Origin: Chitinophagia bacterium
GTDB taxonomy: Bacteria > Bacteroidota > Bacteroidia > Chitinophagales > Chitinophagaceae
DNA length: 39,624 bases
Reading direction: 5' to 3'
Assembly: GCA_009924165.1 (NCBI GenBank)
Contig: RFSD01000002.1
Coordinates: forward strand, 1 to 39,624
In this document: positions 1 to 39,624 of the stretch, piece by piece
Numbering within the stretch: position 1 is the stretch's first letter
Layout of the letters: the number at the start of each line of letters is the position of its first letter
Notes under the pieces: model-generated
Database searches by the model: none
The model's input: the letters and a program-made list of their open reading frames with translations, nothing else
What the model was told of the DNA's origin: nothing
Made by a program: the position numbers and the translations under genes

Positions 1-47
1 TTTTGGTATCGGTGGCGTCTTAATTAAGATGGTTGCAGACCAAGTAG

Positions 48-536
48 ATGTGGAAGTGGTTGCGAATTATCAATAAGCATTGGTATTATTTTGCCATCAA
101 AGAATATTACAGAAAAATAGGAAAGGCAGAATTGCCTATCATGATTAGTGGTACCATCACAGACGCTTCTGGCAGAACCTTAAGTGGACAAACATTAGAA
201 GCATTCTATACCTCTGTTGAACATGCTAAGCCATTAAGTGTTGGTTTAAACTGTGCATTAGGTGCGCAAGAAATGCGTGCACATATCGAAGAGCTTTCTC
301 AAATTGCAACTTGTTATACATCGGCCTATCCTAATGCTGGTTTACCAAATGCAATGGGCGAATACGATGAAGCACCGCATCAAACGGCGCATTTTATTGA
401 AGAATGGGCCAAAAATAAATTTGTAAATATTGTAGGAGGATGTTGTGGCACCACCCCAGACCATATTAAACATATGGCAGATAACGTACGCAACATTCAA
501 CCAAGAACTTTACCAATTGTAGACAAAACTATTTAA
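48..536 (+). CDS. Homocysteine S-methyltransferase domain (N-terminal module of split methionine synthase), C-terminal portion only; 5' part missing or disrupted
   Basis: Protein contains [31 protein letters not shown] and [11 protein letters not shown], the Cys/CC zinc-ligand motifs of the Hcy-binding domain. Recognisable homology begins only at FAIKEYYRK (about nt 93); an in-frame stop lies at 45-47. Confidence 0.85.
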
Positions 537-540
537 GATT

Positions 541-3273
541 ATGAGTGAATTACCTATACATATCAAACCCTATTTAAGATTAGCTGGATTAGAACCTTTA
601 GTGATTCGTCCTGAAACAAATTTTGTAAATGTTGGTGAAAGAACCAATGTGACAGGCTCTAAAAAATTTGCAAGACTCATTAAGGAAAATAAATACGAAA
701 AAGCATTATCTGTTGCACGTCAGCAGGCAGAAAATGGTGCACAGATCATTGATATCAATATGGACGACGCCTTACTTGAAGGCGTAAAAGCCATGACCAC
801 TTATTTGAATTTATTACAGAGCGAACCGGATATTGCAAAAATCCCCATCATGATTGATAGCTCAAAGTTTGAGATCATCGAAGCGGGATTAAAATGTGTG
901 CAAGGAAAATGTATTGTGAATTCCATTTCTATGAAAGAGGGGGAAGCCAAGTTCATAGAACAAGCACATATCTGTAAAGCCTATGGTGCTGCAGTCATTG
1001 TAATGGCATTTGATGAAGTTGGACAAGCAGATACTAAAGATAGAAAAGTAGAAATTTGTGCGCGTGCTTATAAAATTTTAGTAGAACAAGTAGGATTCGA
1101 CCCACAAGACATCATTTTTGATCCTAATATTTTTGCAATCGCGACAGGTATCGAAGAGCATAATAATTATGCGGTAGATTTTATAGAAGCAACAAGGGAG
1201 ATAAAGGCTCTAATGCCTTTGGCAAAAGTGAGTGGTGGTGTATCCAACGTTTCTTTTTCTTTCAGAGGCAATGACGCAGTAAGAGAAGCCATTCATGCGG
1301 TGTTTTTATACCATGCGGTGAATGCAGGAATGGATATGGGTATTGTGAATGCTGGTCAATTAATTGTTTATGACGAGATTGAACCTGAATTAAAACAGCT
1401 TTGTGAGGATGTGATTTTGAATCAAAATAATGACGATAACCAAGCGACTGAAGCATTGATTCAATATGCAGATGCCTTAAAAGCAAAAGGTGAAGACGCA
1501 GGACAAGTGGCAGAAGCCAATAGTAAAAAATTAGCTTGGAGATCGGGCACAGTAGAAGAGCGACTTGCACATTCATTGATTAATGGCATTACTGATTTCA
1601 TTGAGGCTGATACAGAAGAAGCTAGACTACAATATAGTGCACCATTGGAAGTGATTGAAGGGCCATTGATGGCCGGCATGAATCAGGTGGGTGATTTATT
1701 TGGCGCAGGTAAAATGTTTTTACCTCAAGTTGTGAAAAGTGCAAGGGTGATGAAAAAGAGTGTGGCCGTATTGACACCATATATTGAAGCCGAAAAAGAA
1801 AGAATAAAAAATGCATCTACCAATCCAAATGGTCAAACAAAAGGACCAGCTAAAATATTATTAGCCACAGTAAAAGGCGATGTACATGATATCGGTAAAA
1901 ATATTGTGGGTGTCGTGTTGGGCTGTAATGGATATGAGATTATTGACATAGGTGTAATGGTACCTGCAGATAAAATTCTTGCAGAAGCTGAAAAACATCA
2001 AGTAGACATCATAGGATTAAGCGGATTGATCACCCCATCACTAGACGAGATGGTCTATATCGCAAAAGAAATGAAACGTCGTGGCATGACCATCCCATTG
2101 ATGATTGGAGGCGCGACTACTTCTAGAATGCATACTGCAGTTAAAATTGCGCCAGAATACAATGATGGAGTTATTCATGTATTGGATGCATCAAGAAGTG
2201 TGACTGTAGCTGGATCTTTGTTGAATAAAGAAACAAAAAAGCCTTTCTTAGCAGAATTAGAGCAATCCTACACACAATTAAAGACAGATTTTGATAATAA
2301 AAAAACAGTCAAGCAAAGTATCCCCTATGCGACTGCATTAGAAAATAAAGTAGCGATTGATTGGACTGGATTTAATGCAACTCCTCCAAGTTTTACTGGC
2401 AATAAAGCCATTGAAATAACAGATCTATCTGTACTAGTGGACTATATAGATTGGAAACCATTCTTTATTGCTTGGGAATTGCATGGTAATTTCCCAGCCA
2501 TCTTAACAGACGAAGTCGTTGGTGAAGTAGCAAGTAAATTATACCAAGATGCACAGGCCTTATTAAAAAAGATCATTGCGGAAAATTGGTTAACTGCAAA
2601 AGCGGCAGTTGGTTTTTGGCCAGCAAAATCGAATGGAGATGATGTGACTGTTACCGACGGTTCAAAAAATGTTGATTTACATTTCTTAAGACAACAAGCA
2701 AAGAAAGCAGCAGGTCAACCTAACTTTTCTTTAGCAGATTTTATTTGTCCAGCATCTGAAAACAAATCAGATTATATTGGCGCATTCGCTGTAACCATTC
2801 ATGGTATCGAAAAACATATCAAAGCATTTGAGGAAAATTTAGATGACTACAATAAAATCATCTTACAAGCACTGGCTGATCGCTTTGCAGAAGCATTTGC
2901 TGAATATTTACATGCTCAAACAAGAAAAGAGTTGTGGGGGTATGCAAAAGATGAGCAACTAGATAACACAGCATTGATTCAAGAAAGTTATGTAGGTATT
3001 CGTCCTGCACCGGGCTATCCTGCTTGTCCAGACCATACCGAAAAATATACCTTGTTTAATTTATTGAATGCAGAACAACATACTGGTATTAGTTTGACAG
3101 AAAGTTTAGCTATGTATCCAGCATCAAGTGTATGTGGATGGTATTTTGCACATCCTCAAAGTCAATATTTTGGATTAGGTAAAATTCAGCAAGACCAAGT
3201 CGTTGACTATGCGAAAAGGAAAAATCAACCTCTAGAGTATATCACCAAATGGTTACAACCTGTAATTGACTAA
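541..3273 (+). CDS. metH: Methionine synthase core: pterin-binding, cobalamin-binding and AdoMet-activation domains
   Basis: [18 protein letters not shown] (pterin domain), [29 protein letters not shown] (DxHxxG B12 motif), [17 protein letters not shown] (activation domain). Confidence 0.97.
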
Positions 3274-4016
3274 GCTTTTTCAAACAACCACCAGAATCGT
3301 TTTCTTGGTGTAACCACATAACTTGTAACATATTTACGAATATGTTCAATTGCTTCGTCACAGTCATCTGTTAATAAGATAAATTCTTTATCCTCTGGAG
3401 AAATAGTACCAGCTGCTATCATATGTTCCATCCAATGTATGAAAGGTTCATGGTAGTCTTTACCCATGACCACAATGGGAAAGTTTTTGATGATTTTAGT
3501 TTGTACCAATGTAAGGGTCTCAAAAAATTCATCCTGGGTACCAAATCCACCAGGCATGATCACAAAAGCATAGGAATACTTAACCAACAAAACTTTTCTA
3601 ACAAAGAAAAAACTAAACGTGATGGACTTATGTACATATGGATTAGGGGATTGTTCAAAAGGTAATTGAATATTACACCCAATAGATTTTCCACCAATTT
3701 CATATGCCCCTCTATTGGCCGCTTCCATAATACCAGGACCACCACCAGTCATAGTAACAAAACCTAATTCAGCAATTTTTTGCCCCATTTTTCTTGCTTG
3801 CTCATAATAAGGATGGCCCTCTTTAAATCGGGCAGATCCAAATACCGTGATGCATGGGCCTACAAAATTAAGCACTCTAAACCCTTTAATAAATTCAAAG
3901 AATATTTGAATAGCAAATTTAAACTCCTTCAACCTTGGCCGAGGACCATCTAATTCAACCAATTTTTGCGCAGGAATTATCTTTTTATCAGGTATGGACT
4001 TGTCATTTGTTTGCAT
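3270..4016 (-). CDS. LOG family / TIGR00730 Rossmann-fold protein (cytokinin riboside monophosphate phosphoribohydrolase-like)
   Basis: [14 protein letters not shown] and [12 protein letters not shown] motifs. Confidence 0.92.
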
Positions 4017-4112
4017 ATGCTTTGATCGCCATTTATGGCAATGAAGTTAGAATAAAATAAGTATTAAACGTCTAAATCAACTAAATTTGACTACCCAATT
4101 TGAAACTTCTAA

Positions 4113-5489
4113 ATGAAAAAAAGCTTTTACTTTTTAAGTCTACTCTTCACGCAATGCATTTGCATCGCTACAATTGGACAAACTAATCAAGTTATATTTG
4201 AACAAGTCCAAATGTATTCTAGTATTCAACCAGAAGGAAAATATTGGCATCCTACTTCCACTCATGTGCAAGCATTTGCTAGCATTTTAGATACAGCACT
4301 TTTTAATCCATTACAACTTCAAAGAGATACAAGTTTTATAACTAAAATAAAAATTTTAAATAAGCCAAATCAAATTGGCAAGATCGTGATTGATTGGAAT
4401 CAAAGCCAATCCTCTGCTTTTCATGCTTATTTAGAAATTTATGAATTGCAACCAGAACAAACATTTAGCAATTCAATGGTGAATGTCATCATTCCAAAAA
4501 AAGACAGCATTCAATCCACATGGTTTTTAACCTGTACTATTTTAGATGCAACTAAAAAACCTGTTTTTCAAAAAACTATTTTAATTGGCATGATTCCAAT
4601 TAGCAACCAAGGCATAGGCTATCCAATGAACGTACCTGTATCCCCTCCAAAAAGCCTATTCAAAGCCATTCAATCTGGTGTCAGCTATTTTGATAAAGAC
4701 GGCGAAGAATTGGCTTACATTGAAGCAAAAGTGCCGATTAGTTTTGCATGGGATAATTTTACCATGCCTTTATTACAAGCAAAGCCAAGAATTAGTGTAG
4801 ATACGAGTAAAGATTTTTTTCAGTTTATACAAAATAATTCAAGGATTGTATTAAGAACACCAACTGCCATGATGCAGAAGATAGACACAAAAAACAAAAC
4901 AACCAACAATCCTTTTTTTACTATTTTACCTGAAATAAAAAAAAGGACCAACACCCTATTTAAAGAATACTATCAAGCAATACAACCTTTAAGGAATACA
5001 AGTGAAAATAAAGACTATTCATTGGAGGCCTATATTGAATTCAATCCATTCATCGATCCAGAATTACGCGCCACACCACCTATTCGATTTCTGCCAGATA
5101 GTATACATAAAATTTATGCAGACACAAATTTAATTGGCAGGTTTAAAGTAGTTGAACTACCAGTCAATACTGAATTGGCTTTCAATTCTAATAAAATATA
5201 CAATGGGTATGACTCTAATTCGATGTATACATTAAATACGAACTATCCAAAAGGAACCATCTCAATCTCTAAATCGGTTGAAGGAAGGATTGGTAAGGAT
5301 ACATTTAAAATTCTTTTTAACAATGACATTGATGTTAAATTAATTTATCTCAATAATGTGGCTGTCATGGCAGCAAAAGGAAGGAATAAACCCAATTACT
5401 TAATACCCATTGAACAAGTAAATCAACATTCAATGTCCGCACTCTTACTCTTAATTGCGTATAGTGAGATTTTTCAATCCCCAAATTAA
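4113..5489 (+). CDS. Uncharacterised secreted protein
   Basis: Long ORF with N-terminal signal peptide (MKKSFYFLSLLFTQCICIATIGQ); no family recognised. Confidence 0.7.
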   Translation: MKKSFYFLSLLFTQCICIATIGQTNQVIFEQVQMYSSIQPEGKYWHPTSTHVQAFASILDTALFNPLQLQRDTSFITKIKILNKPNQIGKIVIDWNQSQSSAFHAYLEIYELQPEQTFSNSMVNVIIPKKDSIQSTWFLTCTILDATKKPVFQKTILIGMIPISNQGIGYPMNVPVSPPKSLFKAIQSGVSYFDKDGEELAYIEAKVPISFAWDNFTMPLLQAKPRISVDTSKDFFQFIQNNSRIVLRTPTAMMQKIDTKNKTTNNPFFTILPEIKKRTNTLFKEYYQAIQPLRNTSENKDYSLEAYIEFNPFIDPELRATPPIRFLPDSIHKIYADTNLIGRFKVVELPVNTELAFNSNKIYNGYDSNSMYTLNTNYPKGTISISKSVEGRIGKDTFKILFNNDIDVKLIYLNNVAVMAAKGRNKPNYLIPIEQVNQHSMSALLLLIAYSEIFQSPN

Positions 5490-5495
5490 TCATGC

Positions 5496-6266
5496 ATGCG
5501 CCTCGTAAGTTATAATGTCAATGGAATAAGAGCAGCCATTAAAAAAGGTTTGATTGAATGGCTTAAAGATTATCCAGTTGATGTTTTATGTGTTCAAGAA
5601 ACAAAAGCAAGTAGTACAGATATTGACATTAGTCTTTTCACTGATCTTGGTTATCATGTTGCATGGTATCCTGCCCAAAAAAAAGGATACAGTGGCGTGG
5701 CCGTATTTAGTAAACAAAAGCCTAGTCTTGTTGTTCAAGGAACTGGACATGAAATGAGTGATGCCGAAGGACGTGTCATAAGAGTCGATTTTGGAGCTCT
5801 TACCATCATTAATGCTTACTTCCCCTCTGGCACTAGTGGAGACTTGAGACAAGCCTATAAATACCAGTGGTTGGATGAATTTTACAATTGGGTAGAAGCG
5901 TTAAGAAAAGAAAGACCAAATATCATTATTGCAGGAGATTATAATATTGCACATCAAGCAATCGATATCCATGATCCTAAAGGGAATAAAAAATCTTCAG
6001 GTTTTTTACCCGAAGAAAGAGCTTGGATGGATCAGTTACTTGCAAATAATTGGGTAGATAGTTTTAGGTATATCAATAAAGACGCCATTGGAGCTTATTC
6101 TTGGTGGAGTCAAAGATTTCCTTCTGTTAGATTACAAAACAAAGGATGGAGAATTGATTATCTTTGTACAACAAAAATATTGGCAACTAAAATTAAGAAT
6201 GCCTTTATCCTTCCAGACATAAAGCATAGTGATCATTGTCCCGTTGTTGTAGAATTAAAAAAATAA
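5496..6266 (+). CDS. xth: Exodeoxyribonuclease III
   Basis: MRLVSYNVNGIRAAIKKG, CVQETKA, AGDYNIAH, RIDYLCTT, HSDHCPVVVEL: AP-endonuclease/ExoIII family motifs. Confidence 0.95.
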   Translation: MRLVSYNVNGIRAAIKKGLIEWLKDYPVDVLCVQETKASSTDIDISLFTDLGYHVAWYPAQKKGYSGVAVFSKQKPSLVVQGTGHEMSDAEGRVIRVDFGALTIINAYFPSGTSGDLRQAYKYQWLDEFYNWVEALRKERPNIIIAGDYNIAHQAIDIHDPKGNKKSSGFLPEERAWMDQLLANNWVDSFRYINKDAIGAYSWWSQRFPSVRLQNKGWRIDYLCTTKILATKIKNAFILPDIKHSDHCPVVVELKK

Positions 6267-6270
6267 ATCC

Positions 6271-6573
6271 ATGTTTGTATCCAATATTAGTTTTCAAGTT
6301 GATCCTTCCATAGAAGCAGCGTGGTTGAATTGGGTGAAGCAAAGCTTTATACCAAGCTGTCTTTCAACTGACTGCTTTGTAGAGCACCAACTCTATCAAT
6401 TAGACTTAGCAGCAGATCAGCCACCTACATTTACCCTACAATTGTTTAGTCAAACTGCTACTCAAATAGCTGAATTCCAAGCAAAACACGCAGAAACACT
6501 CCTTTTTAACGTCACAGAACAATGGGGAGAACAATGTTTTCACTTCAATACAAGCATGAAAATTGTGAATTGA
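6271..6573 (+). CDS. DUF4286 family protein
   Basis: Small protein resembling Bacteroidota DUF4286 (N-terminal VSNISFQVDPSIEAAWLNWVK; LQLFSQTATQIAEFQ); starts directly after xth. Confidence 0.7.
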   Translation: MFVSNISFQVDPSIEAAWLNWVKQSFIPSCLSTDCFVEHQLYQLDLAADQPPTFTLQLFSQTATQIAEFQAKHAETLLFNVTEQWGEQCFHFNTSMKIVN

Positions 6574-6593
6574 TTGTGGATAGCTAGCCTCCG

Positions 6594-6733
6594 AAAACCC
6601 TTAACTGGCCTCATTTTCATTGTTTAAACCGCTGTAACTCAATACTGTAAGGAATTACAGCTATACACACTTTTTATTGGTCCAAAATTGAGATATAGCC
6701 CTTGAGCGGAAAACCTTACTATTTAAGGGTTTT
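6594..6733. ncRNA. Candidate structured RNA / structured intergenic element, nested stems (orientation unknown)
   Basis: 11-bp perfect IR AAAACCCTTAA (6594-6604)/TTAAGGGTTTT (6723-6733) encloses GTTT/AAAC, CCGC+CTCAA/TTGAGCGG, hairpin CTGTAA-GGAA-TTACAG (6645-6660) and CTATA/TATAG (6661-6665/6694-6698). All are mutually nested. Confidence 0.4.
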
Positions 6734-6792
6734 ATTGGAAAAATAAAAATTAAAAAAAACACTAAAATATTTTTTTGTTTCATCAAACCCAA

Positions 6793-6800
6793 TAAATTTG
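6793..6800 (+). promoter_or_regulatory. Putative Bacteroidota -7 element (TAAATTTG) for the HU gene
   Basis: Matches TAnnTTTG, 33 nt upstream of the HU ATG; -33 element not clear. Confidence 0.4.
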
Positions 6801-6832
6801 TCTTATCGTTTAAAACTATAAAAAACACATCT

Positions 6833-7102
6833 ATGAACAAAGCAGAATTGATCGCACACATCGCTGACGCAGTTGATTGTCCAAAAACACAAGCTAACGC
6901 AGCTTTAGACGCTTTTATCGAAGCAGTAACTAAATCTTTGAAAAAAGGTGACAAAGTAACTTTAGTAGGTTTTGGTACTTTCTCAGTATCTAAGCGTGCT
7001 GCAAGAACTGGTCGTAACCCACAAACAGGTGAGACTATTAAGATTAAAGCAAAGAAAGTTGCACGTTTCAAGGCTGGTAAAGAATTGAGCGGCAAGTTGT
7101 AA
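6833..7102 (+). CDS. HU family DNA-binding protein
   Basis: [28 protein letters not shown]...[40 protein letters not shown], canonical HU. Confidence 0.97.
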
Positions 7103-7120
7103 TTTCAAATTTATTTGAAT

Positions 7121-7159
7121 AAAAACCCTCGGATAATCATTTATTCAGAGGGTTTTTTT
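7121..7159 (+). terminator. Rho-independent terminator of HU gene
   Basis: AAAAACCCTC ... GAGGGTTTTTTT hairpin with T-run. Confidence 0.8.
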
Positions 7160-7166
7160 ATATTTG
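7159..7166 (+). promoter_or_regulatory. Putative -7 element (ATATTTG region, TATATTTG) for bTHX gene
   Basis: TAnnTTTG match directly at the 3' edge of the HU terminator; coordinates approximate to +/-1. Confidence 0.35.
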
Positions 7167-7198
7167 TGCTCCAATCACAATTTAAAAATTACAATATC

Positions 7199-7315
7199 AT
7201 GGGTAGAGGAGATAAAAAAACAGCAAAAGGAAAGCGCTTTTTAGGTTCTTTTGGTAAAAGTAGACCACACAAAACAAGAACTATTAAGACAGCTGCTCAA
7301 AAGGCAAAAGCTTAA
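7199..7315 (+). CDS. 30S ribosomal protein bTHX (38 aa)
   Basis: MGRGDKKTAKGKRFLGSFGKSRPHKTRTIKTAAQKAKA matches the MGKGDKKTxxGKxxxGSxGxxRPxK THX family pattern. Start re-assigned from the ORF track's 7115. Confidence 0.88.
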   Translation: MGRGDKKTAKGKRFLGSFGKSRPHKTRTIKTAAQKAKA

Positions 7316-7335
7316 TTTTTTTAAAAAATAGATTC

Positions 7336-7357
7336 CCCCGATTATTCGGGGTTTTTT
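7336..7357 (+). terminator. Rho-independent terminator of bTHX gene
   Basis: CCCCGA-TTAT-TCGGGG followed by TTTTTT. Confidence 0.88.
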
Positions 7358-7374
7358 ATGCCTATTTTTGCAAC

Positions 7375-7578
7375 ATGAAAAGCATTTACTTATTATTTGT
7401 ATTTCAACTGATTGTCTTAGCTGGAAAAGCACAATGTTCCATCTGTACTAAAACAGCTGCGCAGATTGGTGAAGAAGCTGGAAAAGGATTTAATGTTGGT
7501 ATTCTATACCTTGCTGCAATGCCATTTGGCATTATGAGTTATGTCGCTTATAGATGGTGGAAAAATGAAAAAAGCTAG
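7375..7578 (+). CDS. Small secreted/membrane protein with CxxC motif, uncharacterised
   Basis: 67 aa: signal peptide, QCSICTKTA, then a TM segment and YRWWKNEKS tail; TATTTTTG promoter-like sequence immediately upstream. Confidence 0.65.
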   Translation: MKSIYLLFVFQLIVLAGKAQCSICTKTAAQIGEEAGKGFNVGILYLAAMPFGIMSYVAYRWWKNEKS

Positions 7579-7591
7579 TTCATTTAATTAC

Positions 7592-8410
7592 TCAAGTTGA
7601 TAGTTCAGCTTTTATCAATCCATTCTTACAAAAACTTATTTGATTTAATCTTAGTTGTTCAATCAATGCATCATTGGCATCCAATTGATCCCTTGATGCA
7701 AGGGGGTGATATAAATGATATTGGACCCCGCCAAATTTGATGAATTTTTTCTTTACGCCTGCATGTAATAAACGGATGCAAATATCTGTATCCTCTCTAC
7801 CCCAACCACTAAATGATTCATCATATCCATTCACTAAGTACAAATCTGATTTCCAAAAAGCCATATTACATCCTTTGACATCATATAAATGCTTCCCTTT
7901 TGTTTTATAGTTATTTTGTAAAAATTGCATGAGGAATGGTATCCTAAGCGAATTGAAAAAGTTTTTCCCCTTCCACCTTAGTGTTGCAAAATTTACTTTT
8001 TTGGATTCCAATAAAATGTTTGTGATTTTTTTACCTAAAAGCAACCTACTTCCTGTTACAAAAAAACCAGCTGCTCTAAGGCTCAAATGATCTGCGATAA
8101 AATGTTGATCTAAAATAATATCCCCGTCTATTTGAATAATATAATCTGATTGCGCCATGCTGATGGACTTATTTCTTATGGCAGCTAATCTAAAGCCATT
8201 GTCTTCGTGCCAAACATGGATAATATTAAGTGTAGGATGTGCTTCTTTAAACTGTTGAATCAAATTAGCAGTCCTTTCGTCAGAACCATCATCTGCTATA
8301 AGGACCTCATTAGGTAGTATGGTTTGATGTGCAACAGACCTTAAAGTTTGTTGTAATGCTTGAGGCCAATTGTAGGTGGCAATGATTAATGTGACGGAAG
8401 AATTCATCAA
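7592..8410 (-). CDS. Glycosyltransferase family 2 protein
   Basis: VTLIIATYNWPQALQQTLRSVAHQTILPNEVLIADDGSDERT, QIDGDIILD, FSGWGREDTDICIRL. Confidence 0.92.
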   Translation of the reverse strand: MMNSSVTLIIATYNWPQALQQTLRSVAHQTILPNEVLIADDGSDERTANLIQQFKEAHPTLNIIHVWHEDNGFRLAAIRNKSISMAQSDYIIQIDGDIILDQHFIADHLSLRAAGFFVTGSRLLLGKKITNILLESKKVNFATLRWKGKNFFNSLRIPFLMQFLQNNYKTKGKHLYDVKGCNMAFWKSDLYLVNGYDESFSGWGREDTDICIRLLHAGVKKKFIKFGGVQYHLYHPLASRDQLDANDALIEQLRLNQISFCKNGLIKAELST

Positions 8411-9309
8411 AAATAATTTTGTGTAAAACTAAAAATATTGAACCCCTCACTGATGGTTGCTGCCTCTATATCTTGCTCTAATTTTTTTAGATCTAATTGT
8501 TGCATCTTATGTGCGACAATTAACTGAATTGCTTTTGTGAAAATTATTTTTTTGTAGTTGCCTAAAACATTGTTGGCAATTTGATGCGAAGCAATTGCTT
8601 GAATCAAGTCGTTGATCCCAAGGCCCTGTGAAGCAACGGTAGCAACTACTTTTACCAGGTCTGCTGATACCCCATGCTCCATCATCATTTGTCGTATATG
8701 ATTGGTGAAAGTTTGTGCATCTGGTCGATCACTCTTATTGACTACAAATATATCAGCTACTTCCATTAATCCCGATTTCATCATCTGCACTTCATCCCCT
8801 GCTTCAGGCACTAACACGACGACTGTTGTATCAGCTAAAGAAGCTACTTCTACTTCGGATTGTCCCACACCAACTGTTTCAACTATAATTTGATCAAATC
8901 CGACTGATTGAAGTAAAGTCGTTAGTTCAATCATAGAACTGTTTAAGCCCCCTAAATGACCTCTCGAAGCTAAAGAACGAATGAAAACTTGCGGATGTAA
9001 ATACCAATCCTTCATGCGGATACGATCTCCTAAAATAGCTCCTTTATGAAATGGCGAAGAAGGATCTACCAAAAGGACCGCCACTTTTTTGCCTGCAGCT
9101 ATCCACTCGCCCACTAAGCCTGCAATTAAGGTGCTTTTACCTGCCCCTGGAGGCCCTGTAATACCAATAATCGGAATTGCTTTAGGAACTAAATTAGTTA
9201 AATAGACATCCACCCCTTCCACTTTATTTTCAATTTGTGAAATGGTTTTTGCCAATAATAAAAAATTGCCTTCAGCAACCCCTTTTGCGATATCTGTAAC
9301 AGCAAACAT
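8407..9309 (-). CDS. meaB: Methylmalonyl-CoA mutase-associated GTPase MeaB (ArgK family)
   Basis: GITGPPGAGKSTL (Walker A), LLVDPSSPFHKGAILGDRIRM, ETVGVGQSEVEV, VNKSDRPDA. Confidence 0.95.
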   Translation of the reverse strand: MFAVTDIAKGVAEGNFLLLAKTISQIENKVEGVDVYLTNLVPKAIPIIGITGPPGAGKSTLIAGLVGEWIAAGKKVAVLLVDPSSPFHKGAILGDRIRMKDWYLHPQVFIRSLASRGHLGGLNSSMIELTTLLQSVGFDQIIVETVGVGQSEVEVASLADTTVVVLVPEAGDEVQMMKSGLMEVADIFVVNKSDRPDAQTFTNHIRQMMMEHGVSADLVKVVATVASQGLGINDLIQAIASHQIANNVLGNYKKIIFTKAIQLIVAHKMQQLDLKKLEQDIEAATISEGFNIFSFTQNYF

Positions 9310-10185
9310 TTATGAACGGATAATTTTATAATTCTTAAAATCAAATGGACGTATACCTGTTAATTTTTCAAAATAATACAACACAAATTTTTTGAAACTG
9401 AGTTTCTTTTTTGATACATCTAAATTAATGACCCAATTTTTTCGTTCTATCCTATCTAACATCACATTAGGATGTGTTCCTGTAAAGCGTTCTAAAGAAT
9501 CAAACTCAGAGAAATCATAAAAATCTGGACTTTGAATAATTTTTTCCATCTGTACATCATCATTCCAAAAAGCAGCACTCTCTTTTTGCTTTTTACGCAT
9601 TTGCTCAGGACTTTTCACCCACCCATAATGATAGATACTTGCATCAATGGCAGCGACTGGTAATTTTTGATGACCAATTCTAAAACCCTGCGCATCTCTA
9701 TAAGCACTAATGGCTTTGTTATTTCTAATGATCCTTATTTCATGCGCATACCATTTTCGACTATCCCCCACATAATCATAAGTGCCATAAAAATGTTTGT
9801 ACTTGAATAATAAGCCTTGTACTGGTAAATCGTCCTTGTATTTTTCACATGCAGCTCGAATGGAAGGATGGTATTTTTCATGCACCACTTCGTCTCCTTG
9901 AATATAAAACGCCCAATCAAAACTAGCATCAATTAATTGAAATGCTTTATTGGTTTCATCGGCTAAAACCACCCCGCCTTTTCTTAAATCTTTATTCCAA
10001 ACAGAGTGATGAATTTTAATTTTAGGATCGCCAATGGATTCAATTAATGAAATGGTCTCATCTGTCGAATCCCCAATTAAAACAATCATTTCGTCCACCA
10101 CGGGTAAAATAGAACGAATGGCTTCCAAGATAGGGAAGTCATTCACCACTGCATTCTTAATAATTGTAAACCCGGCAACCTTCAT
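9310..10185 (-). CDS. Glycosyltransferase-like protein (GT2 fold)
   Basis: FTIIKNAVVNDFPILEAIRSILPVVDEMIVLIGDSTDETISLIESI; WAFYIQGDEVVHE. Confidence 0.8.
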   Translation of the reverse strand: MKVAGFTIIKNAVVNDFPILEAIRSILPVVDEMIVLIGDSTDETISLIESIGDPKIKIHHSVWNKDLRKGGVVLADETNKAFQLIDASFDWAFYIQGDEVVHEKYHPSIRAACEKYKDDLPVQGLLFKYKHFYGTYDYVGDSRKWYAHEIRIIRNNKAISAYRDAQGFRIGHQKLPVAAIDASIYHYGWVKSPEQMRKKQKESAAFWNDDVQMEKIIQSPDFYDFSEFDSLERFTGTHPNVMLDRIERKNWVINLDVSKKKLSFKKFVLYYFEKLTGIRPFDFKNYKIIRS

Positions 10186-10265
10186 ATTCGCTTAATTGTT
10201 CTTCAAATAACCGAAATCTTTTGCAACTTGCCTATTGTTTTGCCTAAAGTTTGCTTGAAAGCAAT

Positions 10266-10273
10266 TAATTTTG
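10266..10273 (+). promoter_or_regulatory. Putative -7 element TAATTTTG for coaX operon
   Basis: Exact TAnnTTTG match 16 nt upstream of coaX ATG. Confidence 0.45.
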
Positions 10274-10289
10274 AAATACGAAAATCATT

Positions 10290-11015
10290 ATGTCTATAAC
10301 AATTTGTTTCGATTTTGGCAACACCCGATTAAAGGCAGCAATTTTTAAAGGCAACCAATTAGAAAAATTGGAGCTTTTAGAAAATGATGGGATTACATCT
10401 GTGCAAAAATTATTAGACCAATACCAGCCAAGTAAGACATTGCTTTCCTCTGTGATTCACCACAATAAAGCAATTGAAAGCTTATTGACCAATTATGGTC
10501 CATTTCATTTATTGGGACCGCAAACCAAATTAAATTTCACAACACCAGTAGGTAAACCAGAAACCATTGGAGCAGATCGCTTAGGACTTGTTGCAGCAGC
10601 TGTGGACTTATATCCAGCAGAACATAGTCTTGTCATTTGTCTTGGCACCTGTATCACCTATAATTTTGTCAATAATCGAGGGCAGTTTTTGGGAGGCAGT
10701 ATCTCTCCGGGGATGCAAATGCGTTTCAAGTCTATGAATGATTTAACAGCACTTTTACCATTAATTGACCCAGCTCCAAGCTTTGGCTTGGTTGGATATG
10801 ATACCAAAACCAACCTGCTTTCCGGAGTCGTTTTAGGGATGTCAGCTGAAATTAATGGTATAATTGATGCCTATGAGGCCAAATACAGCAAATTTAACGC
10901 CCTATTAACCGGTGGAGACCTTAGTTATTTTGTACCTCACTTAAAAAGAAGGATATTTGCCGACCCCAATTTAATATACAAAGGATTATATGCGATTAGT
11001 GAAAAAAATACTTAG
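10290..11015 (+). CDS. coaX: Type III pantothenate kinase
   Basis: CFDFGNTRLKAAIF, GADRLGLVAAA, VICLGTCITYNFV, GGSISPGMQMR, LTGGDL. Confidence 0.96.
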   Translation: MSITICFDFGNTRLKAAIFKGNQLEKLELLENDGITSVQKLLDQYQPSKTLLSSVIHHNKAIESLLTNYGPFHLLGPQTKLNFTTPVGKPETIGADRLGLVAAAVDLYPAEHSLVICLGTCITYNFVNNRGQFLGGSISPGMQMRFKSMNDLTALLPLIDPAPSFGLVGYDTKTNLLSGVVLGMSAEINGIIDAYEAKYSKFNALLTGGDLSYFVPHLKRRIFADPNLIYKGLYAISEKNT

Positions 11016-12375
11016 GTTAACCCCATTCATAGGACTTTTCTGTTTTATTGCCCCACTTAAGGCTCAGATCAATTCCCCGTTTTCAAGATTTGGCGTAGGT
11101 AACGAAGTTTACAACAGTCAAAATGCTGCGAACCAAGCTATGGGTGGATTAACTGCCGCATACACGCCCATAATGAATGGGGCTTTTGGGCAAAGCATTA
11201 ATTTTAACAATCCTGCTTCATACGGAGGAATCTACATGACCACATTTGATATTGGCTTGAATTTAACCAATATCAATCTTAAAAGAATAACGCCTGCAGG
11301 AAAAGAGAAATCCACTTATTTGATACCCAACTATATTGCAGTAGGTGTACCTATCAGTAAAGCAAAAAAAATTGGATTTGCATTTGGATTAAGACCACTG
11401 ACGCAAATTAATTATTCGGTAAATGATTTTTTATATGACCCTAAAATCGGGGATTCTGTCTACACAAACTACAAAGGTGAAGGCGGGATCAATCAAGTTT
11501 TTCTTGGAGTTGGTAAAAGTTGGAAGTATTTAAGTATTGGTATGAATACAGGTTATAATTTAGGCAGAAAGAAAATTGATGTAATAAAGGCGCTTTTATT
11601 CAATACTGATTCAACTTATTTTTATCAATCACAATCAAGTACCAACACAAGTTTTGGTGGTGTGTTTTTAAACCTCGGTGCACAAGGAGAATTTCCATTA
11701 TCAAGTTCAACGAATTCAGTTACTAAAGACAAAACAGAATATACAATTAGCTACGGCGGAACATATACACTTGACCAAAGATTAAATGGGAAGCAAGATG
11801 TTTTAAGATCGAATGGTACATTTACATCTACACAAGAAATCCCTGTTGATACTGCACTATTTCAAAAAAATATAAAGGGCATAGTAGAGCTACCAAGTAC
11901 GATCACTGCTGGTATTGCTTTACATAAAAAAATCACCACTGTTAGAGGTAACTATGATCAATGGGTGGTCGGTGTTGAATTGAATCAGTCTAACTGGAAG
12001 GACGGTTATAAATTCTATGGCGTGGCAGATCAAGTTCGAAATGCTACTATGTTTCGCGCAGGAGCTCAATTATGTCCTAATCCATATGCTTTTGAAAGTT
12101 ATTGGTCTACTGTTACGTATCGATTTGGCTTATTCAGTGGCAATGATTATATCAACATCAACAACAACGGATTAAAAGTGAACGGCTTAACAATGGGCTT
12201 GGGCTTACCTATCAGAAAGTACCGTTCCTACGATTACCAATTCACCTTATTGAATCTAGCTTTACAAGTAGGACGAAGAGGAAGTGGTACATCTAATTTC
12301 AAAGAAAATTTTGTTCAATTTACAGTGGGATATAGTTTAAGCGACGTCTGGTTCAATAAACGTAAATATGATTAA
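10990..12375 (+). CDS. Outer-membrane beta-barrel protein (conserved with coaX/lptC in Bacteroidota)
   Basis: Signal peptide, QINSPFSRFGVGNEVYNSQNAANQAMGGLTAAY and beta-barrel-like repeats; overlaps coaX by 26 nt and lptC by 8 nt. Confidence 0.8.
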   Translation: MRLVKKILRLTPFIGLFCFIAPLKAQINSPFSRFGVGNEVYNSQNAANQAMGGLTAAYTPIMNGAFGQSINFNNPASYGGIYMTTFDIGLNLTNINLKRITPAGKEKSTYLIPNYIAVGVPISKAKKIGFAFGLRPLTQINYSVNDFLYDPKIGDSVYTNYKGEGGINQVFLGVGKSWKYLSIGMNTGYNLGRKKIDVIKALLFNTDSTYFYQSQSSTNTSFGGVFLNLGAQGEFPLSSSTNSVTKDKTEYTISYGGTYTLDQRLNGKQDVLRSNGTFTSTQEIPVDTALFQKNIKGIVELPSTITAGIALHKKITTVRGNYDQWVVGVELNQSNWKDGYKFYGVADQVRNATMFRAGAQLCPNPYAFESYWSTVTYRFGLFSGNDYININNNGLKVNGLTMGLGLPIRKYRSYDYQFTLLNLALQVGRRGSGTSNFKENFVQFTVGYSLSDVWFNKRKYD

Positions 12376-12958
12376 TACAAGCCACCATAAAATATTTAAA
12401 ATAGCAGTTGCTTGTTTGAGTAGCTGCTTTTTTATGGCTGCATGTGAGAATGATGCAGATGCTGTAAAAGCGTTAGGCACAAGAGTTAACGGAATTGATG
12501 TTGGAAAAGATGTTGCTATTTATGTAAGTAATGATGGTAAATTAGGTGCAAAATTATCTGCGCCCTTGATGAATCGTTATTTAGAGGATAGTAGCAAAAT
12601 GATTGAGTTTCCTCAATCCATCCATGTAGACTTTTTCAAAGATAGCAATCAAATTGAGAGTCAGCTTTATGCAAAATATGCAAAATATAAAGAGACAGAA
12701 AATATTGTATACTTAAAAGACGATGTCGTTATTTTCAACACCCTTGGAGATACCTTATGGTGTAAGGAAATCTATTGGGATCAAAACACAGGCAAGTTTT
12801 ATACCGAGCAGGATGTGGTAGTGAAACAACATAGTCCATTGGCCAAAATTTATGGTAAGGGACTAGAAGCCAATCAAAATTTAACAGACATTCGTATCTT
12901 TAAACCACAACCAAATAGCTATGCCATCCTACAAGATAGCAGTAGCTTAAACCCTTAA
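12368..12958 (+). CDS. lptC: LPS export ABC transporter periplasmic protein LptC
   Basis: Lipoprotein signal (CFFMAACEN), SIHVDFFKDSNQIESQLYAKYAKYKETENIVYLKDDVVIFNTLGDTLWCKEIYWDQNTGKFYTEQDV: LptC/YrbK fold. Confidence 0.88.
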   Translation: MINTSHHKIFKIAVACLSSCFFMAACENDADAVKALGTRVNGIDVGKDVAIYVSNDGKLGAKLSAPLMNRYLEDSSKMIEFPQSIHVDFFKDSNQIESQLYAKYAKYKETENIVYLKDDVVIFNTLGDTLWCKEIYWDQNTGKFYTEQDVVVKQHSPLAKIYGKGLEANQNLTDIRIFKPQPNSYAILQDSSSLNP

Positions 12959-12968
12959 AATAAAGCAG

Positions 12969-13958
12969 ATGGAATATAGAAATATGGGCAAAACAGGGCT
13001 TCAATTAAGCGCATTAAGTTTTGGAAGCTGGGTGACATTTCATAAGCAAATAGACGACCGCATAGCGGATGAATTAATGGGTATTGCATATGATGCGGGT
13101 GTGAACTTTTTTGACAATGCAGAAGTTTATGCAGCTGGGGAGAGTGAGAAAATGATGGGTCGAATTTTAAGTCAAAAAAAATGGGATAGAACTTCTATCG
13201 TACTTTCTTCAAAAGCTTATTTTGGATGGAGAGGGAAAGCCAATAAGCCTAATCAAACAGGATTAAGTAGAAAGCATTTAACAGAAGCATGTCATGAGGC
13301 ATTACAAAGACTACAAACAGATTACCTAGATTTATATTTTTGTCATCGTCCCGACAAGTCAAGTCCAATCGAAGAAGTGGTTCAGACAATGAACACTTTA
13401 ATACAGCAAGGAAAAATTTTGTATTGGGGTACCAGCGAATGGAGTGGCGTAGAGATCATGGAAGCGCATAGGGTTGCAGAAAAATACAGATTGATTGGCC
13501 CATCTATGGAACAGCCTCAATACAATATGTTTGAGCGCAATAAAATGGAAAACGAATTTGTAGAGATTTTTAAAAATGTGGGGTTGGGCACGACCATTTG
13601 GAGTCCTTTGGCTTCTGGATTATTAACTGGCAAGTACAACGATGGCATACCTGAGGGATCTAGGATGCAAATTGAAGGGTATGAATGGTTAAGAGACAGG
13701 ATGTTGATGCATGATAAAATTGAGAAAGTGAAACAATTGAGTGCATTAGCAAAGGCATTGAAAGTGAGTACGGCATCATTGAGTATTGCATGGTGCATTA
13801 AAAATCCAAATGTATCTACTGCGATATTAGGCGCGACCAATAAAAATCAATTATTAGATAATTTAACTGCATTAGAAACGGCTACTTTATTGACCCCGGA
13901 GATCATGGAACAGATTGAAGGAATCATTGATACTAAACCCATATTACCAGAATGGTAA
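12969..13958 (+). CDS. Aldo/keto reductase (voltage-gated K+ channel beta-subunit-like)
   Basis: MEYRNMGKTGLQLSALSFGSWVTF, FFDNAEVYAAGESEKMMG, DYLDLYFCHRPD, WGTSEWSG. Confidence 0.94.
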   Translation: MEYRNMGKTGLQLSALSFGSWVTFHKQIDDRIADELMGIAYDAGVNFFDNAEVYAAGESEKMMGRILSQKKWDRTSIVLSSKAYFGWRGKANKPNQTGLSRKHLTEACHEALQRLQTDYLDLYFCHRPDKSSPIEEVVQTMNTLIQQGKILYWGTSEWSGVEIMEAHRVAEKYRLIGPSMEQPQYNMFERNKMENEFVEIFKNVGLGTTIWSPLASGLLTGKYNDGIPEGSRMQIEGYEWLRDRMLMHDKIEKVKQLSALAKALKVSTASLSIAWCIKNPNVSTAILGATNKNQLLDNLTALETATLLTPEIMEQIEGIIDTKPILPEW

Positions 13959-13986
13959 ACAGGAATTTTTCACTTAAAAACAAACT

Positions 13987-15222
13987 ATGATTTTTGCGAT
14001 TGTTGCATCTGTAATTTTAATTGGTTTTTTCTCTGGCTATGAGATTGGCTTTGTAAGTGCCAATCGCCTTAGTTTGGAATTAAAGAAAAAGCAAGGCAGC
14101 AGGTCAGGTAAAATCATTGCAGGCTTTCTAGAAGCCCCTACACAATTTATTGGTACTTGTTTAATTGGTCTCAATATTTCATTGGTTGTGTTTGGAATTT
14201 TATTTGAAGAACTATTGCATACCCATATCTGGAGTCGATTTGGTTTAGGAGAAGGCGCAATTTTAGTAGGCAATACGATTGTATCCACTTTCGTTATTTT
14301 ATTTATAGGAGAACTTGTGCCAAAAGCGATGTTTAAAGCAAGAGCCGCTTCCTTAATCAATACTTTTGCGCCACTAGCACAATTTTTCCATGTCTTATTT
14401 AAGCCACTCACTGTGTTATTAGTAAATACAGCACAATGGGTTTTAAGTAATTTATTTCAAGTTAAAATGGTGTATAAAAAAGAAGCGTTTACAAAAGTAG
14501 ACCTAGCCCATTTTATCCAACAAACCAATACGCATCAAGAACAACAAGAATTAAATACAGACTTATTTGAAAATGCTTTGAGCTTGCCTGACATCAAAGT
14601 GCGTAAATGTTTGGTGCCAAGAACAGAAATCGTTGGGGTAGAAATTCAAACGCCATTAGAAGAAGTAAAGACTGTATTCATTGAAACTAAATTAAGCAAA
14701 CTCATTGTTTACAATGATACCCTCGACAATATTGTTGGTTATATCCATCAGTTGGACTTATTTAAAAAGCCAAAAGATATTCAAGCCATTATTCACCCCA
14801 TCTTGTTGGTAACAGAGAGTATGAATGCTGCAGATTTAATTAATTTATTCTCTAAGAAAAGAAAAAGTATTGCATGGGTAGTGGATGAATTTGGTGGAAC
14901 GGCAGGTATTGTTACCATGGAAGATGTATTGGAAGAAATCTTTGGAGAAATCAATGACGAATATGATGAACAAGAGTTTTTAGAAAAGAAGCTTTCTGCC
15001 AATGAATACCTTTTTAGTGGTAGATTAGAATTGGACTATTTATATGAAAAATATGGTATAGACTTTGCAGTCGACAGTGCAGAGACTTTGAGTGGCTACC
15101 TCATCCATAAACATGAAGCAATTCCTAAAGTGCGTGAAGTGATCCATTTAAGCCATTTTGATGCAGAAATACTTTTAGTAAGTGATACCAGAATTGAGAA
15201 AGTAAAGCTTACCATCCACTAG
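13987..15222 (+). CDS. Hemolysin family protein (CNNM transmembrane + CBS pair + CorC-HlyC domain)
   Basis: N-terminal DUF21-like TM region, VRKCLVPRTEIVGV, WVVDEFGGTAGIVTMEDVLEEIFGEINDEYDE. Confidence 0.94.
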   Translation: MIFAIVASVILIGFFSGYEIGFVSANRLSLELKKKQGSRSGKIIAGFLEAPTQFIGTCLIGLNISLVVFGILFEELLHTHIWSRFGLGEGAILVGNTIVSTFVILFIGELVPKAMFKARAASLINTFAPLAQFFHVLFKPLTVLLVNTAQWVLSNLFQVKMVYKKEAFTKVDLAHFIQQTNTHQEQQELNTDLFENALSLPDIKVRKCLVPRTEIVGVEIQTPLEEVKTVFIETKLSKLIVYNDTLDNIVGYIHQLDLFKKPKDIQAIIHPILLVTESMNAADLINLFSKKRKSIAWVVDEFGGTAGIVTMEDVLEEIFGEINDEYDEQEFLEKKLSANEYLFSGRLELDYLYEKYGIDFAVDSAETLSGYLIHKHEAIPKVREVIHLSHFDAEILLVSDTRIEKVKLTIH

Positions 15223-15238
15223 TACTATTTTTAGTATT

Positions 15239-15288
15239 TGAGCCCTCATTTTGCCCCATAAGCCTTAACTTTAGGGCTCATTCTTTTT
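15239..15288 (+). terminator. Hairpin/terminator between hemolysin gene and tatC
   Basis: TGAGCCCT (15239-15246)/AGGGCTCA (15273-15280) perfect 8-bp stem followed by TTCTTTTT. Confidence 0.6.
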
Positions 15289-15293
15289 AATCC

Positions 15294-16145
15294 ATGGCAC
15301 TATTTAATCGTTTAAATCCAAAAGATGGTTCCGAGATGTCTTTTATTGATCATCTCGAAGTATTAAGAGGTACCATCGTACGATCTGCAGCAGCCATTTT
15401 AGTGATGGCATTGGTGATATTTATAAAGCGTGACTGGATCATGGATAATGTAATCACAGGACCAATCCAACCAGATTTTATTACCTATCGTTTATTTTGC
15501 GAGTTCAGTCATTGGGCACATTTAGGAGATGCGTTGTGTATGCCTGCTGTAAAAGTGACCATGCAAAGCACCACATTTGGAGGACAGTTTTTGAGTAGCA
15601 TTAGCATGGCGATTGTGGGTGGAATCATCACCGCTTTCCCTTTTATTTTTTATCAATTTTGGTCCTTTATCAAACCCGCTTTAAAAGAGAATGAATTGAG
15701 AAATACTAGATTCATGATTTTTTGGGTGTCCTTCTTTTTCTTTTTAGGTGCCGCTTTTGGATTTTTCATACTTGGTCCATTCACTTTTAATTTCTTAGCA
15801 AGTTTCCAATTAGGCACAAAGAATGTTATCACTACTATGCCTACTTTTGCAGACTATTTAGATAATTTAACCAATTTGATATTGGGTTGTGGTATTGCTT
15901 TTGAATTACCTGTATTGACTTTTTTATTGACAAAAATCGGCATGGTCACTCCTAAATTCTTGAGTGGCGCACGTAAATATGCAGCAGTAGTGATTTTGAT
16001 TGTCGCTGCATTCATTACACCAAGTCCAGATTGGTATAGTCAGTTATTGGTTTTTATCCCTCTATACTCCTTATTTGAATTAAGTATAGTTGTATCAAGA
16101 TGGGCTTATAAATCTGTGCAGAAGGCAGAAGCTGAATGGGAATAA
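15294..16145 (+). CDS. tatC: Twin-arginine translocase subunit TatC
   Basis: EMSFIDHLEVLRGTIVRS, multi-TM, GMVTPKFLSGARKYAAVVILIVAAFITPSPDWYSQLLVFIPLYSLFELSI. Confidence 0.96.
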   Translation: MALFNRLNPKDGSEMSFIDHLEVLRGTIVRSAAAILVMALVIFIKRDWIMDNVITGPIQPDFITYRLFCEFSHWAHLGDALCMPAVKVTMQSTTFGGQFLSSISMAIVGGIITAFPFIFYQFWSFIKPALKENELRNTRFMIFWVSFFFFLGAAFGFFILGPFTFNFLASFQLGTKNVITTMPTFADYLDNLTNLILGCGIAFELPVLTFLLTKIGMVTPKFLSGARKYAAVVILIVAAFITPSPDWYSQLLVFIPLYSLFELSIVVSRWAYKSVQKAEAEWE

Positions 16146-16177
16146 ATTAATATAGCAACAATTTAAAATCGATTCTT

Positions 16178-16630
16178 ATGGAATATATTTTTGATCCTTC
16201 AAAACCAATCGCATTGGGCGCAGACCATGCTGGCGTAGCTTACAAACAAGAAGTAAAAGAGTGGCTCGAAAAAAAAGGCTATCAAGTCAAAGATTTTGGC
16301 ACCTATTCTACCGACTCTGTGGATTATCCAGATTTTGCACATCCCACTGCGTTAAGTGTGGCATCTGGAGAAGCAGCATTTGGTATTTTATTTTGTGGTT
16401 CTGCAAATGGTGTTGCCATTACAGCCAATAAGCACGCAGCTGTTAGAGCAGGTTTATGCTGGTTACCCGAGATTGCTGAATTAACACGACTACACAATGA
16501 CGCCAATATAATCTGTGTGCCTGCAAGATTTGTGAGTATTGAATCTGCTATTGAAATGATCAACGTATTTATGACAACGGCATTTGAAGGGGGAAGGCAT
16601 CAAGGAAGAGTCAATAAGATCAGTTGTTAA
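16178..16630 (+). CDS. rpiB: Ribose 5-phosphate isomerase B
   Basis: IALGADHAGVAYKQEV, DFGTYSTDSVDYPDFA, LFCGSANGVAITANKHAAVRAGLCW, GGRHQGRV. Confidence 0.96.
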   Translation: MEYIFDPSKPIALGADHAGVAYKQEVKEWLEKKGYQVKDFGTYSTDSVDYPDFAHPTALSVASGEAAFGILFCGSANGVAITANKHAAVRAGLCWLPEIAELTRLHNDANIICVPARFVSIESAIEMINVFMTTAFEGGRHQGRVNKISC

Positions 16631-16696
16631 ACCAACAAGATCTTCAAAAAATCATTACATTTATAATCAACTATGCTCATTTTAAAATTAATCAAC

Positions 16697-18151
16697 ATGC
16701 GTAAAATTTTTATTGTACTGCTAAGTTTGAGTATCGGATTTGTGAACGCGCAAACCATCGATGCCAACACTGCAGCTAAAACCATCACAGCAGCGGGCTT
16801 AAAAAAACATCTTAGCATTATTGCTGGGGAGGAAATGCAAGGTAGAGAAACAGGAACAGAAGGAGAAAGAAAAGCGGCTAGCTATTTAGTAAGCCAATAC
16901 AAGCAAATGGATCTTACACCAGGTAACGCTGGATCTTACAGAATGCCATTTAGTTTGTTTCAAGATAAAGTAACAATGTCAAGTTTAAAAGTAAACGGTA
17001 CTAGCTATACTTTAGACAAAGACTTCTGGATCAGCGCAGCTACTGCACCACAAAAATTATTTACAAGTGCAGAAGTATTTTATGTAGGGTCTGAATTCAA
17101 TGACAAGTCTACTTTGGATGTTAGAGGTAAATTGTTAATCAGCTCAGAAGGAAAAGAAAGAGCCATAAGTAAAACAATGGCTGCACAAAAATTAGGCGCG
17201 ATTGGTATCATCAATATTGCAAAAACAAATCCATCTATGCCGAGCAACTTAACTGGCAGAATGGCTTTTACTGCGAATACCAATACTTTTTTGAGTATGA
17301 CTGTTTCTAAAACTGTTGGTGCTGCTATATTAGGCGGAACAAAAGAATTCAGTGATCAAGAATGGGAAACATTGCCAGTTGGAAAATATACTGCAGCGAT
17401 TGAATGGTTAGCAGACAAAACAAATGCTACTGTAGCAAGTGCCAATGTTATTGCGTACATGCCAAGCAAAGAAAAAACTGATGAGTACTTATTCATCACG
17501 AGTCACTATGACCACGAAGGCGTTAAAAACGGTGTGATTTATTATGGTGCAGATGATGATGGATCAGGCACCACAGGCGTATTAGCAATTGCAGAAGCAT
17601 TTGCAAAAGCAAGAAAAAAAGGATTTAGTCCAAAAAGAAATATTGTATTCATGAATGTATCGGGAGAAGAAAAAGGACTGTTAGGCTCTAAATATTATGG
17701 TGACCATCCTATTTTCCCAATGGAAAAAACAACTGCCGATTTAAACATTGATATGATTGGTCGTATAGATCCAACCTACAAAGGAGATTCAATGAACTAT
17801 GTATATGTCATTGGTGAAGATAAGTTGAGTAGCGATTTACAGCCTATCACAGACAAGGTGAATAAAAACTACAATATGGAATTGGATAGAAGATTCAACG
17901 ATCCAAAAGATCCAAACCGTTTTTATTATAGAAGCGACCATTACAATTTTGCTGCAAAAGGCGTACCTGTTATATTCTACTTCAACGGTACACACGCAGA
18001 CTACCATAAACCAACAGATAGAGTGGAGAAAATCAATTTTGATTTGATGGAAAAAAGAACAAGAATCATTTTTGAAACTGCATGGGAGATGGCAACAAGA
18101 GAAGATATGTTAAAGCGCGATATGCCTTTGAATATGCCTCCTACAAGATAG
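16697..18151 (+). CDS. M28 family peptidase, secreted (PA-domain-like insertion)
   Basis: Signal peptide MRKIFIVLLSLSIGFVNAQ; FITSHYDHEGV, GADDDGSGTTGVL, VSGEEKGLLGS, NIDMIGR, SDHYNFAAKGVPVIFYFNGTHADYH. The start at 16697 is preferred over 16673. Confidence 0.93.
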   Translation: MRKIFIVLLSLSIGFVNAQTIDANTAAKTITAAGLKKHLSIIAGEEMQGRETGTEGERKAASYLVSQYKQMDLTPGNAGSYRMPFSLFQDKVTMSSLKVNGTSYTLDKDFWISAATAPQKLFTSAEVFYVGSEFNDKSTLDVRGKLLISSEGKERAISKTMAAQKLGAIGIINIAKTNPSMPSNLTGRMAFTANTNTFLSMTVSKTVGAAILGGTKEFSDQEWETLPVGKYTAAIEWLADKTNATVASANVIAYMPSKEKTDEYLFITSHYDHEGVKNGVIYYGADDDGSGTTGVLAIAEAFAKARKKGFSPKRNIVFMNVSGEEKGLLGSKYYGDHPIFPMEKTTADLNIDMIGRIDPTYKGDSMNYVYVIGEDKLSSDLQPITDKVNKNYNMELDRRFNDPKDPNRFYYRSDHYNFAAKGVPVIFYFNGTHADYHKPTDRVEKINFDLMEKRTRIIFETAWEMATREDMLKRDMPLNMPPTR

Positions 18152-18169
18152 TCCAAATCTAATTGCATA

Positions 18170-18202
18170 AAAAATGCCCCTTCATTTTGAAGGGGCATTT
18201 TT
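18170..18202 (+). terminator. Rho-independent terminator of M28 peptidase gene
   Basis: AAAAATGCCCCTTC-ATTTT-GAAGGGGCATTTTT. Confidence 0.92.
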
Positions 18203-18232
18203 ATTTCTTATATATTTTTATACAATATTATT

Positions 18233-18339
18233 GTTTGAAAGAAATACTAATCCGAGCGAGAAGACGTGAATGAGCGTCTGATGGAAGCCCGTAAATTCCT
18301 CTTGCGAGCGTGAGCGAGGATTAGGTATTTTTTCGAACG
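18233..18339. repeat. MITE-like / palindromic structured element
   Basis: GTTTGAAAGAAATACTAATCC (18233-18253) pairs with GGATTAGGTATTTTTTCGAAC (18318-18338) as 20 bp with two single-nt bulges; internal hairpins AGACG/CGTCT and GGAA/TTCC; flanked by TATTATT at 18226-18232 and 18340-18346. Confidence 0.55.
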
Positions 18340-18352
18340 TATTATTATGGGA

Positions 18353-19327
18353 TTACTGTCCTAAAATATAAGAGAATATCAATGGCACGACAATTGTGGC
18401 ATCACTTTCTACAATAAACTTAGGGGTATGAATATCTAATTTACCCCAGGTAATTTTTTCGTTTGGAACTGCACCAGAATAAGATCCGTAAGAAGTAGTG
18501 CTATCACTTACTTGACAGAAATAACTCCAAAAAGGCACATCATGCCATTCAAGATCTTGGTACATCATTGGTACTACACAAATAGGGAAATCACCAGCAA
18601 TACCTCCACCAACTTGGAAGAAACCTACCCCTTTACCACCACTATTTGCTCTATACCATTCTGTTAATTCAACCATGTATTCAATACCGCTTTTAACAGT
18701 CGATGCTTTCAATTCATTTTTAATCACGTAGCTAGCAAAGATATTCCCTGTAGTGCTATCCTCCCATCCTGGTACAACAATTGGTATGTTCTTTTTCGCC
18801 GCAGCTACCACCCAGCTATCCTTAGGATCAATTTCATAATATTGCTCTAACTCACCGCTCAAAATTACTTGATACATAAACTCATGCGGAAAATAACGCT
18901 CCCCTTTTGCTTCCGCTTCTTTCCAGAACTTAACAATATGCTTTTGTAATCTTCTAAATGCTTCCTCTTCTGGAATACAAGTATCTGTTACACGGTTGTA
19001 ATGGTTTTCTAATAAATCCCACTCATCCTGAGGTGTTAAATCTCTATAGTTAGGAACACGCTTATAGTGACTATGCGCAACAAGGTTCATCACATCTTCT
19101 TCTAAATTGGCACCTGTACAGCTAATGATAGCAATCTTGTCTTGACGGATCATCTCCGCTAAACTGATGCCTAATTCGGCCGTACTCATGGCACCCGCCA
19201 AGCTCACCAACATCTTTCCGCCTTCTAATAAATGCGTTTCATATCCCTTAGCAGCATCTACTAAGGCAGCAGCATTAAAATGTCGATAATGGTGCTCTAT
19301 AAACTGTGAAATAGGTCCTTTGCTCAT
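18353..19327 (-). CDS. Deoxyhypusine synthase-like family protein
   Basis: LVSLAGAMSTAELGISLAEMIRQDKIAIISCTGANLEEDV, VPGWEDSTTGNIFASYV, GVGFFQVGGGIAGDFP, GSYSGAVPNEKITWGKL: DHS family block pattern. Confidence 0.93.
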   Translation of the reverse strand: MSKGPISQFIEHHYRHFNAAALVDAAKGYETHLLEGGKMLVSLAGAMSTAELGISLAEMIRQDKIAIISCTGANLEEDVMNLVAHSHYKRVPNYRDLTPQDEWDLLENHYNRVTDTCIPEEEAFRRLQKHIVKFWKEAEAKGERYFPHEFMYQVILSGELEQYYEIDPKDSWVVAAAKKNIPIVVPGWEDSTTGNIFASYVIKNELKASTVKSGIEYMVELTEWYRANSGGKGVGFFQVGGGIAGDFPICVVPMMYQDLEWHDVPFWSYFCQVSDSTTSYGSYSGAVPNEKITWGKLDIHTPKFIVESDATIVVPLIFSYILGQ

Positions 19328-19434
19328 GTCAATTGATTTGGTGCAAAAGTAATTTATTTATACAGATTTGCCCAATTCATGTAAAACGTTCCAAAAGGCA
19401 AAATTTTGTAACTTGAGCACGAAAAGTGTGGTTA

Positions 19435-20096
19435 TGAATACAAAAAAATACGGCCCTTGGTTAGTCGCCTTGCTGATTATCGCCCCATTTATATATGGCG
19501 CCTTGATTTTTCCTCATTTACCAAGTCGAATTCCTACCCATTTTAATATTGAGGGAAAGGCTGATGCATGGGGCGGCCCATCTAGTATTTTTATTGGCCC
19601 AGGCATTATGGGTGCAGTGAGTATTTTTATTTATATACTCATGTCAAATATAAAAACAATCGATCCAAAAAAATACGACGAAGCCAACGATACACTTTAT
19701 AGCAATTTTGCAGTGTTAACAGTTGCATTTTTAAGTGCTTTAAGTACCATCATTATTTATAGTTCAACCCATGCGGATGAGATCAATGTAGGTAAATTAA
19801 TTCTGCCCTTAGTGGGATTGTCATTAGCAGGACTAGGATGGTATATGCCTAAGTTTAAGCAAAATTATTTTGTAGGTTTTAAATTACCTTGGACTTTAGA
19901 AAACGAAACCAACTGGAATGAAACACATAAAGTAGCAGGAAAACTTTGGCTCTATGGAGGATTGTTTCAGGCAGTTGTAACATTTATATTACCAATGAAA
20001 TTTGGTTTGATTGGTTTTATGTTAGCCATTGCAGTGATGGTCATCATTCCATCTGTCTTTTCATATCGACTATTTAAAAAAGGAAATACAATTTAA
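19435..20096 (+). CDS. SdpI/DUF1648-type membrane protein
   Basis: LPSRIPTHFNIEGKADAWGG (DUF1648), multi-TM, FVGFKLPWTLENETNWNETHKVAGKLW (SdpI). Start at 19435 preferred over 19368. Confidence 0.87.
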
Positions 20097-20097
20097 T

Positions 20098-21249
20098 ATG
20101 AGCAATACACAACATCTTGGTACAAAATTTATACATGCAGGTGCACATCCAGATCCTAGTACTGGCGCCATTATGACGCCTATTTACCAAACCTCAACAT
20201 ACGTACAATCCGCTCCTGGCGTACACCAGGGCTATGAATATGCAAGAAGTCAGAACCCAACAAGATTTGCTTTGGAAGAAGCATTTGCCGTGATTGAAAA
20301 TGGAAAATTTGGACTGGCTTTTGCAAGTGGTGTGGCAGCTACAGACGCTGTGATGCGCTTATTAGTTCCAGGGGACGAAGTGGTTGCAGCACATGATATG
20401 TATGGTGGATCTTTCAGGTTATTTTCAAAAGTACATGAAAAGATGGGCATCAAATTTATTTATGTAGACACTTCTGATGTAAATAATGTTGCAGCTGCGA
20501 TGACTGAAAAGACAAAATTAATTTGGGTAGAAACGCCTACCAACCCTTTGATGAATATCACAGATATCGAAGCTGTATCAGCAATAGGTAAAAAACACAA
20601 CTGCATAATTTGTGTGGACAATACATTTGCCTCTCCTTATTTACAAAATCCATTAGATCAAGGTGCGACCATTGTTATGCATTCTGCTACAAAATATTTA
20701 GGTGGACATAGTGATGTGATACAAGGTTGTTTAATGCTCAATGATCAAGCACTAAGGGATCAATTATATTTTATACAAAAAAGCACAGGTGCTGTTCCAG
20801 GACCGCAGGATTGTTTTTTAGTCTTAAGAGGTATTAAGACATTACATGTAAGAATGCAAAGGCATTGTGAGAATGGTGAAAAAGTAGCTACCTATTTAAG
20901 ACAACACCCAAAAGTGGCAAAAGTTTACTGGTGTGGCTTTACAGATCATCATAACCACGATATTGCTAAAAAACAAATGCGTGGATTTGGTGGGATGATG
21001 AGTTTTATTTTAAAAGACGATAGCATTGCAGCAGCTACCAAAGTATTGTCAAGCACTAAAATATTTTCATTGGCCGAAAGTTTAGGAGGCGTTGAATCCT
21101 TAATCAATCACCCTGCAAGTATGACCCATGCCTCTATTCCTCGTGAACAAAGAATTGCAAACGGACTTCCAGACGGCTTAATTCGTTTAAGTGTAGGGAT
21201 TGAAGATGCCGAAGATATTATCGCAGACTTAGCACAGGCCATTGGATAA
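20098..21249 (+). CDS. metB: Trans-sulfuration PLP enzyme (cystathionine gamma-synthase/lyase)
   Basis: GTKFIHAGAHPDPSTGAIMTPIYQTSTY, SATKYLGGHSDV, ESLINHPASMTHASIP, LIRLSVGIEDAEDII. Confidence 0.92.
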   Translation: MSNTQHLGTKFIHAGAHPDPSTGAIMTPIYQTSTYVQSAPGVHQGYEYARSQNPTRFALEEAFAVIENGKFGLAFASGVAATDAVMRLLVPGDEVVAAHDMYGGSFRLFSKVHEKMGIKFIYVDTSDVNNVAAAMTEKTKLIWVETPTNPLMNITDIEAVSAIGKKHNCIICVDNTFASPYLQNPLDQGATIVMHSATKYLGGHSDVIQGCLMLNDQALRDQLYFIQKSTGAVPGPQDCFLVLRGIKTLHVRMQRHCENGEKVATYLRQHPKVAKVYWCGFTDHHNHDIAKKQMRGFGGMMSFILKDDSIAAATKVLSSTKIFSLAESLGGVESLINHPASMTHASIPREQRIANGLPDGLIRLSVGIEDAEDIIADLAQAIG

Positions 21250-22028
21250 TGAACCCCGCAATTAAACAATTACTCGATCAAAAAGTAAAGCAATACAATC
21301 ATATTGACTTTATAGAAAAAGATCCAATCAGTATACCGCATTTATTTACAAAGCAGCAAGATATTGAAATTGCTGCTTTTTTTGCTGCCATCTTTGCTTG
21401 GGGTAATCGTACCACCATCATTCAAAAAAGCAAGGAATTGCTAGAAAGAATGGACAATGCCCCTTTTGAATTTTGCACCCAACACCAGGCAGCAGATTTA
21501 AAAAAATTACTAGGCTTTGCGCATCGCACATTTAAGGATACCGACTTATTGTATTGTATCGCTTTTTTTAAGCAACATTATGCTACCCAAAAAAGTTTAG
21601 AAACAGCTTTTTTTATAGACCAACAATCAGGTAACAAAATAAAAACAGTAGCAACTGGATTAGTTCATTTTAAAAATTATTTTTTCTCATTAGAGGATGT
21701 GCCAGATCGTACCAAAAAACATATTGCTTCCCCCGAAAACGGATCCACTTGTAAAAGATTGAATATGTTTTTAAGATGGATGGTCCGGAAGGACCAATAT
21801 GGGGTTGACTTTGGTTTGTGGAAAGCCATCTCTCCTGCCGATTTAATCATTCCGATGGATGTACATGTGGCAAGGGTATCCAGGGCATTCGGACTGATAG
21901 CTCGTACACAAATAGATTGGTTGACTGCTTTGGAGTTAACTGATTATTGCCGAACTTTAGATGCAAGCGATCCTGTCAAATACGACTTCGCCTTATTTAG
22001 TTTAGGTGTCACAGAAAAAATCAGGTAA
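21249..22028 (+). CDS. TIGR02757 family protein (conserved Bacteroidota protein, possibly HhH-like fold)
   Basis: QQDIEIAAFFAAIFAWGNRTTIIQKSKEL, RLNMFLRWMVRKDQYGVDFGLWKAISPADLIIPMDVHVARVSRAFGL. Confidence 0.85.
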   Translation: MNPAIKQLLDQKVKQYNHIDFIEKDPISIPHLFTKQQDIEIAAFFAAIFAWGNRTTIIQKSKELLERMDNAPFEFCTQHQAADLKKLLGFAHRTFKDTDLLYCIAFFKQHYATQKSLETAFFIDQQSGNKIKTVATGLVHFKNYFFSLEDVPDRTKKHIASPENGSTCKRLNMFLRWMVRKDQYGVDFGLWKAISPADLIIPMDVHVARVSRAFGLIARTQIDWLTALELTDYCRTLDASDPVKYDFALFSLGVTEKIR

Positions 22029-22038
22029 AAACAGCCAC

Positions 22039-22344
22039 ATGGAAAATACATTGTCCGAATTAGAACAACTAGGCCCTAGCGATTTAATTGCCTATATCAA
22101 TGATTGCATAAAACATGATTTTAATAAATTGGTGCAATTACTATATCGTATTGATGTATCTGAAGAAAAATTAAAATATATATTACAATTAAATCCTAAT
22201 GAAGATGCAGCAAAACTAATTGCAGCAGTCATTATCGAAAGATTGGCTGCTACAAAAGCAGCAAGAGCAAGTTTTAGTACAACCAATAAAATTGATTCAT
22301 CAGAAAATAATGACCAGCATGATGAAGACCTTGAACGATTATAA
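22039..22344 (+). CDS. Small conserved hypothetical protein
   Basis: MENTLSELEQLGPSDLIAYINDCIKHDFNKLVQLLYRIDVSEEKLKYILQ; acidic helical; start at 22039 likely. Confidence 0.65.
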   Translation: MENTLSELEQLGPSDLIAYINDCIKHDFNKLVQLLYRIDVSEEKLKYILQLNPNEDAAKLIAAVIIERLAATKAARASFSTTNKIDSSENNDQHDEDLERL

Positions 22345-23037
22345 ATCTCCTAACTGAGGACGTAGCACAATATCTTCTACCACTGCTTGAGGACTTAATT
22401 GTGTCGCTGCATAAATCATCTTTGCAATATCATCTGCTTCCATGATACGATCTTCTGGCACCCCGGAACCCTTCCAGCTATTGGTATAAGTGGCTCCAGG
22501 ACAAACTGCTGTGACTTTAATGCCCTTGTCTTTTAATTCAAGTCTTAGGTTATTAGAAAATCCAAGCAATGCATATTTTGAAATGCTATAAGATCCGCCA
22601 TGAGGATAGGCTTGTAAAGACGCGATAGAACAGATATTAAAAATATGGCCTTGTTTTGCTTTAACCATTGTAGGCAATAAGTCTCGTGTCAAATGATAGG
22701 CCGAAAATAAATTTGCATTCAATTGCGCCTCTAATTGCCCAGCCGGTTCGTCTTGTAATTGACCAGGTAAAAAGTAACCCGCATTATTCACTAATACATC
22801 GGGCGTAGTTCTTGCTAAAACCCATTCAGAAAAACAGTGCACCTGTGCTTGATTTGACAAATCTGCGTGCACAAAGTCCACCTTTACATTAGGATATCTT
22901 TTTTGTAAGGAGGCTGCTGCACTAGAGAGATCGGCAGGGGTCTTACTTGTTAGATACAAATTGTATCCAGCTGCTGCAAAAGCGTTTGCAATGGCAAAAC
23001 CAATCCCTTTTGAAGCACCGGTAATAATGATATTCAT
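22339..23037 (-). CDS. SDR family NAD(P)-dependent oxidoreductase
   Basis: IITGASKGIGFAIA, VNNAGYF, YSISKYALLGF, VCPGATYT. Confidence 0.95.
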   Translation of the reverse strand: MNIIITGASKGIGFAIANAFAAAGYNLYLTSKTPADLSSAAASLQKRYPNVKVDFVHADLSNQAQVHCFSEWVLARTTPDVLVNNAGYFLPGQLQDEPAGQLEAQLNANLFSAYHLTRDLLPTMVKAKQGHIFNICSIASLQAYPHGGSYSISKYALLGFSNNLRLELKDKGIKVTAVCPGATYTNSWKGSGVPEDRIMEADDIAKMIYAATQLSPQAVVEDIVLRPQLGDL

Positions 23038-23114
23038 AAATTCATACTTTACTAGTTAAAGATAGCAAGCAAAATGGTAATTTAGCATTTCAATTACCAA
23101 TTCATCCCATACAA

Positions 23115-23810
23115 ATGGCCTATAAAGACCTGTTTTTTGATCTAGATCATACCCTTTGGGATTTCGAGACCAATTCTAAAGAAACCATTCAAGAACTCTA
23201 TACCACGCACCGTTTAGTGGATTTAGGCATTATTGATTTTGATAGATTTTACAGCACTTATTCTGCACATAACCATCGTTTATGGGACCGATACACCAAG
23301 GGCTTTATCAAGCAAGAAGAATTGAGATGGAAAAGAGTGTATTTAAGTTTATTGGATTTTAAAGTCGCTAATGAGCCATTGGCAAAAGAAATGTCCCAGG
23401 CTTATTTAGAGATCCTGCCGAACAAAAAACATTTGTTTCCTTATACTATCGAGATTTTAGAATACTTAAAACAGAAGGATTATAAAATGCACCTCATCAC
23501 CAACGGATTTGAATCGGTGCAATTTAAAAAAATAAAAAACTCGGGACTACAGGATTATTTTATCGAAGTGATTACATCCGAAGCAAGTAATAGTTTAAAA
23601 CCGCAAAAGGAAATTTTTGAATATGCTTTAAAAAATGCAAATGCTAGTATCGAAGAAAGTATTATGATTGGAGACAATGAGTCAGCAGATATACAAGGAG
23701 GGATTAATATAGGGATGGATACTATTTTTGTAAACCATATTCAAGTTGTGCCAACCGTTCCAGCAACCTATACGATCACACATTTAAAAGAATTAGAAAA
23801 CATCTTATAA
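23115..23810 (+). CDS. YjjG-family noncanonical pyrimidine nucleotidase (HAD)
   Basis: DLFFDLDHTLWDFETNSKETI, LITNGFESVQFKKIKNSGL, SLKPQKEIFEYAL, MIGDNESADIQGGINIGMDTIFVN. Confidence 0.93.
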   Translation: MAYKDLFFDLDHTLWDFETNSKETIQELYTTHRLVDLGIIDFDRFYSTYSAHNHRLWDRYTKGFIKQEELRWKRVYLSLLDFKVANEPLAKEMSQAYLEILPNKKHLFPYTIEILEYLKQKDYKMHLITNGFESVQFKKIKNSGLQDYFIEVITSEASNSLKPQKEIFEYALKNANASIEESIMIGDNESADIQGGINIGMDTIFVNHIQVVPTVPATYTITHLKELENIL

Positions 23811-23826
23811 GCTGCTGTCTATTTGA

Positions 23827-24483
23827 TTACCATCTTGCTAAAACGGTGACACCACCTTGAACGGCATCTCCAATTTTACAATTGATTTGCGTACCAATTG
23901 GTAATAATAAATCTACCCTGCTACCAAATTTAATGAAACCATATTCATCACACTGATTGAATGAAGTATCTACAGCAGCATAATTACATATTCTTCTCGC
24001 AAGCGCTCCAGCAATTTGCTTTAATAAAATGGTACCCTTTTCATTTTCAACCACCACTGACCATCTTTCATTATCAGTAGAAGATTTAGGATGCCATGCA
24101 ACTAAAAATTTCCCAGGATGGTATTGGTTATAGATGATCTTACCTGCAACTGGCAAACGATTTACATGCACATTGGCAGGACTCATAAAAACACTAATCT
24201 GAATTCTTGGTTCTTTATAGAACTCATCTGGCATGACTTCCTCAATCACCACCACTTTACCATCTGCAGGAGACACAATCGCAGAAGCATCCATTGTTAA
24301 TACACGATTGGGCATTCTAAAAAAAGAAACTATGAATAAAAAGAAAGCTATTGTAAACGCAAAAATTGACCAACCCAAAATGGTACTTATTGGAAATAAA
24401 TAAGAGAAATTAATTAAATTCAAGATACCTACCACAAATGCAACCAATGCAATTGTAGCAGTTCCTTCTCTGTGTATGGTCAT
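23827..24483 (-). CDS. psd: Phosphatidylserine decarboxylase family protein
   Basis: IVSPADGKVVVIEE, FMSPANVHVNRLPVAGKI, KFGSRVDLLLP (GS autoprocessing site). Start MTIHREG at 24483 preferred. Confidence 0.92.
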   Translation of the reverse strand: MTIHREGTATIALVAFVVGILNLINFSYLFPISTILGWSIFAFTIAFFLFIVSFFRMPNRVLTMDASAIVSPADGKVVVIEEVMPDEFYKEPRIQISVFMSPANVHVNRLPVAGKIIYNQYHPGKFLVAWHPKSSTDNERWSVVVENEKGTILLKQIAGALARRICNYAAVDTSFNQCDEYGFIKFGSRVDLLLPIGTQINCKIGDAVQGGVTVLARW

Positions 24484-24512
24484 AAATAGCAATTTGGGCA
24501 AAGGTAATTCAT

Positions 24513-25421
24513 CTAAAAGATAAATTGAAGCAATATCCAAACAAATGGACCTGCAAACAAGATAGAATCAAATCGATCTAAGAAGCCCCCATGGCCAGGC
24601 ATCATACTACCACTGTCTTTTACGCCTGCCAAGCGTTTTAATTTGCTTTCAAAAAGATCCCCCAAATTGCCCATAACAGCAGCTACAATAGTGATCATAT
24701 AAAGGTACTTAGACGCGATAGGAATCAATTGACCAGCCACAGAAGATAATAGCAGAACAGATAAGATGACACCAGCAATCGTACCTTCCCAAGTTTTCTT
24801 TGGTGAGATAGGAGAAATAGGTGTACGACCAATCAATGAACCAACGATATACGCCATGGTATCATTCACCCAAACAGTCACAATTACTAAAATCGGCACC
24901 ATCAATTCTATATTTGGAAAAAACATAGACATGGCTGAATTCATGAACATGCCTCGCATTGCGTAAAATAAGGAAAGGCTAATTGAAATATAGATGAAGC
25001 CGAAAAAACTTATTGAAATATTTTTTACATCCGCTTTTCTTGTAAATACATCTGCCACCATCATCAATACCAATGCGACTGGCATCGCTTTCAAGCCAAT
25101 CCACCTTAAACCAATTCCTTGATAAGCTTGTGGTAATTTCTGTAGTATTGCTGTTGGTAAAACAATATCAGTGGGCGCTAAACTAGTCATCATTAACGCC
25201 CCCACCACCAATACTCCCCATTGATGCATTTTTGAAATTTGATTATAAGAAGGAAAAATGATGCGCATCAATTTTTGATACTCATACAAGCAACCGACTT
25301 GAATCAACAAAAACAAAGCAAAATAGGACCAGCCGTTAAAAAGCAAGCCTGCTAGCATGATCAGCACAAAGACAATAGCAGATAATGCCCTTAATTTAAA
25401 TACAGAAAAATTAAACGCCAT
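24513..25421 (-). CDS. cdsA: Phosphatidate cytidylyltransferase
   Basis: VWVNDTMAYIVGSLIGRTPISPISPKKTWEGTIAGV, KLKRLAGVKDSGSMMPGHGGFLDRFDSILFAGPF. Confidence 0.96.
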   Translation of the reverse strand: MAFNFSVFKLRALSAIVFVLIMLAGLLFNGWSYFALFLLIQVGCLYEYQKLMRIIFPSYNQISKMHQWGVLVVGALMMTSLAPTDIVLPTAILQKLPQAYQGIGLRWIGLKAMPVALVLMMVADVFTRKADVKNISISFFGFIYISISLSLFYAMRGMFMNSAMSMFFPNIELMVPILVIVTVWVNDTMAYIVGSLIGRTPISPISPKKTWEGTIAGVILSVLLLSSVAGQLIPIASKYLYMITIVAAVMGNLGDLFESKLKRLAGVKDSGSMMPGHGGFLDRFDSILFAGPFVWILLQFIF

Positions 25422-26310
25422 CTGTGGTCTTTTTTAATTGTTTGAACAAAATAAACAATGCAATAAATCCTATGACCACCCAATAATAAGTAAGATTAGA
25501 GTCCATTACTTGGTCTATTTTTTTTGGATTATTTCTTACTGTGTACAATGCAGTCACACCAATGGCATTATTGACAAAATGCATGAGTATAGGTAACCAA
25601 ATGGTTTTTGTATAATAATAAATCAAGCCGAGTACAATACCTAAAGACATCCTGGATAAAAATCCAAAATAAGAAAAATGGAATGCGCTAAATAAAATTG
25701 CAGTAATGACAATCGCTACGAATGGTTTACCCGACCAGTCTGTAATTATTTTTTGAAGCGTGCCTCTAAAATACAATTCCTCCACAATCGCTGGCACCAC
25801 TGCAATGGCTATAATGGCAAGTAATAAATCCCAGATAGAACGCATATGCGTCATGGCCATTAATGCTTTTTTATATTGGGCTTCTAAATTCGTTGCCCAA
25901 GTTCTGATGCTATTAGAAAAAGTAATTTTATCTGTAAGGTCCCCTAATGCACCACTCAAAATCAAACCAGTGAATGCTAGTAAAATGACAATCCCTACTT
26001 GTTTTTCATTCGTAATTGGCTTGAACCCTAAATTAGAAGCGAAACTCCCTTTGGTAAAATAAGTCACGACTAAAACTGGCACGCCAAATCCAATAATAGA
26101 AGCAGTTGCGTTGGCTATTTGCGTTATACTGGTATTTTCTGGTCGCAATAAAACAGCTTGAATTTCAATAAATGGCACATGCAATGCAGCAGCCACAATC
26201 GAAAAAGTAATTAAGCCACCAAGTATCATACTCAATCCAGTCATGGATATAAATAGCACCATCCTGAATCCAGGGCTCATATTAAAAATAGAATTTTCAT
26301 TAGTATACAT
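25411..26310 (-). CDS. CPBP family intramembrane glutamic endopeptidase (CAAX protease-like)
   Basis: Multi-TM with VEELYFRGTLQKII and SAFHFSYFGFLSRMSLGIVLGLIYYYTKTIWLPILMHFVNN. Start at 26310 (MYTNENSIF) or 26358. Confidence 0.92.
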   Translation of the reverse strand: MYTNENSIFNMSPGFRMVLFISMTGLSMILGGLITFSIVAAALHVPFIEIQAVLLRPENTSITQIANATASIIGFGVPVLVVTYFTKGSFASNLGFKPITNEKQVGIVILLAFTGLILSGALGDLTDKITFSNSIRTWATNLEAQYKKALMAMTHMRSIWDLLLAIIAIAVVPAIVEELYFRGTLQKIITDWSGKPFVAIVITAILFSAFHFSYFGFLSRMSLGIVLGLIYYYTKTIWLPILMHFVNNAIGVTALYTVRNNPKKIDQVMDSNLTYYWVVIGFIALFILFKQLKKTTDGV

Positions 26311-26328
26311 GTCAATGCAATTAATTGG

Positions 26329-26336
26329 TACCTTTG
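26329..26336 (+). promoter_or_regulatory. Putative -7 element TACCTTTG for dusB
   Basis: Exact TAnnTTTG match, 36 nt upstream of dusB ATG. Confidence 0.4.
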
Positions 26337-26372
26337 CCACCGTATCGGTTAGATGCAAGATAATGAATTCAT

Positions 26373-27413
26373 ATGGTATCTATAGGGAACATACAATTAC
26401 CAGATTTTCCGCTTTTGTTAGCGCCCATGGAGGACGTAAGTGATCCCCCATTTAGAGCTGTGTGTAAAGATAACGGAGCCGACCTCATGTATACCGAATT
26501 TATTAGCAGTGAAGGTTTGATTCGAGATGCCATTAAGAGTAGACAGAAATTAGATATTTATGATTACGAGCGCCCAATAGGTATTCAGATATTTGGAGGT
26601 GATGAGGAAGCAATGGCCTTGTGTACCAAAATAGTAGATACAGTAAACCCAGATTTAATTGACATTAATTTTGGTTGCCCTGTAAAAAAAGTGGCTATGA
26701 AAGGTGCTGGTGCAGGGGTTTTAAGAGACCTAGACTTGATGGTGCGTTTAACCGAAGCGGTAGTAAAAAGTACCAACTTGCCAGTGACTGTAAAAACAAG
26801 ATTGGGCTGGGATGATAGTAGTTTGAATGTACACGAAGCTGCATTGAGATTACAAGATGTTGGCATAAAAGCATTGGCTATCCATGGTCGAACCAGGGTA
26901 CAGATGTATAAAGGTGAAGCAGATTGGACCATCATTGGTAAGATTAAAAACGATCCAAGAATTCATATTCCAATTTTTGGCAACGGAGATATCAATGCTC
27001 CAGAAAAAGCTTTGGAATATAAAAATAAATATGGTGTAGACGGGATCATGATTGGCAGAGCAGCTATTGGATATCCTTGGATCTTTAGAGAAATCAAACA
27101 TTTTTTAGCAACAGGTGAAAAAATGAAATCCCCTACCATTGAAGAACGTGTAGAAGTAGCAAGAAAGCACTTAATAAAATCTTTAGAATGGAAAGGACCA
27201 ATTGGTGGCATCAATGAAATGCGCAGGCATTATGCCAACTACCTAAGAGGTTTACCAAATATTAAAGAATATAGAAATCAATTGGTGCGCATTACAGAGC
27301 GCGAAGGCATCGAAGCGATCTTAGATGAGATCAAAGAAAAATTCAAAGGCATGGAAATAGACTCTGGTAAAATTGTATTAGAGAACTACCATGAGCATTG
27401 CCCTATTGATTAA
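26373..27413 (+). CDS. dusB: tRNA-dihydrouridine synthase
   Basis: LLAPMEDVSDPPFRAVCKDNGADLMYTEF, DINFGCPVKKVAMKGAGAGVLRD, VKTRLGWD, IHGRTRVQMYKGEADW, GIMIGRAAIGYPWIFREI. Confidence 0.97.
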   Translation: MVSIGNIQLPDFPLLLAPMEDVSDPPFRAVCKDNGADLMYTEFISSEGLIRDAIKSRQKLDIYDYERPIGIQIFGGDEEAMALCTKIVDTVNPDLIDINFGCPVKKVAMKGAGAGVLRDLDLMVRLTEAVVKSTNLPVTVKTRLGWDDSSLNVHEAALRLQDVGIKALAIHGRTRVQMYKGEADWTIIGKIKNDPRIHIPIFGNGDINAPEKALEYKNKYGVDGIMIGRAAIGYPWIFREIKHFLATGEKMKSPTIEERVEVARKHLIKSLEWKGPIGGINEMRRHYANYLRGLPNIKEYRNQLVRITEREGIEAILDEIKEKFKGMEIDSGKIVLENYHEHCPID

Positions 27414-28083
27414 TAGCTTTAATAATTTGTGCATCTAAAGGGTCCACACTCATTGGAAAATAATGTGTCAACACCCCTTGTTCATTGATTAAGTATTTAC
27501 AAAAATTCCAAGCAGGCGCTTGATTACACCATCCATTTAAATTAGCAGCTGTTAACCAAGCATACACTGGATTTTGATTATTTGATTTGATGACAACCGA
27601 TTTAGACATCAAAGGAAAACTCACTCCATAATTTTTTTGACAGAAAGCAGCAATAGCTTGATCATCCTTGGTTTCTTGATTTTTAAAATCATTGGCAGGG
27701 AAACCAACCACCACCAAAGAACCAGCAAACTGTTTAGATAATTTTTCTAAATTCTCATACTGAGCAGTATAACCACAATCACTTGCCGTATTCACTATCA
27801 AAACTTTTTTGCCTTTGAATTGCTCAAAACTAAATGTATTACCTGCAATGTCTTTTGTTGTTAAACTATAGAACTCAACCGTCCCTTTTTTCATCTCTGT
27901 ATTAACCTGCACTTGCTTAGATCCAGCTTTTCCAGTAGACCACATGATTGCAGGATAGATTGTTTTTAAAATAGATTGACGATAGGTCATATCTTTTTTC
28001 TTCATCAATAATGCAGCGGTAACCAATACCCCTACTGCAATGGCTATTTTAATGATCATATTTTTATATTTTTTTAGGTACAT
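27403..28083 (-). CDS. Glutathione peroxidase family protein (membrane-anchored/secreted)
   Basis: VLIVNTASDCGYTAQYENLEKL, VVGFPANDFKNQE, APAWNFCKYLINEQG. N-terminal TM; start may be 28056 (MIIKIAIA). Confidence 0.92.
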   Translation of the reverse strand: MYLKKYKNMIIKIAIAVGVLVTAALLMKKKDMTYRQSILKTIYPAIMWSTGKAGSKQVQVNTEMKKGTVEFYSLTTKDIAGNTFSFEQFKGKKVLIVNTASDCGYTAQYENLEKLSKQFAGSLVVVGFPANDFKNQETKDDQAIAAFCQKNYGVSFPLMSKSVVIKSNNQNPVYAWLTAANLNGWCNQAPAWNFCKYLINEQGVLTHYFPMSVDPLDAQIIKAINQ

Positions 28084-28100
28084 CTTTTTATCTAGGCCAA

Positions 28101-29489
28101 TTAGCCAATTAATCTTTTCAATAACCAGCCCTTGCCTTTATAAGGTGGGTATTTAAAACTAGGATCTATCCAAGTTGGTGTTTTTAAAACTGATTTTGTA
28201 TGCGTAAAAGTATCAAAACTTAATTTACCATGATAGCCCCCTGTTCCGCTATAACCCCTTCCACCAAAGGGTAATTCATGATTGGTAATATGCATTGTAG
28301 CATTATTAACACAAGCACCACCAGAAGGCACATTGGTTAGCCAATAGGCTTCATCATTTTTATTTTCAGTGAATACATAGAAAGCCAATGGATTTGGATT
28401 TTTTTGAATAATCGCCAAAGCTTCTTCCCTTTTTTCATAAGTTAGAATAGGAAGGATGGGGCCAAAAATTTCATCCTGCATAATTTTAGCATCTGCATGA
28501 ACACCTGTTAAAATAGTAGGCTCAATAAATAATTTTTCTCTATTGGACTTTCCTCCATACACTATTTCACCATCTCCTAAATAAGAAGTCAGACGCAACC
28601 ATTGTTTATCGTTAATTATTTTACCATAATGTTCTGAATTTTCGGCATCTGCACCATAGAATGCTTGGATAGCAATAATTAATTCTTGAATGAGTGCGTC
28701 TTTTAATGCATGGGGTACTAAAATATAGTCAGGCGCAATACACATTTGACCACAATTAGAAAATTTAGGATTGGCTAAACGACGTGCTGCCACTCTCAAA
28801 TTGGCATCTGAACAAATCACCGCAGGGCTCTTGCCTCCTAACTCTAAAGTCACTGGCACTAATTGTTCGGCAGCAAGCTTGTAAATAATTTTTCCAACCA
28901 TGGTGCTACCTGTATAAAAAATATGGTCGAACCTATTTTCAGAAAGTAATGGTGGAAGTACTATAGCACCTTCCCCTTCTAAATACAACATATAATTATC
29001 GGGAAATAAATCAGCAATCATCTTACCCATCACAGCTGCAGTGGCAGGTGCAAACTCGCTTGGTTTTAAGACTGCACAGTTACCGCCTGCGATTGCACCA
29101 ATTAAAGGTGTAAATAATAATTGAAAAGGATAATTCCAAGGAGCAATGATACAAACCACGCCCAATGGCTCTTGTATAGTATAGCTTGTTGAAGGCAAAT
29201 TAACCAAATTGGTTGAAACCGGATTAGGTCTCATCCACTCATGTAAATGTTTAATGGTATACTTTAATTCACTTAAGAAAAAACCTATTTCTGTAGCCCA
29301 TGCATCTTCATCAGTTTTTTTCAAATCCGCATATAGCGCTTTATACAAGGCCTTTTCATTGTCAAGCACCACCTGCTTAAGTCTTTTTAGTTGCAAAAGC
29401 CTAAAATCAAAAGACTGGGTCGCTCCTGACTGAAAATAATGTCTTAATGCTTCTAACTGTGTATTCATAGCTTCAATAATGTATAGCAA
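28101..29489 (-). CDS. Aldehyde dehydrogenase family protein
   Basis: GVVCIIAPWNYPFQLLFTPLIGAIAGGNCAVLKPSE, VTLELGGKSPAVI, FSNCGQMCIAPDY, HELPFGGRGYSGTGGYHG. Start may be 29471 (MNTQLEALR). Confidence 0.96.
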   Translation of the reverse strand: MLYIIEAMNTQLEALRHYFQSGATQSFDFRLLQLKRLKQVVLDNEKALYKALYADLKKTDEDAWATEIGFFLSELKYTIKHLHEWMRPNPVSTNLVNLPSTSYTIQEPLGVVCIIAPWNYPFQLLFTPLIGAIAGGNCAVLKPSEFAPATAAVMGKMIADLFPDNYMLYLEGEGAIVLPPLLSENRFDHIFYTGSTMVGKIIYKLAAEQLVPVTLELGGKSPAVICSDANLRVAARRLANPKFSNCGQMCIAPDYILVPHALKDALIQELIIAIQAFYGADAENSEHYGKIINDKQWLRLTSYLGDGEIVYGGKSNREKLFIEPTILTGVHADAKIMQDEIFGPILPILTYEKREEALAIIQKNPNPLAFYVFTENKNDEAYWLTNVPSGGACVNNATMHITNHELPFGGRGYSGTGGYHGKLSFDTFTHTKSVLKTPTWIDPSFKYPPYKGKGWLLKRLIG

Positions 29490-29587
29490 TTTAAACTTTA
29501 ATCCTCATACCCATGCCAATTTAGGCGTTCATAAAAATAATTTCAACATATGGGCAATTTTTAATAATTTAACCTACTTAAAAAACC

Positions 29588-29608
29588 AAAGGAGTACCCC
29601 TCCTTTTT
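29588..29608 (+). promoter_or_regulatory. Leader hairpin directly upstream of the Gfo/Idh/MocA start codon
   Basis: AAAGGAG-TACCC-CTCCTTT + TT (29588-29608); ATG at 29611 or 29620. Confidence 0.5.
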
Positions 29609-29619
29609 AAATGATTCCT

Positions 29620-31068
29620 ATGAAAAAAACCGTAAAATCAAGAAGAGATTTTGTCAAAAATGCCGCACTGGCTTTAGGCGGATTTTACATTGTCCCAAGA
29701 CATGTATTGGGTGGACCAGGATTTACCGCTCCAAGTGATAAATTACAAGTTGCTGGTATTGGTGCTGGAGGTAAAGGAGAAAGTGACTTATGGGCATTCT
29801 ATCAAAGTGGAAAAGCAGATATCGCATTCTTGTGTGATGTAGATGATCGTCAAGCTGTAAAGAGTCGTCAAAGATTTCCGAAAGCGAAATATTATAAGGA
29901 TTATAGAGAAATGTTAGAAAAAGAACACAAGAATATTCAAGCTGTTTCTGTTTCTACACCAGACCATATGCATGGTGTACAAGCTATGGCGGCAATGCAA
30001 TTAAATAAACATGTCTATGTACAAAAACCAATGGCGCATGATATTTATGAAGCTAGAATCATGACAGAAGCTGCACATAAATACAATGTAGTCACGCAAA
30101 TGGGTAACCAAGGTGCTTCAGGAGACGGAGTGCGTATGCTGCAAGATTGGTACAATGCAGGATTGATTGGGGATGTACACACTATTTATTGTTATACAGA
30201 CCGTCCAGTATGGCCACAAGGCGTAATACGACCAACCACCGTATCTGCAATTCCAGCAGGCTTAGATTATGATTTATGGCTAGGCACGGCACCTCAAAAA
30301 GATTATTTTGATGGCGTATTACCATTTAACTGGAGAGGATGGTGGGATTACGGAACCGGCGCATTAGGCGATATGGCTTGTCATATTATGGCACCAGGTT
30401 TTGCTGTTTTAGGATTAGGCTATCCAGTATCTGCAGAATGTAGTGTGGCAACAAGGTATACTGCTCCATGGCAAAGAGTATATTCACCAGACAGTCCACC
30501 AGCTGCATCACATATCATTTTAACTTTCAAAGGTCAAAACGGAAAACCAGATGTCAAATTACATTGGATGGATGGAGGTATTCAACCAGAAAGACCAGCA
30601 GAATTAGGACCAAACGAAATAATGGGTGATGGCGGAAACGGTATCATCTTTGAAGGAACAAAAGGTAAAATGATGGCAGGTACATACGGTGCAAACCCTC
30701 AATTATTGCCAACTAATTTAACAGCAACTACAAAAGTGCCGCAAACCATTGAAAGAGTTAAAAATGGCGACAATGGGCATTATGCTGCATGGGTTGAAGC
30801 ATGTATCGCAGGACCAGGAAGTAAAGAAGCAAAAATGTTAAGTTCTAATTTTGATATCGCAGGACCATTGACTGAATCTGTATTGATGGGTAATTTAGCC
30901 ATCCGTTCATATGATGTTAAAGCAAATGATTCAAAAGGATTGACAAGCTTTCCTGGAAGAAATATTCAATTAATGTGGGATGGACCAAATATGAAGATCA
31001 CTAATTTCGATTTAGCAAATCAGTTTGTAAAAAGAACTTATCGTGCAGGTTGGAGCTTAGGTGCATAA
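29620..31068 (+). CDS. Gfo/Idh/MocA family oxidoreductase with Tat signal
   Basis: MKKTVKSRRDFVKNAALALGGFYIVPRHVLGG (twin-arginine), LQVAGIGAGGKGESDL, VSTPDHMHGVQAMAAMQLNKHVYVQKPMAHDIYEARIM. Confidence 0.94.
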   Translation: MKKTVKSRRDFVKNAALALGGFYIVPRHVLGGPGFTAPSDKLQVAGIGAGGKGESDLWAFYQSGKADIAFLCDVDDRQAVKSRQRFPKAKYYKDYREMLEKEHKNIQAVSVSTPDHMHGVQAMAAMQLNKHVYVQKPMAHDIYEARIMTEAAHKYNVVTQMGNQGASGDGVRMLQDWYNAGLIGDVHTIYCYTDRPVWPQGVIRPTTVSAIPAGLDYDLWLGTAPQKDYFDGVLPFNWRGWWDYGTGALGDMACHIMAPGFAVLGLGYPVSAECSVATRYTAPWQRVYSPDSPPAASHIILTFKGQNGKPDVKLHWMDGGIQPERPAELGPNEIMGDGGNGIIFEGTKGKMMAGTYGANPQLLPTNLTATTKVPQTIERVKNGDNGHYAAWVEACIAGPGSKEAKMLSSNFDIAGPLTESVLMGNLAIRSYDVKANDSKGLTSFPGRNIQLMWDGPNMKITNFDLANQFVKRTYRAGWSLGA

Positions 31069-31078
31069 TTAAAAAAAT

Positions 31079-32245
31079 ATGGAATCTTTAAAAGATCAAT
31101 TTTTATTAAGACCCGATATTCATTTTTTGAATTTCGGGTCTTTTGGTGCTACGCCAAAGCCAATATTCGAAAAATACCAAGAATGGCAAAGGGTCTTAGA
31201 AGCCGAGCCTGTGCAGTTCATTGCATTTGACGGGTATCAATACCTAGCAGATTCAAGAGCAGTTTTGGCAAAGTTTTTAAACTGTGCAGACAAAGATGAT
31301 CTAGTATATGTTACCAATCCAAGTTTTGCAATCAATATGATTGCAAAAAGTTTTCCGTTAAACGCGGGGGATGAAATTTTGGCAACAGATATTGAGTATG
31401 GGGCTTGTGATCGAACATGGGATTATTATTGTAAGAAAAAAGGTGCTATATATAGAAGACAAAAAATCAACCTTCCTATTGTCAACAAGGAGCAATTCAT
31501 TGAAGATTTTTTCAAAGGATGCAATGAAAATACAAAAGCGATTTTCATTTCTCATATCACTAGTGCGACTGGTTTAATTTTGCCTGCAGCAGAAATTTGT
31601 GCGATTGCAAAAGAAAAAGGATTGATCACTATTGTAGATGGTGCACATGCACCTGCTCATATTCCACTTGACTTAAATAAAATAGAAGCAGATTTTTACA
31701 CAGGCGCCTGTCATAAATGGATGATGGCCCCAAAAGGATGTTCCTTTTTATATGCAGCAAAATCAGTACAGCCTATTTGTGATCCAATGATTGTAAGTTG
31801 GGGTTATCAAGCTGCAAAACCATCACATTCTAATTTCTTAGACTACCACCAAATGATTGGTACTAGAGACTTTTCGGCCTTCTTAACTGTAGCTACATGT
31901 ATTGATTTCATGGAGAAACACGAATGGAAAGTAGTCGGTCAAAAATGTCATCAAATGGTCTTAGATCATGCTCCAAGATTTTTTAAACTTTTCAATAGTA
32001 ACCCAATTTGTCCACTCCATAGTGAATGGATTGGACAAATGATCAGCATTCCCATTCAAACCCCTGATCCAGAGCAATTACAAAGGACATTATTCTTAGA
32101 GTATAAAATAGAAGTGCCCATCATGCGACAAGGTAACGATGTGTACCTGAGGTATTCAATCAACGCATTCAATACAGTGGATGATCTAGACGCTTTGTAT
32201 AATGCAATTATTGAGATTCAAAAGCAAGGTGTTCTTTTAAAATAA
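31079..32245 (+). CDS. Aminotransferase class V-fold PLP enzyme (isopenicillin-N epimerase-like)
   Basis: HFLNFGSFGATPKPIFEKYQEWQRVLEAEPVQF, IVDGAHAPAHIPLDLNKIEADFYTGACHKWMMAPKGCSFLY. Confidence 0.94.
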   Translation: MESLKDQFLLRPDIHFLNFGSFGATPKPIFEKYQEWQRVLEAEPVQFIAFDGYQYLADSRAVLAKFLNCADKDDLVYVTNPSFAINMIAKSFPLNAGDEILATDIEYGACDRTWDYYCKKKGAIYRRQKINLPIVNKEQFIEDFFKGCNENTKAIFISHITSATGLILPAAEICAIAKEKGLITIVDGAHAPAHIPLDLNKIEADFYTGACHKWMMAPKGCSFLYAAKSVQPICDPMIVSWGYQAAKPSHSNFLDYHQMIGTRDFSAFLTVATCIDFMEKHEWKVVGQKCHQMVLDHAPRFFKLFNSNPICPLHSEWIGQMISIPIQTPDPEQLQRTLFLEYKIEVPIMRQGNDVYLRYSINAFNTVDDLDALYNAIIEIQKQGVLLK

Positions 32246-32254
32246 TATAGCGCA

Positions 32255-33118
32255 TTACCAATTCAAAGTTTTCATATAAGTTGCATTGTCTTTAGCTGCA
32301 TCCAACTCATTGGTCCCGGAATAAGCTTCTTGTTCTACAATCATGTGTGCTATACCACGTTTTGCCAATTTTGGCAATAATGTTTTATAATCAATTGTGC
32401 CTTTCCCAATGACACAAGATTCATAACCAGTAGCGGTCTTAGTCATATCTTTCACATGAACTAATTTAAAACGATTTGGGAATTGATCCATGTATGCAAC
32501 AGCATCTACCCCTGCAGCTGCAGTCCAATACAAATCCATTTCAAAATCTACAAGAGTAGGATCTGTATTTTTAATCATTAAATCCTGAGGTACAATTCCG
32601 TCCATAGCTTTGAATGAATAATCATGATTATGATATGCAAAACGAAGTCCATGTTTTTTTGCAATTTCGCCACAAGTATTAAACTCTTCAGCAAACTTTT
32701 TAAAATTATCGAGTGTTTTTTGTGGCCCTTTAAATGCACATATAATGTATTTCAAACCAATTTCACCTGCTGCAGCTGCCTTGAGTTCGAAAGATTTAAA
32801 ATTGCCCGTATCGTTGCAATGAGTCGAAACCATATTCATTCCTAAATCATCCATCACTTTTTTGAACTCCGTATTTTTCATACCCCAAAACATGCCTTTA
32901 GCGCCTTCAAAACTTTCAATTTTTTTATAGCCATTTGAAGCAATTAGTTTTAAAACCCCAAGAGGATCTTTTGTCAATGCTTGTTTCACTGACCACAATT
33001 GAAGACCGAATGGCTTGGAATTAGCAGCCATCGCAATTAGCTCATTTTTAAATGGCATCGATAATGCTACACTCGTTAAAGCGGCACCGCGTAAAAAATT
33101 TCTTCTAGAATTTGACAT
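32255..33118 (-). CDS. Sugar phosphate isomerase/epimerase-type TIM-barrel protein with Tat signal
   Basis: MSNSRRNFLRGAALTSVALSMPF; GLQLWSVKQALTKDPLGVLKLIASNGYKKIESF; YHNHDYSF; DLYWTAAAGVD; VHVKDM. Confidence 0.92.
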   Translation of the reverse strand: MSNSRRNFLRGAALTSVALSMPFKNELIAMAANSKPFGLQLWSVKQALTKDPLGVLKLIASNGYKKIESFEGAKGMFWGMKNTEFKKVMDDLGMNMVSTHCNDTGNFKSFELKAAAAGEIGLKYIICAFKGPQKTLDNFKKFAEEFNTCGEIAKKHGLRFAYHNHDYSFKAMDGIVPQDLMIKNTDPTLVDFEMDLYWTAAAGVDAVAYMDQFPNRFKLVHVKDMTKTATGYESCVIGKGTIDYKTLLPKLAKRGIAHMIVEQEAYSGTNELDAAKDNATYMKTLNW

Positions 33119-33156
33119 AATATATATTTGAAAACCAAATGAACGAATTTAAAAAC

Positions 33157-33723
33157 CTAAGAAGTAGCCCATGCTTTTTCTCCTTTAGTATAAGGCACGC
33201 AGCCTTCAAACTTTCCAGGAACAGCTACATACCTCAATACTTCTGTTGCACCTATTTTAGAAGTGAACAAGCCAGACAAAGTCAATTGCTTTATCATGGT
33301 AAAATAATGGGTAGGATCTTCTTTCTTTTTATTATTTTGGTATTCCTTTGCTTCTTTATCTAGTTCAGTTAAAAAAGCAGTACGCTCTTCTGGTGTAGAT
33401 TCCATGAATGTTTTATTATGGTGTTTTATAGAAGCATCATTTAATGCTTTCATACCCTTCATAAAAATTTCTTGGTCCTTTGCTTCGTAACAATCACTCA
33501 CCATCGTTTGCATAAATGCGCCAACATTGGCTGCTTTAGCGCCTGGAGTATCTGTTGCAGGCAAGATGGTTTCACCAACTTCATTTAAAAAATCGATGTC
33601 TGATTGGGTGAAGGTCACCCCCTTGGTATTGGTTTTACAACCAGTCAAAAAAGCTTCTGCACCTAATACTGTTCCACCCATGATGATGGCAACTCTAGAA
33701 AGGGCTTCTCTTCTGTTTATCAT
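33157..33723 (-). CDS. Gluconate 2-dehydrogenase subunit 3 family protein (Tat lipoprotein)
   Basis: MINRREALSRVAIIMGGTVLGAEAFLTGCKTN (RR + lipobox LTGC), DIDFLNEVGETILPATDTPGAKAANVGAFMQTMVSDCY. Confidence 0.93.
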   Translation of the reverse strand: MINRREALSRVAIIMGGTVLGAEAFLTGCKTNTKGVTFTQSDIDFLNEVGETILPATDTPGAKAANVGAFMQTMVSDCYEAKDQEIFMKGMKALNDASIKHHNKTFMESTPEERTAFLTELDKEAKEYQNNKKKEDPTHYFTMIKQLTLSGLFTSKIGATEVLRYVAVPGKFEGCVPYTKGEKAWATS

Positions 33724-33745
33724 AAAATATTTTTTAAAAATTAAA

Positions 33746-35425
33746 TTATAAGTTTCCTTTTTTCAATTCTGATACAGCGAAGTCTGCCGCTCTTGCAGTA
33801 AACGCCATATAAGTCAATGAAGGGTTTACACAGTTTGCACTTGTCATGAATGAACCATCAGTCACAAATACATTCGGAGCATCCCATACCTGGTTATTAC
33901 CATTCAATACAGAAGTCTTAGGATCTCTTCCCATTCGCGCAGTACCCATTTCATGAATACCTCTACCTGGTGTACCATCTCCTTCATAACCTTGTACATT
34001 TTTAGCACCTGCACGCTCTAGCATTTCTTTTGCGTCTTCTAAAATATCTTTACGCATTTTGATTTCATTGTCTTTCAACTCGCAATCAATATTCAAGACA
34101 TTTAATCCCCACTTATCTTTCTTGGTTTTATCTAAAGTCACTTTATTTGTTTCATCTGGTAACATTTCACCAAAGCCCATCATACCAATAGACCATCCAC
34201 CTGGCTCAGTCAATGCATCTTTAAATTTACCACCAATGCTTACTTCAGCCACATCATGACCCCAGCCCGCTCTGTTGGCACCACCTTGGTAACCAAATCC
34301 TCTGATATAATCACGTTTCTCATCACCAAGGTTTCTGAACCTTGGGATATAGAAACCATTGGCACGACGACCAAATGTGTATTTGTCTTCATACCCTTCT
34401 ATTGTTCCACCAGCACGATTACCTAAATGGTGGTCCATTAAATATTTACCCAATGCGCCACTACTGCTTCCCAATCCGCCTTCCCAAACATCTGTAGCAG
34501 AGTTCATCAATAACCAAGTGCTATTTAAAGTAGAGGCATTGACAAAAATAATTTTTGCTTTGTATTCAATTGTTTTATTTGTTTCTGCATCCAATACTAT
34601 CACACCAGTCGCACGCTTTTTATCTTTGTCATATTTGATTTCTGTCACAATAGAAAAAGGTCTTAAAGTCAAATTACCTGTTGCCATCGCAGCTGGCAAA
34701 GTAGAAGATTGTGTACTAAAATATCCACCAAACTGACAACCTAACCAGCATTTATTTCTGAACTGACATCCAGGACGACCTTCATGTGGCACCGTAATAT
34801 TGGCTGTACGACCAATGATTAAATGACGACTACCCTTATAAATTTCTTTGATTCTTGCAGCTACATCTTTCTCCACGCATGTTAAATCCATTGGAGGTAA
34901 GAATTGTCCATCAGGTAAAATATCAATACCGTCTCTATTACCAGAAATACCAGCAAATTTTTCAACATAATCATACCATGGTGCAATGTCTTTATAACGT
35001 ACAGGCCAATCCACCGCAATACCATCTTTAGCATTCGCTTCAAAATCCATATCCGACCAACGATAAGATTGACGACCCCACATTAAGGAACGTCCACCTA
35101 CATGGTATCCCCTAAACCAATCAAAACGTTTTGTTTCAGTATAAGGATGATCTTTATCAGAACACCAGTAATCTAAATTTGTTTCGTTCAATGGATAGTC
35201 GCGTTTCAACACCGGATAATCTTCAATCATCTGTTGCGTTCTACCGCCCCTATGTGGAAAGTCCCATGCTTCTTTATCAGCATTTACATAGTCTTTAATG
35301 TGTTCGATGTTTCTTCCACGCTCTAACATTAAGACTTTAAGTCCTTTTTCTGTAAGCTCTTTGGCAGCCCATCCACCACTGATTCCAGAACCTACTACGA
35401 TTGCGTCATACTGTTGTTCGGCCAT
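33746..35425 (-). CDS. GMC family FAD-dependent oxidoreductase
   Basis: MAEQQYDAIVVGSGISGGWAAKELTEKGLKVLMLERG (Rossmann GxGxxG), YHVGGRSLMWGRQSYRW, GCQFRNKCWLGCQFGG, HEMGTARMGRDPKTSVLNGNNQVWDAPNVFVTDGSFMTSANCVNPSLTYMAFTARA. Start 35425 preferred over 35542. Confidence 0.95.
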   Translation of the reverse strand: MAEQQYDAIVVGSGISGGWAAKELTEKGLKVLMLERGRNIEHIKDYVNADKEAWDFPHRGGRTQQMIEDYPVLKRDYPLNETNLDYWCSDKDHPYTETKRFDWFRGYHVGGRSLMWGRQSYRWSDMDFEANAKDGIAVDWPVRYKDIAPWYDYVEKFAGISGNRDGIDILPDGQFLPPMDLTCVEKDVAARIKEIYKGSRHLIIGRTANITVPHEGRPGCQFRNKCWLGCQFGGYFSTQSSTLPAAMATGNLTLRPFSIVTEIKYDKDKKRATGVIVLDAETNKTIEYKAKIIFVNASTLNSTWLLMNSATDVWEGGLGSSSGALGKYLMDHHLGNRAGGTIEGYEDKYTFGRRANGFYIPRFRNLGDEKRDYIRGFGYQGGANRAGWGHDVAEVSIGGKFKDALTEPGGWSIGMMGFGEMLPDETNKVTLDKTKKDKWGLNVLNIDCELKDNEIKMRKDILEDAKEMLERAGAKNVQGYEGDGTPGRGIHEMGTARMGRDPKTSVLNGNNQVWDAPNVFVTDGSFMTSANCVNPSLTYMAFTARAADFAVSELKKGNL

Positions 35426-35471
35426 TGTAAAAAATTTATAAGTTGTTATGATTGGTTTTAAATAGCAAAAT

Positions 35472-36250
35472 TTAAATATCGCAAACTGTAACAGCTTGCT
35501 TGAGTGAACTAATTTTATCCGGGTTGGTTGCAATGAATTCATGCGCTACATAACCTTTGTATCCAGTGGCTTTGATCGCACGCATGATCGCAGGATAATT
35601 TAATTCTTGACGATCGTCTAATTCATGTCTACCTGGCACACCCGCTGTGTGGTAATGCCCAAAAAAAGCATGATTGTCTTGAATAGAACGAATAATATCT
35701 CCCTCATCTATTTGCATGTGATAGATATCAAATAAAATTTTAAAATTTGGAGAGCCTAATTGTTTGCAAAGTTCGATACCCCAAGCAGACTTATCCCCCA
35801 TATAATCTTTATGGTCTATTTTTGAATTAAATAATTCAATATGAATAGTCACACCTTTCGCTTCGGCTAATGGCATAATTTTTTTTAGTCCTTCTACACA
35901 GTTTTTTAATCCTGTGGCATCATCCATGCCATTTCGATTGCCAGAAAAACAAATTAAATTTTTATAACCAGCTGCAGCTACTAAAGGAATTGCTTCAAGG
36001 TAATCTTTGATCAACCAAGGATGATGTATTGGCATAAATCTTCTAAACTAAAATCACTGTAACACCATCTACAAACACTATGGTTGATATTGCCATTTAA
36101 CTGGGCAGTATCAGTTAAGTGGCTTGATACATTTTCTACTTGTGCTTTCACTTGATTTGGCAATACCAAACCAGCAGCGAAAGCGGCAGAACCGGATACA
36201 ACGTGTTTCAGTAATTTTCGTCTATTCATTGGTGAAGACATAGTATGCAA
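35472..36250 (-). pseudogene. Hydroxypyruvate isomerase-like TIM-barrel gene, disrupted by internal deletion plus frame change
   Basis: ORF 36250-36011 carries a Tat signal and NHSVCRWCYSDFSLEDLC; ORF 36035-35472 (other frame) carries WLIKDYLEAIPLVAAAGYKNLICFSGNRNGMDDATGLKNCVEGLKKIMPLAEAKGV...FDIYHMQIDEGD. The segment normally between LEDLC and the IPLxAAAGxKNLICFSG block is absent. Confidence 0.75.
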
Positions 36251-36417
36251 GCAAAAGGATGCGACTATAAATGTAATTTTATTTTTGCATTCTTTTGAAA
36301 TATTTTACAAGAAAAAAGGGGGGTTTTGAGAAATAATAAGGAAATTGCTGATACGATAGGCTGAAAGTGTTATTTTGGCACAATCAGGTTATTTTTAGCT
36401 TAAAAACTCCCTTCAAA

Positions 36418-37584
36418 ATGAATAGAAAATTACGCATGGGCATGGTAGGTGGTGGTAAAGATGCATTCATTGGCGCCATCCATAGAATTGGTGCAAATAT
36501 GGATGGACTCATTGAAGTAACATGTGGTGCACTCAGTATCAATCCAGAAATAGCGCTAGCATCTGGGGAAGCTTTATTTCTACCTAAAGAAAGAACTTAT
36601 TTAACTTATGAGGAAATGATTACGAAAGAAGCGCAATTGCCCGCTGATGAACGCATTGATTTTGTGACCATCGTAACGCCTAATTTTGCACATTTTGCAC
36701 CAGCCATGATGGCCTTAGAAAATGGATTTAATGTAGTGATCGAAAAGCCAATTACATTTTCTTTAGAAGAAGCAAAAATGTTACAACAGAAAATCAAAGA
36801 AACAGGCTTAACACTTTGCTTAACGCATACTTATTCTGGTTATCCAATGGTGAAACAAGCTAAGGCTATGGTGCGCGAAGGCAAGCTAGGTAAGATTCGT
36901 AAGGTATGGGTGGAATATCCTCAGGGTTGGTTGAGTAGATTATCAGAAAGAGAAGGCAATGCTCAAGCAGCTTGGAGAACGGACCCAAAAAAATCCGGTA
37001 AGAGTTCGGTGATGGGCGATATTGGTACGCATGCTGCACATTTAGCTGAATATATTACTGGCGCAAAAATCACAGATATCTGTGCTGAATTAAATACATT
37101 AGTTGAAGGCCGTGCGATGGATGATGATGGTGCGGTACTTTTAAAATTTGACAATGGCGCGAAGGGTGTATTGATGGCATCACAAGTTGCTGCAGGAGAA
37201 GAAAATGCATTAAAGATTAGAGTATACGGTGAACTAGGTGGCGTTGAATGGTTTCAACATGAACCCAATTCATTGGTTGTAAAATGGTTGGATCAGCCTA
37301 CACAAATTCTTAGAGCAGGTGCCAACTATGGTGCACATTTATCCAGCTTTGCAACACATAATTGCCGCACTCCCGGCGGACATCCAGAAGGCTATTTAGA
37401 AGCATTCGCTAATATTTATAGAAACTTTGCGCTTACTTTGTTTGCAAAAATTGATGGTACTACTCCAACACCAGAAATGTTGGATTTCCCAGGTGTAGAA
37501 GATGGTATTAGAGGGATGGCATTCATTGATAATGTAGTTTTATCTGCAGGTTCTGATCAAAAATGGACGGCACATAAAATTTAA
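36418..37584 (+). CDS. Gfo/Idh/MocA family oxidoreductase
   Basis: KLRMGMVGGGKDAFIGAIHRIGANMDGLIEVTCGALS, VTPNFAHFAPAMMALENGFNVVIEKPITFSLEEA, MGDIGTHAAHLAEYITG. Start 36418 preferred over 36367. Confidence 0.95.
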   Translation: MNRKLRMGMVGGGKDAFIGAIHRIGANMDGLIEVTCGALSINPEIALASGEALFLPKERTYLTYEEMITKEAQLPADERIDFVTIVTPNFAHFAPAMMALENGFNVVIEKPITFSLEEAKMLQQKIKETGLTLCLTHTYSGYPMVKQAKAMVREGKLGKIRKVWVEYPQGWLSRLSEREGNAQAAWRTDPKKSGKSSVMGDIGTHAAHLAEYITGAKITDICAELNTLVEGRAMDDDGAVLLKFDNGAKGVLMASQVAAGEENALKIRVYGELGGVEWFQHEPNSLVVKWLDQPTQILRAGANYGAHLSSFATHNCRTPGGHPEGYLEAFANIYRNFALTLFAKIDGTTPTPEMLDFPGVEDGIRGMAFIDNVVLSAGSDQKWTAHKI

Positions 37585-37613
37585 AGGCGATATTTAAAAA
37601 AGGCAATCATCAT

Positions 37614-38666
37614 ATGACAACAGTAAAAGGACCAGGTATATTTTTAGCACAATTTTTAGGGGATCAGCCGCCATTCAATTCATTAGAGGGTATCTGCAAA
37701 TGGGCTGCAGGGTTGGGTTTTAAGGGTGTGCAGATTCCAAGTTGGGACGCACGCTGTATTGATTTAAAAAAAGCAGCAGAAAGCAAAACCTATGCCGACG
37801 AGATCAAAGGTATCGTACAAGCTGCTGGATTAGAGATCACAGAATTATCGACACATTTACAAGGACAATTGGTAGCGGTGCATCCTGCCTATGATGCGCA
37901 GTTTGATGGTTTTGCACCAGTTGAATATAGAGGCAACCCCAAAGCAAGAACTGAATGGGCAGTACAGCAATTAAAATATGCAGCAAAAGCATCTCAAAAT
38001 TTAGGATTAAATGCACACGCTACTTTTAGTGGCGCATTGTTATGGCATACTATCTATCCATGGCCACAAAGACCAGCAGGTTTAGTAGCAACTGGTTTTG
38101 CTGAATTAGGCAAGAGATGGTTGCCTATCTTAAATGAATTTGACGCAGCTGGCGTAGACTTATGTTATGAAATTCATCCAGGAGAAGATTTACATGATGG
38201 CGTTTCTTATGAAATGTTTTTAGAAAAAGTAGGGAACCATGCTCGTGCTTGTTTATTATTTGACCCATCACATTTGGTACTACAATGTATGGACTATAAA
38301 GGATATATCGATGCCTACCATGAACGTATTAAAATGTTTCATGTAAAGGATGCCGAGTTTAATCCAAGCGCAAAGCAAGGCGTATATGGTGGCTATCAAA
38401 ACTGGATTGATCGTGCAGGAAGATTTAGATCCCTTGGTGATGGTCAAGTAGATTTTAAAAGTATCTTTAGCAAGTTAGCAGCTTATGATTATAAAGGCTG
38501 GGCAGTATTGGAATGGGAATGTTGTTTAAAGCATCCAGAAGTGGGGGCAGCAGAAGGTGCTGTCTTTATTCAAAACCATATCATACCTGTTACAGCAAAA
38601 GCATTTGACGATTTTGCTAGCACTGGCTCTGATGAAGCCTATAACAAAAAAATATTAGGAATTTAA
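37614..38666 (+). CDS. Sugar phosphate isomerase/epimerase family protein
   Basis: GICKWAAGLGFKGVQIPSWDARCIDL, CYEIHPGEDLHDG, LLFDPSHLVLQCMDYKGYIDAYHERIKMFHVKDAEF, AVLEWECCLKHPEVGA. Confidence 0.93.
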   Translation: MTTVKGPGIFLAQFLGDQPPFNSLEGICKWAAGLGFKGVQIPSWDARCIDLKKAAESKTYADEIKGIVQAAGLEITELSTHLQGQLVAVHPAYDAQFDGFAPVEYRGNPKARTEWAVQQLKYAAKASQNLGLNAHATFSGALLWHTIYPWPQRPAGLVATGFAELGKRWLPILNEFDAAGVDLCYEIHPGEDLHDGVSYEMFLEKVGNHARACLLFDPSHLVLQCMDYKGYIDAYHERIKMFHVKDAEFNPSAKQGVYGGYQNWIDRAGRFRSLGDGQVDFKSIFSKLAAYDYKGWAVLEWECCLKHPEVGAAEGAVFIQNHIIPVTAKAFDDFASTGSDEAYNKKILGI

Positions 38667-38710
38667 TTCTTCAAATCAACTATTCATTTTAAACAATCAA
38701 TCAATACACA

Positions 38711-39097
38711 ATGCGTAAAATTTTATACACCTTTTCGGTAGCCCTTTTATTAGTAGCATGTGGGGGTGGAGCAACAAAAACTGAAACTACATCAGAAACA
38801 ACAACTAGTTCTGAAACTCAATTATCTGACAATCCGGATTATTCAAAAGGATTGGCACTGATTGCAGGAAGTGACTGCTTAACTTGTCATAAAGTAGCTG
38901 AAAAAAGTATAGGTCCCGCTTATCAAGAAGTGGCTGCTAAGTACGAAAATACAGATGACAATGTAGAAATGTTAGCTGGAAAAATTATTAAAGGCGGAAG
39001 TGGTAATTGGGGCGCTATCCCAATGACAGCGCATGCAAACCTTAGTCAAGAGGATGCAGAAGCGATGGTGAAATATATTTTATTATTAAAAAAATAA
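38711..39097 (+). CDS. Class I c-type cytochrome lipoprotein (mono-heme)
   Basis: MRKILYTFSVALLLVACGGG (lipobox), Thr/Ser/Glu linker, SDCLTCHKVAEKSIGPAY (CxxCH), AIPMTAHANLSQEDAEAMVKYILLL (Met ligand). Confidence 0.95.
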   Translation: MRKILYTFSVALLLVACGGGATKTETTSETTTSSETQLSDNPDYSKGLALIAGSDCLTCHKVAEKSIGPAYQEVAAKYENTDDNVEMLAGKIIKGGSGNWGAIPMTAHANLSQEDAEAMVKYILLLKK

Positions 39098-39157
39098 TTC
39101 CAATTCAAAATTTGGTGGTCGATATACACCCTATGTTTTACCCCTCAAATATAAATT

Positions 39158-39624
39158 ATGAAAAAACAACTGCTTACTCTAACCATAATGATGCTTGCTT
39201 CACTTGGCTTTAATCAAGTGCAAGCTCAAGAAAAATGGATCTCGTTATTTGACGGAAAGACAACCAATGGTTGGCATACATACGGGAAAACAACTGCAGG
39301 CGAAGCCTGGAAAGTAGTAGATGGTACAATCATGTTTGACCCTAACAATAAAGTCAATGGAAGAATTGTTGGTGGTGGTGATATTGTGACCAACGAAAGC
39401 TTTACTAATTTTCATTTACAATTAGAATGGAAGATTTCTAAAAATGGCAACAGCGGTATCATTTTCTTTGTGCAAAATGATCCTTCAAAATATAAAAATA
39501 CTTGGCATACTGGACCCGAGATGCAAGTACTTGACAATGATGGCCATCCAGATAGTAAAATCATTAGCCACAGAGCTGGTAATTTATATGATTTGATTGT
39601 AGGTGATGAGTCTGGTGTAAAACC
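39158..39624 (+). CDS. DUF1080 domain (3-keto-disaccharide hydrolase-type) secreted protein, truncated by window end
   Basis: MKKQLLTLTIMMLASLGFNQVQAQEKWISLFDGKTTNGWHTYGKTTAGEAWKVVDGTIMF...FTNFHLQLEWKISKNGNSGIIFFVQ...WHTGPEMQVLDNDGHPDSKIISHRAGNLYDL. Absent from ORF track because no stop lies in the window. Confidence 0.9.
   Translation, partial: MKKQLLTLTIMMLASLGFNQVQAQEKWISLFDGKTTNGWHTYGKTTAGEAWKVVDGTIMFDPNNKVNGRIVGGGDIVTNESFTNFHLQLEWKISKNGNSGIIFFVQNDPSKYKNTWHTGPEMQVLDNDGHPDSKIISHRAGNLYDLIVGDESGVK

Follow-up and report, generated by a model that had tools for sequence, protein, structure and literature searches.

What is the structured, GC-rich segment lying between a peptidase gene and a DHS-like gene in the window (the whole 39,624-nt stretch of contig RFSD01000002.1 analyzed here), and does it move? 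A preliminary description took it for a MITE-like element bounded by a target-site duplication; on re-checking of the sequence, the letters and coordinates given there were all correct. The GC content reaches 0.46 across 18233-18339 and 0.53 in the core versus 0.23-0.27 in the flanks, and on either strand the segment folds more strongly than every one of 200 shuffles (z = -3.4 and -3.5). The organism of the window can be assigned from its sequence to Sediminibacterium, the DHS-like gene being 97-98% identical to records of that name. The segment is probably a composite: a copy of a dispersed family of structured palindromes, designated R1 and kept as a strand-specific hairpin, that here carries a second palindrome, designated M, in its apex (Table 1).

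Table 1. Features of the segment and of its immediate surroundings (positions within the window)
Feature	Position	Strand	Basis
TATTATT direct repeats	18226-18232 and 18340-18346		sequence
5' arm of outer stem (GTTTGAAAg AAATAC TAATCC)	18233..18253	+	sequence, R1 match, fold, orthologues in G001/G014/G129
3' arm of outer stem (GGATTAG g TATTTTTTCGAACG)	18318..18339	+	sequence, fold, R1 match
Purine-rich internal-loop strand GAGCGAG, conserved GNGAA motif, 5' side	18254..18260	+	conserved in covariance-model alignment
Purine-rich internal-loop strand CGTGAGCGA, 3' side	18309..18317	+	covariance-model alignment
Inner module M: AAGACG-TGAATGAG-CGTCTGATG hairpin, apex of outer stem	18261..18283	+	
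Remaining apex (GAAGCCCGTAAATTCCTCTTGCGAG)	18284..18308	+	
TATTATT, left copy, apparent mutated outer continuation of the stem	18226..18232	+	TATTAGC in G001, TGTTAGC in G014
TATTATT, right copy	18340..18346	+	TGTTTTT in G001, CTAAATA in G080 remnant
Ordinary intrinsic terminator of the peptidase gene, separate from the element	18170..18202	+	15 pairs, T tail

Both outer arms contain an extra G (18241 in the 5' arm, 18324/18325 in the 3' arm); the 3' arm also has the unpaired base that the R1 family shows between GTAT and the inner stem, and it persists in genome G080 as the remnant TTAGGTATTTTTTCGAACGCTAAA. The word GAGCGAG occurs twice (18254-18260 and 18313-18319), and the hairpin AGACG-TGAATGAG-CGTCT occupies 18262-18279. 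Within the remaining apex, the tail GAAGCCCGTAAATTCC accompanies M in G000, G001, and G009 (two copies) and, with one change, in G129, and CTTGCGAG is the old apical hairpin. The peptidase terminator is also found in genomes without the element. An identity of the element itself as a terminator was rejected, since its T run falls within the stem, and that separate hairpin is the only terminator-scan match nearby.

A plain DNA search detected related segments in 12 congeners and, in the source genome, the window copy alone. The single-copy status was dropped once a covariance model of R1, built from 15 copies that lack M, recovered the window copy at 18234-18339 (E = 2e-4) and five further copies in the source genome, six in all. 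Across the genus, R1 is present in 60 of 147 genomes with at least 1-15 copies each (copy numbers per genome are lower bounds), and all R1-positive genomes measure 2.6 Mb or less. None of 149 further genomes drawn from the order, with other genera of the family among them, yielded R1. R1 is a dispersed family of a Sediminibacterium sub-clade, as seen in mostly draft assemblies, and the preliminary proposal of a dispersed, non-coding, palindromic repeat is upheld by the congener matches and the copies found with the model. Eleven R1 loci scanned against Rfam gave no match at the gathering threshold, and the Rfam hits in the window region all fall below gathering scores. Searches of the open-access literature turned up no account of such repeats in Sediminibacterium or its family. 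R1 is best read as a new REP/ERIC-like family of intergenic palindromes, preserved in the form of a strand-specific hairpin. A viral origin was considered and rejected: the apical motif has 12 exact matches among viral contigs, all in unrelated context, and the M pattern had none there.

A copy of R1 is a long imperfect hairpin with an AT-rich, variable outer stem ending in ATAC/GTAT (consensus TTAGAAA-AAATAC / GTAT-TTTTTCTAA). In the 3' arm, one or two unpaired bases lie directly inside GTAT and are followed by the inner stem; next comes a conserved purine-rich internal loop pair (GNGAA / GAGAG), beyond which the apex is variable. The ends are inverted repeats whose letters differ among loci with complementarity kept. 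In an alignment of 77 distinct copies fitted to the R1 model (A2), 92.3% of cells are paired and double changes occur at 21 of 25 pairs, the rows being related and the counts thus not independent events; slid controls reach at most 51%. The original, unfitted MAFFT alignment gives 86.4% paired cells and double changes at 14 of 25 pairs, with slid controls at or below 56%. Imperfect pairs of the outer helix are strongly biased (63 G-T versus 8 A-C). As a cruciform would treat both strands alike, this bias indicates that a single strand is preserved: the preserved object is the purine-rich strand folded single-stranded, as RNA or DNA.

R1 lies behind genes. The copies read fall, by their flanking proteins, into 20 independent neighborhoods, of which 15 are convergent, 5 tandem, and none divergent. 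Convergent intergenes account for 14% and divergent ones for 27% of intergenic bases (375 kb of G009 plus the window), and the chance of so many convergent sites is ~1e-9 by intergenic bases. The safe intergenic position proposed for the window element is supported. At several tandem sites (L003, L233/L246, and L257) the purine-rich strand is antisense to both neighbors, an arrangement that speaks against a role simply as a 3'-UTR RNA. Eight genomes (L239 and L248-L254) contain two R1 hairpins, each of its own subtype, arranged as an inverted pair with starts ~140 bp apart, close to TGTTCCACGTGGAACA sites that we take to be parS-like; the hairpins are kept and the spacer has diverged.

The history of the peptidase/DHS intergene can be followed in relatives. 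The window subtype is present in G000, G001, G014, and G129, reduced to its 3' arm in G080, and absent from the same intergene in G116, G009, G068, and Sediminibacterium sp. Go_Eff_bin_321, the twin of G009 with the same DHS gene DNA. In the DHS-gene tree these nine rows form one clade (support 100/99), so the simplest account of the window copy is one old acquisition followed by losses. The genomes G116, G009, and G068 confirm that sites without the element exist in close relatives; they are nested among the carriers, and their absences may be deletions. Among the sites compared, no insertion against a clean, near-identical empty site was caught. In other clades the same intergene holds a C type (G063 and G121), the same C type inverted (G004 and G089), a B type (G012, G018, G029, G074, G079, and G110, as well as G080), or yet another subtype (G118). 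The metG intergene has a similar pattern of presence and absence. R1 copies come and go, slowly. Some sites hold R1 across many genomes (eight for the pair near the parS-like sites), which could mean a maintained function rather than mobility. The preliminary description had set a conserved position and covarying stems against mobility; the position is indeed conserved within the clade and the stems do covary, but dispersal also holds and sites without the element exist.

The inner module M (18261-18283) is a second dispersed palindrome. Its pattern occurs in 46 of the 147 Sediminibacterium genomes, and a reversed control gives almost no matches. M is missing from the orthologous site in G014, where TGTTCGAG is found instead; two copies of R1 at unrelated loci of G009 have the inner ~97 nt, including M, in common and different but self-complementary arms; and in G074, M stands in place of part of a terminator hairpin seen in G012. 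Of 31 occurrences read, 17 fall within an open frame, always in one orientation, in linkers or acidic tails of proteins that, named from their sequences, are presumably PolA, FtsK, GyrA, and ScpB. In-frame reading of M (AAGACGC-nnnn-GCGTCTGATG) was seen at L261, L264, L266, L267, L275, L276, L278, L283, and L286, in the proteins just named and in a small acidic-tailed protein; the usual translation is EEDAxASDE, and PolA uses another frame (EKTRTASDE). The PolA linker, the protein for which the in-frame gain was compared with relatives, shows a net in-frame gain of 27 nt with M in G080, G022, G130, and G101, absent from G000, G001, G014, G009, and others. The acidic tails might partly favor M coding by themselves, which makes its mobility into them less certain than into PolA. 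M is an RPE-like coding palindrome in free-living Bacteroidota. It does not match a CGTC-tagged REP, which has an unpaired CGTC tag, a stem of 8-9 bp, a loop of 4-5 nt, and a CCA tail: the CGTC of M lies inside its stem of ~6 bp, and there is no CCA tail. In Rickettsia palindromic elements and intragenic REPs, DNA polymerase I is also hit (PMC3733652, PMC2229807), and these elements resemble M in being small palindromes in frame in housekeeping proteins; M differs from RPE in its length of only ~21-27 nt, in its free-living host, and in nesting in R1 and in a terminator hairpin.

The TATTATT pair had suggested a classical MITE, an element derived by deletion from a DDE insertion sequence and marked by terminal inverted repeats plus a target duplication of 7 bp. 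Dispersal at unrelated sites and inverted ends agree with the MITE-like character assigned before; the target duplication does not survive comparison. A 7-bp direct repeat at both boundaries has a ~0.5% chance in flanks of such composition. Orthologous copies lack the repeat (flanks TATTAGC...TGTTTTT in G001, GTTAGC...TGCTAAA in G014, and CGCTAAATATT at the G080 remnant), so the pair is most likely a coincidence, as judged from these sequences, and the orthologue flanks imply that the stem once continued through the positions now reading TATTATT. Direct repeats at the ends of 87 R1 copies have a length of 2.07 versus 2.00 in shuffled flanks, i.e., no signal, and inverted continuation is longer, 2.57 versus 1.80 in shuffled flanks (s.d. 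0.13). As the arms, in addition, vary among loci, unlike the ends of insertion sequences that are recognized by sequence, a classical MITE is very improbable. A REP/REPIN mobilized by a RAYT (Y1) transposase, whose hairpin foot bears an unpaired GTAG or CGTC tag (PMC3733652), is to be doubted just as strongly. R1 does share with REPs the short intergenic hairpins, the convergent preference with avoidance of divergent intergenes, and the pairs in opposite orientation with starts ~100-150 bp apart (PMC3733652). On the other hand, its stem is longer, no conserved unpaired GTAG/CGTC foot is seen in the family alignment, and Y1_Tnp (PF01797; RAYT and IS200 transposases), present in 37 of the 147 Sediminibacterium genomes, had no match in a profile search of the 60 R1-positive genomes. 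R1 is thus not maintained by a resident RAYT recognizable by PF01797, and the matching REP transposase that had been envisaged is absent from 60 of 60 R1-positive genomes. An autonomous element was likewise not seen in the loci read, and no other candidate for the mobilizing enzyme came to light. An attC-like integron site, suggested by the unpaired base, is doubtful, neither a recombinase nor attC boxes having been noticed. The RAYT/Y1 genomes (G010, G013, G030, G034, G035, and 32 more) are R1-negative only and mostly larger.

Two further rivals concern RNA function and template switching. R1 could be a functional RNA at gene 3' ends, a transcribed purine-rich hairpin that protects, cuts, or terminates mRNA, with copies kept by selection on this role rather than mainly spreading. 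The double changes and the G-T bias are in line with such a role, as are the lack of copies in divergent intergenes and the maintenance of the pair near the parS-like sites in eight genomes with a diverged spacer. This reading is nonetheless unlikely, given that the peptidase already has a strong terminator of its own, that the purine-rich strand is antisense to both neighbors at the tandem sites mentioned, that any given site is without R1 in most genomes, and that Rfam offers no match at the gathering threshold. Alternatively, the hairpins might generate themselves, replication template switching copying arm onto arm and enlarging quasi-palindromes without help from a dedicated enzyme. Arms that are specific to their locus, remain complementary, and partly match the flanks in element-free relatives fit this idea; so does half an R1 element at metG of G005 (L352), closed by an exact new inverted copy (ATTTCGTA/TACGAAAT), which suggests template switching there. 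Acting alone, such a process accounts neither for the same core and conserved loops at unrelated loci nor for the bias of G-T over A-C, and as a full explanation it is scarcely credible.

The dispersed-family reading would work as follows. R1 copies may spread as non-autonomous DNA coding no enzyme of their own, probably via a single-stranded hairpin intermediate or, alternatively, through core-to-core recombination and template switching at the hairpin. Once in place, copies persist over long inheritance, become inverted, are stripped of their apex or halved, and act as landing sites for M, which fills the apex of the window copy. What holds the arms complementary might be selection acting on the folded strand or correction through template switching. 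Persistence could reflect harmlessness at gene 3' ends; in one alternative inferred here, the transcribed hairpin would act on mRNA ends as ERIC does. An undescribed route through a single-strand hairpin, in which the arms are rebuilt from target sequence with neither a Y1/DDE transposase nor a target duplication, seems distinctly unlikely; if true, it would give each copy a locus-specific yet self-complementary outer stem.

Proteobacteria and pneumococci commonly carry small palindromic repeats, many of which are explained by transposases or mRNA effects. The ends of RUP link it to an IS transposase, whereas nothing was found that ties the ends of R1 to one. RUP, BOX, and SPRITE of Streptococcus pneumoniae resemble R1 and M in that small repeats cluster intergenically and insert into each other (PMC10969869). 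ERIC/IRU of Enterobacteria and Vibrio is, like R1, an intergenic palindrome of ~100 nt with one long stem-loop and modest copy number; it has been reported at gene 3' ends (PMC2229807, PMC10969869) and is listed with TIR and TSD (PMC2229807). R1 differs in being conserved mainly in structure, in having no target-site duplication, and in its unrelated host. R1 is unusual in that structure is kept over sequence, target duplications are lacking, the expected transposase is excluded (R1 being absent where it exists), and a second hairpin is nested inside that is found in DNA polymerase I, FtsK, and gyrase. In a freshwater, little-studied lineage, R1 offers a testable system for the spread and evolution of hairpins without an obvious enzyme.

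Other hairpins were encountered in the same neighborhoods. Another long type, with CCCTCATCCTC-AAGCGGAAGG in the loop (TAATAAACATAGCTACCCC...GGGGTACTATGTTTATTA), lies at ~1390-1475 of L003 and in the upstream flank of L246, and apparently represents a third dispersed hairpin family. Despite similar arms, L003 is not supported by its flanking proteins as an orthologue of L246. In the peptidase/DHS and metG intergenes, intrinsic terminators turn over like cassettes among closely related genomes, with differing sequences, gains, losses, and tandem duplicates (G007 and G065).
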